The position numbers and the translations under genes are program-made. 54,976 bases of DNA. It comes from a virus. Under the pieces are notes generated by a model, which saw nothing but the letters and a program-made list of their open reading frames with translations, made no database searches and had not been told where the DNA came from. The DNA is taken from the IMG/VR virus record IMGVR_UViG_3300009124_000015, positions 1 through 54,976 of that record; one strand, written 5' to 3'. The first letter of the stretch is position 1. Each line of letters opens with the position of its first letter. Positions 1 through 54,976 of the stretch are shown here, piece by piece.

Positions 1-1
1 G

Positions 2-67
2 GCTAAGCGTTCGGGAATGGCTGGCCTTTTTGCCCGGTACGGTCACCCGGGGGGATTAATAACATGA
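2..67 (+). CDS. C-terminal part of a small unknown protein (continues from 54807 if the sequence is circular)
   Basis: If the right end is joined to base 1, the frame opened at 54807 continues without a stop as codons 2-4 onward (AKRSGMAGLFARYGHPG...) and ends at TGA 65-67, giving a 78-aa protein. The short length makes an open frame by chance quite possible (about one in three for 21 codons). However, the stop falls exactly on a TGACAAACGGG repeat, as does the stop of the gene ending at 52634. No function is recognised. Confidence 0.45.
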   Translation, partial: AKRSGMAGLFARYGHPGGLIT

Positions 68-79
68 CAAACGGGAGAC
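65..79 (+). repeat. Short repeat TGACAAACGGG at a gene end
   Basis: TGACAAACGGGAGAC differs by one base from the copies at 52632-52646 and 52667-52681. Its TGA serves as the stop codon of the frame that wraps around the window ends, just as the copy at 52632 supplies the stop of the preceding gene. In a circular genome these copies bracket the right-end module. Confidence 0.6.
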
Positions 80-342
80 GCGCGGGCGCGGGCGGGCGGG
101 CGTGTGTGCGCGTGCGGGGAATGCGGCGGGGATACGCGTTGGTGGGGCACCCTTGGGATCGCCGATGTGGTTGGCCTGTAAGAATGTTGCGGGGAAAGCT
201 AGTATTGTATCGCTACCAAAGCTTTGAATATAATAATATTTCTTTTCTGCATAGGGGCGGGGAAGGGCCACCCCACCCCCCTACGTCAACTGCTAGCAAT
301 ACCGGTCGTAATTTTATTTTTTTGGAGTAATCGGGGTCGGTA

Positions 343-399
343 CAAAACGTACGCCACTGGGAAAGCAAAACGTACCCCTAACGAGGGGGCAAAACGTAC
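343..399 (+). repeat. Three iteron-like CAAAACGTAC direct repeats
   Basis: CAAAACGTAC occurs at 343-352, 366-375 and 390-399, each followed by NCC, with starts 23 and 24 bases apart (about two helical turns). The same-face spacing suggests a cooperative protein-binding array. It lies roughly 90-150 bases upstream of the -35 box at 490. Role as replication iteron or operator is inference. Confidence 0.6.
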
Positions 400-462
400 T
401 CCTTACGTACGTGGCGGGGTGTATAGGTTTACCCCGGCGGGCCTTACGCCCAGTGTACCGTC

Positions 463-476
463 CAAAAGCGCTTTTG
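463..476. promoter_or_regulatory. 14-bp perfect palindrome, candidate operator
   Basis: CAAAAGCGCTTTTG is a perfect inverted repeat with no loop, ending 13 bases before the -35 box at 490. The position is typical of a dimeric regulator site. The ribbon-helix-helix-like protein encoded at 50407 is a possible binder, but nothing in the sequence proves this. Confidence 0.5.
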
Positions 477-489
477 TCAAGAAAAAAAG

Positions 490-518
490 TTGACACTTCC
501 CGCCCGAGTCGCTATACT
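490..518 (+). promoter_or_regulatory. Strong sigma-70-type promoter for the packaging/structural operon
   Basis: A consensus -35 TTGACA (490-495) is followed by a 17-base spacer and -10 TATACT (513-518), five of six matches to TATAAT. Transcription would start near 525 and read the small membrane protein and terminase genes. It implies use of the host RNA polymerase. Confidence 0.75.
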
Positions 519-595
519 ATTGTCGTGAACCACACTTTTACCCGTCACACCACCCCTCAAAACAATTCCGTTTTAACAAAGTTGGTACGACGCAC

Positions 596-829
596 GTGTG
601 GTTCACCACAATTTTGAAAGATAGCCTCGTGTTCACCGCAATCGTATTCGCGTGTACGTTTTACATCACGCAAGAATGCCTCCGTTTCGAGGATACACGG
701 GGTCCGTACGCCACAGAAGAGGCGTGTATCGAGCGGATCGTCGAAATGGCCGGTAATATCCGCACCATATCGCCCAACTTGCAAATCGTACGTACAATGT
801 GCGTACCAAATCCCGGACAACCAACGTAA
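596..829 (+). CDS. Small exported or membrane-anchored protein of unknown function
   Basis: The 77-aa frame opens with GTG at 596; an in-frame GTG at 629, preceded by GAAAG, is an equally good start and would give a 66-aa protein beginning directly with a hydrophobic segment (FTAIVFACTFYI). The remainder has two cysteines about 24 residues apart, the second in a CVPN context. This layout resembles the 62-aa protein at 14133. It is the first gene after the promoter at 490 and ends 3 bases before the small terminase gene. Function is unknown. Confidence 0.6.
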   Translation: MWFTTILKDSLVFTAIVFACTFYITQECLRFEDTRGPYATEEACIERIVEMAGNIRTISPNLQIVRTMCVPNPGQPT

Positions 830-832
830 AAA

Positions 833-1243
833 ATGAACCTCTTACCCCAACAAAGGCCGAAAGAGCGCGTTCTCACCGTTCAACAGCAGCAATTTCTCGA
901 CTTGTTGTTTGAAAACGGCGGTAATGTCGCTGCAGCAGCCATAGACGCAGGATATTCACGCGGCTCTTCACAGTGGCTCAAGAAGACGTTGGCCGATGAG
1001 ATCGTAGAGCGTACGAAAGACATCCTTTCCGTCAACGCGATCAAGGCCGCTAATCGCCTAGTTAGTACGATTGACAACCCCGCCCCCGAACGCGGAGACG
1101 ACCTACGCCTCAAAGCAGCCGAATCACTCTTGACACGTGTCGGAGTTAAGGCTCCCGAGCAGGTAAACCACAACGTAACGGCAGTTCACGGCGTAGTCCT
1201 TCTGCCACCCAAGAATGAGGTAACAATCGATGGAACGAGCTAA
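833..1243 (+). CDS. terS: Terminase small subunit (putative)
   Basis: This 136-aa protein begins a packaging operon, with the large terminase gene 220 bases downstream. Residues about 16-50 form a helix-turn-helix-like segment (QQQFLDLLFENGGNVAAAAIDAG), the usual DNA-recognition part of small terminases. The C-terminal part is consistent with an oligomerisation and large-subunit contact region. Family membership rests on the helix-turn-helix pattern, size and position; no exact family can be named. Confidence 0.7.
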   Translation: MNLLPQQRPKERVLTVQQQQFLDLLFENGGNVAAAAIDAGYSRGSSQWLKKTLADEIVERTKDILSVNAIKAANRLVSTIDNPAPERGDDLRLKAAESLLTRVGVKAPEQVNHNVTAVHGVVLLPPKNEVTIDGTS

Positions 1244-1463
1244 AAATGTAGTTGATTATGTACGGGCACAGTTTCGTGACATCGACTACGAAAACATGAC
1301 CCTCAAGCAAATCAAAGAAGAAGCCCAGACGTACGCACGTATGACAGGTATGAACGAAGAAGAAGCGAGTCGTCACGCCAAAAGTATGATAGAAACGTGG
1401 CACGAGGTACACGGCAACAACAAAGGCCGCAAAGCGGGCGGTAGTAGCGAAAAGCCCGAGTGA
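1230..1463 (+). CDS. Small acidic helical protein between terminase genes
   Basis: A 77-aa protein, mostly predicted helical and charged, whose start overlaps the small terminase stop by 14 bases and whose TGA overlaps the large terminase ATG (TGATG). Translational coupling on both sides indicates a genuine gene. Residues 25-60 are rich in Glu and Ala and ends in a Gly/Lys-rich tail. A helper role in packaging is suggested only by position. Confidence 0.65.
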   Translation: MERAKNVVDYVRAQFRDIDYENMTLKQIKEEAQTYARMTGMNEEEASRHAKSMIETWHEVHGNNKGRKAGGSSEKPE

Positions 1464-3157
1464 TGACTGACGACGCGCCGAAACGCAAGCGCGGTAGGCC
1501 CAAGAAAGACCCTAATGCCCCGAAGGCAACATACCAGCTTTCTACGCAAGAACGTGCAAGACGCGCGGCGCAGGGCCGCTTACGCTCCGCAAAAACCCGT
1601 GCGGCAAAAGTCTCTAAGGCCGCAGAAGACAAACGTCGCTACGCCCGCCAACTCGAAGAAAAGGTCGGAAAAGTTGAAGAAGCTCTCAAAGGTACTAAGT
1701 CTGCCACAGTCGATCTTGGGGATTTGCATGATTTGCCAGAAGCCGTTTCGGACCTTGTCGGCGAAAGCGAAGTTGTTTTCCAGCCGAATAGCGGACCTCA
1801 AACGGACTTTCTTTCGGCGGGTGAACGAGATGTTCTCTACGGGGGAGCAGCCGGGGGAGGTAAATCTTTCGCTCTCTTGGCCGACCCTCTGCGCTTCTGT
1901 CACAACCCTAATCATCGTGGGCTTCTTCTTAGGCGTACTCTCGACGAGCTAACCGAACTCATCGACAAGTCACGTCAACTCTACACGAAGGCGTTTCCCG
2001 GTGCGAAGTTCCGCGAATCCAAATCCACGTGGGTTTTCCCGTCGGGCGCAACGATCTGGTTTACGTACCTCGACAAAGACAAAGACGTAACCCGCTTTCA
2101 AGGGCAAGCGTTCAACTGGATTGGTATCGACGAAATAACCCAGTACCCCACGCCGTACGTCTGGGACTACTTGCGTTCTCGTCTCCGTGCAACAGACCCC
2201 GAACTCCAACAACACCTCTACATGCGCTGCACAGCCAACCCCGGCGGTGTCGGCGGCTGGTGGGTGAAGAAAACGTACATCGATGGGATCGAGCCGAACA
2301 AAGCGTTCGCCGCATTCGACATCGAAACCGGAAAATCTTTTCTGTGGCCACCGAGCCACGAAAAAGCAGGTCAACCGTTGTTCCTTCGCAAGTTTGTACC
2401 GGCACGGCTGACTGACAATCCCTACCTCATGGCAGATGGTCAATACGAGGCCATGTTGAGGTCGCTCCCGGAAGTCGAGCGGAAGAGACTTCTCGAAGGG
2501 GATTGGGACGTGGCGGAGGGAGCGGCCTTCCCAGAATTTTCACGAGCGAGACATGTGGTCGAACATTTTGAACTTCCAACCAACTGGCCCCGCATACGTG
2601 CGGCAGACTACGGCTATGCGAGTCCGTCGTGCGTTCTTTGGGGGGCTATTGACTGGGATAACAATATCTGGATTTATCGTGAATTATATGCTAAACACTT
2701 GACAGCGGAGCAACTCGCTGATAAAATACTAGAAGCAGAGGAGCTAGACCCGCTCCCTCACTACACCGTCTTAGACTCCTCGTGTTGGAACAAGACGGGT
2801 TTCGGACCTTCGATAGCAGAGACTATGATGCGAGTCGGTGTGCGGTGGACGCCCTCCGACCGTAATCGCATACAAGGAAAGATGGAGGTACACCGTCGCC
2901 TCGCAGACGATCCGTACACAAACGAACCTCGCCTCCGTATCTTTTCAACGTGTACGAATACTGTCAAGCAACTTGCTGGCATACCGCTCTCCAAGAGTAA
3001 CAGCGAAGACGTAGACACAAAGGCCGAAGATCACGCATACGACGCCCTCCGCTATATGGTCATGACACGTATGAGCGGGTACGCTTCGATCCACAAACAA
3101 CTTGGTTCGATCAAAAACCAAGTGTATCAAGTCCAAGACGCTACATTCGGATACTAA
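1463..3157 (+). CDS. terL: Terminase large subunit (packaging ATPase/nuclease)
   Basis: This is the motor that cuts concatemers and pumps DNA into the prohead. The 564-aa protein has a Walker A loop GGAAGGGKS (residues 127-135), a Walker B WIGIDE (219-224, D223/E224) and a C-terminal RNase H-like nuclease region with acidic residues in AADYGY, TVLDSS and AEDHAYDALRY. The N-terminal 60 residues are very basic and contain KRGRPKK, an AT-hook-like motif that is unusual for large terminases. ATG 1463 is preferred over the GTG at 1460 because it overlaps the upstream stop (TGATG). Confidence 0.93.
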   Translation: MTDDAPKRKRGRPKKDPNAPKATYQLSTQERARRAAQGRLRSAKTRAAKVSKAAEDKRRYARQLEEKVGKVEEALKGTKSATVDLGDLHDLPEAVSDLVGESEVVFQPNSGPQTDFLSAGERDVLYGGAAGGGKSFALLADPLRFCHNPNHRGLLLRRTLDELTELIDKSRQLYTKAFPGAKFRESKSTWVFPSGATIWFTYLDKDKDVTRFQGQAFNWIGIDEITQYPTPYVWDYLRSRLRATDPELQQHLYMRCTANPGGVGGWWVKKTYIDGIEPNKAFAAFDIETGKSFLWPPSHEKAGQPLFLRKFVPARLTDNPYLMADGQYEAMLRSLPEVERKRLLEGDWDVAEGAAFPEFSRARHVVEHFELPTNWPRIRAADYGYASPSCVLWGAIDWDNNIWIYRELYAKHLTAEQLADKILEAEELDPLPHYTVLDSSCWNKTGFGPSIAETMMRVGVRWTPSDRNRIQGKMEVHRRLADDPYTNEPRLRIFSTCTNTVKQLAGIPLSKSNSEDVDTKAEDHAYDALRYMVMTRMSGYASIHKQLGSIKNQVYQVQDATFGY

Positions 3158-3160
3158 TAG

Positions 3161-5059
3161 ATGGCAAAGACTATCATATCTACGAATTTCGATCCGTCCC
3201 AAATTACACTCCGGGATTTTATGGAGTTGTACGTCGAAAAGCGCGAAATTAAGAGGGATAACTTTTTTAGCGGTTTTTCCGACGCCGTATTTCAGCCGTA
3301 TATGGACCGGCCCGCTATCGAGTTTTTTGAATCCGCACGAGAAGAGGGGAACCCGCTTCAGAGGTTCTTCGACGATCAAGCGGCTAAGGGCGTAGGCCCC
3401 GGGGGTGCCGAAAAAGCGTACTCTAACGCAAAAAACCTCGAAGATAACATCATACATCAACTCAAGCGCCTCAAGCGCATGGGCGAGTACGCAGATGACA
3501 CGAACGGGTTTCCTCGCCTAACAGATACCGTAGTAAAACCGGCAAAAGGCGCACCCCGATCCAAAAAGTTTAAGATCAATCCGGAAAGGCTCGGACTTCT
3601 CAAAGTAAAACTCATCGAACACGCTCGGGAAAATCCAAAAGATGTCCCGATCGTACGTGCCCTTCTTGTGCAGATGTATACCGGATTTCGTCCGAAAGAA
3701 ATTATACAGATGCCGATGCAAGGCACGATCAAAGAAGCTGCCGAAGGAAGTGTGTCGAAGGGTCTCTTTCTTCCGGCAGGTATCACAAAGATGGACGAAG
3801 CGTTCGCCGTCCCCTTAACTCCGCACCTAGAGTCCGCCCTCAATTCGGCGATCGATAGCAACTCCTCTCGATTTGTAGATCGATCTATGCCAGACCGTAT
3901 GTTTTTAATGGACAATGGCAACCCTATTCCGGAGGGTGCCCTTTCGCGGGTTTTGAAACAAATCGAAGTTCCGGGAATCTTAGAAGATGCCGTAACCGGA
4001 GAGCCTATCAACTTCTTGACAGCCGCGTACGATCTTCGTCGTGCCCACGCCACGGGTGTAAATCAACTCGGCTACGGTGTGGAGGTCGGTGCAAAGATGA
4101 AGGGGCGGGCTATCAAGGCCGCTACTGCTGGTGACGAACCCCGCTACGTAGCAACCGGCTTTAGGTTTCACACTGCAGAAGACTTGACGCCCCACGTAGC
4201 GTGGCACAATTTTATCGACAAAGCATTTGCCGGTGCGGCAGGAATTGAAGGCGGCGGCGTACTCGGAAACGTCATCATAAGCCCCGAGCAAGACGTACTC
4301 GGAAAAGGTATCGTAGCAAATCGCGTGTCCGACCTCATGACTATGGACGTAAACGACATGTCCAACGTCATGATCATGCCTACCGCAATTCCCGGAAATA
4401 TCGCCCTTCCCGCCGCACCCGGAGAAGTAACAGAGGAAGCTATCCGAGATCAGGCGGATCGTTTCGTGAAGAATCTGTCCGGTAAAACCTTTAAGAATCC
4501 CAAGTTTCGCATGGTAGGTCCGGCGCTTCTTGCCGGTGTTGCAGGGGGAGAAGGCGAAGCACCCTCCGATCAAACCATAGATACTACCCTAGAACTGTTG
4601 AGGGATGCGGCTTTCGACGAGGCGGGGTATCAAGCGATCTCTATGCCACTCGTACGGGCCGGGGCATCGATGACCGCCGCAGGTATGGCTGCTACGTTTG
4701 TCCAAGAGGCGTTACGCACCGGAGAAGCAGAAGCACAAGAACGCGACCCGATGGAGCGGGCAGTTTACGAAGAAGAGCTACAAGCTGCAGCCCGCGAAGG
4801 ACAATACGCCCCGGATGCCACAGCTTCAACCCCGTCAGGAGAGACGGTCACATTACCCCGCGTAGAATTTTTCCCGCCGATCGGAAAGGCGGAAGGCGAA
4901 GCACAGACGGTTCTCGAAGAACAATTTGCCGAGCCTGATGTATTCGAGGGCAGCCCTCGTGACGTACAGGAGCGTCGAACGGCTGAAATGGAACGCATAG
5001 TCACTGAAGATACGGCTATGCAAACAGACGAAACCCCGGGCTTTGTGGCCCGCAGATAA
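3161..5059 (+). CDS. Large protein with a tyrosine-recombinase-like core, between terminase and portal
   Basis: The 632-aa protein shows the layout of a tyrosine recombinase in residues about 15-335. There is a core-binding-like start (TLRDFMELYVEKRE), then the Arg I box MYTGFRPKEI (R177), a beta-hairpin lysine ITKMDEAFAVPLT (K210), box II AYDLRRAHAT (R293, with Tyr290 where His is usual), R316 where His/Trp is usual, and Y329 in the nucleophile position. The spacings R293-R316 (23) and R316-Y329 (13) are close to XerD-type enzymes. The C-terminal 300 residues are Ala/Glu-rich and unrecognised. The two replaced histidines could mean altered or lost catalysis. It is 4 bases after terL and is followed by the portal block. 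Confidence 0.65.
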   Translation: MAKTIISTNFDPSQITLRDFMELYVEKREIKRDNFFSGFSDAVFQPYMDRPAIEFFESAREEGNPLQRFFDDQAAKGVGPGGAEKAYSNAKNLEDNIIHQLKRLKRMGEYADDTNGFPRLTDTVVKPAKGAPRSKKFKINPERLGLLKVKLIEHARENPKDVPIVRALLVQMYTGFRPKEIIQMPMQGTIKEAAEGSVSKGLFLPAGITKMDEAFAVPLTPHLESALNSAIDSNSSRFVDRSMPDRMFLMDNGNPIPEGALSRVLKQIEVPGILEDAVTGEPINFLTAAYDLRRAHATGVNQLGYGVEVGAKMKGRAIKAATAGDEPRYVATGFRFHTAEDLTPHVAWHNFIDKAFAGAAGIEGGGVLGNVIISPEQDVLGKGIVANRVSDLMTMDVNDMSNVMIMPTAIPGNIALPAAPGEVTEEAIRDQADRFVKNLSGKTFKNPKFRMVGPALLAGVAGGEGEAPSDQTIDTTLELLRDAAFDEAGYQAISMPLVRAGASMTAAGMAATFVQEALRTGEAEAQERDPMERAVYEEELQAAAREGQYAPDATASTPSGETVTLPRVEFFPPIGKAEGEAQTVLEEQFAEPDVFEGSPRDVQERRTAEMERIVTEDTAMQTDETPGFVARR

Positions 5060-5071
5060 CGGAGCAAATCT

Positions 5072-5290
5072 ATGCCGAACAACAATTACAATTACGGTGC
5101 GGATTACATCATGAATGCTGACAAGACTACTGTCGATGCAAGCATGGGTGAGTCCACACTCTATCGTGAAGGTCTTGAGTTCGATACTCGGGCGAAGACT
5201 GGTGTTCTCACGGAAGACATGCCTAAGAAAATGACTAAGGCTGCTGTCGATCCGTCGGTTATGAGCATGGCCGAAGAGCGCGACTACTAA
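5072..5290 (+). CDS. Small hypothetical protein before the portal
   Basis: A 72-aa hydrophilic protein with a good GGAG ribosome-binding site 7 bases ahead of ATG 5072, lying between the recombinase-like gene and the portal. The sequence begins MPNNNYNYGADYIM and ends in an acidic MAEERDY. No domain is recognised; co-transcription with head genes suggests a minor virion or assembly role. Confidence 0.6.
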   Translation: MPNNNYNYGADYIMNADKTTVDASMGESTLYREGLEFDTRAKTGVLTEDMPKKMTKAAVDPSVMSMAEERDY

Positions 5291-5314
5291 AAACACAAAA
5301 AGGTAGTATTCCCT

Positions 5315-7453
5315 ATGGAAGATAGGTTTCTCGAACCTGCTGACGACACTGAAGTACCCGTAGCATCTCCTGAAGAGCAGATGCCGTATCTTTCGGAGTA
5401 TATTCTGAAAAGATTCGAAGACGCCGAAAACGGGCGTTACGCGTACGAACAGCGGTGGCTACAGGCATACAAAAACTTTCGTGGAATTTACGATTCGAGT
5501 ACGCAATACCGAGAATCTGAGCGATCTAAGGTATTCATCAAGATCACCAAAACAAAGGTTCTTGCTGCGTACGGTCAGATCGTAGACATTCTCTTTTCGA
5601 ATAAAAAGTTCCCGATTGTTGTCGAGCCTACCCCAGTTCCGGAGGGTGTAGCCGAATTCGCTCACCTCAAAACTCCTCTCGACGAAGTTGTTTCACAGCA
5701 GCAAACTCCGATGATCGATCCGTACGGATTCGAGGGGGACGGACGAGAACTAGCTCCGGGCGCTATGCAAGCCGAGCAACCACACTTCTTAGGTGCGTAT
5801 GGGGCGACTATGCAAAATGCAAACGTCGTTCCGGGAAAGGCACTTGCAGGTGAGCCACAAATTTCACCGGCTCAAGAATCCGCCCTCAAGTGTGAAAAGA
5901 CGATCCACGACCAACTCGTCGATACAAATGCCGTAACGGTTATCCGCAAAAGCATATTCGAAGCCGCTCTTCTCGGCACGGGTGTTCTCAAAGGCCCGCT
6001 GAATATGTATAAACGTATTCATCGTTGGGAAAACGGCGAGGACGGGGAACGGGAATACAATCCGTACGAAAAGGTAGTTCCGCGCATCGAACACGTTTCG
6101 ATTTGGGATTTCTACCCCGATCCGGCTGCTGTCAACATCGAGGATTGCGAATACGTAATCCAGCGGCACCGGATGAATCGCCAACAGCTTCGCAGCCTTC
6201 TTTTGATGCCTCACTTTAGGGCGGAAGCCGTCGAGGCGACAATCGCATCCGGCCCTAACTACGACGACAAATACTTTGAAGATACAATCCGAGAAGACGA
6301 AACAGAGGCGTACTACAACGAAAGTCGCTTCGAGGTTTTCGAATATTGGGGAGTGATCGATACGGATATGGCCGAATCTATCGGCATCTCTCGTGAAGAG
6401 CTTCCGGATAATCTCTCTCAAGTTCAGGTGAACGCGTGGGTATGCGGCGGAAACGTACTGCGGTGTGTTGTCAATCCGTTTACCCCCGCTCGTATTCCAT
6501 ACTTTGCTTTGCCGTACGAAATCAACCCGTATCAAATCTGGGGCGTCGGTGTTGCAGAGAATATGGAAGACGCTCAGATGTTGATGAATGGTCACGTCCG
6601 TATGGCAATCGACAACCTTGCCCTTGCCGGTAACCTCGTCTTCGATGTAGACGAAGCGTCGTTGGTACCCGGACAGAACATGGACATCTTCCCGGGTAAG
6701 ATTTTCCGTCGTCAGTCGGGTGTTACAGGAACAGCGATCAACGGTCTCAAGTTCCCGAACACGGCTCCTGAAAACATTCAGATGTATCAGATAAGCCGTC
6801 AACTCGCAGACGAAGAGACAGGTCTACCTTCTATTATGCACGGACAGACGGGTGTGTCAGGCACAGGACGTACCGCAGCGGGTTTGTCTATGCTTCTGGG
6901 TAGCGCAAGCCTGTCGATGAAGACTGTCATTAAGAATATTGACGATCATCTTTTGAAGCCACTCGGTGAAGCGTATTACCAGTGGAATATGCAGTTCAAC
7001 GAAGCGATGGACGATATAAAGGGCGACTTGGAAATCAAGCCCCGGGGTATCGCTGCCGTTATGCAAAAAGAAGTTCGAAGTCAGAGATTGATCGGTCTTC
7101 TTCAAACCGTATCTAATCCGATGCTAGCTCCGTTTATCAAGATTCCGAACCTTCTTCGCGAACTTGCTATCACACAGGATATCGATCCGGACAGCCTTGT
7201 CAACGACGTAAACGAGGCTCAAATCTACGCACAGATGCTACAGGGGATGATGGCTAATGCTCAACAAGAATCAGGCCCAGATGGTGGCCCCGCTGGTCAA
7301 CAACAACCCGGCATGGACGGGGCTAGAGGAGTACCTCAACAGCCTCAAGGAGATAACAGTGCAGGGCCTAGCGGGGGCGCAATCGGAGTCGGAACTGCGC
7401 CAACTGCAGGGGAAGCTGGTTTTACTGGAAACACTCCTGAAGTTGAAGAGTAA
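5315..7453 (+). CDS. Portal protein (head-tail connector)
   Basis: The 712-aa protein is the dodecameric ring at the packaging vertex through which DNA enters and leaves. Size, position after terL and before scaffold/capsid genes, and internal segments typical of podovirus portals (RSKVFIKITKTKVLAAYGQIVDILFS; WDFYPDPAA near the middle; DEETGLPSIMHGQ) support this. The last 65 residues are low-complexity Gln/Gly/Pro-rich and are overlapped in the +1 frame by another gene, which may explain their composition. Confidence 0.85.
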   Translation: MEDRFLEPADDTEVPVASPEEQMPYLSEYILKRFEDAENGRYAYEQRWLQAYKNFRGIYDSSTQYRESERSKVFIKITKTKVLAAYGQIVDILFSNKKFPIVVEPTPVPEGVAEFAHLKTPLDEVVSQQQTPMIDPYGFEGDGRELAPGAMQAEQPHFLGAYGATMQNANVVPGKALAGEPQISPAQESALKCEKTIHDQLVDTNAVTVIRKSIFEAALLGTGVLKGPLNMYKRIHRWENGEDGEREYNPYEKVVPRIEHVSIWDFYPDPAAVNIEDCEYVIQRHRMNRQQLRSLLLMPHFRAEAVEATIASGPNYDDKYFEDTIREDETEAYYNESRFEVFEYWGVIDTDMAESIGISREELPDNLSQVQVNAWVCGGNVLRCVVNPFTPARIPYFALPYEINPYQIWGVGVAENMEDAQMLMNGHVRMAIDNLALAGNLVFDVDEASLVPGQNMDIFPGKIFRRQSGVTGTAINGLKFPNTAPENIQMYQISRQLADEETGLPSIMHGQTGVSGTGRTAAGLSMLLGSASLSMKTVIKNIDDHLLKPLGEAYYQWNMQFNEAMDDIKGDLEIKPRGIAAVMQKEVRSQRLIGLLQTVSNPMLAPFIKIPNLLRELAITQDIDPDSLVNDVNEAQIYAQMLQGMMANAQQESGPDGGPAGQQQPGMDGARGVPQQPQGDNSAGPSGGAIGVGTAPTAGEAGFTGNTPEVEE

Positions 7454-7484
7454 CCACGAGGCGGTAGTCAAAGGAAACAAGTGA
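7257..7484 (+). CDS. Small coiled-coil protein overlapping the portal 3' end
   Basis: A 75-aa frame starting at ATG 7257 inside the portal gene, read +1 relative to it, with a 197-base overlap. The product looks like a real protein: LEEYLNSLKEI followed by a Gln/Leu/Glu heptad-like stretch (ESELRQLQGKLVLLETLLKL). Small helical proteins with this E...L..QG...L..LL.L pattern commonly follow portal genes in tailed phages. The portal-frame residues over the same DNA are low-complexity. Its stop lies 1 base before the next start at 7486. Confidence 0.7.
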   Translation: MLNKNQAQMVAPLVNNNPAWTGLEEYLNSLKEITVQGLAGAQSESELRQLQGKLVLLETLLKLKSNHEAVVKGNK

Positions 7485-7485
7485 T

Positions 7486-9462
7486 ATGTTCAACTGGTAC
7501 GACACCAAAAATTTAGGTTTGAACTGGTATGAGTACGTGCTTCCTGCGGAGGAGGATACGGATTCGACAACGCCGATTGTTTCTCCGGAAACTATCACGT
7601 CGGCACAGATGTTTGGAGCCGTACGAGAACAGCAAGACGAAGACCCGAACACTATTCGGATGCGTCGTAGATCGCAAACCGGAAGACTCGATCTTATGAA
7701 CGCAAAAATGATAGGCTATACAGACATTAAATATGGTGACTTTAACGGATACTTAAAAGAAAAGGGTCTTCCGGACCGTTCCGGATTCTTTGCAAACACC
7801 CATTTTCCTACCTCCGAAAAGGGTATGACATCTATGCAAGGGGCGGGAATTGCCGGGGGATTAACTGGTGGAAATCCGTTTATGGGATTGATGGGTGGTT
7901 TTATCGGTGCCGAATCGCAAATTGTAGCCGATCCGACCGGAGAGTATAACAGAAATATTCCAAAGACCGGCATAGGTAATCCCCTCGCTTCTATTGCCAT
8001 CTCTAGTGAGTACGCGGGTTTGGGAAAAATCCGTGACGCGTGGTCGGCTAATCCTACGGGATCGCTACAGGAAAACGGATTTGCTTTCAATCTCGGCGGC
8101 GTTACTGTGTGGCGCGATCCGAATAGCAATCGCTACAGCGGTCAACTCGATCGTATCGGACTAGATCAGCGCACGGCTCGTGATCTCGAAAGTCTGATGG
8201 TTGGTCGGGAGTTGGGAGATCAACTTGTTAATAATTATTTGAACGCAGAGTCAATACCCTTTTTTACCGATCTTGCGATTGCTGCCGGAATGTACCCGGA
8301 TAGCTACGGACGAGTTATCGTCGATAATGTTCAAGGTTTTGACTTTGATAATATCGTTTTGGGTACGAAAAATGGCGGTTACACCCTCGACGGACGCTTC
8401 AACTTCAAAGGACAGATGGGGCGTAACGGTCGTATGGAGGACTTTGATAACCTCGTAGATACCGTTTTTGATGGTAACAAAGATTCTGCTCGTAGCTGGC
8501 TAAATACATCTCGCTCTACCAAGTTCGAGTCGGCAGCAGATAAGATTCAGAACTTGCAATACTTTATTTTGAAGTCTCGTGGTTTCGAACACGTAACAGC
8601 TATGAATATGATTTCTACTGCGGGTACTACCGTGCCGTCCACAACTTCTACGACGAAAACCACCTCAACAACGACTCCCGCGCCTTCTGCACCGGCCCCG
8701 CAGCCCGCAGCAGGTCCGACGGGGGCAGCAGGTCCGACGGGGGATGAGCGTGTTAGCTCATTACTCGCTGCAGGTGAGACCCGATTTGCTAATATTCTCG
8801 GTCGTGGCTTTGTCGCAGTCGACGAGGGCACTACGTTTACGTCGCAACGAGAGAGCGTCGATTCCGCTCCAGCCGGTCGTAGCTTCAGCGTTAGCTACAG
8901 CGAATATGGTGGTGGTGCCGGAACTCCGAGCGGCGGGGGCACGGGCTTTGGGTTCCGCGCACAAGGTGGTCCTATCCTCAGACAAGAGGGTGGCGGCGTA
9001 CCTGCCGATCCGGAAGGATTTGTGCGTGGCGCACCCCGTCCACAACCTGAAGATAGCATCGTTTCTAGGGATGAAATTCAACGCCCCGCCCCGGAATCTG
9101 GTTTTGTCGTGCGGCCTCCATCACAAGTGTCTGAGGATGCTTCGATTGCCGATGATATCGACATGGAACCGGAAGTTGGCGGTGAAGTTATCAATGCCTC
9201 TGCCGTATCTGTTGCGGGCGAAAAAGACATCTACGAAATGATCGAAGACGCTAAAAAGTACCGCAAAAACGTAAAAGGTATTGACAAACCCGTAGAAACG
9301 AGTAATATTAAAATATCGGCAGGAGAAGTCTATGTAGACCCCGAGCTTGCCGACATCATAGGCCGCGACAAGATTCGTAAGATCAACGAGCGCGGCGTCC
9401 CCGCCACAAAGAAAAAACAGCAGCGTTCTCAACGCGCCTCTCGTGGCACAAAAGTTTCCTAA
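7486..9462 (+). CDS. Putative virion protein with Gly/Pro-rich linker
   Basis: A 658-aa protein between portal and scaffold. It has a globular N-terminal two-thirds (to about residue 380), then a Thr/Pro/Ala linker with a GPTGAAGPTG collagen-like piece (about 400-420), a Gly-rich zone, and a C-terminal motif ISAGEVYVDPELADIIGRDKIRKIN. This is of the type ...GE..V....A..IG...L..lN seen at the ends of many phage structural proteins. The tail is strongly basic. Start ATG 7486 has AAGGAAAC upstream. Exact role is unknown. Confidence 0.6.
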   Translation: MFNWYDTKNLGLNWYEYVLPAEEDTDSTTPIVSPETITSAQMFGAVREQQDEDPNTIRMRRRSQTGRLDLMNAKMIGYTDIKYGDFNGYLKEKGLPDRSGFFANTHFPTSEKGMTSMQGAGIAGGLTGGNPFMGLMGGFIGAESQIVADPTGEYNRNIPKTGIGNPLASIAISSEYAGLGKIRDAWSANPTGSLQENGFAFNLGGVTVWRDPNSNRYSGQLDRIGLDQRTARDLESLMVGRELGDQLVNNYLNAESIPFFTDLAIAAGMYPDSYGRVIVDNVQGFDFDNIVLGTKNGGYTLDGRFNFKGQMGRNGRMEDFDNLVDTVFDGNKDSARSWLNTSRSTKFESAADKIQNLQYFILKSRGFEHVTAMNMISTAGTTVPSTTSTTKTTSTTTPAPSAPAPQPAAGPTGAAGPTGDERVSSLLAAGETRFANILGRGFVAVDEGTTFTSQRESVDSAPAGRSFSVSYSEYGGGAGTPSGGGTGFGFRAQGGPILRQEGGGVPADPEGFVRGAPRPQPEDSIVSRDEIQRPAPESGFVVRPPSQVSEDASIADDIDMEPEVGGEVINASAVSVAGEKDIYEMIEDAKKYRKNVKGIDKPVETSNIKISAGEVYVDPELADIIGRDKIRKINERGVPATKKKQQRSQRASRGTKVS

Positions 9463-9566
9463 TACATTTTTTGTATTCGTCAGCTACCCGCTACGTTCAT
9501 TCGCGGCCCTGACACAACCGGAGCGGCTACCCACAGCCAAGTGGCCCCGCATGTGAGGTAAATAAA
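9461..9566. other. Intergenic region with an AT hairpin
   Basis: AATACA ttttt TGTATT (9461-9477) forms a six-pair AT-only hairpin starting inside the stop codon of the previous gene. It lacks a following T-tract, so a terminator role is doubtful. The rest holds two CTACCC copies and the GAGGT ribosome-binding site of the scaffold gene; no clear promoter is seen. Confidence 0.4.
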
Positions 9567-10466
9567 ATGGCAAAAAAAGTTCGCGGCCATCGCGGCAACA
9601 AACCCAACGATTCTTTCGGAACGATTAACAGCGACACTCTCTACAAAGGAAAGTACCGCGAAGAAGTCTACAAAGACGACGATGATGAATCCGAAGAAGA
9701 GGTTCAAGAGGCATCTTCCCAAGAAAAGGAAGACCAGCAAGTAGAAGAACAGGCTACTCAGCAAGAAAACTTTGCCGACCCCAAACCTTCTAACGAACCT
9801 GACTACAAAAAGCGTTACGACGATTTGAAGCGTCACTACGACGGAAAGCTCGAAGAGTGGAGACAAGAGAAGTCTCAACTAGAGGCCAAGTTTACCACGA
9901 TCCAAAACATTCCGTCTCAAGAATCGGGACTCGACCTAGATCAGTTTCAAAGTCAATATCCCGATGTGTACGCTGCTATCCAAAAGATTTCTTCTACGCA
10001 ATCAGAAGCACGTGTTAGAAATCTCGAAGGAGAGCTAGAGCAAATCAGAAAGCGGGAAAAAACTCTCGAAAAGCAAAAGGCGTACGAAGAGCTTCTCCGT
10101 TTGCAGCCGGAATTTGAGACGATCAAAGAATCTGAAGATTTTACGTCTTGGCTGCAAGATCAACCACAATCTATTTCTGATGGCGTATACAATAACTCAA
10201 CAGATGCCCAGTGGGCCAGTCGAGTTATTGATCTCTACAAATCTGACAGGGGTTTGACTAAAAAAACGTCTACTCGCACTCGCAAAAACGACGACGCGGC
10301 CATGTCCGTTTCTAAAACGGCGGCACGAGAAGTTGCTACGCAAACAGGCGATAAACGTATCTGGAAAGCTTCTGAAATCGGCAGGATGAAGCCGTGGGAG
10401 TTCGAAAAAATGGAAAAGGAACTCGACGCGGCACGTTCGGAAGGCCGAATCGACTACAAATCTTAA
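9567..10466 (+). CDS. Capsid scaffolding protein (putative)
   Basis: The 299-aa, highly charged, mostly helical protein lies immediately upstream of the major capsid gene, the standard scaffold position. It has a disordered acidic Glu/Asp/Gln-rich part (residues 25-70) and a long coiled-coil-like central segment (about 85-200, including a DYKKRYDDLKRHYDGKLEE stretch). The C terminus is Lys/Arg-rich, which in known scaffolds binds the coat protein. It would direct prohead assembly and leave before or during packaging. Confidence 0.75.
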   Translation: MAKKVRGHRGNKPNDSFGTINSDTLYKGKYREEVYKDDDDESEEEVQEASSQEKEDQQVEEQATQQENFADPKPSNEPDYKKRYDDLKRHYDGKLEEWRQEKSQLEAKFTTIQNIPSQESGLDLDQFQSQYPDVYAAIQKISSTQSEARVRNLEGELEQIRKREKTLEKQKAYEELLRLQPEFETIKESEDFTSWLQDQPQSISDGVYNNSTDAQWASRVIDLYKSDRGLTKKTSTRTRKNDDAAMSVSKTAAREVATQTGDKRIWKASEIGRMKPWEFEKMEKELDAARSEGRIDYKS

Positions 10467-10496
10467 CACTAACCTCAAAATAGGAAGGAAAGACCA

Positions 10497-11471
10497 ATGG
10501 CTTTTGATAGTGCATCAGGTTACAACAACCTGCCTTCCGGTAACTTTACTCCGGAAATCTTCAGTCAAAAGGTTCTCAAGTTCTTCCGTCGCGCTTCGGT
10601 TGCAGAAGACATCACGAATACCGACTACGCTGGCGAAATTGAGAACTATGGTGATACCGTCCGTATCATCAAAGAACCTACCATCACCGTTTCTAGCTAC
10701 TCTCGTGGCTCGGTGGTAAACCCGCAAGACCTCGCTGACGATCAGACCACTATGGTTGTAGATCAGGCGAACGCCTTTGCATTCAAGATTGACGACATTG
10801 AAGAGCGTCAGTCCCACGTCAACTTCGAGGCTCTTGCCACTTCTTCGGGTGCATACTCCTTGAAGCGCAAGTACGACGCCAACATCCTGTCCTCTATGGC
10901 TGCAGGTGCAGGTCTGACCGGCGAGTCCGGTGCTGCAACCGCTACCATTGGCGACATTGGTACGCTGGCTTCGGCTCTCGACATCGGCGGCGCAGGCACT
11001 CCGGGCGACACTGCAGTCAACACCATGCTGGTGATGGCTCAAGCCCTCGATGACCAGTCTGTTCCGGAAGAGAACCGCTGGTTCGTTGCTCCCCCGGCTT
11101 TCTACAAGCACCTGTTCTCGGCAGGTTCGAAGTTCGCAGAAGTTCAGGTAACTGGCGATGCGACTTCCCCGCTGCGTAACGGCCTTGTGTCGCTGGGCAA
11201 CATTGCTGGCTTCCAGTGCTACAAGTCTACTGCCCTCGTCTCAAACGGCGGCACTGACCAAGTAACTCTGTCGGGCCTCGCTACTGACGGGACTGAGAAC
11301 CTGCTCCTTGCTGGTCACATGTCCTCAACGGCTACCGCTTCGCACATCGCGAAGACCGAAGTTGTCCGTTCAACTGAAACCTTCTCTGACATCGTTCGTG
11401 GTCTCCACGTTTTTGGTCGCAAAGTTCTGCGTCCGGAAGCAATGGTTCGCGGCGTTGTTAGCCTCGACTAG
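10497..11471 (+). CDS. Major capsid protein
   Basis: A 324-aa protein preceded by a very strong AGGAAGGA ribosome-binding site. It has a typical HK97-fold podovirus coat sequence: an N-terminal arm, FRRASVAEDITNTDYAGEI, a TVRIIKEPTITV strand, and a C terminus FGRKVLRPEAMVRGVV. Codon choice shifts towards CTG/GCT/GTT compared with neighbours, as expected for the most highly expressed gene. Position after the scaffold supports the call. Confidence 0.87.
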   Translation: MAFDSASGYNNLPSGNFTPEIFSQKVLKFFRRASVAEDITNTDYAGEIENYGDTVRIIKEPTITVSSYSRGSVVNPQDLADDQTTMVVDQANAFAFKIDDIEERQSHVNFEALATSSGAYSLKRKYDANILSSMAAGAGLTGESGAATATIGDIGTLASALDIGGAGTPGDTAVNTMLVMAQALDDQSVPEENRWFVAPPAFYKHLFSAGSKFAEVQVTGDATSPLRNGLVSLGNIAGFQCYKSTALVSNGGTDQVTLSGLATDGTENLLLAGHMSSTATASHIAKTEVVRSTETFSDIVRGLHVFGRKVLRPEAMVRGVVSLD

Positions 11472-11488
11472 ATTAGGGAGATTCACTA

Positions 11489-11905
11489 ATGGCTACTTAC
11501 GCAGTTACCGATAACGGTGTAGCGGTTGCATCTGGTGCAAAACCCTACCTGCAAGAGGTTGTGCTGGACTTTTCCACCACCAATCTCGGCATCAACGAAG
11601 ACATCGACGCCCTGCAGATTCCGGCTAACACGCTGGTTCTGTGCGTCGGTATCGAACTCGTAACCGCAAGCTCCAACGCGGGTACGATTGATGTTGGCGA
11701 CGGCACCGCTGCTGACACGTGGGTCACTGACCTCGACGCAGACGGCGCAGTCGGCATTCAGGAGACTGGTTCTGCTGCTAAGTTCTACTTGGCTGCTGAC
11801 ACCATCGACGTGAAGGCCATCACTGCAATCATGGACGGTAAAGTCCGTGTGTTTGCCGTAATGGTTCCGATGAACGCTGCTGGCACCGCCGCAGCATTCG
11901 CCTAA
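11489..11905 (+). CDS. Probable head decoration or accessory capsid protein
   Basis: A 138-aa beta-rich, Ala/Val/Asp-rich protein directly after the major capsid gene, with GGGAG 10 bases before ATG. It shares the capsid gene's codon style, and a terminator follows it, so the two form one highly expressed unit. The sequence resembles small jelly-roll or beta-sandwich virion proteins, but no named family is recognised. Confidence 0.6.
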   Translation: MATYAVTDNGVAVASGAKPYLQEVVLDFSTTNLGINEDIDALQIPANTLVLCVGIELVTASSNAGTIDVGDGTAADTWVTDLDADGAVGIQETGSAAKFYLAADTIDVKAITAIMDGKVRVFAVMVPMNAAGTAAAFA

Positions 11906-11917
11906 CCAACTCGTCAG

Positions 11918-11934
11918 GGGGGCCACGTGCCCCC
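11918..11934 (+). terminator. GC-rich hairpin terminator after the capsid genes
   Basis: GGGGGC CACGT GCCCCC (11918-11934) is a perfect six-pair GC stem with a 5-base loop; CCCTTTTAATT follows after the overlapping -35 box. The T-run is weak and delayed, so it may attenuate rather than fully stop transcription, leaving capsid genes more expressed than downstream genes. Confidence 0.6.
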
Positions 11935-11963
11935 TTGACACCCTTTTAATTATGTGATAAAAG
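11935..11963 (+). promoter_or_regulatory. Promoter for the lysis region
   Basis: TTGACA (11935-11940) begins right at the base of the terminator stem, followed by a 17-base spacer and TAAAAG (11958-11963, four of six matches). A second hairpin GCAGGA acc TCCTGC (11963-11977) lies in the leader before ATG 11991 and contains GAGG-complementary bases that could mask ribosome binding. Back-to-back terminator and promoter would separate capsid from lysis expression. Confidence 0.55.
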
Positions 11964-11990
11964 CAGGAACCTCCTGCGGGGATAAATACT

Positions 11991-12287
11991 ATGCCACGCA
12001 AAAAGGAAGCACCGATCAAACGTACCACGTCGGGAAAGGGTGCAAACTACCGCCCTACCAAGTCAGGTGCGGGTATGACGGCAAAAGGGGTCAAAGAATA
12101 CCGTAAAAAGAACCCCGGTTCCAAACTCAAGACTGCAGTCACCGGCAAGGTAAAAGCCGGAAGCAAAGACGCAAAACGTCGCAAGTCGTTCTGTGCCCGC
12201 TCTGCCGGTCAGATGAAGAAGTTTCCGAAAGCTGCAAAAGACCCGAACAGCCGCCTTAGACAGGCACGAAAGAGGTGGAAATGCTAA
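11991..12287 (+). CDS. Very basic small protein, DUF6321-like
   Basis: A 98-aa protein with more than a quarter Lys/Arg. The pattern GAGMTAKGVKEYRKKNPGSKLKTAV then RRKSFCARSAGQMKK matches, from memory, a conserved family of marine phages (DUF6321). It may bind DNA or act as a small virion component; function is unproven. It is the first gene after the promoter at 11935. Confidence 0.7.
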   Translation: MPRKKEAPIKRTTSGKGANYRPTKSGAGMTAKGVKEYRKKNPGSKLKTAVTGKVKAGSKDAKRRKSFCARSAGQMKKFPKAAKDPNSRLRQARKRWKC

Positions 12288-12664
12288 CCGCATTGATCGG
12301 CCCCATCTCGCAACTTGCGGGTACGTGGCTCGAAGGAAAGGTCGAAAAAACCAAAGCCGAAACCGGTGCGAAGGTTGCCAAAGCGAAAGCCGAAGCGACC
12401 ATCATGGAAAAGAAAGCTACCGGTGAAATCGACTGGGACTTGGAAGCTATCAAGGGAAGCCAATCCTCGTGGAAAGACGAGTGGTTGGTTATTTTGTTTT
12501 CGGTACCCTTGATTCTTGCGTTCATCCCCGGGATGGAAGGCGTGGTGGCTAACGGCTTCGCACAACTCGACGCGATGCCGGAATGGTACCAGTATTCGCT
12601 CGGTGTAATCGTTGCCGCATCTTTTGGTGTTCGCAGCGCAACTAAATTCTTCGGGAAGAAATAA
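12281..12664 (+). CDS. Holin-like 3-TM protein (GTA_holin_3TM type)
   Basis: The 127-aa protein has an N-terminal hydrophobic/amphipathic segment, a charged Lys/Ala/Glu helix (residues about 20-45) and SSWKDEWLVILFSVPLILAFIPG, then EWYQYSLGVIVAASFGVRS. This strongly resembles the holin family first described for gene-transfer-agent release. It would form membrane lesions that let the lysozyme at 12861 reach the cell wall. ATG 12281 is chosen over GTG 12275; it overlaps the previous gene by 7 bases. Confidence 0.75.
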   Translation: MLTALIGPISQLAGTWLEGKVEKTKAETGAKVAKAKAEATIMEKKATGEIDWDLEAIKGSQSSWKDEWLVILFSVPLILAFIPGMEGVVANGFAQLDAMPEWYQYSLGVIVAASFGVRSATKFFGKK

Positions 12665-12864
12665 TGACACTCGTAATGGAACGTGTGCTGGCTTGGAAAA
12701 TTTTGCCACGTCTGATGATGATTATGATGTCCGTTTCGGCTTGGCGTGTCGTCGAATGGTTCATGACGCTTCCCGACCCGACAACTCAACAGTCCGCGCT
12801 AGTCAGTGTGGTTACCGGTGCAATGACCGGAGCCTTTGCCGTGTGGATGGGACACGAGAAATGA
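12664..12864 (+). CDS. Small two-TM membrane protein in the lysis cassette
   Basis: A 66-aa protein with two hydrophobic segments (ILPRLMMIMMSVSAWRVVEWF and SALVSVVTGAMTGAFAVWMG). Its ATG overlaps the holin stop (TAATG) and its own stop overlaps the lysozyme start (ATGA), so the three are translationally coupled. It is a candidate second holin or antiholin. No recognisable spanin pair is nearby, so a role in outer-membrane disruption is also possible. Confidence 0.7.
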   Translation: MTLVMERVLAWKILPRLMMIMMSVSAWRVVEWFMTLPDPTTQQSALVSVVTGAMTGAFAVWMGHEK

Positions 12865-13346
12865 AATACAACACATCACATTTTTTAGATAAGCTGATTG
12901 CACACGAGGGTATGGTCCTCACTGTGTATCAGGACACTCTCGGCATCGACACTATTGGTATCGGGCGCAATTTGAAAGACCGGGGGATCAGTAAAGAAGA
13001 ACTCGATTACATGGACATTCCGTCGATGGCTATCGTGTACGAACACGGTATCACGGAAGCGGATGCACGTTATCTTGCCATGAACGACATCAAGATCGTA
13101 GAGGACGAACTGTGTCGCGTACATTCGTGCGTCAATGACTTGGACGCGGTACGTCAGCTAATCCTGATGGACATGGCCTTTAATATGGGCGTGCCACGCC
13201 TCTGTAAATTCAAGAACATGTGGAGTGCGATTCACGAGCAACGCTTCGACATCGCATCCGTCGAGATGCTCGATTCGCGTTGGGCGACACAGGTAGGTTC
13301 GCGGGCTGTCAAGCTTTCGGACGCAATGAAGAAGGGAGAGTTCTGA
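12861..13346 (+). CDS. Endolysin, T4 lysozyme family (GH24)
   Basis: The 161-aa enzyme cleaves peptidoglycan glycan strands. The catalytic triad of the T4-lysozyme family is visible at Glu16 (AHEG), Asp25 (YQDT) and Thr31 (TIGIGR), with the same 9- and 15-residue spacing as E11/D20/T26 of T4 lysozyme. There is no signal peptide, so it depends on the preceding holin. The C-terminal RWATQVGSRAVKL is typical of the family. Confidence 0.9.
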   Translation: MKYNTSHFLDKLIAHEGMVLTVYQDTLGIDTIGIGRNLKDRGISKEELDYMDIPSMAIVYEHGITEADARYLAMNDIKIVEDELCRVHSCVNDLDAVRQLILMDMAFNMGVPRLCKFKNMWSAIHEQRFDIASVEMLDSRWATQVGSRAVKLSDAMKKGEF

Positions 13347-13384
13347 TGCATTGTAAAGTAATTCGTAAGAATAGAGAAGAGTAA
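13346..13384 (+). CDS. 12-codon mini-frame linking two genes
   Basis: ATG 13346 overlaps the lysozyme stop (TGATG) and its TAA overlaps the next ATG (TAATG). The peptide would be MHCKVIRKNREE. It is probably only a translational bridge that carries ribosomes to the next gene rather than a functional peptide. Confidence 0.3.
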   Translation: MHCKVIRKNREE

Positions 13385-13755
13385 TGGTACAACCTGCCGC
13401 ATTTGATACCGCAACGGAAAGCGTGACCGTTACTGCTACTGCTGGTGGTGCTAGTTCTAATGTTATATATACTGCACCAAACTTTCACGATGCTACGGTG
13501 GAGTTCCTGCATATCAGTAATGGTGCAGCCTCTACAGATAACGTAAGCATACAGTGGTATCACAAAGAAGACAACGCATATTACACCATCCTAAATAATA
13601 AATCTATAAATGGTAATGACGTATATAACATGATTACGTCAGACAGATTACACTTACATGCTGGCGATAAGATTACGGCATTTAATGGTGGTGGTAGTAA
13701 TTTGGGTGTAACCGTTTCTGTAAAAGAATACTACAACCCTGCCCGTAAAGCATAG
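13384..13755 (+). CDS. Small beta-rich probable virion protein
   Basis: A 123-aa protein of beta-rich composition (ESVTVTATAGG; GDKITAFNGGGSNLGVTVSVKEYYN). The gene is visibly more AT-rich than its neighbours (for example GTTATATATACTG) and lacks the GTACG words common elsewhere, suggesting a separate origin. Its position between lysozyme and basic-protein genes gives no clear role; a small tail or fibre-associated protein is a guess. Confidence 0.55.
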   Translation: MVQPAAFDTATESVTVTATAGGASSNVIYTAPNFHDATVEFLHISNGAASTDNVSIQWYHKEDNAYYTILNNKSINGNDVYNMITSDRLHLHAGDKITAFNGGGSNLGVTVSVKEYYNPARKA

Positions 13756-13767
13756 GAGATAGGAGAG

Positions 13768-14130
13768 ATGCCCCTCACAAAAAAAGGTTCTGAAATAAAA
13801 GCCGCAATGAAAAAGCAATATGGGGAGAAGAAAGGTGAAAAAGTCTTCTACGCATCAGCCAACAAAGGAACAGTTAAAGGAGTGGCGAAGGGGCAAAAAC
13901 TCAAGGCGGGTGGGTCAGTTGGAAAAGCTGGCAGCAAGGCGAAGCCTAAAACGAAGAGCAAAAGTAGAGTTAATGAAGCTGGCAACTACACTAAGCCAGC
14001 ACTGAGAAAAAGATTGTTTGAAAAGATTAAAGCTGGTAGCAAGGGCGGTAAGCCCGGTCAGTGGTCAGCACGTAAGGCACAGATGCTGGCACAGCAATAC
14101 AAAAAAGCAGGAGGCGGTTACCGCGACTAA
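13768..14130 (+). CDS. Very basic Lys/Gly-rich small protein
   Basis: The 120-aa protein has two parts. An N-terminal MPLTKKGSEIKAAMKKQYGEKKGEKVFYAS motif recurs in many phages. A C-terminal NYTKPALRKRLFEKIKAGSKGG / GQWSARKAQMLAQQYKKAGGGY block is also a recurring small domain in marine viruses. A Lys/Ser linker joins them. Ribosome-binding sites (GGAGAT AGGAGAG) are strong. The charge suggests DNA or RNA contact; function unknown. Confidence 0.65.
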   Translation: MPLTKKGSEIKAAMKKQYGEKKGEKVFYASANKGTVKGVAKGQKLKAGGSVGKAGSKAKPKTKSKSRVNEAGNYTKPALRKRLFEKIKAGSKGGKPGQWSARKAQMLAQQYKKAGGGYRD

Positions 14131-14132
14131 CA

Positions 14133-14321
14133 ATGATGCACGTCTTTCTCCTGTTTGTTTTCTTGGGAACGGGAGAGGACAAGCGGATGGTCAGCAACGA
14201 CATGTATTTTCGCGACCTGAATGAATGCGTGTGGTACGCACAAAAACTCCACAAACAGGGAACTACGGTGACGGCGTACTGCCTACCGAAACTGGTCGAT
14301 AAAGATACGAGGGCGTACTGA
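14133..14321 (+). CDS. Small exported protein with a Cys pair
   Basis: A 62-aa protein starting with a short hydrophobic segment (MHVFLLFVFLG), then ...LNECVWYAQKLHKQG...AYCLPK. The signal-like start plus a Cys-(about 20)-Cys-X-Pro pattern echoes the 77-aa product at 596, hinting at a periplasmic, disulfide-bonded product. No ribosome-binding site is obvious; it lies 2 bases after the preceding stop and probably relies on coupling. Confidence 0.55.
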   Translation: MMHVFLLFVFLGTGEDKRMVSNDMYFRDLNECVWYAQKLHKQGTTVTAYCLPKLVDKDTRAY

Positions 14322-14322
14322 A

Positions 14323-14754
14323 ATGCTGGCTGAACTCGCGGCTGCAAATGCGGCATTCGCCGTAATCAAGACGGCGGTACAGAACGGTAAAGACATCGCC
14401 GCTGCCGGTAGTGCGATTGCTAACTTCGTCGGGGCCAAAGAAGACCTCCAACGCAAAGCAAACAGGAAGGGTGGCGGCTCCGATCTCGAAGAGTTTATGG
14501 CCCTCGAACAGATTCGACAGCAAGAAGAGCAACTCAAGACTATCATGATTTACGCGGGTCGTCCGGGTTTGTGGGGTGACTGGCAAAAGTTTCAGGCGAA
14601 GGCACGGGTTGCCCGACGAGAAGCCGAAGAGGAAGCGGCCCGCAAGCGTAAGAAGATGTTAGATATAGCGATTGTCACAGCGTTTTTCACTGTGGGCTTG
14701 ACGGTTCTCGGCTGTGTCGTTGCTCTCGCTCTCCACTCACAGGGGCGGTTATAG
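14323..14754 (+). CDS. Conserved marine-phage protein with C-terminal membrane segment
   Basis: The 143-aa protein begins MLAELAAANAAFAVIKTAVQNG, continues through NFVGAKEDLQRKANRKGG and a charged coiled-coil region (about residues 50-110), and ends with one hydrophobic segment (IVTAFFTVGLTVLGCVVALAL). The pattern is familiar from cyanophage and pelagiphage genomes but without assigned function. A single C-terminal anchor and long helix could suit a spanin-like or ejection-channel role. Confidence 0.6.
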   Translation: MLAELAAANAAFAVIKTAVQNGKDIAAAGSAIANFVGAKEDLQRKANRKGGGSDLEEFMALEQIRQQEEQLKTIMIYAGRPGLWGDWQKFQAKARVARREAEEEAARKRKKMLDIAIVTAFFTVGLTVLGCVVALALHSQGRL

Positions 14755-14762
14755 TTTTTTTC

Positions 14763-14791
14763 TTGTAAACTTTGTATAACTGTGCTATAAT
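14763..14791 (+). promoter_or_regulatory. Sigma-70 promoter for the tail-fibre region
   Basis: TTGTAA (14763-14768), a 17-base spacer and a perfect TATAAT (14786-14791), followed after 7 bases by AAGGAG and the ATG at 14814. This is one of the best promoter matches in the window and begins a new transcription unit. Confidence 0.75.
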
Positions 14792-14813
14792 GTAACTATT
14801 CAAGGAGAGTTGC

Positions 14814-15035
14814 ATGGACCGCATGGTAATCGAAGCCCTCAAGCACAGATACGAAGCCGAGAAGGCAGATGCACGTGAGACATTTAAGACATCGGATATC
14901 ATGGAAGATATCGATGACGCCCTGCACAAGTGGTCCGTAGCAGACCGCAAGTTACAAGAGATACAACTCATAGAGTGGGAACTCGAAGATTATGGCGAAG
15001 AAGAAGAGCCAACGCTCTTTGACAGCGTGGACTAA
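14814..15035 (+). CDS. Small acidic helical protein
   Basis: A 73-aa acidic, helical protein with a strong AAGGAGAG ribosome-binding site directly after the promoter at 14763. The end (EDYGEEEEPTLFDSVD) is very acidic. The next gene, which is extremely basic, starts inside its last 44 bases, so an acid/base protein pair is made from overlapping frames. Function unknown. Confidence 0.6.
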   Translation: MDRMVIEALKHRYEAEKADARETFKTSDIMEDIDDALHKWSVADRKLQEIQLIEWELEDYGEEEEPTLFDSVD

Positions 15036-15252
15036 ACAGAAGTGGCGCACCAAGAGTGGGAAGCCGTCCACACAGGGTCCAAAAGCAACCGGGGAGCGAT
15101 ATCTACCGGCGAAGGCCATTAAGGCACTCTCCGCGAAAGAGTACGCTGCTACGACTCGCGCGAAGCGCAAAGCCACGAAGAAGGGCAAGCAGGTTGCCAA
15201 ACAGCCCAAGAAGATAGCGAAGAAGACCCGCGCATACCGGAAGGTACGATAG
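14992..15252 (+). CDS. Very basic small protein, WRTKSGKPS family
   Basis: An 86-aa protein with about 30% Lys/Arg. The pattern SLTAWTKQKWRTKSGKPS followed by ATGERYLPAKAIKALSAKEYAATTRAKR is a recurring small domain of marine viruses of unknown function. It is the third highly basic small protein of this region (with 11991 and 13768), which suggests nucleic-acid contact. Confidence 0.65.
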   Translation: MAKKKSQRSLTAWTKQKWRTKSGKPSTQGPKATGERYLPAKAIKALSAKEYAATTRAKRKATKKGKQVAKQPKKIAKKTRAYRKVR

Positions 15253-15253
15253 A

Positions 15254-15319
15254 ATGCCCATAATTGATCGCGCTTCTAAATACTATGTCGAAGAGTTTTT
15301 CGACCCAAACAAGACATAA
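15254..15319 (+). CDS. Possible 21-aa peptide
   Basis: ATG 15254 starts one base after the previous stop and codes for MPIIDRASKYYVEEFFDPNKT, ending 11 bases before the next gene. There is no strong ribosome-binding site. It may be a real mini-protein or a coupling frame. Confidence 0.3.
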   Translation: MPIIDRASKYYVEEFFDPNKT

Positions 15320-15330
15320 GGGAGTAAACC

Positions 15331-15717
15331 ATGTCTGCAAAATCTAACTACTTGGAGAACAAGGTGCTAGACCACGTGTTAGGTACATCAGCGTATACTT
15401 CTCCATCTGCCTACCTTTCTTTGTATACGTCCGATCCGGGCGAGGGTGACACCGGTACGGAACTGTCCGGCAGCGGCTACGCTCGTCAGGCCGTATCGTT
15501 TAACGCAGCTTCGAGCGGTTCGGCAACCGGACCAACTGTTGCTAAAGAGTTCACTGCTTCCGGCGGTTCTTGGGGCACGGTAACTCATTTCGGTGTTCAC
15601 GACGCTTCGTCTACCGGTAACCTTCTTTACTATGGTGCCCTAACTGCATCCAAGACCATTGCAGACGGCGACACCCTTCGTTTTGCCGCAGATAGCATCA
15701 CCGTCACTGAGGCGTAA
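15331..15717 (+). CDS. Small tail-fibre-like protein (Gp80-like)
   Basis: The 128-aa protein follows the pattern NYLENKVLDHVLGT..YTSPSAYLSLYTSDP, then GYARQAV, SWGTVTHFGVHDA and GNLLYYGALTASKTIADGD. This is a recurrent small beta protein found beside fibre genes in many phages (from memory, Gp80-like). It probably forms part of the tail tip or a fibre accessory. A GGGAG ribosome-binding site precedes ATG. Confidence 0.7.
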   Translation: MSAKSNYLENKVLDHVLGTSAYTSPSAYLSLYTSDPGEGDTGTELSGSGYARQAVSFNAASSGSATGPTVAKEFTASGGSWGTVTHFGVHDASSTGNLLYYGALTASKTIADGDTLRFAADSITVTEA

Positions 15718-15720
15718 TTT

Positions 15721-18000
15721 ATGGCCCTCGTTGTCGCTGACCGCGTAAAAGAAACGACTACGACCACTGGCACCGGCACGTACACACTTGCCGGTGCCGC
15801 GACTGGTTTCGAGTCGTTTTCTGCTGTCGGGGATGGTAACACGACATACTACTGCTGTACGGACGGCACGGACTTTGAGGTGGGTATCGGTACGTACACC
15901 GCTTCGGGTACGACCCTTGCGCGTACGACAATCCTGCAATCGAGTAACGATAGTCCTAGTGCCAATGCTGAAGTAAATTGGGGTACAGGTACGCGGGACA
16001 TCTTTGTTACGCAACCAGCAGAGAAGGCGGTGTATACGGAAGGTGATGGCGTAGTCCGTACAGAGGTAATTGAACCTGCTAGCGGTATAACTTACGATCC
16101 ACCGGGAAGCAGCGGCAACGAAACGGCGACAGATGTTGCTATTGCGCTACTGAGTGGGAAGCGCGTTGTCTTGGGGTATAATGGCTACATCCGCACTATT
16201 ATTGATGCGGAGTGGGGCCAGCCTTTAGAAATTGGTGCAAGCGGCACCAGTGCGTTTGCTACTACAGAAATCTACGGCGGCTCACAGGGCGTTAAGCTGT
16301 TCTATAACACGTCAACCAAGTTGCAGACGCTTACCGGTGGCGTGGATGTTACCGGAGACATTACTGTTTCTGGCACCGTTGACGGACGCGATGTAGCCAC
16401 AGATGGTACAAAACTCGACGGCATCGAAGCCAGTGCAGACGTAACCGACACCGTTAACGTCACCGCTGCCGGTGCGTTGATGGACAGCGAGGTGACTAAC
16501 CTTGCACAGGTAAAGGCATTCGACTCGTCCGACTACGCTACTGCGGCGCAGGGAACCACTGCTGATGCGGCCCTGCCTAAAGCTGGCGGCACAATGACCG
16601 GCAACCTCGAACTAAACAATGTGGATATTGTTTTTGAGGGCAGCACGGCAGACGCCAACGAAACGACCCTGACCGCAATCAACCCAACAGCGGACAGAAC
16701 AATCTCGTTGCCTAATCAGTCCGGCACCGCGATGGTCACCATTGGTGATAGCTATCGTTCTGGTGTGTCCCAGACGTACAGTGGCTCAACTTATCTCGTG
16801 GACGGAGAGTACCAAGAGATTGCCACCGTCACGCCCAGTGGCAGTTCGCATAACTACTTTTTTGCTGGCAGGATTATTGCCCAGTCCGGCCTAAACGCAC
16901 ACACGCTGAACATCAATGTCGCACTACGGTCTAACACACTGCCAGATTTGTCGTGGACTATTAACTACGACGAGGACGTTATCGGCACGGCGTCACGGTA
17001 CATCACGCCGGTTCTGTTTGTAAAAGAGACAAGCCCCGCCAGCTTCATCCTTGCCGTAGAAGTACACAGCACAATCTATGGGACGCTTACCGCCGACCTA
17101 GATTTCTTCGCGCGGACACAGGCTGACCTTGCTGACATCTCTGTCAACACGACGGACGGCAGCGAAATCACAGCGGTGCCTACCGATTACACTGCGTACC
17201 AGTTCACGAAGACAACCGCGCTGGATAACAACGATCAGTTTGTCTTTAACCAAGATGTTCAATTCACAGGAGACAGCTACAACGTAGTCTGGGACAAGTC
17301 TGACAACGCGCTTGAGTTTGCCGACAATGCGAAGGCAGTATTTGGTGCGGGTGGCGACTTACAGATTTATCATTCAGGCTCTAACTCTGCCATCCTTGAT
17401 TCTGGCACAGGAAATTTAATTATTGGCGCAAATGATTTTCAGGTAACCAACAGCGGGATAACAGAAAATTATATAAAAGCATTTAGTAACGGCGCAGTCG
17501 AACTTTACTACGACAACTCCAAGAAGCTGGAGACGACTACTCGCGGCATTGATATCGACTCGACAGGCTCTGGAAGCGCCGCCGGGGTTAACGTAACAAA
17601 AGACATTGTGTCCGGCACATTTTTTCAAGCGACATACAACGGGACGCTTGCTTCAGGCCGCACTTACAGGCTGCTGTCTCCTAGCACTGACAGCGCGTCT
17701 GAGCCGTTTGTTTGGGAAACCGGAAACTCTCACGCTTTCAACACAGACACTGTTGAACGGCTAAGAATTCACGACAGCGGTATAGACGTAAACGGGTTTG
17801 TGCGTTTTGAGGGTAGCACGGCGGATGCCAACGAAACCACGCTGACAGTCACAGACCCAACAGCCGACCGCACCATCACCCTGCCCGACGCTACCGGCAC
17901 CGTCATAACCACTGGCAACCTAGATGATTTGAGTAACTTTGACTACGGCTTAATAACCGGAGGTGTTACTGTAAGTAATGATTATGGAGCAATAACCTAA
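15721..18000 (+). CDS. Tail fibre protein
   Basis: A 759-aa beta-rich fibre. The N-terminal 110 residues ([22 protein letters not shown]... ending in a TQPAEKAVY segment) match the usual virion-attachment domain of marine phage fibres. Two copies of the module [14 protein letters not shown]...PTADRTI(S/T)LP occur near residues 305 and 700, with a related copy in the fibre at 26383. The segment around 17,200-17,700 is more AT-rich. The protein would take part in host recognition; its stop overlaps the next ATG. Confidence 0.75.
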
Positions 18001-18494
18001 TGGCTACACAAGTACAATTACGTCGAGGTACTACTGCCGAACACAGTACGTTTACTGGTGCTGTTGGTGAAGTTACCATCGACACAGACAAGGATGCTTT
18101 GGTTGTTCACGACAACTCACAGGCCGGTGGCTACCCCGTTGCAAGTCTCCACAATGCACAAGAGTATAGCGCAGCCCAGAACTTCAACGCGACGACACTC
18201 ACGGACGGCGCGACAATCAACTGGGATGCCTCTGCTAATCAAGTAACGAGTGTCACACTAGGTGGCAATCGTACCTTCGCTGCCCCGACGAATATGGTGG
18301 ACGGTGGTGCGTACGTTTTGATTGTCGTACAGGACGGTACAGGTTCGCGTACAATCACATGGAACTCCGTGTTCAAGTGGGTTGGCGGCACGGCACCGAC
18401 ACTGACCACTGCAAATGGTTCACGTGATCAGTTTGTCTTTGTGTCGAATGGTACGAACATGTACGAAATCGGAAGGGCTTTGGACGTAAAATGA
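18000..18494 (+). CDS. Short tail-fibre protein with shared tip domain
   Basis: The 164-aa protein starts [28 protein letters not shown], a common fibre N-terminal motif. Its last about 112 residues (AQEYSAAQNFNATTLTDGATI... to YEIGRALDVK) are closely similar to the C terminus of the 692-aa fibre at 26383. Its start and stop overlap both neighbours (TAATG, ATGA). Confidence 0.7.
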   Translation: MATQVQLRRGTTAEHSTFTGAVGEVTIDTDKDALVVHDNSQAGGYPVASLHNAQEYSAAQNFNATTLTDGATINWDASANQVTSVTLGGNRTFAAPTNMVDGGAYVLIVVQDGTGSRTITWNSVFKWVGGTAPTLTTANGSRDQFVFVSNGTNMYEIGRALDVK

Positions 18495-21400
18495 GTGGTA
18501 TTCTTGGAATTGGTGGTGGTGGTGGCGACACCGAATTTTATCCGTACACACTGGATCAGTCGGTGCGTTTTAACGATGGTGACAGTGGGTATTTTATTCG
18601 CACTCCGGCATCTGATGGAAATCTTGATAGCTGGACATTTAGTGCTTGGACAAAATTAGCAAATGCTGACAATGGTCGTTATTTGCTTGGTGCTTCTATT
18701 GCAACCAGTAAGTGGTTTCACATCGCAGTGAATACCAGCGGTCAGATTGATATCAGACAGTTTAATGGTGCATCATATGACTTTAGAAAAATAACCGATG
18801 CAGTCCTGCGAGATGTGTCAGCGTGGTATCACATCGTGGTTTCTTACGACAGTGCTAATGCAACTGCCGAAGACCGAATTAAAGTTTATCTAAATGGCGA
18901 AAGAGTGACGAGTTTTGGGACAAACACAAACCCGTCTTCTGGTCTTGATAGCTACGTAAATCAAAATCATGCTCATACGATTGGCGCATTTGTAAACAAC
19001 AACGGGTCATCATTTTCAAACTATTATGACGGTTATCTAGCAGAAGTAAATTTAGTAGACGGGACAACTCTACTGCCCACTAGCTTCGGAGAAACAAAGG
19101 CTGGCATCTGGGTGCCTATTGAATACACCGGCAGCTATGGCACCAACGGTTTTTATCTGAACTTCAAAGATGATATCGTGTCGGAAGGTTTCAATACTGT
19201 TACCTATCAGGGCAAGGGAGCAACGCAAAGCATTAGCGGGTTGGGTTTTTCGCCGGACCTAGTTTGGATTAAGTCAAGGACATCTAGTAGTCAGGGGCAT
19301 CGTGTTATTGACACTGTGCGTGGTGCGCCTCTAACCCTTAAAACACATACTACTGATGCTGAATATAACGACACAACTGCGCTGACATCTTTTGATGCTG
19401 ATGGCTTTACTCTAGGTTCTCTTGCAGATGTTAATGGTTCAGGCAATTCCTATGTCGCTTGGGCTTGGGATGCTGGCACAGGTTCCGCCGCAAGTAATAC
19501 TGACGGGTCAATCACCAGCACGGTCAAGGCAAATCCTAGCTATGGGTTTAGCATTGTTAGCTATACTGGCAATGGCACTGATGGGGCTAGTGTAGGTCAT
19601 GGTTTATCTGGTGTTGATTTTCTCATAATCAAAGATAGAGATAATGTTCGCTCATGGATGGTTCATAGTAGTGCGTCAGGTTTTACTGATACTGATTATC
19701 TTTATTTTGATACTACAGATTATAAAGGCAGATATGGTGCCACCAGTTTTCTTAATGGCGCACCCTCTAGCACAGTTATTAATCTTGGCAACCATGCCGC
19801 TACTAATGGGTCAACAACAAACTATATTGCTTATTGTTTTGAAGAAGTTTCTGGTTACAGCAAAATTGGCAGCTACACCGGTACAGGGGCATCAGGAAAT
19901 ACTGTATCCTGCGGTTTCCGTCCTGCTTTCTTGATGGTAAAGCGCACTGACAGCGCACAAAGTTGGTTTATTGTAGATAACACTCGTGAGCCAGACGATA
20001 GTGCTGCTAAAACATTAGAGTTGTCACCCAATGTTGCTGATGCAGAACCTACATATGGTAGTGGAGACGTAGCAACATTTACATCTACTGGATTTGAACT
20101 TGCGGTTGGTAACTTAAACCTTTCCGGCGGCACATACATCTTCATGGCATTTGCCGACACTCGTGACTACGCTTTCTGGAAGGATCAATCTAGCAACGGT
20201 AATCATTTCACACCGGAGAATCTACAGTATACTGACACGCTAAAGGACACGCCGACAAACAACTTTGCGACGTGGAACACATTAAGAAATGGTGCAAATG
20301 TTGCTCTTTCTGAAGGCAACCTGAAGGCTGTCACCAGTGCTACGGTTGCACAGTCGGCTGTTGGAACGATTGGTATGTCTTCTGGAAAGTGGTATTGGGA
20401 AGTGAGAAACGAAGGTGGCTCCCTGAGTTACACAGGAATAGTGGACGAGGGTCATGCGCCTAGCACCTATATCGGTTCTTCAAGCACAGGGAATGGATAC
20501 GCCTACAATACTGGTGGCCAGAAAGTGGGACCGACTAGCGGAACCACAGCAACGTATGGTGCTACCTATACGACAGGAGATATTATCGGTGTTGCATTAG
20601 ATATGGATGCAGGAACGATAGACTTTTATAAAAATAATTCGTCTCAAGGAGAGGCGTTCTCAGGGCTTACCGGCACTTGGTTTCCTGCCGTGTCTGGCAA
20701 CGGTGTTGCGGGAAAGGGAGGTTTTGTTAACTTTGGGCAAGACAGTTCTTTTTCTGGTCTTGAAGTGCCACAAGGCAACACAGATGGCAACGGCATTGGT
20801 GATTTCTACTATGCGCCGCCATCTGGCTTCCTCGCCCTGTGCGCCGCCAACCTGCCAGCACCCGCCATCGACCCGAATGCAGGTCAAACGCCGACAGATT
20901 ACTTTAACACGGTAACTTACACGGGTGTTGGCGGACAGAGTATTACAGGTGTAGGATTTCAACCTGACTTTGTGTGGATTAAAAGCCGGAGTGCTAGCCG
21001 TGACCATAAAGCCACTGATGTAGTCAGGGGCGTTAACAAAGAACTTGTTCCTAATGAAACTTTTACTGAATCAACAAGAACAACAGGACTTACATCATTT
21101 GACAGTGATGGATTTACTGTAGGTTCTGAAAGTGGATATGATAATAGCGGCGACAATTTCGTAGCGTGGAACTGGAAAGCGGGTGGCACGGCAGTCAGCA
21201 ACACTGACGGCAGCATCACCAGTAGCGTGTCGGCCAGCCCTGAGAGTGGGTTTAGCATTGTCACCTATACAGGCACAGGGGCTAACGCAACAGTAGGCCA
21301 CGGTCTAAGCAAAGCGCCAGACATGATTATTTTAAAGAAAAGGACTAACGACACACAAGCGTGGCAAGTCTATCATTCTGGAAACACATCTGCGCCAGAG

Positions 21401-21886
21401 ACTGACAAGCTAACCCTTAACACCACCGCTGCAACAGTTGATGACAACACGACGTGGAATGACACAGCACCAACATCAACGGTGTTCTCAATAGGCACAG
21501 GAAGCGGGACAAACGAAAACACTGACACCTATGTGGCCTACTGTTTCGCCAACACTGACGGTATGGTGAAGGCTGGCAGCTACACCGGCAACAACAGCAC
21601 GACGTTTGTTTACACCGGCTTCCGTCCAGCGTTTGTGATGATAAAGTCGAGCAACCAAACACGAAACTGGATTACGTTTGACAACAAGCGCACACCGACA
21701 AACCAAATGGACGGTCACTTGCATCCAAGTGCAAATATCGCAGAACAAACTGGAACTGACGAAATTGATTTTCTTTCAAACGGTTTCAATCTTCGCAGCC
21801 CCGACAACGACACAAACACATCGGCTTTTGAATACGTTTACCTCGCCTTCGCTGAACAGCCCTTTAAATATGCCAATGCAAGATAA
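18491..21886 (+). CDS. Modular tail spike: LamG, repeat A, SPRY, repeat B
   Basis: This 1131-aa protein is a likely receptor-binding or glycan-binding spike. Residues about 20-225 form a LamG/concanavalin-like domain (SWTFSAWTKL; WYHIVVSYD; KVYLNGERV). Residues 233-556 and 804-1131 are two copies of one unit (FNTVTY.G.G..QSI.G.GF.PD.VWIKSR ... FRPAF.M.K ... YV/FMAFAE/D), resembling DUF7483. Between them, about 615-755, is a SPRY domain (SSGKWYWEV; TGDIIGVALDMDAGTIDFYKNN). The gene is more AT-rich than its surroundings and almost lacks GTACG words, indicating a later acquisition. Confidence 0.75.
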   Translation: MSGILGIGGGGGDTEFYPYTLDQSVRFNDGDSGYFIRTPASDGNLDSWTFSAWTKLANADNGRYLLGASIATSKWFHIAVNTSGQIDIRQFNGASYDFRKITDAVLRDVSAWYHIVVSYDSANATAEDRIKVYLNGERVTSFGTNTNPSSGLDSYVNQNHAHTIGAFVNNNGSSFSNYYDGYLAEVNLVDGTTLLPTSFGETKAGIWVPIEYTGSYGTNGFYLNFKDDIVSEGFNTVTYQGKGATQSISGLGFSPDLVWIKSRTSSSQGHRVIDTVRGAPLTLKTHTTDAEYNDTTALTSFDADGFTLGSLADVNGSGNSYVAWAWDAGTGSAASNTDGSITSTVKANPSYGFSIVSYTGNGTDGASVGHGLSGVDFLIIKDRDNVRSWMVHSSASGFTDTDYLYFDTTDYKGRYGATSFLNGAPSSTVINLGNHAATNGSTTNYIAYCFEEVSGYSKIGSYTGTGASGNTVSCGFRPAFLMVKRTDSAQSWFIVDNTREPDDSAAKTLELSPNVADAEPTYGSGDVATFTSTGFELAVGNLNLSGGTYIFMAFADTRDYAFWKDQSSNGNHFTPENLQYTDTLKDTPTNNFATWNTLRNGANVALSEGNLKAVTSATVAQSAVGTIGMSSGKWYWEVRNEGGSLSYTGIVDEGHAPSTYIGSSSTGNGYAYNTGGQKVGPTSGTTATYGATYTTGDIIGVALDMDAGTIDFYKNNSSQGEAFSGLTGTWFPAVSGNGVAGKGGFVNFGQDSSFSGLEVPQGNTDGNGIGDFYYAPPSGFLALCAANLPAPAIDPNAGQTPTDYFNTVTYTGVGGQSITGVGFQPDFVWIKSRSASRDHKATDVVRGVNKELVPNETFTESTRTTGLTSFDSDGFTVGSESGYDNSGDNFVAWNWKAGGTAVSNTDGSITSSVSASPESGFSIVTYTGTGANATVGHGLSKAPDMIILKKRTNDTQAWQVYHSGNTSAPETDKLTLNTTAATVDDNTTWNDTAPTSTVFSIGTGSGTNENTDTYVAYCFANTDGMVKAGSYTGNNSTTFVYTGFRPAFVMIKSSNQTRNWITFDNKRTPTNQMDGHLHPSANIAEQTGTDEIDFLSNGFNLRSPDNDTNTSAFEYVYLAFAEQPFKYANAR

Positions 21887-21900
21887 CAGGAGACATACCA

Positions 21901-22452
21901 ATGGCATGGAAATACAACAGTAAAATTATTCGAGCAGGGAGAGGTTGGTCTGACAACAACGGCAACCAATATCCGGGCAACTGGCTATCCCTGACTACGG
22001 ATGCAGAAAAGACCGCTGTCGGTCTGGTCTGGGAAGATGACCCGGCACCATACGACAACCGGTTTTACTGGGATGCGAACACTCCCAAAGCACTCGATGA
22101 CGTGAACGAAGTCGATGAAAACGGTGATCCTGTCCTCGACATTGACGGCAACCAACTTGTCACACTTGGCTTGAAGTCCACGTGGAAAAATACCACAAAG
22201 ACGAGAGCAGCCGGTCTACTGCAAGACACCGACTGGTACGTCGTACGCAATGCAGAGACGAGTGTGGCTATTCCTGCTGACGTGACTACGTATCGTGCAG
22301 CAGTACGCACCAAAAGCGGTACAATCGAAACTGCCATCGACAATGCTGCAGATCACGCAGCCTTCGTTGCGCTGTTCGATGCACCCACAGATGCAGATGG
22401 AAACGTAACAGGGAACGCACCGATCAACGACTGGCCCGATCCGCTGGACTAA
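21901..22452 (+). CDS. Tail-fibre assembly chaperone-like protein
   Basis: The 183-aa protein contains AAGLLQDTDWYVVRNAETSVAIPADVTTYRAAVR, the signature (leucine, TDW, P..v..YR..lR) of tail-fibre assembly/chaperone proteins that sit beside fibre genes. The N-terminal half (KYNSKIIRAGRGWSDNNGNQYP...) is likely the substrate-specific part or the fibre attachment. AGGAGA precedes ATG. Confidence 0.65.
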   Translation: MAWKYNSKIIRAGRGWSDNNGNQYPGNWLSLTTDAEKTAVGLVWEDDPAPYDNRFYWDANTPKALDDVNEVDENGDPVLDIDGNQLVTLGLKSTWKNTTKTRAAGLLQDTDWYVVRNAETSVAIPADVTTYRAAVRTKSGTIETAIDNAADHAAFVALFDAPTDADGNVTGNAPINDWPDPLD

Positions 22453-22456
22453 GTAG

Positions 22457-23797
22457 ATGTTTGCATCCTCCTCATTTTCGCAAGCACCTTTTTCGTCTCC
22501 GGGTACTTCGATCTTTGAGGTAACTGCTTCTGTTTCTGGTGCCGCTAGTGTATCAGTATCGGCAGTTCGGGTAAAAGATGCAACAACATCTGTATCGGGT
22601 GCCGCTACCGTATCGGGAAGCGCAACCCGCCGCTTTGTAGGTGCAGCGTCCGTATCCGGTGCTGCTACCGTATCCGGATCGGCAACGTCATTCAAGGCAG
22701 CGACGGCATCTGCGTCCGGTGTGGGTACGATCAGCGGAGCAGCCACTCTCGAAACTCCGGCAGGTGCGTCCGTATCCGGTGCCGGTTCGCAAACGGGAGC
22801 GGCTACAGCCCGTCTCGTTGCAAGCGGCTCTCTTTCCGCGAGTGGCACGTCGAGTGCAACAGGAACAGCCCGTCGTCCGGGTGACTCGGACATCTCCGGT
22901 GCAGCGACGATATCCGGAACTACGCTACTCAGGGCTACGGGTTCGTCGTCAGTATCCGGTGCGGCAACGGTATCGTCGAGCGGGGTACGGGTTCAAGAGG
23001 GTGGTGCCTCTGTATCCGGCGCAACGACGGTATCATCACAAGCCACGCTTCGCGCCCCGGCTGATTCGTCCGTATCCGGTGTGGCAACCACATCATCTGC
23101 CGCAACCCTACGCGCCCCGGCTGACTCGTCCGTATCTGGCGCAGGTACGATTTCCGGAGCGGGAATTAGGGTTCGTACCGGGGAAAGCTTCGTATCCGGT
23201 GCGGGTACGGTTTCTGCAACCGGCGACAAAATACGAGACGGTTCAGCGTCCGTATCGGGTGCAACCACCGTATCTGCGTCTGTGTTGCGGATCAAAGACG
23301 GTACCTCTTCTGTATCCGGCGCAACCACCATATCGGCGGGCGGGGTGCGGATACAAGAGGGTGAGGGTAGCGCCGACGGTGCCGCCTCTCAATCTAGCTC
23401 GGTAGTTCGGATACGTAACGGTGCAGCATCCGTGTCGGGTGCAACGACAGTATCTGCAGCAGGTATTCGAATACAAGTCGTAGCGAGTTCCGTAATCGGA
23501 ACCGGCTCGGTCGCAGGAGTTGCAAGCCGTCTCACAGCAGGAGCCGCATCCGTATCCGGACAGGCAACTGTCGTCGCAACCGGCTTCCGGTCGTTCTTCT
23601 TCGACGCGACACTCTACGAACGCAAGCACGTCGTATTCGTACCCGCAGAACAACAGCGTGTAGTTCACGTCACACAGCCGACAGAACACATCCTTTACGT
23701 CGTACAAGATAAACAACGAATTGTGTTCGTACCCGAAGAAAAACCACGAGTTGTATCTGTGCCACAAGCCGCACAAAGATTAGCAAAGGTAGCATAA
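22457..23797 (+). CDS. Repetitive fibrous protein of eighteen 20-aa repeats
   Basis: The 446-aa protein has a 22-residue head, then residues 23-382 divide exactly into 18 units of 20 residues with consensus xASVSGAxTVSxxAxRxxxG, then a C-terminal segment with Val-rich strands (HVVFVPAEQ, RVVHVTQP, RIVFVPEE, RVVSVP). Such regular Ser/Gly/Val repeats suggest a beta-helical or extended fibre. It sits between the fibre chaperone and another fibre gene. Repeat number is probably variable between relatives. Function in adsorption is inference. Confidence 0.65.
   Translation: MFASSSFSQAPFSSPGTSIFEVTASVSGAASVSVSAVRVKDATTSVSGAATVSGSATRRFVGAASVSGAATVSGSATSFKAATASASGVGTISGAATLETPAGASVSGAGSQTGAATARLVASGSLSASGTSSATGTARRPGDSDISGAATISGTTLLRATGSSSVSGAATVSSSGVRVQEGGASVSGATTVSSQATLRAPADSSVSGVATTSSAATLRAPADSSVSGAGTISGAGIRVRTGESFVSGAGTVSATGDKIRDGSASVSGATTVSASVLRIKDGTSSVSGATTISAGGVRIQEGEGSADGAASQSSSVVRIRNGAASVSGATTVSAAGIRIQVVASSVIGTGSVAGVASRLTAGAASVSGQATVVATGFRSFFFDATLYERKHVVFVPAEQQRVVHVTQPTEHILYVVQDKQRIVFVPEEKPRVVSVPQAAQRLAKVA
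22523..23602 (+). repeat. 60-bp coding tandem repeat, 18 units
   Basis: The DNA repeats with a 60-base period corresponding to the 20-aa units. The best conserved stretch is around TCCGTATCCGGTGC. Units differ at many positions, so this is an old expansion, though some adjacent units (for example the two around 23,041-23,130) are nearly identical and point to recent duplication. Confidence 0.8.
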
Positions 23798-23798
23798 A

Positions 23799-24140
23799 AT
23801 GGCATTACGTTGGCCCGACAAAGACCCGGATGAACAGCTAGACTACACTGTAGACTGGTCCCGATACTTAGACACGCTGACTATTGCGTCTGTTGCGTGG
23901 CGGTACGTACAGGCTGACGGCGCAGAGTCGAGCAGCCTATCCGCTTCGGACACATTCAACGGTTTGACGGTGAACCGCGTCACCAACACCGGTACGACAG
24001 CTACCATCGTGCTTTCTGGTGGCACGGTAAACATAGACAACAAATTGATCTGCGAAGTTACAACGAGTACGTCAACAAAAACAAACGCGGCAATAGTAAC
24101 GAAGCGCGTTATAAACCTTCGGGTGAGGGAGAGAAAGTAG
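23799..24140 (+). CDS. Small fibre-like protein (Phage_fiber_2-like)
   Basis: A 113-aa protein beginning ALRWPDKDPDEQLDYTVDWSRYL. From memory this WPDKDPDE..DY..DW opening marks a small phage fibre domain found throughout tailed phages. The rest is beta-rich with LSGGTVNIDNKLICEV. It probably joins other fibre components at the tail. Confidence 0.7.
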   Translation: MALRWPDKDPDEQLDYTVDWSRYLDTLTIASVAWRYVQADGAESSSLSASDTFNGLTVNRVTNTGTTATIVLSGGTVNIDNKLICEVTTSTSTKTNAAIVTKRVINLRVRERK

Positions 24141-24821
24141 ATGGCATATAATTATCTCGAACTCGTCAACAGCGTTGCTCGTCGCCTCAACGAGACGGAA
24201 CTCACATCCTCCAACTTCTCTACTGCGAAGGGCTTCTACGCAAACATCAAGGATGCGGTGAACGCCTCTATTCGTGACATCAATCAGTATCAACTCTACT
24301 GGCCGTACAACCACAACTCTAACGAAGAGACTCTCGTTGCCGGAGAGACTCGATACACGATTGCTGACGAAGCAAAGTACGTAGACTACGACACCTTTCG
24401 CCTCAAGAGGGACAGTGATCTCGGTATCGGCAACGCACGAAAGTTGCGTCAGATTTCGTACCTCGAATACGTAGACAGATACATCGATCAGGAGGATGAG
24501 ACTGACACTTCAGTGGGTGGCGCACCAGAGTACGTTTTTAGAACACAGGACGGCTACTTTGGCGTCGTGCCTATGCCGGACAAGGCATACACGCTAGAGT
24601 ACGAATACTTTACGTATCCGGTTGATCTTACACTCTTTGACGACGTACCCACCATTCCAGAGCCATACAAGCACGTGATTGTAGACGGGGCTATGTACTA
24701 CTCGTACATGTTCCGCGACAACATGGAGATGGCCTCTATTTCAAAGAACAAGTTCGAAGAGGGCATGAAGAACATGCGTAAGATTCTGGTGAACGAAAAC
24801 GTGTACATGAGGCTAGTCTGA
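24141..24821 (+). CDS. Tail tubular protein A-like (T7 gp11 type)
   Basis: The 226-aa protein begins AYNYLELVNSVARRLNETELTSSNF and contains IKDAVNASIRDINQY and a YEY(F)TYP strand, patterns of T7 gp11-like gatekeeper/adaptor proteins that seal the portal after packaging. Adjacent position to a gp12-like gene supports this. Confidence 0.75.
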   Translation: MAYNYLELVNSVARRLNETELTSSNFSTAKGFYANIKDAVNASIRDINQYQLYWPYNHNSNEETLVAGETRYTIADEAKYVDYDTFRLKRDSDLGIGNARKLRQISYLEYVDRYIDQEDETDTSVGGAPEYVFRTQDGYFGVVPMPDKAYTLEYEYFTYPVDLTLFDDVPTIPEPYKHVIVDGAMYYSYMFRDNMEMASISKNKFEEGMKNMRKILVNENVYMRLV

Positions 24822-24822
24822 G

Positions 24823-26376
24823 ATGCCCGATCGTTGGCAAACGTACCCCGTAGAGTTTCGGGGCGGTCTCATCTCAAACTTGAGTCCCCTGCAACACGGT
24901 AGCGCCGCTCCCGGTTCGGCTCGTAACCTCATCAACTTCGAGCCGTCTACAGAAGGCGGTTATCGCCGTATCGAGGGCTTTGCAAAGTTCAACTCGAACG
25001 AAGTTACCGGACAAAACAATATCTTAGGGGTCACGTACTTTCGGGATAGAGCGATTACGGCCCGTGATCAAACAGCAGGTGATCCTAAACTCTTTGCCGG
25101 TGCGGCGGGATCGGATGCGTGGGTAGACCTTTCGACATCCCTGACTCTCGGAACCAACACGTCTCGCGTACGTTTTTGCAAATACAACTTCGATGGTAAC
25201 GACAAGCTCTTCATTGTTGACGGTATCGGGTACCCTCTCATCCTTTCTGGGGTTACCGCATCCGATTTGAGCCAGCTTTCTACACCCTCTGACTTACAAG
25301 GGGCTACGCACGTTGTAGAATTTAAGGAGCATATTTTCGCTGCAAACGGTGAAAATCTCATTTTTTCTGCGCCTTTTGAAGATGATGACTTTACAGCAGC
25401 ATCAGGAGGTGGTATAATCAACGTAGGCAGCACTATTACTGACTTGATTGTTTTCCGCGAACAACTCGTAATTTTTTCGGAAGATAGGATTTCGAGAATT
25501 GTCGGTAACAGTATTGCAGACTTTCAGATGCAGCCGATTACGGACAACATCGGATGTGTTGTGTCGGACACGGCTCAAGAGATATCGGGAGACATTATTT
25601 TTCTCGGACCGGATGGGTTGCGTACGGTTGCCGGGACGGAGCGTAACGAAGACTTCAACCTAGCATCGGTCACTAAACCTGTACAGAAAGAGATCGTTGC
25701 TCTCACAACCGGTAACACGTCTTTCTCGTCCCTGACTATCCGAGAAAAGTCACAGTATCGTATCTTTGGGTTCGCATCGACAACGACAGCAGCAGCCTCG
25801 AAGGGGATTATTGGGACTCAACTACAGGGCACACAAGGAGCAGAAATAAACTGGTGTGAGACTACGGGAATAAAAGCTTTCGTTGCGGACTCCACGTACA
25901 CCGGAAAAACGGAAGTCATACTTTTCGGAAACGAAGACGGCTACATCTATCAGATGGAGTCCGGTAATAGCTTCGACGGGTCAGACATCACGGCTAGTTT
26001 CTCGACGCCGTACTTCCCGATTACAGACCCGCGAACACGCAAGACCATCTATCGTGCCACGATCTACACCGATCCACAGGGTACGGTCGATCTCGATTTT
26101 AACGTCAAGTACGATCTCAGTGAGAGTGGCGTTATCGAACCTGAAACAATTAACTTGAGCAACACCTCTAGTTCGGGGGGAATCTTTATCTTCGGTGATC
26201 CGGGGGCAAAGTACGGAACAGCAACCTATAGCGGAGAGTCACTCCAGTCTATTTTTGACACACAAACACAAGGCTCCGGATTTACTGTGTCGCTGCAATT
26301 TGAGTCGAGCGGCACAAGCCCTCCGTTCTCTCTCGATGCCGCAGTGATAGAGTTTGGGCAATACGGAAGAAGGTAA
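24823..26376 (+). CDS. Tail tubular protein B-like (T7 gp12 type nozzle)
   Basis: The 517-aa protein starts with a typical gp12-like opening (FRGGLISNLSPLQHGSAAPGSARNLINFEPSTEGGYRRIEGF). It contains predominantly beta structure with internal DLIVFREQLVIFSEDRI. It would form the nozzle at the end of the short tail. Directly downstream of the gp11-like gene, as in T7-like phages. Confidence 0.78.
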   Translation: MPDRWQTYPVEFRGGLISNLSPLQHGSAAPGSARNLINFEPSTEGGYRRIEGFAKFNSNEVTGQNNILGVTYFRDRAITARDQTAGDPKLFAGAAGSDAWVDLSTSLTLGTNTSRVRFCKYNFDGNDKLFIVDGIGYPLILSGVTASDLSQLSTPSDLQGATHVVEFKEHIFAANGENLIFSAPFEDDDFTAASGGGIINVGSTITDLIVFREQLVIFSEDRISRIVGNSIADFQMQPITDNIGCVVSDTAQEISGDIIFLGPDGLRTVAGTERNEDFNLASVTKPVQKEIVALTTGNTSFSSLTIREKSQYRIFGFASTTTAAASKGIIGTQLQGTQGAEINWCETTGIKAFVADSTYTGKTEVILFGNEDGYIYQMESGNSFDGSDITASFSTPYFPITDPRTRKTIYRATIYTDPQGTVDLDFNVKYDLSESGVIEPETINLSNTSSSGGIFIFGDPGAKYGTATYSGESLQSIFDTQTQGSGFTVSLQFESSGTSPPFSLDAAVIEFGQYGRR

Positions 26377-26382
26377 TTAACG

Positions 26383-28461
26383 ATGGCAGGTTATACCCGT
26401 AACGACACCACCAATCAGATTGCGGACGGCAACGTAATCAACGCTGCGCCTCTCGATGGTGAATTTAACGCTATCGAGGCGGCTTTCAACGTATCGTCCG
26501 GTCACACACACGACGGCTCTACCACCGGAGACGGCGGACCGATTAGCAAACTCGGACCGTCCCAGCAACTAGAGCAAACAACTACAGCCTTGACACCTAG
26601 CGGTGACGATAGCATCGATCTCGGTACGTCGTCCGCTGAGTTCAAGGACTTGTATCTCGACGGTATTGCGTACATCGATCGTCTAAATGTGGCGGCGGCA
26701 GATGGTACGAATGACGGTGTAGGTTCTCACCTGCAGCCCCTCACTGATGCCACGTACGATCTCGGTTCCACCACATATTTGTGGAACAATGCGTACCTTG
26801 CCAACATAAACATTCGTAAAGACGATGCACCTGTCATCACCCTGACCAACACGTCCACCGACATGCTTGCGGCGGATAGCGTTGGTTCTATTGTATTTGA
26901 GACCCTCGACACTCAGCAGTCAGGTGTAGACGTTGCAAAGATCAGTGCTATCGTTGTCGATACGCTCGATGACACGGGTGGAGACGATGTAAAGCTCGTG
27001 TTCCAGACAGGCAACGCAGAAGCCTTAACGACAGCTATGACGTTGCAAGATGACGATGTGTATCTTCCGGACGATCTTCTTCTCCAGAGTGACGCATCCG
27101 CCTTGTACTTCGGTGCAGACAACGATGTAAATCTCACGCACGTTGCCGATACGGGTCTTCTCTTAAATGATGCTATGGAGTTGCAGTTCCGTGACTCTGC
27201 CCTGACTGTCGGATCAACAGCGGACGGTCAACTCGACATCCAAGCTGACACTACCGCAAAGATAACCGCGCCGACAACAGAACTCTCTGAAGACCTGAGC
27301 ATAACGCACGACGGCACGGTAATTGCTCTCGGTGCTGACGGCGATGTAACTCTCACTCACGTGGCTGACACGGCTCTGCGTATCAACGACGCCATCGAAC
27401 TACAGTTCCGCGACTCTGCTCTGTCTATCGGATCATCCACAGACGGACAACTCGACATCGATGCTGACAACGCTATCGAGATGACATCGACAGCCATCAA
27501 AGCTGTAGGACGCCTCGAAAATGCTGACCTCCAGCCCACTCCGGGCACGGGCACGAATGCAGCCGGTACGGACCTCGTAATCGGCGGCGGACAGGGTACG
27601 GGTTCGGGCACGGGCGGTAACATCCTTCTCAAGGTTAGCAAGGCCGGTGTGTCAGGCTCCGGTGCGAACGCCTTTGCAACGGCAGTTACAATCGACGAAG
27701 ACAAACAGGCAACCTTCGCCGGAGACGTGGTTATCAGCGGCGATGTCGCTTCTAACATTCTGCCATCCGCAGATGATACGTACGATTTGGGTGCATCCGG
27801 CTCCGAGTGGAAAGACATCTACATCGATGGCGTTGCGTACGTTGACAGCGTTGCGATGCCGACGACAACTGTCACGGACATTCTCGACGAAGATGACATG
27901 ACCTCTGACAGTGCAACGGCACTTGCAACCCAGCAGTCTATCAAGGCGTACGTCGATACGGAAATAGCCGCGGTAGGAACTACCAACACGTTCGGTGCCA
28001 ACATTATATTTGAAGGCGATACAGCCGACGACTTCGAAACTACCTTTGCCGTAACGGACCCGACAGCAGATAACACGATCACCCTGCCAGACGCAACAGG
28101 CAACGTAATCATCGACAGCAAGGCGCAGGAGTTTACCAAAACACAGAACTTCAATGCCACCACGCTCACTGATGCAGCCACGATTGCGTGGGACACATCT
28201 AGCAATCAGGTGACTAGCGTCGAACTCGGCGGCAATCGTACCTTTGGCGCACCCACCAACCTAGTCGATGGTGGCGTGTACGTTTTGATGGTAAAGCAAG
28301 ACAGCACCGGCTCACGTACGGGTACTTGGAACGCAGTCTTCAAGTGGACAGCCGGTAGCACTCCTACCTTAACAACAGCAGCGAGTGCCAAAGATATCTT
28401 CACATTCCTTTCTGACGGAACGAACCTCTACGAGATTGGTCGTAGCTTGAACGCGAGTTAA
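26383..28461 (+). CDS. Tail fibre protein with repeated intra-fibre modules
   Basis: The 692-aa protein has an N-terminal collar-like motif (TRNDTTNQIADGNVINAAPLDGEFNAIEAAF) with GHTHDG, common in fibres next to gp12-like genes. Two similar internal units (D.DV.LTHVADT.L..NDA.ELQFRDSAL..GS..DGQLDI) lie at about 245-290 and 320-365. Its C-terminal 112 residues match the 164-aa fibre at 18000, and it carries one FEGDTADDFETT...TITLPDATG module shared with the fibre at 15721. Confidence 0.75.
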   Translation: MAGYTRNDTTNQIADGNVINAAPLDGEFNAIEAAFNVSSGHTHDGSTTGDGGPISKLGPSQQLEQTTTALTPSGDDSIDLGTSSAEFKDLYLDGIAYIDRLNVAAADGTNDGVGSHLQPLTDATYDLGSTTYLWNNAYLANINIRKDDAPVITLTNTSTDMLAADSVGSIVFETLDTQQSGVDVAKISAIVVDTLDDTGGDDVKLVFQTGNAEALTTAMTLQDDDVYLPDDLLLQSDASALYFGADNDVNLTHVADTGLLLNDAMELQFRDSALTVGSTADGQLDIQADTTAKITAPTTELSEDLSITHDGTVIALGADGDVTLTHVADTALRINDAIELQFRDSALSIGSSTDGQLDIDADNAIEMTSTAIKAVGRLENADLQPTPGTGTNAAGTDLVIGGGQGTGSGTGGNILLKVSKAGVSGSGANAFATAVTIDEDKQATFAGDVVISGDVASNILPSADDTYDLGASGSEWKDIYIDGVAYVDSVAMPTTTVTDILDEDDMTSDSATALATQQSIKAYVDTEIAAVGTTNTFGANIIFEGDTADDFETTFAVTDPTADNTITLPDATGNVIIDSKAQEFTKTQNFNATTLTDAATIAWDTSSNQVTSVELGGNRTFGAPTNLVDGGVYVLMVKQDSTGSRTGTWNAVFKWTAGSTPTLTTAASAKDIFTFLSDGTNLYEIGRSLNAS

Positions 28462-28464
28462 ATC

Positions 28465-28692
28465 ATGGAAATGTCTGGCCTCATCGACGTACTCATCGGA
28501 GTGTTACTTGCTGGCAGCGGATGGTGGATTAACCGCATGGCAATGGAGCAAAAACGATTGGAAATTCTTCTCAATCGTACACGAGAGGATTACGCCACGA
28601 AGTACGAATTACGTGACGACATGAACCGTGTCATGGAGGCACTCCACCGTGTCGAAGATAAGCTAGACAAAGTATTGCAAGGAAGTAAGTAA
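28465..28692 (+). CDS. Small membrane protein with coiled-coil tail
   Basis: A 75-aa protein: one N-terminal hydrophobic segment (LIDVLIGVLLAGSGWWINRM) and a charged helical tail (RDDMNRVMEALHRVEDKLDKVL). A second ATG two codons later is possible. Holin-like size and topology, but its place among tail/internal proteins leaves function open. Confidence 0.6.
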   Translation: MEMSGLIDVLIGVLLAGSGWWINRMAMEQKRLEILLNRTREDYATKYELRDDMNRVMEALHRVEDKLDKVLQGSK

Positions 28693-28694
28693 CT

Positions 28695-30026
28695 ATGGCG
28701 CAGATAGCACAGACAAAATCTGAAGAGCTAGCCCAACAGGCGGGTACGCAAGAAACGGAAGTTACGCCCATACTTCAAACTGTAGACGAAGCTACAGAAA
28801 TGATGGGACAAGCCCCCGTTCTCGGTGCGGCTCCTCAAGTTACGCCTTCGACTATAGACCTAGCGGCTATTCCAAAAGTAGAAGCACCGACGGCATCACC
28901 CGGACTCGGCGTAGTTGAAAGCACGGCTCTTGCTAGCCCCGCCATTCAAAGCACTGTGTACGAGGGTGCGAAGTCTACTCTTTCGCCAAACGAATTGATT
29001 GATCTCGATCAGGTATCGTCGGGCGCTCTCTCCGCAGAAGCATTTGCTAAGGCGCAAACGGACGAACTCGATGAACGTGCAACCGTACAATACCAGCTAT
29101 CCGAACTCTTAGGCGGTATCGAAGACGGTAAGCCTCTTCCGGCGTGGGCATCCCCTGCCGTACGAAAAGCGACTGCAATTATGCAGCAGCGCGGTCTCGG
29201 CTCTTCGTCGATGGCTGCAGCCGCAATCACACAATCCGTTATGGAGTCCGGAATCTCTATCGCGGCTCAAGACGCAAAGATGTACGCTGCTGTCCAGCTA
29301 AAAAACTTGGACAACAGACAGCAAGCGGCCTTGCAAAATGCCTTGCAAGTTGCTACAATGGATAGACAGAATGCTGATGCGCGTACGAAAGCGGCGATCT
29401 CAAACGCACAAGCTCTCCTGTCTATCGACCTAAAAGAACTTGATGCACAGCAGCAGAGCAACGCCCTAAAATACAATGCAATTATGCAAACGGCCTTGAG
29501 CGATGCCGCTGCTGAAAATGCTCGACGGCAGTTAAACGCAAAGAACGAGACGCAAATTGAGGAATTCTTTGCAGAACTCGGAACGCAAATCGACGCAGCA
29601 AACATCAATCGGGATGTTGCCCTTCGTCAGTTCAACGTAAACCAAGAGAATGCGTACGCCGAATTCAATGCGAACTTACAAGATCAACGCCAAAAGTTCG
29701 ATGCAAATATGGGATTTGCTATCGACCAGTCGAACGTACAGTGGCGTCGTCAGATCAATACGGCCAACACTGCCGTACAAAACGAAACAAACCGCATAAA
29801 TGTACAGAATGCGTTTAACGCTACCCAAACTGCCTTAAATCAGTTGTGGCAGCAGTACCGCGACAACGCCACATTCAACTTCACAGCAGCCGAAAGTAAA
29901 CTCCAAAGAGATCACGATATGGCTGTCAAAGCTCTCGAAGTTGCGGCGAACGAAAAGGCGTACACATCGGCTCAAAAATCCGACCTCGCCAAGAACGTCA
30001 TTCGTGTTATCGGCGGATGGCAATAG
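28695..30026 (+). CDS. Alpha-helical internal virion protein (putative)
   Basis: A 443-aa protein with a Pro/Thr-rich N-terminal 90 residues and then almost continuous Ala/Gln/Asn-rich helix (about 150-440, coiled-coil-like). This composition and the position between the nozzle/fibre genes and two very large virion genes match internal core or ejection proteins of podoviruses. No enzymatic motif is visible. Confidence 0.6.
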   Translation: MAQIAQTKSEELAQQAGTQETEVTPILQTVDEATEMMGQAPVLGAAPQVTPSTIDLAAIPKVEAPTASPGLGVVESTALASPAIQSTVYEGAKSTLSPNELIDLDQVSSGALSAEAFAKAQTDELDERATVQYQLSELLGGIEDGKPLPAWASPAVRKATAIMQQRGLGSSSMAAAAITQSVMESGISIAAQDAKMYAAVQLKNLDNRQQAALQNALQVATMDRQNADARTKAAISNAQALLSIDLKELDAQQQSNALKYNAIMQTALSDAAAENARRQLNAKNETQIEEFFAELGTQIDAANINRDVALRQFNVNQENAYAEFNANLQDQRQKFDANMGFAIDQSNVQWRRQINTANTAVQNETNRINVQNAFNATQTALNQLWQQYRDNATFNFTAAESKLQRDHDMAVKALEVAANEKAYTSAQKSDLAKNVIRVIGGWQ

Positions 30027-30044
30027 TAATAGATGGAGTGAACA

Positions 30045-30470
30045 GTGGGCTTATTTGGTGGAGACTTTTCTTTTGCAGATAGCGTAGCAGATACGTTTTC
30101 GAACGCGTTTACCTTGTTTCAAATCGGGGCACAGGTACTCGGCGAATCTGAAAAAGAAACGGACTATTCGAGCTTTGTTAAAAAGCACAGATTTACTCCG
30201 GCACAGACCGTCGGCAGACCTATGTACCCGCAACAGATGGAAGCTCCGGTGGGCTTGAGGGGACCGAGTTTGCAAACGGCGATGAAGTATTTTGCAGACA
30301 ATCCTCCGAGCGACGTAAACTTCCAGTCTATTCGTACTCAAAGTTACGTAGCAAAGGCCCCACGATACACTTCGACCAAACCGACAATGACCATTTCAGA
30401 TGCCAACACCATCACCGGACGTAAGCAGAGCGTCAATGTTTCTGGCGTCATGTCCCTTTCATCTTCCTAA
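30045..30470 (+). CDS. Small virion-associated protein (putative)
   Basis: The 141-aa frame starts with GTG 30045, preceded by GGAG at proper distance. The N terminus (GLFGGDFSFADSVADTFSNAFTLFQIGAQVLG) is a hydrophobic, glycine-rich stretch seen at the beginning of some internal virion proteins; the rest is Ser/Thr/Pro-rich. It lies 18 bases after the previous gene. Function unknown. Confidence 0.55.
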   Translation: MGLFGGDFSFADSVADTFSNAFTLFQIGAQVLGESEKETDYSSFVKKHRFTPAQTVGRPMYPQQMEAPVGLRGPSLQTAMKYFADNPPSDVNFQSIRTQSYVAKAPRYTSTKPTMTISDANTITGRKQSVNVSGVMSLSSS

Positions 30471-30479
30471 GAGGTACGT

Positions 30480-31094
30480 ATGTTTCAAGGCTCAAACAAA
30501 AAGGAAGTACGTCGTGGTTCGACAGAAGCCATCGATCAGTTTTCTGCGGCACCTCCGGGAATCTCCCTGACAAGCGACAATTCAAAGTGGCCGTGGGGAA
30601 ATCCCCCTCAAGAGGTAGACGTAGATGTTATCGTGGAGAACGCCGCCCGTAAACTCCAAAATGATGACGTGTTCCGTGACGAGATGTTCAAGCTTCTTTT
30701 GGCAGGTGTATCGATCGAACACATCGTAGAGACGTGGGTTATCGACGGATTTCAAAACGGACGCTTTAGTCTCGACACCGGACTCCTTGCAAAGGGTCCG
30801 CTCGGCGTGTTTGTTGCCTATATGGCCGACTCGAACGGCGTACCTTACCGTATGTTCGAAAAGGATAACCCACAAGACGAGCGGCGCATGGATGATGCGA
30901 CGTACTTCCGCCTCATGAAAACGAACAATCCGGCTATGTTCTCAACTATCCGCGAGGGCTTGAACAGGGCTATTCGCAACGGAGAAAAGGCTTTCAACGA
31001 AGAGTTCGAAAGAATGGAAACCGAAGTTGAAGATCGAGATCGCAACGATAATAATAATGACGACGACGAGACCAGAGAAGGATTTATGGACTGA
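30480..31094 (+). CDS. Hypothetical internal or tail protein
   Basis: A 204-aa protein with a central helical region (VDVIVENAARKLQNDDVFRDEMFKLLLAGVSIEHIVE) and a very acidic, Asn/Asp-rich tail (RDRNDNNNDDDETREG). AAGAGGT precedes ATG and its stop overlaps the next start (TGATG). The IVETWV...GF..G.F..D..LLA.GPL context resembles proteins seen beside internal virion genes in marine phages. Function not known. Confidence 0.55.
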   Translation: MFQGSNKKEVRRGSTEAIDQFSAAPPGISLTSDNSKWPWGNPPQEVDVDVIVENAARKLQNDDVFRDEMFKLLLAGVSIEHIVETWVIDGFQNGRFSLDTGLLAKGPLGVFVAYMADSNGVPYRMFEKDNPQDERRMDDATYFRLMKTNNPAMFSTIREGLNRAIRNGEKAFNEEFERMETEVEDRDRNDNNNDDDETREGFMD

Positions 31095-33922
31095 TGGATA
31101 ACATGACTTCATATAGCGTTCTCAGCGGTATCTTCGGTACGATTGCTGCCGGACAAGACGTACAGAGAAAAGCCCGCGCAGATGCGACAAAACGGGCGCA
31201 AGAGTTGTCGGATCAACAGCAGATAAAAGCGTACGAGTCCGGCCTTCGTATGAACGAAAGTCAAGTGACGACGCTAGGAAACGCACTCACAAAAGACGCA
31301 CGTACGGCATTTTCATTTTTAACTTCTGGGGAGTTCGCCACCCAAAGAAGCGATCTTATGAGAACCCATCCCACAATTTACGCTGCCGTAGAGGCAACGG
31401 CTCTCGGTGATATCGGTTTTAGTAAGGCAGAACAGGCTATGATCGATTCTGCCAAGCAGGGAACGCAAAATGCGTTTTCTATCTTGGAAAGTGATCCTGT
31501 AAAATCTCTTCCCGATACCGACCCGTTCAAGATGGTAGTTCAGTCGTACGCGTACACTCCGGGACTCAGCGAAAAAGAGCTAGACCTTCTAAACGGCGTG
31601 ACGTACGAAAACGCGCAAACTATGCTGAAGGGAATGACCGGAATCAATCAAACATTTGATGTCCTCGAAAATCCGATGCACCCGCAATACGCCTTTTTTA
31701 AGGCCCTATCTTCGATAAAAAAACCCGCTCCGGAGTACGTTTCACCTCTCAATTCCGACACCACCAAGCTCATCGACAAGGCACTCGCAGGTGGAAATGT
31801 CGAGGATGCTCTGTCGAATATTGACAGTATTACAGGGTCTATCAATAACAAGTTCACTACGGTGGGTGATCCTAGCTATAGTGCCCAAGCCGTTGCGGAT
31901 GTTGCGACTTTGAATTTTTTGAAAGCCTCCATCGGCACGAAAGACCCGAGTAACGTAGAGACAGCCCGAGATGTGATCAACAGGGCACGAACAGCAGCTA
32001 CGAGTGCTACGACACAACCGGCCCAAGCACAAGCCGCAACACTAGCCGTACAGGCTATCGAAGACTCTTTTGATGATAATGTTTTGAAAGACCCCTCTGT
32101 TGCGGGTGAATTCGCTGCTCTTCGCGGCATCGCAGAAACTGCGGAGGCAGTGGCTAACGGCACTCAAATATTTATGGGTAACGATCAGAAACCCGTAATT
32201 CAAGTCGCAGATTTTGAAGACCTGTTTAGTGGTGACATCAAAAAGGTGGAGGGCGCACTAAACAAAATAAACGGCAATCCGAACATCTCTGCGGCGTACG
32301 ATAAAATGAACGCCACCTCTAAGGAACACTTCGAAAACGGGATTAAAACCGCTATTCGTATGGTGTACGATGACGATGGAAAACAACGTACGAGCGTAGG
32401 ACAAGAGGGAAAACTTCAAAAGTTCACCCGTCCGCCCCGCGATTTTAGCGTGTTCTCTAACAACCTGTACGAATTCCAGTTCGTAAAAGACTACCTGCAC
32501 GGAGGTCCGGACGCAGGCGGCCTCAACATTCCCGAGTACGGTACGACACGTACCAACGCTGCTCTCCTTCCGGATCAGGGAACCTTGCCGCCAAACATAC
32601 TCCGCGACGAAGCGGGCGAACACAACCTCTCTGAAGATGTCGTCGCCTTCGCATCTAAGAAGGGTTTCGATCGTCCGTCGGATATGATTCGCGGTAATCA
32701 CGTTTACAAAAATGCGTGGGCAAAACGTAAAAACGAACTCTTCACCGGAATGAACCTCGTACACGATTCGGGGGCGTTCTCCGGCGGTCCGTCACGTGCC
32801 GTTGACGCCCGCGTATACGATGATCTTTCGTTTGGTATGGCCCGTCTCGGCGTACGCGGAGGAAGCGAATTGATGTCCGTGATCGCCGGTAATATGCCCG
32901 CAGACATACCTCCCGCCTTGCAACCTCGCGGTGGACGCGGTGTGAACGCGGCTCAAGTTCGTAGTGTGCTTTCTAGCGAAACGGGCATGAATATCGATCT
33001 CGGTGACATCGGTACGAATATAACGAACAATACAAATTTTTCTCGCAACCTCCGTGAAGCACTCTCTCGTGCCCGGAGTATGGGGCAGGGAAGTCGCTTT
33101 GAAGACGGGTTTCGATCCGCGTATTTCAATATCGTCGGATCGGAAAACTCGTTTATCAATCGAGCAACGGGCGCTATCGAAAATGCGGCTCTCGGAGACT
33201 TCGTCCGTCTCGAAGATATGCAAACCGAAGACGACTACGGCGTATCGAACGAATCTAACCGTCGGGGAGTATCCAAGAAAGCCGAATCATTCTTGGAAAC
33301 CGAGTGGGCAAAAAGCAACGCACAACTCGCCTCCCTTTACGTCACCCTTGCATACGATTTTGCAAAGACGATGGACCCGTCCGGGCGTATTTCAGAGCGC
33401 GACTTTGCTGCCGCTCTCGAATCTATTTCCGGAAGTATATTTGCCCCACGCGCAATTAGCATAGGTCTCATGGAAAGCTTCTTGGATCGTGCAGAACAAA
33501 ACGTATTCTTTCAACAGGAAGTGTTCGGAATCACCTCGAAATTTATGGGGGACGACGTATACTACAAGCCTACCCCGTCGGATATGCAACTTCTTCGCGG
33601 GCTGCGCCACTACCGGGAAGTCAACGATCGGATGCAAGATCAGATGAACATCGATCTCTTCAAGCGTCGTCTCTCTCGGGCTACGTCGTACAACTCGCAA
33701 GATATGAACGACTACTACGTGTACGTCGTTCCTACCAATCTTCCGGATGAACTTCTCGATAATCCGAACCTCGATATTCGTGAAGTTAGGAAACGGGTAT
33801 CTGGCATGGAAAGTGCGTCCCTATACATGGGTAAGCCTGTTTACGTCAACGTAGCAAACGATAATCCACGAATTCTGTCTATCAAAGAAGTCCAACAGTT
33901 CGGACTAGGAGAGAGTCTCTAA
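31094..33922 (+). CDS. Large internal virion protein
   Basis: The 942-aa, largely helical protein starts with a glycine/hydrophobic segment (YSVLSGIFGTIAAGQD) followed by a charged helix, the layout of podovirus internal core proteins. It is positioned immediately before the 1743-aa protein, as T7 gp15 precedes gp16. It probably forms part of the core and is ejected to build a channel across the envelope. No catalytic domain is recognised. Confidence 0.65.
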   Translation: MDNMTSYSVLSGIFGTIAAGQDVQRKARADATKRAQELSDQQQIKAYESGLRMNESQVTTLGNALTKDARTAFSFLTSGEFATQRSDLMRTHPTIYAAVEATALGDIGFSKAEQAMIDSAKQGTQNAFSILESDPVKSLPDTDPFKMVVQSYAYTPGLSEKELDLLNGVTYENAQTMLKGMTGINQTFDVLENPMHPQYAFFKALSSIKKPAPEYVSPLNSDTTKLIDKALAGGNVEDALSNIDSITGSINNKFTTVGDPSYSAQAVADVATLNFLKASIGTKDPSNVETARDVINRARTAATSATTQPAQAQAATLAVQAIEDSFDDNVLKDPSVAGEFAALRGIAETAEAVANGTQIFMGNDQKPVIQVADFEDLFSGDIKKVEGALNKINGNPNISAAYDKMNATSKEHFENGIKTAIRMVYDDDGKQRTSVGQEGKLQKFTRPPRDFSVFSNNLYEFQFVKDYLHGGPDAGGLNIPEYGTTRTNAALLPDQGTLPPNILRDEAGEHNLSEDVVAFASKKGFDRPSDMIRGNHVYKNAWAKRKNELFTGMNLVHDSGAFSGGPSRAVDARVYDDLSFGMARLGVRGGSELMSVIAGNMPADIPPALQPRGGRGVNAAQVRSVLSSETGMNIDLGDIGTNITNNTNFSRNLREALSRARSMGQGSRFEDGFRSAYFNIVGSENSFINRATGAIENAALGDFVRLEDMQTEDDYGVSNESNRRGVSKKAESFLETEWAKSNAQLASLYVTLAYDFAKTMDPSGRISERDFAAALESISGSIFAPRAISIGLMESFLDRAEQNVFFQQEVFGITSKFMGDDVYYKPTPSDMQLLRGLRHYREVNDRMQDQMNIDLFKRRLSRATSYNSQDMNDYYVYVVPTNLPDELLDNPNLDIREVRKRVSGMESASLYMGKPVYVNVANDNPRILSIKEVQQFGLGESL

Positions 33923-33923
33923 A

Positions 33924-36900
33924 ATGGCGCAGTCTGACAACATTCTTGCTACCGGTCCGTCCGATCCTGAAGCTTTCGGTCGTATCGGCTCCGGTCGAAC
34001 GTTTCCGGGTGGTCTCACACAGAGCGAATATATCGCAGCCAATCGACCGAACATCGACGCTCTCCAAGATAGACAGTCTCCTGAGTACGCCGCGCGTGTC
34101 GATCAACTCTACGAAGACGGTCTCGTCGGAACGTACAATATAAATAACGTACTCAAAGAAGCCACCGGCTTCAGTCGTGACATCATTCCGCCCGACGTTT
34201 TAGATCAAGTACGGAGTGCAACCCGCCGTGAAAAGAGCGGGTCACAAACTCCCCAAGACCTGCAACTTCTTTCTGAAGTACGTGATCCCAACGGCATCTA
34301 TCGTCGCCGCTTCAATCGCCTCATCGACGGCGCACCGAACTTGGTTAGGGGCGTACAGACGGGTACGTTTCCTCTCGATCCGATTAGCGGTGGTGCGATC
34401 ATACCGGAAAGCTCGGATACGGAAACGAACGTAATCGATGTCGAATCTCGTATCGACAGAAAGGCGGCAGAATCACAGCGCCTTCTCGGCTTTGTCGAAC
34501 AACATCCCCAGCAACCTCTCGACCCTAATGTACGCGAAGCTCTCTACGCAGTTCTCGATATGCAATGGCAAGATGTATTCGTAGATCGTATTCAGGGTCT
34601 CGGACGCTTCGGGGGAATGGCAGGATTTCATCTCGGATACTTCCTAGAAAATACCTTTACTGATGAAGAGGGAAACGCACGTTTCGATTTGCACGGTAAC
34701 CCCAAAGATCGTGCTATTGCATTCGAAAAGTACCGTACGAGTGACGCGTGGATCGACACTCGTAAGGAAATTATCGATAACATGATCCGCGAACAGATGC
34801 GTTTCAAGCTCGGAGATGAAGAGTTCAACCGTCGCGGCTACGGGGAAAAGGTCACAAACGAAGACGGCGACGAAGTATTCAAGGTACAGTTCGTAACGGA
34901 TCAGTTTGCTGAAGACGTATCCGAATTCATGTACGATCAGTTGACTTGGAGAGAGCAGCTTCTCACCGTAGTAGGCGAGGGGGCTGTTGCCTACAACGCA
35001 GTCAAGTGGCCCTTCAAAGGCGTTATGGCAGCACAGAGGCGCGTACGTTTGGGTATCGCTGCACAGCAAGACAAGCTCGTGGCTCTCGGGCGTAAGACTG
35101 CGGGACGAAACGTACTTCCGTCCGCCGATGCCTTTCGTCTTCTTCCCCGCGATCGTCAGCGGGCACTTGCCGAAACCATAGCCGCCACCCGTGGCATCTC
35201 CGTAGAAGAGGCCGCTCGTAACCTTGCCACACGGAGCAAAGACGCCGGTTGGTGGCACACCTTCCGTGCGGGTACGCTTGCCGGTGCTATCGCCGAACAG
35301 TCGAGCGTACGCACTATGATATCACAAAACGAAGTGGCGGAAGATACTATCAACGCCCTGCGGGATAGTTACAGAAATACCGTGCGTACGTCAGCTAAAG
35401 GCTCCCGAAGTGCGGAAGCGATTGCCACCCGCGAACGCCTCAACATGGAAATTGCACGTGCCAACAATCGGGCCGTACGCTCGATGATGCCAACTATGCG
35501 TCAATTCGGCATCAATCCTATGTTCGATACGGCGTTCGGACTCGCACAAATTTCCGGTCGCCGATACTTTAACGATCCTATCGGCGAACTCTACGGTGTT
35601 GGCCTCGCCTTCACCACCATCGCAACGGGAAAGGGCATCTCGTACGTTTCGAGAAGGTACAGGCCGACACAGGTAGTCGGTGGTGTGCTTGGCGGAGGGA
35701 TTAATGACTTGGCTTTCCTTGCCAAATCCGGCGTCGAAGAGATGGCAACTATGGGTCTGAAAATCCTCACCGGATTTCAGCTAGCCGAAGCGGACGGACT
35801 CGCACGTGGTTTCGTAAAAAATCCGAATTTGAGGTACCTCACTAAGTTATCTGATGAGAAACGCAAGCGTCTTCCGTTCGACGTACAGCGAGAACTCGAC
35901 AAATTCACAAAGCGTCTCAAGGGTCTTCCTCAGTCGATGCAAGACATGATGGTGGATAACCTCAGTGATGCGATGGATGACATTCACACTATTGTGAGTA
36001 CGATTCCTATGAAGGGGTCTACGCCCGAGATTACCTCGCGCTTGCAAACGGCTCGTTCGAACATGGAAGCCGCTCTCGCTGTTCATCTCGGCGAGGCGAG
36101 TGGTATCAACCTTTTCTTTGCGATGTCGAAGTCCGCAGCCGCTAACAACGACGGTGTTACGACGGGCGGTGCGCTCTCTATGAACCAAGAGGCGATGGCT
36201 ATCCTAAAGAAGCAGCAAAGTGCGGACCGTCGCGTACAGGCCCTGTCACTCGCACAACAGCGCATCGAACGTGAAATCTTAAACCTACAAGACATTCAAA
36301 GCCAAGCTCTCCAGACGGAAAACGTCGGATTGCAAACGGCAATAGATCGCCTGACAACTCTTTCCGAATCGTTCAAGAGAGCATCTGCGTTTGCCAACGC
36401 CGAACTCACATCGATGATTGCCAACGACTCCCGCCTCGCCGCAAAAGAACTTAGTATGCTTGCGGACCCGGCAAACTACGACTTGGCTCAAGAGTCGATC
36501 ACCAGTGGGTACGTGGAGAACTTGATATCTCTCGTACGAAATGCGGAGGACAGGTTCCTCACCTCTGCTGATAATCCTAACAGCCTACGTATCGATCAGT
36601 TCGAGGGTGAAAGTCGGTTCTTGCCCGGAGAGACCCTCCAACAACAACTGCCCGAACAGCCTATAACGGTAGAGTCCCTCCGCGAACAAGCACGAAACGC
36701 CGACATGCTCATCCGTAATTTTGAGGCAAATCTGATCAACACCGCACAGGGCGTACGTTTTTCACAAGACTCTGTGGAAATCTTCAACACTCAAAACAAA
36801 GTTCTTCACGGCTTCGTGACAACGGCACGGGCACAATCGGCATCCATAGTCAAAGATGCGTACGAAGAAGTACCAGAAAATCTCTCTATCAACTTTTCCG

Positions 36901-39155
36901 GTTTCGCCGTAGGTATCGACAAGTTTTTACGCGCGTACGCCGCCGAGTACGAAACGTCGATGACTAAGATGGCCGACCCGACCATGTTCGAAGCTTTCGG
37001 AGGAACGCACGGAAAGCGTCTCTATAACGCTCTGAACAATGGCTCTCGCCGGGGTATGATTGCCTTCTTCGATGAGAACCTAGAAGTATTCAATGAAGCC
37101 GTAGAGGGCGGAGGAAACTTCAAGACGGGAACTGATGTCCTAGACTATTTCAAGAACCAGTATTACGGAAGTCGTGAAAAGGGGTTCTTGATTGAAAAGT
37201 TCGGAGAGGCGTCTGCTGAAAATCCGAACCGGATTACCGATCTTCAAATAGCGTTGCAAATTCTTGAGGACTCCCGGGCCGGATTACTTCCGGAAGGAAT
37301 GAGCTTCGAGTCCTTCAACTTTGCCGTGTCTGCAAAAGAACTCGAAGAACTGAGGCAAGGAGCAAACTATTTACGCGGAGCAACGAAGCCCGGTACGGAT
37401 CGACACAACATTGCGATGCTAATCATCAACAATGTTGACAGGACATTCGATGAGTGGGGACAGGGCGTAAACGTAGACAACTACAACGCTGTCGTACGCG
37501 CCCGTGTTATCGCTCGTGCAGAAGCACAGAGATATGATCGTGGGACTATGGCAGACGCAATCGAACGAATTCACTCTGTAAACAAGTTCAAGACTCTCGG
37601 CGGCAACACTGACGACGAAATCTTTGACATCACCACAAAGGCCGAGTCTGACCTTTTAGCCCCACTCGTAAACGCTATCCTCAAAGGTGACGAAGGCTCG
37701 ACTGAAATCATCGAACGTGAGATGCGTAGGCTCCGTTCGAGCTTCGCTCCCATCTCCGGAGAACTTCCAGAAAACATCTTGGTACGAATGGACGACGGAA
37801 AATTTCGTATGCCTACAGACCAAGAGATATCTCGGATGACCACAGCCGTCATGGGTGAGGAGGAGTTCACACGCCTGTCGGCAATCGTAAACGCGCAGGT
37901 ACAGGCAGAACTTCTCAAGACGGGTGGCCTCAAGACCATCGATCAAGCCGTAAAAAATAATTCGGTACCCAACATTATTGGGGAGAACCTGCCGCAGCCG
38001 CTTCAAATTCCTGCACAGTACGAAGGTAACCTCTTGAAGTTCCTCGAAGACGTGGATTCTCGTAGCGTTGTTATGGTAATGAATCCGAAGACAGGAGTAC
38101 CGGAGCCTCGTCAACTCATCAAGTCTTTCGATATTTTTCAGGCTAGTGCAGATGTCACGGCAGTCGTAAACAGCAGCAAAAAGTTTCAAAGCGTACACGC
38201 CGAACTCGTACAAGATGCAAACTTCTACGTGGCTCAGAACAAAGAAATTCTCGACGCTACTGCCGAACGTACTGCACAGATAACAAAAGCAATCACCGGA
38301 GTCGGAGAAAACACGGCGGGTGACAAGTTCTTTACAAAATACATTGCGAGCGGAGATGAAACGTCTGTACGTCAGATCATCGCCCTCACACGAGACAGCG
38401 AGTTCTTGGCACGGGGTAACTTTACCGAGCGGGAGGTTCAGCAGGGACTACAGGGGGTTGTGGCTCACGTCATTCGATCTGTAGGTGAAATCGAACCTCC
38501 TCGTGATCGTACGGTACAGATGTTCGACGGCACTAGCGTAGCCGTAGAAACGTACGGAAGACCCGATCGGGCATTCGACTTGATCAACGACGCCCTAAGC
38601 GGACGTACAATCGAGGGTCGTAACTTCCGTGAACTCACGGATGCGGCGGGAGTTAGCGAAGATCAACTGTTGACCCTTCGCGCAATCTTCCGCTTTGCCA
38701 CACGGATGGAAGGAGAGCGCCTCTACTCGCAGATGGACGCGTCAGGTCGTCCGACTTTGAAACAGGCGACGAAAGGCTTCAACCTCGACAACGCCCTCTC
38801 TCGTGCATTTAACCTCGCTCGTGGTATGGTTGGCGTACAGTTCGTTGCGGCAGAAGTTGCCCTGCGCTACGCCGCACTTTCGTCCGGGGCATCTATGAAA
38901 GTTATTCTCACAGACGAACGGGCAGCACGTATCGTAAAAGATACACTCACGGATGTCGATGCCGTCACGGAAGACGATGCACGTTACTTGGCGGATACCG
39001 TGTTCCGTATATCGGCCATCACTACGGTAGACATGCTAAAAGAGATCGAAAAGCAAGACCCGGACTTCGCAGACTACGCCCGCAACTATTGGGAAAATGT
39101 TGGCGTATTAACACCATCGGGTGACCGAGAGGGTGAACTCGTCGCTTTCCCTTAA
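33924..39155 (+). CDS. Giant internal virion/ejection protein (1743 aa)
   Basis: The largest gene in the window. The protein is mostly charged helix with one Gly/hydrophobic stretch near residues 545-620 (IGELYGVGLAFTTIATGKGISYV; VGGVLGGGINDLAFL) that may insert into membrane. Unlike T7 gp16 there is no visible lysozyme or transglycosylase motif at the N terminus. Position at the end of the structural operon fits the largest DNA-ejection protein. Its length suggests it spans a periplasm-sized distance when unfolded and refolded. Confidence 0.65.
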   Translation: MAQSDNILATGPSDPEAFGRIGSGRTFPGGLTQSEYIAANRPNIDALQDRQSPEYAARVDQLYEDGLVGTYNINNVLKEATGFSRDIIPPDVLDQVRSATRREKSGSQTPQDLQLLSEVRDPNGIYRRRFNRLIDGAPNLVRGVQTGTFPLDPISGGAIIPESSDTETNVIDVESRIDRKAAESQRLLGFVEQHPQQPLDPNVREALYAVLDMQWQDVFVDRIQGLGRFGGMAGFHLGYFLENTFTDEEGNARFDLHGNPKDRAIAFEKYRTSDAWIDTRKEIIDNMIREQMRFKLGDEEFNRRGYGEKVTNEDGDEVFKVQFVTDQFAEDVSEFMYDQLTWREQLLTVVGEGAVAYNAVKWPFKGVMAAQRRVRLGIAAQQDKLVALGRKTAGRNVLPSADAFRLLPRDRQRALAETIAATRGISVEEAARNLATRSKDAGWWHTFRAGTLAGAIAEQSSVRTMISQNEVAEDTINALRDSYRNTVRTSAKGSRSAEAIATRERLNMEIARANNRAVRSMMPTMRQFGINPMFDTAFGLAQISGRRYFNDPIGELYGVGLAFTTIATGKGISYVSRRYRPTQVVGGVLGGGINDLAFLAKSGVEEMATMGLKILTGFQLAEADGLARGFVKNPNLRYLTKLSDEKRKRLPFDVQRELDKFTKRLKGLPQSMQDMMVDNLSDAMDDIHTIVSTIPMKGSTPEITSRLQTARSNMEAALAVHLGEASGINLFFAMSKSAAANNDGVTTGGALSMNQEAMAILKKQQSADRRVQALSLAQQRIEREILNLQDIQSQALQTENVGLQTAIDRLTTLSESFKRASAFANAELTSMIANDSRLAAKELSMLADPANYDLAQESITSGYVENLISLVRNAEDRFLTSADNPNSLRIDQFEGESRFLPGETLQQQLPEQPITVESLREQARNADMLIRNFEANLINTAQGVRFSQDSVEIFNTQNKVLHGFVTTARAQSASIVKDAYEEVPENLSINFSGFAVGIDKFLRAYAAEYETSMTKMADPTMFEAFGGTHGKRLYNALNNGSRRGMIAFFDENLEVFNEAVEGGGNFKTGTDVLDYFKNQYYGSREKGFLIEKFGEASAENPNRITDLQIALQILEDSRAGLLPEGMSFESFNFAVSAKELEELRQGANYLRGATKPGTDRHNIAMLIINNVDRTFDEWGQGVNVDNYNAVVRARVIARAEAQRYDRGTMADAIERIHSVNKFKTLGGNTDDEIFDITTKAESDLLAPLVNAILKGDEGSTEIIEREMRRLRSSFAPISGELPENILVRMDDGKFRMPTDQEISRMTTAVMGEEEFTRLSAIVNAQVQAELLKTGGLKTIDQAVKNNSVPNIIGENLPQPLQIPAQYEGNLLKFLEDVDSRSVVMVMNPKTGVPEPRQLIKSFDIFQASADVTAVVNSSKKFQSVHAELVQDANFYVAQNKEILDATAERTAQITKAITGVGENTAGDKFFTKYIASGDETSVRQIIALTRDSEFLARGNFTEREVQQGLQGVVAHVIRSVGEIEPPRDRTVQMFDGTSVAVETYGRPDRAFDLINDALSGRTIEGRNFRELTDAAGVSEDQLLTLRAIFRFATRMEGERLYSQMDASGRPTLKQATKGFNLDNALSRAFNLARGMVGVQFVAAEVALRYAALSSGASMKVILTDERAARIVKDTLTDVDAVTEDDARYLADTVFRISAITTVDMLKEIEKQDPDFADYARNYWENVGVLTPSGDREGELVAFP

Positions 39156-39170
39156 TAACGGAGATGAAAA

Positions 39171-39383
39171 ATGAAGATGTATAACAACGGCCAGCGTAAG
39201 GGTATGATGTACGGAGGAAACGTACGCAAGCCTATGGGCTACAAAGAAGGCACTCCTATGGGAGGCGTACCCAAAACACCCAAGCAAGAGAAGTTCGCTG
39301 CCCTTGCAGAACCTAAAGACATGATCACGGCTGCAGACCGTGTTGCCGGTGCCACTAAAGGTATGCGGAAGACTTCTGCATAA
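39171..39383 (+). CDS. Small basic Gly/Met-rich protein
   Basis: A 70-aa basic protein (MKMYNNGQRKGMMYGGNVRKPMGYKEGTPM...) with a GGAGATG ribosome-binding site. Short Met/Gly/Lys-rich proteins of this style are common at the end of structural operons in marine phages. Its last 29 bases overlap the end of the convergent - strand gene. Function unknown. Confidence 0.6.
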   Translation: MKMYNNGQRKGMMYGGNVRKPMGYKEGTPMGGVPKTPKQEKFAALAEPKDMITAADRVAGATKGMRKTSA

Positions 39384-39570
39384 TCTCGTCAGTCATACTT
39401 TTCAAGTAGCGTAGAAGGGATGCTACCGAGTGCGAACCCTCGTACTCCGGCATCCCTTCATTCATTGTACGCTCGAAATCTTCCGGATTGACGCTATCGA
39501 AAAGCATCTCCACGTTACCGTCAGTAAGGAGATTCACTTCGAACTTAAAGAGTTGTGCTTTCGGTTTCAA
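39355..39570 (-). CDS. Small acidic protein ending the replication operon
   Basis: The 71-aa frame begins with TTG 39570 inside the preceding nuclease gene (26-base overlap); longer upstream extension is shadow sequence. The product is plausible as a folded protein (LFKFEVNLLTDGNVEMLFDSV ... HSVASLLRYLKSMTDEIM). The last 29 bases overlap the end of the + strand operon tail-to-tail. The start is uncertain and function is unknown. Confidence 0.5.
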   Translation of the reverse strand: MKPKAQLFKFEVNLLTDGNVEMLFDSVNPEDFERTMNEGMPEYEGSHSVASLLRYLKSMTDEIMQKSSAYL

Positions 39571-40036
39571 TGTCTCGTAACTCGCTGATTGCAAGGTTGT
39601 AGCAATCCGCCTTGAAAGTGAACCCGTTGTCCGGATCAACTTCCCCACGGCGGTGGTACGTTGCGTTTTCGTAGAACGTACGTTTGTCGATCTCTCCCAA
39701 GACCCAAGCCTTACTACCGTCAATCTTGATACGTACGAAAACGTACGAGTCACAGTCTTGCTTCGTGCCGTGCGCCGCAATCGTACAATCGTAGTACGTT
39801 TTGGGCGGCGTGTTGCACCGCTTCGTTTTTACGTCGATGCGCTTGCCGTTCAACACCAAGTCGTAGTCGTGCGTATTCGACTCTGTAGCCCCCGTGAGAT
39901 CGGCAACGACGAGTTCACCGATAGCCCCCACCACATGACTCGAACTACCCGTGATGCTGCCCTGTAGTACGCCTACAGTGGCAGTTTTCTTTTTTGCGCG
40001 TTCGATCAATTCAGGTGTTATCTTTACTTCGATCAA
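39545..40036 (-). CDS. Small PD-(D/E)XK-like nuclease
   Basis: The 163-aa protein has VVGAIGELVVADLTG (a helix with Glu), then HDYDLVLNGKRIDVKTKR. This Glu...Asp...D-V-K arrangement matches PD-(D/E)XK endonucleases. It starts with TTG 40036, whose TTGA overlaps the stop of the upstream gene. It may take part in processing phage or host DNA; restriction-like or VRR-NUC-like activity cannot be distinguished from sequence alone. Confidence 0.6.
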   Translation of the reverse strand: MIEVKITPELIERAKKKTATVGVLQGSITGSSSHVVGAIGELVVADLTGATESNTHDYDLVLNGKRIDVKTKRCNTPPKTYYDCTIAAHGTKQDCDSYVFVRIKIDGSKAWVLGEIDKRTFYENATYHRRGEVDPDNGFTFKADCYNLAISELRDIETESTTL

Positions 40037-40305
40037 CTGTCTTCCCCCACTCGGTTTGCGACGGATGGTTGCGAGGCGGGTTCCATTGAATCCAATCCGT
40101 CCCTCGTTTCCACGTTGGCGATGTAGTCTTCGATTTCGAGTTGTCTGTTTTCTTCTGGGACATCCAGCATCCTTTCCAAGCCTTCGATGAGTCTGCGATG
40201 CAGAGCCTCTGAAATCAGACCGGCGCGTGTGTCCTCGTCCATCTCGAATGTGACGACTGCACCGCCGTCCTTGAGTTCAACGTATTCTATGACTTCAAGC
40301 TGCAT
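40033..40305 (-). CDS. Small acidic hypothetical protein
   Basis: A 90-aa acidic protein beginning MQLEVIEYVELKDGGAVVTFEMDEDTR, with an N-terminal beta and a C-terminal helical part. It overlaps the ribonucleotide reductase stop by 11 bases and the next TTG start by 4, so it is translationally coupled within the replication operon. No family recognised. Confidence 0.6.
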   Translation of the reverse strand: MQLEVIEYVELKDGGAVVTFEMDEDTRAGLISEALHRRLIEGLERMLDVPEENRQLEIEDYIANVETRDGLDSMEPASQPSVANRVGEDS

Positions 40306-42223
40306 TGAGGTCTACCACTTCGCACACACCAGCCGTACACGCCAACTCTCGTGAGCCGGACGTGTTGTCTTCACGCTCGTACTCCGAAAGAGCGGCCCAG
40401 TCAATCTGCAAGCCGCCATACGCCAGTTGCCACTCAGCGTAGTCGTCCGCCTCGATGTCCTGATACGGAGCCTGTTGGTACGTGTGGTCCGAGTGAGGCA
40501 AGAACGATACGCCCGACGCAACGTCGAAGTTCTCGTATACCCACGCGCCCACGTCCATCCACTCGTCTTCCTTTACCGTGATGGTAACGGACGGCTTGTG
40601 TTCACACCAGTTGATTGCATACGTCTTCCACAACTCTAGCTGTTCGATAGCCGTCATCTGCGTACGGGTCACAGCATTGTCCGGAGACTTCATAGCGAAC
40701 GAAAAGACTGTGGTCGAGTCCGGCTTCATCACACACGCCTCGCTGTGTACGCCACGATCCTTGAGGAACTGCGTCAGGGGGTCTTTGTTGTCCCCGCGAA
40801 CGGTACGAATGTAGTAGTCGTTGTGTCTAGCGTGAATGCCGCTTGCAGCGTCCACCAGTTGCGACACAGTACCCGACGGCTTTACACAGGTGATGGCAGC
40901 CGACTGTGGAATACCAAGCTTCTTTGCGTACTCCTCGTTCGTCTCGACGGCGACTCGCTTCATTTCTTCGAGCCAACGAGGGGAATCGACGGTCTTTGAC
41001 AAAATCGGATGATCCATGATACCAGTCAAGGATACGCCCAACAAGCGTTCTTCTTCTGTGTTTGTCTTCCATACTTTCCTCAAGTATTTGAAGTCGGTGA
41101 GCGTAGACTGCAGGGTACCCAAGATAGTTGCGAGGCGTACCTTGCGCTTCAACGAGTCTAGGGTATCGGATTCGCGTACGACAACCTCTGACAGGTTACA
41201 AAACTGATACGGACGCAGAATGATCTCACTGCACGGGTTCGTACCCCACATGTGGCCAACCTCGCGGCGTTCGTTCCGAGCAACCTGTACGTCAGCAGCC
41301 TCACGGTTGAAGATGCCCCGCTCACCTGACTTGGAGTCGTAGAGGGCAAGCCACTCACGCATAAACGTACCCATCTCTGGCTTGCCTTTGTACGCAACCG
41401 AGTTGTTGGCAAGGGCACGTTGACCCTCATGTTCCCACCACATGCCTGACTTGGCGTGTGCCATCTGATCATCGTTGAGGTTCGACAGAGAGATCAGGGC
41501 AGAGCGACGTACGCCGCCAACGACAACGATCTCACCAATCTTGCACATCAAGTCGTGACACTCGATAGGAAAGAGCTTGCGACCCTGTGCCTTCTTGAAC
41601 AGGGCAACGGTAAACTTAAACAGATCGTCGAGTGGGCCGGGACCGGACGCACGGCCACCCATAGTCTTGAGGCGCTCACCAGATGCACGTACGCCCGACA
41701 AGTCCCACTTTGGAATTTGTCCAACGTAAAGAAGTCCGATCAATTCACGCAACGACTTGGCCCATCCGGGCTTGGAGTCGCCAACCCTGATCACAGTGTC
41801 GGAATCGTGCATCGCATCACTGACCACCGGAAGTTTGTCCACGTTCTCACGCTCCACAGAGAAGCCCACACCCGTGCCACACATCAAGATATACATGCAC
41901 TCATCGAACGAACGAGGGTTGTCCACCGGAATGTACGAACAGTTGTAGCCACAGATGTTGTCACGGGCTAGGGCGGGTCCAGATGTCATCATCGCCCGCA
42001 TCGACGGCATAACCTCTAGAGACATGATGCCATCTGTGATCTCACGTGTTAGTGAATCAGAAAGCTTATACCCGTGGTTATCACGCACATGGCCACCCAT
42101 AAAAGAAACATACCTAGATACTGTTTCATCCCAGTTCTCCCTGCGTTGTTCGTCGTCGATCCAACGAGCGTACCGCGACTTGTGGATAAACTGTTGGTAT
42201 GGTGTTGGTAGCATATTATTCAT
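40295..42223 (-). CDS. nrdJ: Class II (adenosylcobalamin-dependent) ribonucleotide reductase
   Basis: The 642-aa enzyme reduces ribonucleotides to deoxyribonucleotides for phage DNA synthesis. The thiyl-radical loop is N329-P-C331-S-E333, with C342 in FCNLSE and C95 (GYNCSY) as candidates for the redox pair. A C-terminal CTAGVC (C629/C634) CX4C tail fits the monomeric Lactobacillus-type class II enzyme, and no class I small subunit is present. It therefore needs B12 from the host. ATG 42223 has AGGAG 7 bases upstream and is preferred over the TTG at 42238. Confidence 0.88.
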   Translation of the reverse strand: MNNMLPTPYQQFIHKSRYARWIDDEQRRENWDETVSRYVSFMGGHVRDNHGYKLSDSLTREITDGIMSLEVMPSMRAMMTSGPALARDNICGYNCSYIPVDNPRSFDECMYILMCGTGVGFSVERENVDKLPVVSDAMHDSDTVIRVGDSKPGWAKSLRELIGLLYVGQIPKWDLSGVRASGERLKTMGGRASGPGPLDDLFKFTVALFKKAQGRKLFPIECHDLMCKIGEIVVVGGVRRSALISLSNLNDDQMAHAKSGMWWEHEGQRALANNSVAYKGKPEMGTFMREWLALYDSKSGERGIFNREAADVQVARNERREVGHMWGTNPCSEIILRPYQFCNLSEVVVRESDTLDSLKRKVRLATILGTLQSTLTDFKYLRKVWKTNTEEERLLGVSLTGIMDHPILSKTVDSPRWLEEMKRVAVETNEEYAKKLGIPQSAAITCVKPSGTVSQLVDAASGIHARHNDYYIRTVRGDNKDPLTQFLKDRGVHSEACVMKPDSTTVFSFAMKSPDNAVTRTQMTAIEQLELWKTYAINWCEHKPSVTITVKEDEWMDVGAWVYENFDVASGVSFLPHSDHTYQQAPYQDIEADDYAEWQLAYGGLQIDWAALSEYEREDNTSGSRELACTAGVCEVVDLNAA

Positions 42224-42533
42224 TACTTGTCTCCTCAATTAGCTTACCGAGATACCACTGTGCCTTTTTCAGGTCTTCAACGCCATTCTTGTAGCGATAG
42301 CGCCAGAGGTACTTTATGATGTTTCCTTGCAGGTAGTATTCGTAGCCGTCACTCGTTGCGGCTTCGATAGCATCGATGCACTCAATACCTGCTTGATTGT
42401 AGTGCGGTGGCGAATTGACCATATCAGATCGATCCGTGTAAAAGGTATCGAGCAACTTCTCTTCATCCGTATTCAACTCTTCAAACTTCTTTTTCATGTA
42501 CGCCTCGTGTCTCATCGAATCAGGGCTTATCAT
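42216..42533 (-). CDS. DUF3310 protein (nucleotide kinase-like)
   Basis: The 105-aa protein holds the DUF3310 pattern: DMVNSPPHYNQAGIECIDAIEAA...GNIIKYLWRYRYKNGVEDLKKAQWYL. The same domain occurs in T7 gp1.7, reported as a nucleotide kinase. Overlap with the MazG-like gene (ATGA) and with the reductase places it in the nucleotide-supply group. Confidence 0.8.
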   Translation of the reverse strand: MISPDSMRHEAYMKKKFEELNTDEEKLLDTFYTDRSDMVNSPPHYNQAGIECIDAIEAATSDGYEYYLQGNIIKYLWRYRYKNGVEDLKKAQWYLGKLIEETSNE

Positions 42534-42862
42534 CTGTTGTCACCATTGCCGACGATGTTACCCGCAGACCTGCGCTGTTGCAACTTGTAAATGTTCATCT
42601 CTGCAACTTGTTGCAAAGAGAAACCCAAGTCGTCAGCAAGGACCGCACAATACCACAAGACATCCCCGATCTCTTTGGCGATTTCACCCCGGAACTTGGC
42701 ATCGTCTCGCCCGTCACGGTAAATTTTTTTCACCTTGTCAGCCACCTCACCGGCTTCACCTGCAAGGCCGAGAGTCGGGTACGTCACCTTCATCTGTTCG
42801 GGGTAGATAGCAAACGTACGCGCTTGCATCTGATAGTTGTTGAGGTTCCAGTTGTCTTTCAT
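42530..42862 (-). CDS. MazG-like nucleotide pyrophosphohydrolase
   Basis: The 110-aa protein has TLGLAGEAGEVADKVKK and EIAKEIGDVLWYCAVLA, the ExxE and ExxD metal-binding helices of MazG/all-alpha NTP pyrophosphatases. In phages these may clean up abnormal nucleotides or alter the nucleotide pool or (p)ppGpp; substrate unknown. ATG 42862 overlaps the previous stop (TGATG). Confidence 0.85.
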   Translation of the reverse strand: MKDNWNLNNYQMQARTFAIYPEQMKVTYPTLGLAGEAGEVADKVKKIYRDGRDDAKFRGEIAKEIGDVLWYCAVLADDLGFSLQQVAEMNIYKLQQRRSAGNIVGNGDNR

Positions 42863-43209
42863 CACTGCTTCTTTCCAAATTCTACTTTGACGATGTTGGT
42901 GCTGGGATCGTGCGTCACGTCAACCTCGCTATCTGTCGAGTCTATCATCGCTTCTTTTGTCGCTTCGAACGAGAGACGAGCGAGACCGGCTTGCATAACC
43001 CTGTCGAAGTCCGACTCCATCAACTCCACGAGTCCGGAAAGAATCACCGAACCGGCAGGTATGTATTCATCGTCCTCGTCTTCGATCGTCGTGTCGTACG
43101 CCGTCATCGTGACGTGATCGTCCGTGTCACCTTGCTTGAAGATCAGGTACCATCGATCTTGAAGGAGGCTTGCACGTTCTAAAACAGATTGCATATTGTT
43201 ATTATCCAT
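42862..43209 (-). CDS. Hypothetical protein in the replication operon
   Basis: The frame can be extended to 43365, but ATG 43209 overlaps the resolvase stop by 8 bases and avoids basic shadow sequence, giving 115 aa. The product starts MDNNNMQSVLERASLLQDRWYLIFKQGD and is acidic, with a helical centre (LSGLVELMESDFDRVMQAGLARLSFEATKEAM). No family recognised. Confidence 0.6.
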   Translation of the reverse strand: MDNNNMQSVLERASLLQDRWYLIFKQGDTDDHVTMTAYDTTIEDEDDEYIPAGSVILSGLVELMESDFDRVMQAGLARLSFEATKEAMIDSTDSEVDVTHDPSTNIVKVEFGKKQ

Positions 43210-43588
43210 TCTTACACCATCCCTCCGGGATCGAACCTTCCGCCCATTCGAAGTTGTGCTTTGTAGCCCACGCAGCGTACGTAGTCTTAGAGCCTTTGTA
43301 AATTTTATTCTGTGCGCGAAGGAACACAAAACGAATATCGAGATCGGGGTGTTGTTCTTTGACAAGAAGCATCTTCATCCGATCGCTTTTATCGAGATGC
43401 CCCTTCGCCTCGATGTAAACATCCGTCTCTGGGATGTAGAAGTCTGGTGTGTACGTCCGGGGCTTCGGTACGTACGTCAGCTTCGTACTTTCGTACTCGT
43501 ACGTTACGCCCCGTTCCGCAAGCGCACGGGCCAAGTTGAGTTCGAAGTTCGACCGGAACCCGGCCTTACCCGCCGAACTTTTCTTCAT
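43202..43588 (-). CDS. Holliday-junction resolvase, T7 endonuclease I family
   Basis: The 128-aa protein aligns well with T7 gp3: FRSNFELNLARALAERG, then KLTYV..PRTYTPDFYIP, YIEAKGHLDKSDRMKMLLVKEQHPDLDIRFVF and NKIYKGSKTTYAAWATKHNFEWAEG..P..W. Catalytic Glu, Asp (TPDF) and Glu-X-Lys (EAK) are present. It resolves branched replication and packaging intermediates. ATG 43588 overlaps the upstream stop (ATGA) and matches the T7 protein length better than a longer start at 43696. Confidence 0.9.
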   Translation of the reverse strand: MKKSSAGKAGFRSNFELNLARALAERGVTYEYESTKLTYVPKPRTYTPDFYIPETDVYIEAKGHLDKSDRMKMLLVKEQHPDLDIRFVFLRAQNKIYKGSKTTYAAWATKHNFEWAEGSIPEGWCKNG

Positions 43589-43965
43589 AGACGCATTCCG
43601 ACGGACGCTAGCCTTTTTAGGAGATACCCTGCCAGTTTTGGCGATAGGCGTTCCAAAGGAGAGAATTCGTTTGTCAAGCGAGTCAGAGGGACGCATACAT
43701 TTGCTCCGGTGTTTGCAAGGCGACTGATCTTTCCGATCTCCGCCTCGACAGTTGTGATGTCACGCTTCTCCGTCTCGGAAGATAACGCACCTAAGTCACT
43801 GAAATTATTACGCAACGTAAGAGGCAAGCCTCGCGAGTGTTGTCGAAGGAACACGGTCTTTCGCTCACCACCCGCACCGACGTGCGACTCGACGTACACG
43901 TGATACATATCATTGTTTAATTCTAAGAGTTCTAAGTCGTAGTCTCGAATGAAAACGTACGGCAC
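43585..43965 (-). CDS. Hypothetical protein upstream of the resolvase
   Basis: A 126-aa protein starting with GTG 43965, 7 bases after AGGAG lying in the preceding stop region. It begins MPYVFIRDYDLELLELNNDMYHVYVESHVG, beta-rich, and ends with a Leu/Arg-rich helical tail. The stop overlaps the resolvase ATG (ATGA), supporting it as a genuine gene. No family recognised. Confidence 0.6.
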   Translation of the reverse strand: MPYVFIRDYDLELLELNNDMYHVYVESHVGAGGERKTVFLRQHSRGLPLTLRNNFSDLGALSSETEKRDITTVEAEIGKISRLANTGANVCVPLTRLTNEFSPLERLSPKLAGYLLKRLASVGMRL

Positions 43966-43966
43966 A

Positions 43967-44854
43967 TCATAGCTCCTTTGTCTTGAGTTTTGAGTACCAC
44001 ACCTTCGGAGGAGACTTGGCCTGTGACGTTACCCGATCGTGCAAGATCGCATCAGGCCAGCAATGACCACGAAAGCCACAGAGGCTACACTCTTTCGGTA
44101 AGACCTTGTTGCCGGTGCGGTGTACCTCGCCCTTTCGCTTGTACGTTTCGAATTCATCCTCGAACGCTACGAAGGGACGTACCTTCGGGTCGGACATAAA
44201 ACGTACGCGCTCGGCAGCTTCGGCAAGGTACGTGATACGGTCATCGCCTGTCCAGTCGTACGCCTCGACGATAGCAACTTCACCGCTCGACTTGTTGATC
44301 ACGATCCAGCCACCGAAGTCCAAGCCCGTGGCCGCACCGTACAAGTGGCCCTGCATAACGTACCCGAACGGGTCGTCGTTCTTGATGTGGTCGTACCCAC
44401 CAGAGCCGGTGAACTTATTCTTGAACGCCCAGTCACTTGCGGACTTGATATCCCAGACGCGCTCCCTTCCGTCGTCGCCCCGTATGATCACGTCGAGCGT
44501 ACCCTTTACGGTGACGCCCTCGATCTCTAGGGCAACTTCCTTTTGGAAGTCAACGATGTCGATACCGGCCTCACGCATGACAAGCATCAGTAAGGCTTCG
44601 GTCATGTCGCCGAATGCAAACCGTGCTATGCTATTGTATTGCATAGTTTCTTCGACGCCGTGCTTGTCCAAGACCTGCTGGCAGAGGGGCTTTCCCAAGC
44701 CGGACATACGGATGCGATACTCACGCTTGCGACCACCGAACTGCTTTTCGATGGCCTCACGAGATTCTTTGACGAAGAGTTCGAGGTTCTCCGGGGAGAC
44801 TTGTACGTCCCCCCGAATTGCCCGACTCATGTAGTCTTGGATGTTAAGCAGCAT
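43967..44854 (-). CDS. PD-(D/E)XK exonuclease (RecB/Cas4-like)
   Basis: The 295-aa protein has the nuclease core GDMTEALLMLVM (Glu helix), TVKGTLDVII (metal-binding Asp) and RVWDIKSASD (D-X-K), followed by VMQGHLYG, the QxxxY-like motif of RecB/lambda-exonuclease-type enzymes. A C-terminal CSLCGFRGHC cluster, with further acidic context, may bind zinc or an Fe-S cluster with another Cys, as in Cas4/AddB. It probably degrades host DNA or supports recombination, the role of T7 gp6. It overlaps the SSB-like gene by 11 bases. Confidence 0.8.
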   Translation of the reverse strand: MLLNIQDYMSRAIRGDVQVSPENLELFVKESREAIEKQFGGRKREYRIRMSGLGKPLCQQVLDKHGVEETMQYNSIARFAFGDMTEALLMLVMREAGIDIVDFQKEVALEIEGVTVKGTLDVIIRGDDGRERVWDIKSASDWAFKNKFTGSGGYDHIKNDDPFGYVMQGHLYGAATGLDFGGWIVINKSSGEVAIVEAYDWTGDDRITYLAEAAERVRFMSDPKVRPFVAFEDEFETYKRKGEVHRTGNKVLPKECSLCGFRGHCWPDAILHDRVTSQAKSPPKVWYSKLKTKEL

Positions 44855-45710
44855 CAGTGAAGTCCGACGCCAAGTCAGAGTCGTCCTCTGAAAGCATCAG
44901 CTTCTGTGCGGCCTTGAACTCACGGATCACTGCTTCGTTGTGACCGCGAATCGTCTGGTCGAACTTGACCACGAGTTGCTTGTCGTCGTCGTCGAGACCA
45001 ACCACGCCAGAAAGCGTCGGCACGGGAGTCCAGTAAACGACACTACCCTTCTTGTTCTTGTGGGTACGAAGGTTAATCTCGCAGTGAGCCATCAGCTTGT
45101 CCTGACGACCGAGACCGTTGATGAAGTCAGCAATCGGCTTGAAGCCCGACTTCTTGAAGTACGCAATCATCGGCTTCTTTTCGAGTACGACTTCTTCGCC
45201 CGCGCCGTTCTTGAACGTACCGGAAATCGTACCGTAGATTACCTGATTGCAAATCACGGCGCGGCTCTTGAGGTACGCCGGATCTTGCTGATCGAGTTGC
45301 TCTTCCTCTTGGCGGGTAAGGCGACCACACTTGTTGCCACCCTCCGTGTCAGGGAACGTACCGTCGAACTTCGGCTTTTGCACTGACTTACACGAGAAGC
45401 CACCCCGTCCCTCGTTCGCTTCCGCATCCCACATAGAATACTCGAACATGCGCATCAGGGCTTGGATTTTCACTTCGGGCGAATAGATAAACTCACCGTC
45501 TACAAAAATCTTCCAGTCACCGCGAGTGAGCGCGTTACCGTCGTCACTTTCCTGATCGTAGTTGATACCGAGACGAGGGAGACCTACGCGGTCACCACCG
45601 CCATCGCCTTGTCCGGTCAGCTTCTTTAGCTGCTCGGTGTTGTCGCTTTGCAACGCAGCAACGAGTGCATCCATTTCATTGTTCATTTCGATGATGTCTG
45701 TTCCATCCAT
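44844..45710 (-). CDS. Probable single-stranded DNA-binding protein
   Basis: The 288-aa protein lies between polymerase and exonuclease and ends in an acidic tail (LSEDDSDLASDFTDAA) like those with which SSB proteins contact replication partners. The middle is beta-rich with aromatics (GDWKIFVDGEFIY; NQVIYGTISGTF; SVVYWTPVPTLSGVV), consistent with an OB-type fold. A good AAAGGAT ribosome-binding site precedes ATG. The assignment rests on position and tail, not on a clear family match. Confidence 0.5.
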   Translation of the reverse strand: MDGTDIIEMNNEMDALVAALQSDNTEQLKKLTGQGDGGGDRVGLPRLGINYDQESDDGNALTRGDWKIFVDGEFIYSPEVKIQALMRMFEYSMWDAEANEGRGGFSCKSVQKPKFDGTFPDTEGGNKCGRLTRQEEEQLDQQDPAYLKSRAVICNQVIYGTISGTFKNGAGEEVVLEKKPMIAYFKKSGFKPIADFINGLGRQDKLMAHCEINLRTHKNKKGSVVYWTPVPTLSGVVGLDDDDKQLVVKFDQTIRGHNEAVIREFKAAQKLMLSEDDSDLASDFTDAA

Positions 45711-45752
45711 ATCCTTTACTCCTTTACGATTGGATAGTCGGTAACGGCAATC

Positions 45753-47294
45753 TTACAGTTCTACTTCGTGCAAGTCAAGCCAATTTTTACCTGCTTTGAT
45801 CTCTATTCCGACAGGCATGTTGTACGTGACACCATAACGTCGAACAGTTTCAAAGGGTAACGAGAGCATAGCGTGTTTCATCATGTCTATGCAAATATTT
45901 TTTTCATCCGGGTGTACGTCCATAACGATCGAATCGTGTACGGTGTTGCAAATCACACTGCGTACTCCGGAGTCGCGTACGATCTTCTCTAAGGCGACGA
46001 GAGCAATAGGCAAGAGGTCAGCCGTAGCGAACCCCTGAACCGGGTAGTTACAGATCGACGTGCGGTGTGTAGCCGTCCCGTACTTCGTCCACCGGGCATC
46101 TGGGAAGGCGTACTCCCGTCCGGACGGAAGGGTGATTACTCGCTTCTCAACAGCCGTACGCTGGAGGTGGTCGTGCCACAGGGTAACACCCTCGTACTTT
46201 TCCTTGAACGCCTTGTAGTAGCGTTGTTGAGCCTCTGTGCCGGTTGTGCCTCCGTAGAGGGGCTTGAAGGTATGTGCCTTCGCCTCTTGGCGTGTGCAGC
46301 CGATAACGGATGCGGTGTAATTGTGTACGTCCGTTCCGTTCCGTACGTCGATGTACGCCTGTGCATCGTTCGCAAGGAACCCGGCAACCCGAAACTCTAG
46401 CTGCGAGTAATCCCCCTCAACGATGAAGCCACCCTCGAAGCGGCTCTCGACCACCTTGCGTATAGCGAAGGTATTTCCACGTGGCATATTCTGAAAGTTA
46501 GGATTGCGAGACGAAAGGCGACCCGTCGCCGTAACGCACTGCATAAACTCCGGATGGATGAATCCCTTCTCATCGACATTGTTCTTGATCCCTTCTACAA
46601 ATGTGTTGAGGTACGTACGCAACGCATTGAACCGGACGTACCCCGTGACAAACTCACGAGCGTCACCGGACAACTCGGACGAGCGTACGTCGAGTGTCTC
46701 CTTGTCCGTACGAAATCCGGCAGAGGCCACGTCGTACGCATCACGGGGAGATATCTTGAACCCGGCAACTTCCGTACTCGGTATGTAAAGGACGCCGACA
46801 CCATCACACCGCTTACACACACGTACCGCCTTGCCGAGCGTACCATCCTTCTTCGTTACGCGATTACGACCGTGACCGTTGCACGACGTACACGTCTCGG
46901 CACGTGTCCTGTAAACGATGTCCGTCATACGGCGGACGGTCTGGTTGAATTCTTTCTTTGCAAAGCGGGTACGCTGCTTCGGCTTCATCGTTGCACCGCG
47001 TTGCTCCATGCCCAAGTTGAACGTGCGTGACCACTCGCGCTTGTCTTTTACTTTGCGTGAGTAGAGAAGCATCGACCGGTCGTCGGGGCTTGTCAGACTG
47101 ACGGGTGTGTCACCCATCGCGTTACGCGCCAAGTCATTGAGACGAGCCTCTAAGGTCTCTAGCTCTTCGGTATACATCTTCTCGATCTCGTCGAGTGTAT
47201 CCATGTTTATCTTTAGGCCGACCCGCTCGACACGAGCGAGTACGTCTGTCATTTCAAGCGACAGCTTCAGTGTGGGTACGAGTCCCTTTTCCAT
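45753..47294 (-). CDS. A-family DNA polymerase with DnaJ-type zinc insert
   Basis: The 513-aa polymerase replicates the genome. Motif A is EGDYSQLEF (D295), motif B R335/K339/F343/Y347 (RQEAKAHTFKPLYGG) and motif C TVHDSIV (H453, D454). Position 343 corresponds to E. coli Phe762 and is Phe. An insert carries CTSCNGHG (135-142) and CKRCDGVG (160-167), the DnaJ CxxCxGxG zinc motif. The 3'-5' exonuclease is a separate gene overlapping by 41 bases in another frame; GAGGAG (47302-47307) lies 7 bases before ATG. The residues after the start (GLVPTLKLSLEMTDVLARVERVGL) are what normally follows the exonuclease in a fused Pol I. Confidence 0.92.
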   Translation of the reverse strand: MEKGLVPTLKLSLEMTDVLARVERVGLKINMDTLDEIEKMYTEELETLEARLNDLARNAMGDTPVSLTSPDDRSMLLYSRKVKDKREWSRTFNLGMEQRGATMKPKQRTRFAKKEFNQTVRRMTDIVYRTRAETCTSCNGHGRNRVTKKDGTLGKAVRVCKRCDGVGVLYIPSTEVAGFKISPRDAYDVASAGFRTDKETLDVRSSELSGDAREFVTGYVRFNALRTYLNTFVEGIKNNVDEKGFIHPEFMQCVTATGRLSSRNPNFQNMPRGNTFAIRKVVESRFEGGFIVEGDYSQLEFRVAGFLANDAQAYIDVRNGTDVHNYTASVIGCTRQEAKAHTFKPLYGGTTGTEAQQRYYKAFKEKYEGVTLWHDHLQRTAVEKRVITLPSGREYAFPDARWTKYGTATHRTSICNYPVQGFATADLLPIALVALEKIVRDSGVRSVICNTVHDSIVMDVHPDEKNICIDMMKHAMLSLPFETVRRYGVTYNMPVGIEIKAGKNWLDLHEVEL

Positions 47295-47838
47295 CGAACA
47301 ACTCCTCGAATGTTACGCCAAAGGCGTCTAGCTGTTTCAGAGCAATTTCTTCCGTAGCCTTAACGTCGGCTATTCCGTACTCTCGTACGATTTCCCACGG
47401 TATGTCGTAGAAGGTCTTACCATTCTCGATATACGGCGCAACAAGGTCAGTCTCCTTTTGGGTAACACCATACTTCCTTGCAAGAGCAGCAAGTCCGAGA
47501 GGCCAACGCCGCGCCTTCGATAGAACATATTCCGCAACCATCGTATCATAGATATCTCCGTCGTAAGTAAAGCCACACTCGCGTATCCACTGCAAGTCGA
47601 ACTTGATGTTCTGACCCACGAGTACGTCAGCGTGGTCGAGTGATAGTTGAAACTTTTCGGCAGCAGCCTGTGTCGGGGGTTCAGTCGAGTGATAGTAGCA
47701 GTCGTAGTCAACGCCGCTGACCAACCACTTGTACCCGATGGACACCAAACGATTACCGAAGTAGGGCAGAGGTGTGTAACCCCCACTCGGCTTCTCCACG
47801 TGCGTCGTCTCGACATCAAACGTCAGTACGTTTACCAT
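47254..47838 (-). CDS. 3'-5' proofreading exonuclease (DEDDy), separate from the polymerase
   Basis: The 194-aa protein contains the three exonuclease motifs: Exo I FDVET (D8, E10), Exo II VGQNIKFD (D81) and Exo III YGIADVKAT (Y154, D158). In most A-family polymerases, and as I recall in HMO-2011, this domain is fused to the polymerase. Here it ends with a frame-specific tail TRTHTEAVA after FDGKG, precisely where the polymerase begins. ATG 47838 overlaps the previous stop. Confidence 0.87.
   Translation of the reverse strand: MVNVLTFDVETTHVEKPSGGYTPLPYFGNRLVSIGYKWLVSGVDYDCYYHSTEPPTQAAAEKFQLSLDHADVLVGQNIKFDLQWIRECGFTYDGDIYDTMVAEYVLSKARRWPLGLAALARKYGVTQKETDLVAPYIENGKTFYDIPWEIVREYGIADVKATEEIALKQLDAFGVTFEELFDGKGTRTHTEAVA
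47284..47307 (-). promoter_or_regulatory. Ribosome-binding site and possible +1 frameshift site at the exo/pol overlap
   Basis: Reading leftwards, GAGGAG (47302-47307) is followed by the polymerase ATG (47294-47292). In the exonuclease frame the same DNA reads GGA AAA GGG, where a Lys-tRNA could slip from AAA to AAG (+1) and enter the polymerase frame. An upstream SD-like element is a known stimulator of +1 shifting in prfB, though usually closer. Independent initiation is the simpler explanation. Confidence 0.45.
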
Positions 47839-48041
47839 ATGTTGTCCAACTCTTCATCGTAGTCTGTGTTACATGTAGTAACATGTATCACTTCATCTAC
47901 CTCTCGCACTTCAGCGATCTTTTCAGCCCTTGTCAAAGACCTGAACCTCGCTATTTCCTCCGCATCACCTAGCGCATTTTCTTCATACTCCTTAAAAGAC
48001 CTGAAGTGAACAAACATATTCTTACCTCTAGCTTTTGTCAT
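47832..48041 (-). CDS. Small charged protein between helicase and exonuclease
   Basis: A 69-aa protein (MTKARGKNMFVHFRSFKEYEENALGDAEEIARF...) mostly helical with an acidic tail (DYDEELDNIW). ATG 48041 overlaps the helicase stop (TGATG) and its stop region overlaps the exonuclease ATG by 7 bases. Being coupled inside the replisome operon suggests an accessory role; no family recognised. Confidence 0.6.
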   Translation of the reverse strand: MTKARGKNMFVHFRSFKEYEENALGDAEEIARFRSLTRAEKIAEVREVDEVIHVTTCNTDYDEELDNIW

Positions 48042-49270
48042 CAGTAATACACTCCTCGTTGTACGTCGATGTTCGTGTTGATCATGTCATGATATCCATT
48101 GATCTTGTTCTTCGAGATACACACGTGCCGTACCGTGTTGGTCACGTCACTTGCACCCGTCTTGCCGATACCGATGATGATGTCGGCCTCACCTGCCTTA
48201 CCCGTACGCGAATTGTCGAGCATCGAGTAGTCAATAAATTGACGGTCGTGTGCTTCGTAACTCGCCTGACTCACGGCCCACACAAGGCAGTTGTTTCGCT
48301 TGGCAATCTCCCGTGCCTTCACGTACGTTTCCTTCAACCGCTCGTCTCCCCGGTTGTATTCGCCACCGATACGAAACTTGTCTAGCTGATCCATGAACAT
48401 CACGTCCGGCTTGTTGAGCTTGGCGTAGTCGTCCGCCTCTTCGACAGACGTACCCACCGAGTCCATGATTGTCAGGTACGGTGCGATGTCACGGGCGTAC
48501 ACGGTACGCAGCCGCTCACGGTCATCTTTCATCTCGTCCTTTGTTATCCCGACAAACGACTGAATGATACGTAGCTTGATCTTCTTTGCCGGTTCTTCGT
48601 TTGCCCAGTACGTCACCTTGAACCCCTGACGAATGTACGACGCGGCAAGGAAGCAGCAAAATGTCGTCTTTCCGACTTCCGGACGTGCAAATAGGATACC
48701 CAAGTTACCCCGATCCAGCCCCGGTACGTGTTCGCGGATCAGGTCGAACTCAAAAGGGAAGTCCGGCTCCCCCGTGTTCTCATCCAAGAGCGTATCTATG
48801 TCGTCGTCTACAACCGTGTACGTCGTCTTGTCCGCGATACGTCCGTCCTCGACAACATCGATCAGTTGTCGCAAGCCGCCGAAGTCTTCGCTTTCGCCTG
48901 TGAAGATTTCGATTGCCTTCTCGCCGATCTGACGCGCACGGTCACGCAACCAAAAATTATTCACCAAGTCGAGGTAGAGGTCGTGCTTGTCGGGCGTACC
49001 CCGTTCGAGTTGCGAGATCAACTCCTGTGCCTTCTCTCGTGTCGAGTCGGGCATCGCCGGGTTACGGTCGTTGAACAACGCACCGAGTTCGCGTACGTTC
49101 ACTGACGTACCATACTGCGTGTGCGCGTACGAGATCACGTCGAATACGTCGCGCATCTCCCCGGTAAACATGTCTCGTGTTACGATGTTCGACACCTTCG
49201 AGAAGAAGTCGTTATCGAGTACGAACCCGAGTACCTGTTTATCGATTGATATGGGATCGTAAGAAGTCAT
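48041..49270 (-). CDS. Replicative DNA helicase (DnaB/T7 gp4 RecA-fold)
   Basis: The 409-aa protein has an N-terminal helical DnaB-like part (residues 1-140) and a RecA-like motor: LDRGNLGILFARPEVGKTTF (Walker A 195-203, with Ala/Arg in place of the usual first Gly residues), ANEEP, Walker B DVMFMDQ (D294), WAVSQ, and a late arginine-rich strand. It unwinds DNA ahead of the polymerase. The primase is a separate gene overlapping its start by 32 bases, unlike the fused T7 gp4. Confidence 0.9.
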   Translation of the reverse strand: MTSYDPISIDKQVLGFVLDNDFFSKVSNIVTRDMFTGEMRDVFDVISYAHTQYGTSVNVRELGALFNDRNPAMPDSTREKAQELISQLERGTPDKHDLYLDLVNNFWLRDRARQIGEKAIEIFTGESEDFGGLRQLIDVVEDGRIADKTTYTVVDDDIDTLLDENTGEPDFPFEFDLIREHVPGLDRGNLGILFARPEVGKTTFCCFLAASYIRQGFKVTYWANEEPAKKIKLRIIQSFVGITKDEMKDDRERLRTVYARDIAPYLTIMDSVGTSVEEADDYAKLNKPDVMFMDQLDKFRIGGEYNRGDERLKETYVKAREIAKRNNCLVWAVSQASYEAHDRQFIDYSMLDNSRTGKAGEADIIIGIGKTGASDVTNTVRHVCISKNKINGYHDMINTNIDVQRGVYY

Positions 49271-50045
49271 TCCGTTCGTCCTTTTCCATGTTCTTCAAGT
49301 CCGTGTGCAACACCATGAGGCGTGTCGGCACGTGCGAGTGAAGCGTTCGTACCATCGTAATTGCCTTATCAGTCGCGTCTTTGTCAAGAGCGACGAACAC
49401 ACGGTCATATTGTTTCAAAACCTCGATGTGTTCCGAAAGAAGATTAGTACCTAAGAGGGCCACCCCCGGCAAAACACCGCACACACTACAAGCAGAGGCA
49501 CAATCTTCCACAACACAGGCAACAGATGTGCCTGTGCCAGAAACAAAAGGACTTCTACTTGATCCATAACGATACCACTTAGGGCCACGTCCATCTAAAC
49601 TCCTTCCTGCCGCATCTACGACTTTGCGTCCGTCTTTGATCAAAAAGACAACGCGGTTCATTCGCACATCGTAGCGTATGTCCGCAGCACCGCAGAGGTA
49701 CGCATCGTACGCCCCGACCTTTCGAAGGTACGATTCGGCCTCGACACGACGAGACACACTGACGAACGTGTCGGGTATCTCGTAAGTGTTATTAGTACGG
49801 GGAGGCGGAACCGAAGCCGCCGACCGTTCGAAAACGTGCTTGCTCGACGTACGAGACAAGGTTATACCCGTACGACCGGACACGTTGCAGTCTGCGTGGA
49901 AGCAGAACCACACCCGCTGCAATCCGTTGTCCGTGACCGAGAAGGTATTCTTCTTGGCACACACCGGACAGTCGGAGCGGTACTTTGTGTTCGGTACGAT
50001 GTCCAACGACTCGACGTACGTTTTTAGCCACGATGGTGATTTCAT
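49239..50045 (-). CDS. DNA primase (T7 gp4 N-half type)
   Basis: The 268-aa primase has an N-terminal zinc-binding domain with C26, C29, C48 and C53 (CPVC ... CFHADC), which recognises the priming site. The TOPRIM catalytic domain has E180 (VVEDC) and D221/D223 (ALDKDAT). It makes RNA primers for lagging-strand synthesis and would work with the helicase encoded next. ATG 50045 overlaps the upstream stop (TGATG); GTG 50048 is an alternative. Confidence 0.88.
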   Translation of the reverse strand: MKSPSWLKTYVESLDIVPNTKYRSDCPVCAKKNTFSVTDNGLQRVWFCFHADCNVSGRTGITLSRTSSKHVFERSAASVPPPRTNNTYEIPDTFVSVSRRVEAESYLRKVGAYDAYLCGAADIRYDVRMNRVVFLIKDGRKVVDAAGRSLDGRGPKWYRYGSSRSPFVSGTGTSVACVVEDCASACSVCGVLPGVALLGTNLLSEHIEVLKQYDRVFVALDKDATDKAITMVRTLHSHVPTRLMVLHTDLKNMEKDERNDFLRSHINR

Positions 50046-50158
50046 CACGTCCTACACGCGCTGATCAGATAGCACACGCCCACGATTATTGCGAGAGGGT
50101 TCGGTTCGGTGTAAAAAATGAATCCTATGCCAAACCACACAAGTACGAAAAAAGCCAT
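50045..50158 (-). CDS. 37-aa two-TM membrane peptide
   Basis: ATG 50158 has a strong AAAGGAG site 6 bases upstream and encodes MAFFVLVWFGIGFIFYTEPN then PLAIIVGVCYLISACRT: two hydrophobic segments around a short TEPNP turn. Its TGA overlaps the primase ATG. It is the first gene of the replication operon. The role is unknown; superinfection exclusion or membrane anchoring of replication are possibilities only. Confidence 0.65.
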   Translation of the reverse strand: MAFFVLVWFGIGFIFYTEPNPLAIIVGVCYLISACRT

Positions 50159-50180
50159 TCGTTTTCTCCTTTGTGTTGCG

Positions 50181-50209
50181 ACGATAATCGACATCGGAAA
50201 CCTCGTCAA
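50181..50209 (-). promoter_or_regulatory. Promoter for the replication operon (- strand)
   Basis: On the - strand TTGACG (50209-50204), a 17-base spacer and TATCGT (50186-50181) precede the 37-aa gene by about 23 bases. Both boxes deviate in one to two positions from consensus. It lies back to back with the + strand promoter at 50226. Confidence 0.55.
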
Positions 50210-50225
50210 CCACAAAATTTTTTGC

Positions 50226-50254
50226 TTGACAAGACGCCGACACCAGTATATCTA
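50226..50254 (+). promoter_or_regulatory. Promoter for the right-hand early genes
   Basis: TTGACA (50226-50231) with TATCTA 17 bases later (50249-50254) or TATATC 15 bases later (50247-50252), within an AT-rich stretch, about 35 bases before ATG 50289. A CCCCCCTATAGGG sequence (50265-50277) lies between promoter and gene and can fold as a short hairpin. Confidence 0.6.
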
Positions 50255-50288
50255 CATATTACAATCCCCCCTATAGGGAAATAATCTT

Positions 50289-50429
50289 ATGAAAAAAATC
50301 AACAAGATAAACCCTATAGCTAAAGAACTTCCTAAGTATGGGAAGCGGGTTGTGGCTGACAAACGTCGGACGAAAGAAAACAAACGAATGACAAAAGAGG
50401 TACGCGATGCCAAGACCACCGAAGATTGA
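50289..50429 (+). CDS. 46-aa basic protein
   Basis: MKKINKINPIAKELPKYGKR continues into VVADKRRTKENKRM and ends in an acidic AKTTED. Short basic proteins with the NPIAK.L....K.RVV.DKK pattern are recurrent at the left of early regions in T7-like and other phages. Its 3' end overlaps the next gene by 23 bases. It is directly downstream of the promoter at 50226. Function unknown. Confidence 0.65.
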   Translation: MKKINKINPIAKELPKYGKRVVADKRRTKENKRMTKEVRDAKTTED

Positions 50430-50625
50430 CGAGCCGACCAAAACGTACAATTTGTTACTTTCTGTTGCGGTGTACGACAGGCTAGCAAAACACGCCGAAC
50501 GCCTCCACGCAAAGAGTATCAACCAAGTCTCGGTTGGTGACCTGATCCGTGAGGGTATCGATATTTACTTGGAGGCACTCGACGATGATGACTACGAAGG
50601 GGGGAACGCGGATGCGAAAGATTAA
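50407..50625 (+). CDS. Ribbon-helix-helix-like DNA-binding protein
   Basis: The 72-aa protein shows a beta strand (KTYNLLLSVAVYDRLAKHAERL) followed by two helices (VGDLIREGIDIYLEAL), the size and pattern of CopG/Arc-type repressors, with an acidic tail. GAGGT precedes ATG. As the only obvious transcription-factor-like protein, it may regulate the early/late promoters, perhaps through the palindrome at 463. Confidence 0.55.
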   Translation: MPRPPKIDEPTKTYNLLLSVAVYDRLAKHAERLHAKSINQVSVGDLIREGIDIYLEALDDDDYEGGNADAKD

Positions 50626-50884
50626 ACTGTTCAAAGATCGAAAGGGTGACGATCTCGTGCCGTACGTTTCGTCGAGGGATGATCGGCACGAAGTTGTCGC
50701 TCCGGTATCATCCGTACGCATCGGGGAGACACGGCGCGAACTTGTGAAGTCGGGCCAGTGTATCGACTACGCACGGTGGGTTGCCTTGTACGTCGGAAAA
50801 AATAACGAAGAGTGCAAAAGGTGGCTTGACACATACAAAGCACGGGTGCTAAAACTGTGTATACCCTACGAAGTGTCCTCGTAG
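50612..50884 (+). CDS. Hypothetical small basic protein
   Basis: The 90-aa product begins MRKIKLFKDRKGDDLVPYVS. ATG 50612 follows an AAGGGGGG site and overlaps the preceding gene by 14 bases; an upstream extension to 50549 is shadow sequence. C-terminal half (ARWVALYVGKNNEECKRWLDTYKARV) is helical. It is followed by a strong terminator. No family recognised. Confidence 0.6.
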   Translation: MRKIKLFKDRKGDDLVPYVSSRDDRHEVVAPVSSVRIGETRRELVKSGQCIDYARWVALYVGKNNEECKRWLDTYKARVLKLCIPYEVSS

Positions 50885-50911
50885 GGTACGTTTCTCCTAA
50901 GCTACCGTTGA

Positions 50912-50948
50912 GCGGGGCTGGTCTTTTTGACTGGCCCCGTTCTTTTTT
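50912..50948 (+). terminator. Rho-independent terminator
   Basis: A 12-pair stem (GCGGGGCTGGTC with GACTGGCCCCGT, including three G-T pairs), TTTTT loop, followed by TTCTTTTTTG. It closes the three-gene unit begun at 50289, and a new promoter starts 4 bases later. Confidence 0.85.
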
Positions 50949-50951
50949 GTG

Positions 50952-50980
50952 TTGACAGGTACGTTTGTTAGCGGTATGGG
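50952..50980 (+). promoter_or_regulatory. Promoter after the terminator
   Basis: TTGACA (50952-50957), a 17-base spacer and TATGGG (50975-50980). The -35 box is perfect, the -10 weak. It would drive the gene chain 51016-51978. The terminator-promoter arrangement repeats the one at 11918-11963. Confidence 0.55.
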
Positions 50981-51015
50981 TAATCTATCGTAACGCCAGT
51001 TATGGAGATTGGTAC

Positions 51016-51333
51016 ATGGAAATTACAACTGATAATCACGTCGAACGGTGTTGGTGCTGGGAGTGTGGTGGTCATGGCAAGGTTTCGTACATAATACGAG
51101 GCGACGAGGAGGAGTGGGGTCACTGTCTCGACTGTATGGGTGAAGGAGAGAAGTACCGTGCAAAGGCTACACAAACTGCTGTCGTTCGTGCCTTACTGAC
51201 ACAGGCGAAAAACGCTCTAGAATATATAGAAGTGACAGACAGCGACTTAGATCAGGTATATACGACAATCGATGGCGCAATCGGTGACATCGAACGCTAC
51301 GAAAGAAAGGTAGGGACACGAAATGGAAATTGA
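51016..51333 (+). CDS. Free-standing DnaJ-type zinc protein
   Basis: The 105-aa protein contains two CxxCxGxG motifs, CWECGGHG (14-21) and CLDCMGEG (37-44), separated by 16 residues. This makes one DnaJ-type zinc site of the same layout as the insert in the phage polymerase (CTSCNGHG/CKRCDGVG). The rest is a helical tail. ATG 51016 has GGAG upstream. It could bind DNA, the polymerase or a host chaperone client; this is inference. Confidence 0.7.
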   Translation: MEITTDNHVERCWCWECGGHGKVSYIIRGDEEEWGHCLDCMGEGEKYRAKATQTAVVRALLTQAKNALEYIEVTDSDLDQVYTTIDGAIGDIERYERKVGTRNGN

Positions 51334-51475
51334 TATGACCGAAGAGATGGACAAGCAGACAACTAACGCTGTTGTAGAGACAGTGCGCGATGTCTTGATC
51401 GACATGGGATACGGTGACGTTTTAGACTTTCAGTGGCAGCTTGTGGTGACTTTTACAGATGAGGATGATGTCTGA
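51323..51475 (+). CDS. 50-aa acidic protein
   Basis: ATG 51323 overlaps the preceding stop by 11 bases; the product begins MEIDMTEEMDKQTTNAVVET and is acidic, ending in TDEDDV. The TGA overlaps the next ATG (TGATG). No family recognised; coupling on both sides supports it as a gene. Confidence 0.6.
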   Translation: MEIDMTEEMDKQTTNAVVETVRDVLIDMGYGDVLDFQWQLVVTFTDEDDV

Positions 51476-51645
51476 TGGGTAAGGTATCTGATTGGCTAAT
51501 CGAAATGGAAGAGGACGCCTCGTACATGACGCGCCAAGAATTTGTCAACAAGCACGGCGAAACGGTTATCGAATTGTACGACGAACTCCAACTGAAATGG
51601 CAATACGATCACGCCGAACCGGGAGAGCCGGACGATGTGGGTTGA
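51475..51645 (+). CDS. 56-aa hypothetical protein
   Basis: Starts MGKVSDWLIEMEEDASYMTR, continues with EFVNKHGETVIELYDELQLKWQ; helical and acidic. The MTRQEFVNKHGETVIELYDE segment resembles a short helix-turn-helix-like or protein-interaction unit, but no family is recognised. Overlaps both neighbours. Confidence 0.6.
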   Translation: MGKVSDWLIEMEEDASYMTRQEFVNKHGETVIELYDELQLKWQYDHAEPGEPDDVG

Positions 51646-51817
51646 TCCGGAGAACGATCCGAACCTCGAAAGTGTGGCTGACAAATTGGCCACACTACGA
51701 CGGCAAATCGACGACGCGGACTGGAACGGCAAACCCGTGACAAACGTACAACGCAACATGGCAAAACGCCTGACGCAAATGGTAAACGAGGGGACGCTAT
51801 GGCTTCCGAGATTTTGA
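51635..51817 (+). CDS. 60-aa hypothetical protein
   Basis: MWVDPENDPNLESVADKLATLRR then a basic/aromatic end (NEGTLWLPRF). Overlaps the previous gene by 11 bases and the next by 19. Mostly helical. Function unknown. Confidence 0.55.
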   Translation: MWVDPENDPNLESVADKLATLRRQIDDADWNGKPVTNVQRNMAKRLTQMVNEGTLWLPRF

Positions 51818-51978
51818 CAAATGACAAACGTACCACACTATCGCCCGTGTACGTTTGCGATGTGTGCGGCGAACCGGCGATGACGAGGGAATGCGACCGC
51901 TTGCGCTGTCCGTCGTGCTGGCTCCGGGAACAGGGTCGCAAAATAAAACCGCTTGACCACAGCGGATATCGTCCGTAA
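51799..51978 (+). CDS. 59-aa zinc-ribbon protein
   Basis: CDVCGEP (C20, C23) and CDRLRCPSCW (C32, C37, C40) form a small zinc-ribbon-like cluster; the tail is basic (REQGRKIKPLDHSGYRP). A GAGGGG site precedes ATG. Such mini zinc proteins often bind DNA or modulate host enzymes; function is unknown. Confidence 0.6.
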   Translation: MASEILTNDKRTTLSPVYVCDVCGEPAMTRECDRLRCPSCWLREQGRKIKPLDHSGYRP

Positions 51979-51979
51979 C

Positions 51980-52010
51980 GTGTCCCCATCGTTTTCTAAC
52001 GAAGGGACAC
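51980..52010 (+). promoter_or_regulatory. Hairpin covering the ribosome-binding site of the next gene
   Basis: GTGTCCC (51980-51986) pairs with GGGACAC (52004-52010), with an inner CGTT/AACG stem and TTCT loop. The AAGGGA ribosome-binding site (52002-52007) of the gene at 52017 lies inside the stem. No T-run follows, so translational control is more likely than termination. Confidence 0.5.
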
Positions 52011-52016
52011 AACGAC

Positions 52017-52634
52017 ATGAAAAAACAGGCAACACTGATCGATCATGAAAAGATGATCTATAATATTTGCAGCGTTTACCGTGACGCCGACGAAACGCAA
52101 CACGCTGAGGGTTTGTTGTGGTATTCGGACGCACAGAAGGCCGCGCACGATATCGCGGTAAAATATGGCATTGCTGTCTATCTTGGGGTGGCGGTGATCG
52201 CCGCGCTTTCCCCCAATAACAAATGGTCGCGCAATGTTATCAACGCTGATATGCTAATTGGTGCTTTCCTGCGCGGTGACGGCATCGACGCGGTGAAAGT
52301 CTCGACTTATCACGCCATGAAAAAGAAGGCTTGGGATATCTTGGCGGCGCGTCCAGACTATGAGGGCGCAAAAACAATGCTGAAGGGACAAAAGATCACG
52401 TCCTTTTTTATGGATATCATGGGCGAATTCAACGTGACCATCGACGGCCACGCTCGGAATATCGCCTACGGTGAGCGCGTCGGATTGACCGACGATCGTA
52501 CGAATATCGGCGTCCGTGAATACCGCGCACTTCAAGCGGCATATGAAGAGGCGGCGCGACGTGTCGGCCTCATGCCGTACCAGTTGCAAGCGATTACTTG
52601 GCGCGTTTGGCGTGACCGGCACGGGATAACGTGA
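52017..52634 (+). CDS. HhH-GPD-like protein (DUF7178 type), possible base glycosylase
   Basis: The 205-aa protein resembles DNA glycosylases in motif order: AALSPNNKWSRNV (65-75) like the LS.Q...N region, LKGQKITSFF (122-131) in place of the helix-hairpin-helix, and VTIDGHARNIAYG (140-152) with D143 where the catalytic Asp of VDTH is expected. Similar proteins occur in actinophages and plasmids, from memory as DUF7178. The substrate and activity are unknown. It marks the beginning of the compositionally different right-end module. Confidence 0.55.
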   Translation: MKKQATLIDHEKMIYNICSVYRDADETQHAEGLLWYSDAQKAAHDIAVKYGIAVYLGVAVIAALSPNNKWSRNVINADMLIGAFLRGDGIDAVKVSTYHAMKKKAWDILAARPDYEGAKTMLKGQKITSFFMDIMGEFNVTIDGHARNIAYGERVGLTDDRTNIGVREYRALQAAYEEAARRVGLMPYQLQAITWRVWRDRHGIT

Positions 52635-52685
52635 CAAACGGGCGACACTACAAAAAAACGTACGCGTGACAAACGGGCGACACTA
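52631..52685 (+). repeat. Two 20-bp direct repeats with TGACAAACGGG
   Basis: GTGACAAACGGGCGACACTA occurs at 52631-52650 and 52666-52685 (35-base period). The first copy contributes the stop codon of the gene ending at 52634; the second is followed by TATAAAAT. A 14/15-base match lies at 65-79. Shorter TGACAAACG copies occur at 50357, 51738 and 51822. Confidence 0.8.
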
Positions 52686-52898
52686 TAAAATCGGGGACCG
52701 GCTAATGGTTTCTTGCGTTTGCCTGTTCGGGGGCGGGGCGAGACTTGCGGGCCGGTCGGATCGACGGCGAGACGATGGGGCCGGTCGATCGCCCGCCGGG
52801 GCCGATACATTTTTTTGCTTGTTACGAATCCGGACCGGTGGCATTGTAACGGGACTGGCCAACGGGGCCAGCCACACCAGCATAGAAGGAGAAACAAT
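52635..52898 (+). other. GC-rich non-coding region before the DUF932 gene
   Basis: No gene is supported here. It holds the second 20-bp repeat, a GC-rich segment (52,730-52,806) with GGGCCGGTCG near-repeats, a T-run (52,810-52,817) and a small hairpin CTGGCC aacgg GGCCAG (52855-52871) shortly before the GAAGGAG site. A promoter is expected but no good -35/-10 pair is visible. Confidence 0.5.
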
Positions 52899-53894
52899 AT
52901 GTTGGACGTAGTACCTTTTGAAGATCGAGCCGCAACGAAGGCGAAAGCACGGGGCGGGGACATATGGGTCACTCACAAGCGGATCGATGACGTGTCCTTG
53001 TATGAGCAATTCGGCAAGATTCGCCGGGTTCCGATTGAAGCCCTCACCACTAGGGTCGATAACATTCTCGAGCCGATCCGGATGGATGATTTCCACGCCC
53101 TACAAAACACGGCGACCGGTGGCATCTTGAACATCCGGCCCGTCGGTAAATCGTACGCGCTAGTGCCACACGATGGCCTGTTCAAGGCACAAGCCGACTT
53201 GCTAGCCGCGTCGGACTTGCCGATGGATAACGTCGAGGTGTGCGATCGTATCTACGAAGAGGGGGCGCGGGTTCATCGCACGATTTACTTCCACGACTTG
53301 CAAGACCTGACCACGACGCGGGACGGCAAGCGGGACTTGGTGCGCTGCCGGATGGACATGTTCAACAGCGTCGATATGTCATGGGCCTTGCAGATATTTT
53401 CGGGAGCCTATCGTGACCTCTGCCGAAATACTCTGGTGTTTGGTGGCGAGAAGGCATATCACCAGCGGAAGATTCACCGGGGGGCCGTGTCGCCAGAAGC
53501 TATGATCGCTAAGGCGACGATGGGGCTTTCGATGTGGCAAGACCAGCGCGACGTGATGGATCGCTGGCGGAATGCGCCACTGACGCAAAAGCAATTTGCG
53601 GACATCTTGAAAGAGACTATCTGCCGGAAGAACACGAAGGCGGCAGAAGCTGATGAGCGGTTGTCTGTGAATGAATCCCGGTTGAACTGGTTGTTGGAGC
53701 GGTTCGAAGAAGAGCGCCGCGAACTAGGCCTGACACTCTGGGCCGGTTACAATGCCCTGACGCACTGGGCCACGCACTTGCCGGATGCCCGCGACCGGGG
53801 CCGGGCCGAACGCAAAAGGTACACGCGGAACGAGCAGGTCCGGCAGATCGTCGATGGTCCGTCGTGGCGGTACCTCGAAGGCTTGGCGGGGTGA
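52899..53894 (+). CDS. DUF932 family protein (phage/plasmid type)
   Basis: A 331-aa protein with the DUF932 layout: RRVPIEALTTRVDNIL, LNIRPVGKSYALVPHDGLF, a central RDLVRCRMDMFNSVDMSWALQIFSGAYRDLCRNTL then helical C-terminal half. Family members sit on phages, plasmids and integrative elements; their function is not established. ATG 52899 has GAAGGAG 7 bases ahead; a longer frame from 52713 is translation of the GC-rich leader. The next peptide's ATG overlaps the stop. Confidence 0.75.
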   Translation: MLDVVPFEDRAATKAKARGGDIWVTHKRIDDVSLYEQFGKIRRVPIEALTTRVDNILEPIRMDDFHALQNTATGGILNIRPVGKSYALVPHDGLFKAQADLLAASDLPMDNVEVCDRIYEEGARVHRTIYFHDLQDLTTTRDGKRDLVRCRMDMFNSVDMSWALQIFSGAYRDLCRNTLVFGGEKAYHQRKIHRGAVSPEAMIAKATMGLSMWQDQRDVMDRWRNAPLTQKQFADILKETICRKNTKAAEADERLSVNESRLNWLLERFEEERRELGLTLWAGYNALTHWATHLPDARDRGRAERKRYTRNEQVRQIVDGPSWRYLEGLAG

Positions 53895-53980
53895 TGATGG
53901 AATTGGTCTTATTCCTCTACCGGACTTGCGTTTGCATTATCCTGATCCTTATTTTGGGGATCATCTTTAACGTCACATGA
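53894..53980 (+). CDS. 28-aa single-TM peptide
   Basis: ATG 53894 overlaps the DUF932 stop (TGATG). The peptide is MMELVLFLYRTCVCIILILI followed by LGIIFNVT, almost entirely one hydrophobic helix. Translational coupling and strong hydrophobicity suggest a real membrane mini-protein, possibly toxin-like, holin-like or an inhibitor of another phage; this is inference. Confidence 0.5.
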   Translation: MMELVLFLYRTCVCIILILILGIIFNVT

Positions 53981-53997
53981 TCGAAGGAGAAACGAAA

Positions 53998-54462
53998 ATG
54001 ACGTTCAATAACATTCCGAAAAACCTTGTTGATGACCTGTGCGGTTGCCTCGATCGGATCGAAGCCGCAATTCGTACCGACGCCTCAGAAAAAGAGCGGG
54101 CACGGTTGCGGGAAATGATCGCGGCCGCTTGGAACGATCACACGGTGCCACTGGCGACCGGGTTGCAGACGGGCTTGCACGGTGAGCCGCTGCACGAATC
54201 CGGCCCGCAGCCGGTCGTCAACCGCAAGGTATATTTGCACGGTGGCCACAAGCGTGTGATCGAGCTTTTTTCCGGAAAGCGGTATCTTGCCGCGCCTACG
54301 ATCGCGGGGCTTGTCGGCATCAAGCGCGAGGCGGTCTGGACGTACTTGCAGCAGATCGGCATGTCGGACGAATACGTTTTGCACAAGAAAGAGGTGAAGA
54401 ACGGCACCGGACCGGATCGCCGGGGCTATGTGAAACTTTACCGGGTTGAAAAGGTCGCGTAA
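53998..54462 (+). CDS. Hypothetical protein with possible C-terminal HTH
   Basis: The 154-aa product starts at ATG 53998, which has GAAGGAG 9 bases ahead; an upstream extension to 53977 is less likely. The N-terminal half is helical (NLVDDLCGCLDRIEAAIRTDASEKERARLREMI). The segment APTIAGLVGIKREAVWTYLQQIGMSD resembles a helix-turn-helix with recognition helix. It may be a regulator of the right-end module; uncertain. Confidence 0.6.
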   Translation: MTFNNIPKNLVDDLCGCLDRIEAAIRTDASEKERARLREMIAAAWNDHTVPLATGLQTGLHGEPLHESGPQPVVNRKVYLHGGHKRVIELFSGKRYLAAPTIAGLVGIKREAVWTYLQQIGMSDEYVLHKKEVKNGTGPDRRGYVKLYRVEKVA

Positions 54463-54479
54463 AAAACGTACAACATGGG

Positions 54480-54499
54480 GGCGGGCGCGGTTGCCCGCC
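54480..54499 (+). other. Intergenic GC hairpin
   Basis: GGCGGGC GCGGTT GCCCGCC is a perfect seven-pair stem between two genes. It is followed by TCAACC, not Ts, so it may be an RNA-stability or attenuation element rather than a terminator. Confidence 0.55.
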
Positions 54500-54522
54500 T
54501 CAACCAACGAAAGGACGAAACG

Positions 54523-54744
54523 ATGAAATCGCAAATCAAAACCGACTTGACCACCAGCGAAGCAAAAGAAATCTTTGTGATCACCGAGCGGGAGATTCGG
54601 ACTATTCGGACTATGATCAGCGGCATCAATACCCAGATCGACGCCCTCGATGAGTTTATGGATGCAATCGGGTTCCAAAAGTGGATGAGCAGCTCGCCGC
54701 GTTCCGTTGCCACGTGTGACTTCAAGATCACGAAAGACGACTAG
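54523..54744 (+). CDS. 73-aa helical protein
   Basis: MKSQIKTDLTTSEAKEIFVI then EREIRTIRTMISGINTQIDALDEFM: a helical, probably coiled-coil protein. ATG 54523 has AAAGGAC ahead. A strong terminator follows. No family recognised. Confidence 0.6.
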   Translation: MKSQIKTDLTTSEAKEIFVITEREIRTIRTMISGINTQIDALDEFMDAIGFQKWMSSSPRSVATCDFKITKDD

Positions 54745-54758
54745 TCGCGTGTTTGGTG

Positions 54759-54792
54759 GGCCGGGGATAAACTCCCGGCCTTTTCCCTTTTT
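54759..54792 (+). terminator. Rho-independent terminator
   Basis: GGCCGGG GATAAACT CCCGGCC (54759-54780) followed by TTTTCCCTTTTT. A perfect seven-pair GC stem with T-rich tail; it ends the DUF932 transcription unit. Confidence 0.85.
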
Positions 54793-54806
54793 AGGAGATA
54801 GAGACC

Positions 54807-54976
54807 ATGGAAAACCAGCCGATCGAATTCACCGAAGAAGACCGCCGCCAGCTTTTGTCCTTTGTGTTTAAAGAGCTTCTCGACCTTTATGCCAAGCCCA
54901 TAGGAAACAATATTTGCGGCCATTGGGCACTTGCCCGGTGTATCGGCGACCCTGCAAAAGGTTTTGGTGCTGGCCG
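54807..54976 (+). CDS. N-terminal part of a small unknown protein, cut by the window end
   Basis: ATG 54807 with AGGAGA 8 bases ahead begins MENQPIEFTEEDRRQLLSFV; 56 codons plus 2 bases remain in the window. Joined to base 1 it continues in frame to TGA 65-67 (78 aa in total). Helical, with CGHWALARCIGDPAKGFGAG near the cut. Function unknown. Confidence 0.7.
   Translation, partial: MENQPIEFTEEDRRQLLSFVFKELLDLYAKPIGNNICGHWALARCIGDPAKGFGAG

Follow-up and report, generated by a model that had tools for sequence, protein, structure and literature searches.

What is a gene resembling a tyrosine recombinase doing inside the packaging operon of a phage, between the terminase and the portal? The question was raised by a 54,976-base IMG/VR virus record (IMGVR_UViG_3300009124_000015), the whole of which was analysed here and is called the window. 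On its plus strand, an open reading frame (ORF) of 632 aa with an ATG start (3161–5059) occupies the gap between the genes for the terminase large subunit (TerL; 1460–3157, plus strand; phrog_979, 2.4e-61) and the portal protein (5315–7453, plus strand; identified by Pfam, PHROG and comparison with named phages). The spacing between the end of TerL and the start of this ORF is 3 nt, and a 72-aa ORF (5072–5290, plus strand), which was also called in nearly all close relatives, lies between it and the portal gene. We refer to the position as the slot. An earlier note on this DNA had described such an ORF between terminase and portal, and this arrangement was confirmed, with TerL on its 5' side and the portal on its 3' side.

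The window portal is 44–52% identical to proteins of Pelagibacter phage HTVC115P, HMO-2011 and the roseophages CRP. HMO-2011-type phages are defined by a DNA polymerase with a pair of CXXCXGXG motifs (PMC9038755). Both features of this type were found in the window: two DnaJ-type CXXCXGXG motifs in the DNA polymerase ORF (45753–47294) and homologous portal, TerL and capsid proteins (TerL and capsid by PHROGs). The polymerase lies on the minus strand and is split between overlapping ORFs (45753–47294, polymerase, 513 aa; 47254–47838, exonuclease, 194 aa). In HMO-2011 and the CRP phages it is a single ORF, and the arrangement in the window may be a split gene, a frameshift or an assembly error.

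Sequence profiles detected the slot ORF weakly, with a Pfam Phage_integrase match of E=2.3e-4 (21.4 bits, the curated cut-off being 27.1) and a PHROG integrase match of 3.8e-4. Such weak matches, below the Pfam cut-off, may explain why genes of this kind escape annotation. An AlphaFold model, built with 56 slot homologues, had pLDDT values mostly >90 over residues ~10–435, with a dip at residues 311–340 (~52 at 321–330, around Tyr329). The C-terminal extension of ~290 residues (300 in the earlier note) is real; it was modelled confidently to ~435, and is largely disordered after residue ~440. The best Foldseek matches in the PDB were XerH (1.9e-4) and lambda Int (2.2e-4), both with a probability of 1.00, and further top matches were Tn1549 Int, XerA and Cre. 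Every PDB match at E<=0.001 was a tyrosine recombinase, and matches in the viral library included named integrases. Alignments with recombinases of two domains, XerH and lambda Int among them, spanned 310–340 columns. An N-terminal helical, core-binding-like domain (residues ~14–130, boundary set by eye; 3200–3550, plus strand) was recognized by AlphaFold and Foldseek, its helices at residues 17–106 having pLDDT values of ~77–97. It is followed by the catalytic domain (residues ~140–345; 3578–4195, plus strand), which was also recognized by Pfam and alignment.

The active-site residues, all on the plus strand, were found where the earlier note had placed them. Conservation was counted over 62 non-identical slot members, in an alignment of divergent domains that is uncertain outside the motifs. 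R177 (Arg-I; 3689–3691) and R293 (Arg-II; 4037–4039) were present in all 62, and the nucleophile Y329 (4145–4147) in 61, the sole exception (L086) looking like a misalignment. The beta-hairpin lysine K210 (3788–3790) was matched by a Lys of this region in most of the members inspected, although the alignment is gappy there. The positions of the two catalytic histidines are occupied by Tyr290 and Arg316, again as described. The former (His-II; 4028–4030) is variable in the family, most often being Y, S, A or K, and the latter (His-III; 4106–4108) is R in 41 of the 62 members and H in the other 21. The fold, Arg-I, Arg-II, Tyr and beta-hairpin Lys of tyrosine recombinases are therefore present, and the His (or Lys) of the His-II position is missing from the window protein, which has Y290 instead. 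Natural His-II substitutions occur in tyrosine recombinases, for which Arg/Arg/Tyr is the stricter criterion. On account of its fold and R/K/R/Y residues, with His-II replaced and His-III variable, we assign the slot gene to the tyrosine recombinases, and its product is very likely to be one. The earlier note had named two outcomes that would speak against its reading, namely no recombinase-fold match and loss of R177, R293 or Y329 in close relatives; neither occurred, because the fold was matched and the three residues are kept. Xer/XerH, lambda Int and Cre share with the slot protein the core-binding plus catalytic domain fold and the R..K..R..Y order, but they have no 290-residue tail and are encoded outside packaging operons. 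They also retain the canonical His-II and His-III (or Trp). Catalytic competence is predicted for the slot recombinase; with His-II lost and His-III often Arg, its activity could be reduced.

Searches of named phages and of IMG/VR with the slot protein matched no relatives, and five slot proteins (that of the window and four diverse ones) had none among 50,697 phage records. Relatives were therefore reached via the portal, and the 80 closest IMG/VR loci (portal 72–85% identical) were retrieved. A profile of the recombinase domain matched in the TerL–portal gap of 73 of these; in the other seven, the contig starts inside or after the slot. On the basis of simple longest-ORF calls, essentially all loci in which the gap was complete had an ORF of 527–866 aa between TerL and an ORF of 69–77 aa, one of these slot genes (in L016) looking frameshifted. 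In a sister clade (L205–L224), the slot ORFs were 555–920 aa long and most of them could be recognized as recombinases. One of these (L211, 793–3555) encodes a 920-aa protein with the full R-K-H-R-H-Y set, as judged by eye; its active site, with HNIRH and ARHADFKTTAIYY, is fully canonical, and its C-terminal end is PSFLEMDQ. In other clades, the slot was empty, without insertion, or contained a protein of 200–500 aa that was unrecognized as a recombinase; in L146–L173, for example, the gap was either empty or held a protein of this size ending in YKxGGKV...MGGKVY repeats. Since its content varies between clades (recombinase, other protein or nothing), the slot is an optional cargo position. 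Judged from these sequences, the slot recombinase is widespread in uncultured marine phages and is not a one-off. No description of the gene was found in the open-access literature searched, nor was any named relative.

Comparison of near-identical phages revealed that the recombinase domain and the tail (4196–5056 in the window, plus strand; delimited by AlphaFold and by protein and DNA comparison) are exchanged independently. Unrelated recombinase domains (21% identity) occur in phages whose TerL and portal are 98% identical, the swap beginning at the second codon of the slot gene. In the pair L082/L085, the DNA is 98% identical through TerL up to codon 2, has no match from there to codon ~486, and is 98.5% identical from codon ~486 through the portal. 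The same breakpoints were observed in L046/L064, and in L040/L041 the recombinase domains are 21% identical and the last 100 residues 99% identical. The converse also occurs: in L030/L032, L072/L081 and L008/L010 the recombinase is kept and the tail replaced, with identity returning at or near the C-terminal end (in L030/L032, the domains are 97% and the tails 27% identical). Portal identity across these loci is ~75%, which makes the slot gene a hypervariable cassette flanked by conserved genes. A second hypervariable slot, with a fixed position and swapped C-terminal parts, was observed immediately beyond the portal (7486–9462 in the window, plus strand; also in L008–L087).

The extreme C-terminus of the tail offered a further clue. 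The window protein ends in ETPGFVARR (5030–5056, plus strand), in which a scan of the tails found the motif [GSN]F[LIMV]. This motif was present in the last 40 residues of 48 of the 62 slot proteins, usually starting 4–9 residues from the end, and was missing from the tails of the remaining 14. Shuffled tails contained it in a mean of 3.9 and a maximum of 13 cases (2000 shuffles), and among 306 other 40-residue windows taken from these extensions, 11 had it. Sister-clade tails mostly had other endings (..GF, ..PLGP). In long records of relatives, occurrence of the motif within the last 20 residues was nearly confined to three plausible genes: the slot gene, a late gene of 182–204 aa and the gene after the portal. 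All remaining matches were in spurious-looking or unassigned ORFs.

In the window, the second of these genes encodes a 204-aa late protein ending in REGFMD (30480–31094, plus strand). All 23 distinct relatives of this protein carried the motif (shuffled mean 1.5, maximum 6), although one of the six retrieval patterns used to gather them contained the motif itself, which introduces a mild bias; homologues from a whole-protein search likewise carried it. In 20 of the 23 it took the form [GSN]F[LIMV]xM (NFMTM and the like), which is also a common slot ending (for example, DNFLTMQP) and was found in 15 slot members. The homologues in HMO-2011 and CRP-603 end in TGLMARRK and GLMSKES, respectively. 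A predicted structure of the 204-aa protein had low confidence and gave no fold match, and the protein has no annotated function; the position of its gene appears to resemble that of small core/ejection genes. The third gene, the highly variable late ORF after the portal, had the motif at its C-terminus in 25 of 63 relatives and at its N-terminus in others, and the C-terminus of the window copy is without it. We hypothesize that [GSN]F[LIMV] is a common docking peptide. As the tail ends in a motif common to other late phage proteins, the recombinase may be incorporated into the virion.

Taken together, the best reading, to which we give a probability of about one half, is that the slot gene encodes an active, site-specific tyrosine recombinase with a modular tail and a docking motif, possibly residing in the virion. 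Of its elements, the recombinase fold, the near-invariance of R/R/Y, purifying selection within types, the constant place of the gene in the packaging operon of this clade, the module swaps and the common motif are shown directly. Under this reading, the recombinase would be made late, from the packaging operon, and its C-terminal peptide would dock it to a partner that the 204-aa late protein binds as well. Docking would place the enzyme in the assembling head and might allow its delivery together with the DNA. It would act on phage and/or host DNA as an integrase or genome circulariser; its action might follow injection, for integration or circularisation, or take place during packaging. The target site would differ between types, and the swaps of the recombinase domain would reflect changes of this site. 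We consider a role as integrase or genome circulariser likely, and put the status of virion cargo at somewhat below even odds; a search of open-access papers returned no virion proteomics for the clade. More tentatively, a large clade of marine phages might package its own recombinase through a C-terminal docking peptide and inject it with the genome, the modules being exchanged in the manner of polymorphic effectors. If so, integration or circularisation could start before any phage gene is expressed.

Parallels to parts of this scheme are known. In polymorphic effector or toxin genes, the enzymatic module and the delivery or tail module are exchanged independently. The slot gene differs from polymorphic toxins in that, across the clade, its enzyme module is always a DNA recombinase and is N-terminal, with the tail at the C-terminus. 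Encapsulins use short cargo-loading peptides to load enzymes into a shell of the HK97 fold (PMC10960027, PMC8346489). These peptides differ in sequence from the slot motif, and the likeness is an analogy only.

Several other explanations were weighed against this reading. First, the gene might be a conventional integrase relocated to the late operon, its tail serving as a linker or as a DNA- or partner-binding extension and the protein remaining outside the virion. The fold and catalytic residues fit such an enzyme, and the usual integrase on the primase side is absent. In CRP-3, CRP-603 and HMO-2011, an integrase gene lies near the primase (cf. PMC9038755), and CRP-3 has been shown to integrate, at tRNA-Met (PMC6918029). 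In the window and 15 records of relatives, no second PF00589 match was found, and the window contains no other integrase. The integrases of these phages (HMO-2011 gp09, CRP-3 gp02 and CRP-603 gp18) are also tyrosine recombinases and belong to phages whose packaging genes are homologous and whose DNA polymerase is of the same type, but they comprise 292–357 aa, lie near primase/replication genes and have no long tail. Their profile similarity to the slot family is weak (E 9.5e-6 to 0.0055).

A possible integration site was observed in one relative, G001, in which the slot gene is the only PF00589 match and no resolvase (PF00239) match was found. This genome has an intergenic sequence resembling a tRNA 3' end without a full tRNA, which would favour an integrase. 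The site (L124 ~5600–5740, corresponding to G001 ~43600–43740) lies 3' of the ribonucleotide reductase gene; the last codons of that gene (VCEVVDLNAA) recur after the tRNA-3'-end-like GCGGGTTCAAATCCCGCCGCCCCGCCA. This insertion-like scar and candidate attP is suggestive only, and may have arisen by chance. Bare T-arm matches were about as many in shuffled sequence, no exact host match was found in 385 and 289 alphaproteobacterial genomes, and comparison with plasmids and phages returned tRNA-like partial matches, the best being tRNA-Trp ends. The window has no equivalent of this site and no tRNA or credible tRNA fragment. No att or recombination site was found in it, no intergenic space adjoins the gene, and no att-like site lies beside it, as the earlier note had stated. 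Two candidates in the window were rejected: a GGTTCGATCCC match at 43227, which reappears in a similar context in G003 and looks coding, and an inverted repeat at 50862–50888 (perfect 10-bp arms, 7-nt spacer) in a region of short ORFs, such repeats numbering two in the window and 0–2 in shuffles. A scan of genome contigs with the portal profile found no prophage carrying the slot recombinase and returned phage-like contigs in MAGs and distant portals. In view of these negative results on att sites and prophages, we did not file the gene as a phage integrase. The earlier note had suggested an unrecognized integrase of a supposedly lytic phage. This agrees with all observations and the primase-side integrase is missing, but an att site could not be demonstrated in the window. 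Late expression would also be an odd time for integration, and the C-terminal motif common to other late proteins is unexpected for a conventional integrase, which we regard as an unlikely explanation.

Second, the protein might be a late resolvase or circulariser of Cre/Xer type, acting on concatemeric or terminally redundant phage DNA while tethered to the packaging machinery. A model for this is Cre-lox of P1, in which a phage recombinase circularises terminally redundant DNA. The position beside TerL, the Xer/Cre-like fold and the motif common to late proteins would all agree with such a role. However, other clades that have homologues of the packaging genes carry either nothing in the slot or a protein unrecognized as a recombinase, so that packaging as such does not need one, and wholesale swapping of recombinase domains would be unexpected for an enzyme acting on an internal housekeeping site. 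P1 Cre also differs in lying outside a terminase–portal operon and in having no tail, and we know of no family-wide domain swapping in it. We therefore consider this explanation quite improbable.

Third, the earlier note had proposed a repurposed recombinase fold in head assembly, that is, a catalytically dead protein reused as a structural or DNA-binding head component. The late-operon position and the replacement of His-II, and often of His-III, would be in line with this. Yet Arg-I, Arg-II and Tyr are essentially invariant in proteins that are otherwise very divergent (mean column identity of the recombinase family only 16%), dN/dS is low within recombinase types (0.04–0.19 for pairs with unsaturated dS), and the sister-clade protein of L211 keeps a canonical H..R..H..Y. 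Loss of catalysis is thus disfavoured, and this explanation is very unlikely. Finally, a telomere resolvase (protelomerase) forming hairpin ends, to which the loss of some canonical His residues and a length similar to that of TelN/TelK might point, is hardly credible, as the window has no long palindrome or inverted repeat and the structure search returned site-specific recombinases, none of them a protelomerase.

The active recombinase with an exchangeable, docking tail, which we favour, would bear on how the lifestyle of these phages is judged. HMO-2011-type phages have been reported to be a dominant group in the sea, and those subgroups in which no integrase is recognized have been interpreted as possibly obligately lytic (PMC9038755). 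Because the packaging operon here contains a divergent recombinase that scores below the usual Pfam cut-off, a missing annotated integrase is weak evidence in relatives of this sort, the window itself having found no place in a published subgroup. The mosaic slot gene also provides natural experiments, since phages that are 98% identical differ in their recombinases, and the C-terminal motif common to the late proteins is a candidate phage cargo-loading signal. Relative to the open-access literature searched, the combination of TerL–portal position, long exchangeable tail and late-protein C-terminal motif is new.

Two further observations concern other genes of these phages. A late protein of the window (22457–23797) is built of ~20-residue repeats with a 60-base period. 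In Sinorhizobium phage phiM6 (L005, 4819–6426), the ORF immediately 5' of the portal is annotated as an SGNH/GDSL hydrolase, which is another enzyme near the slot-equivalent position in a related phage.
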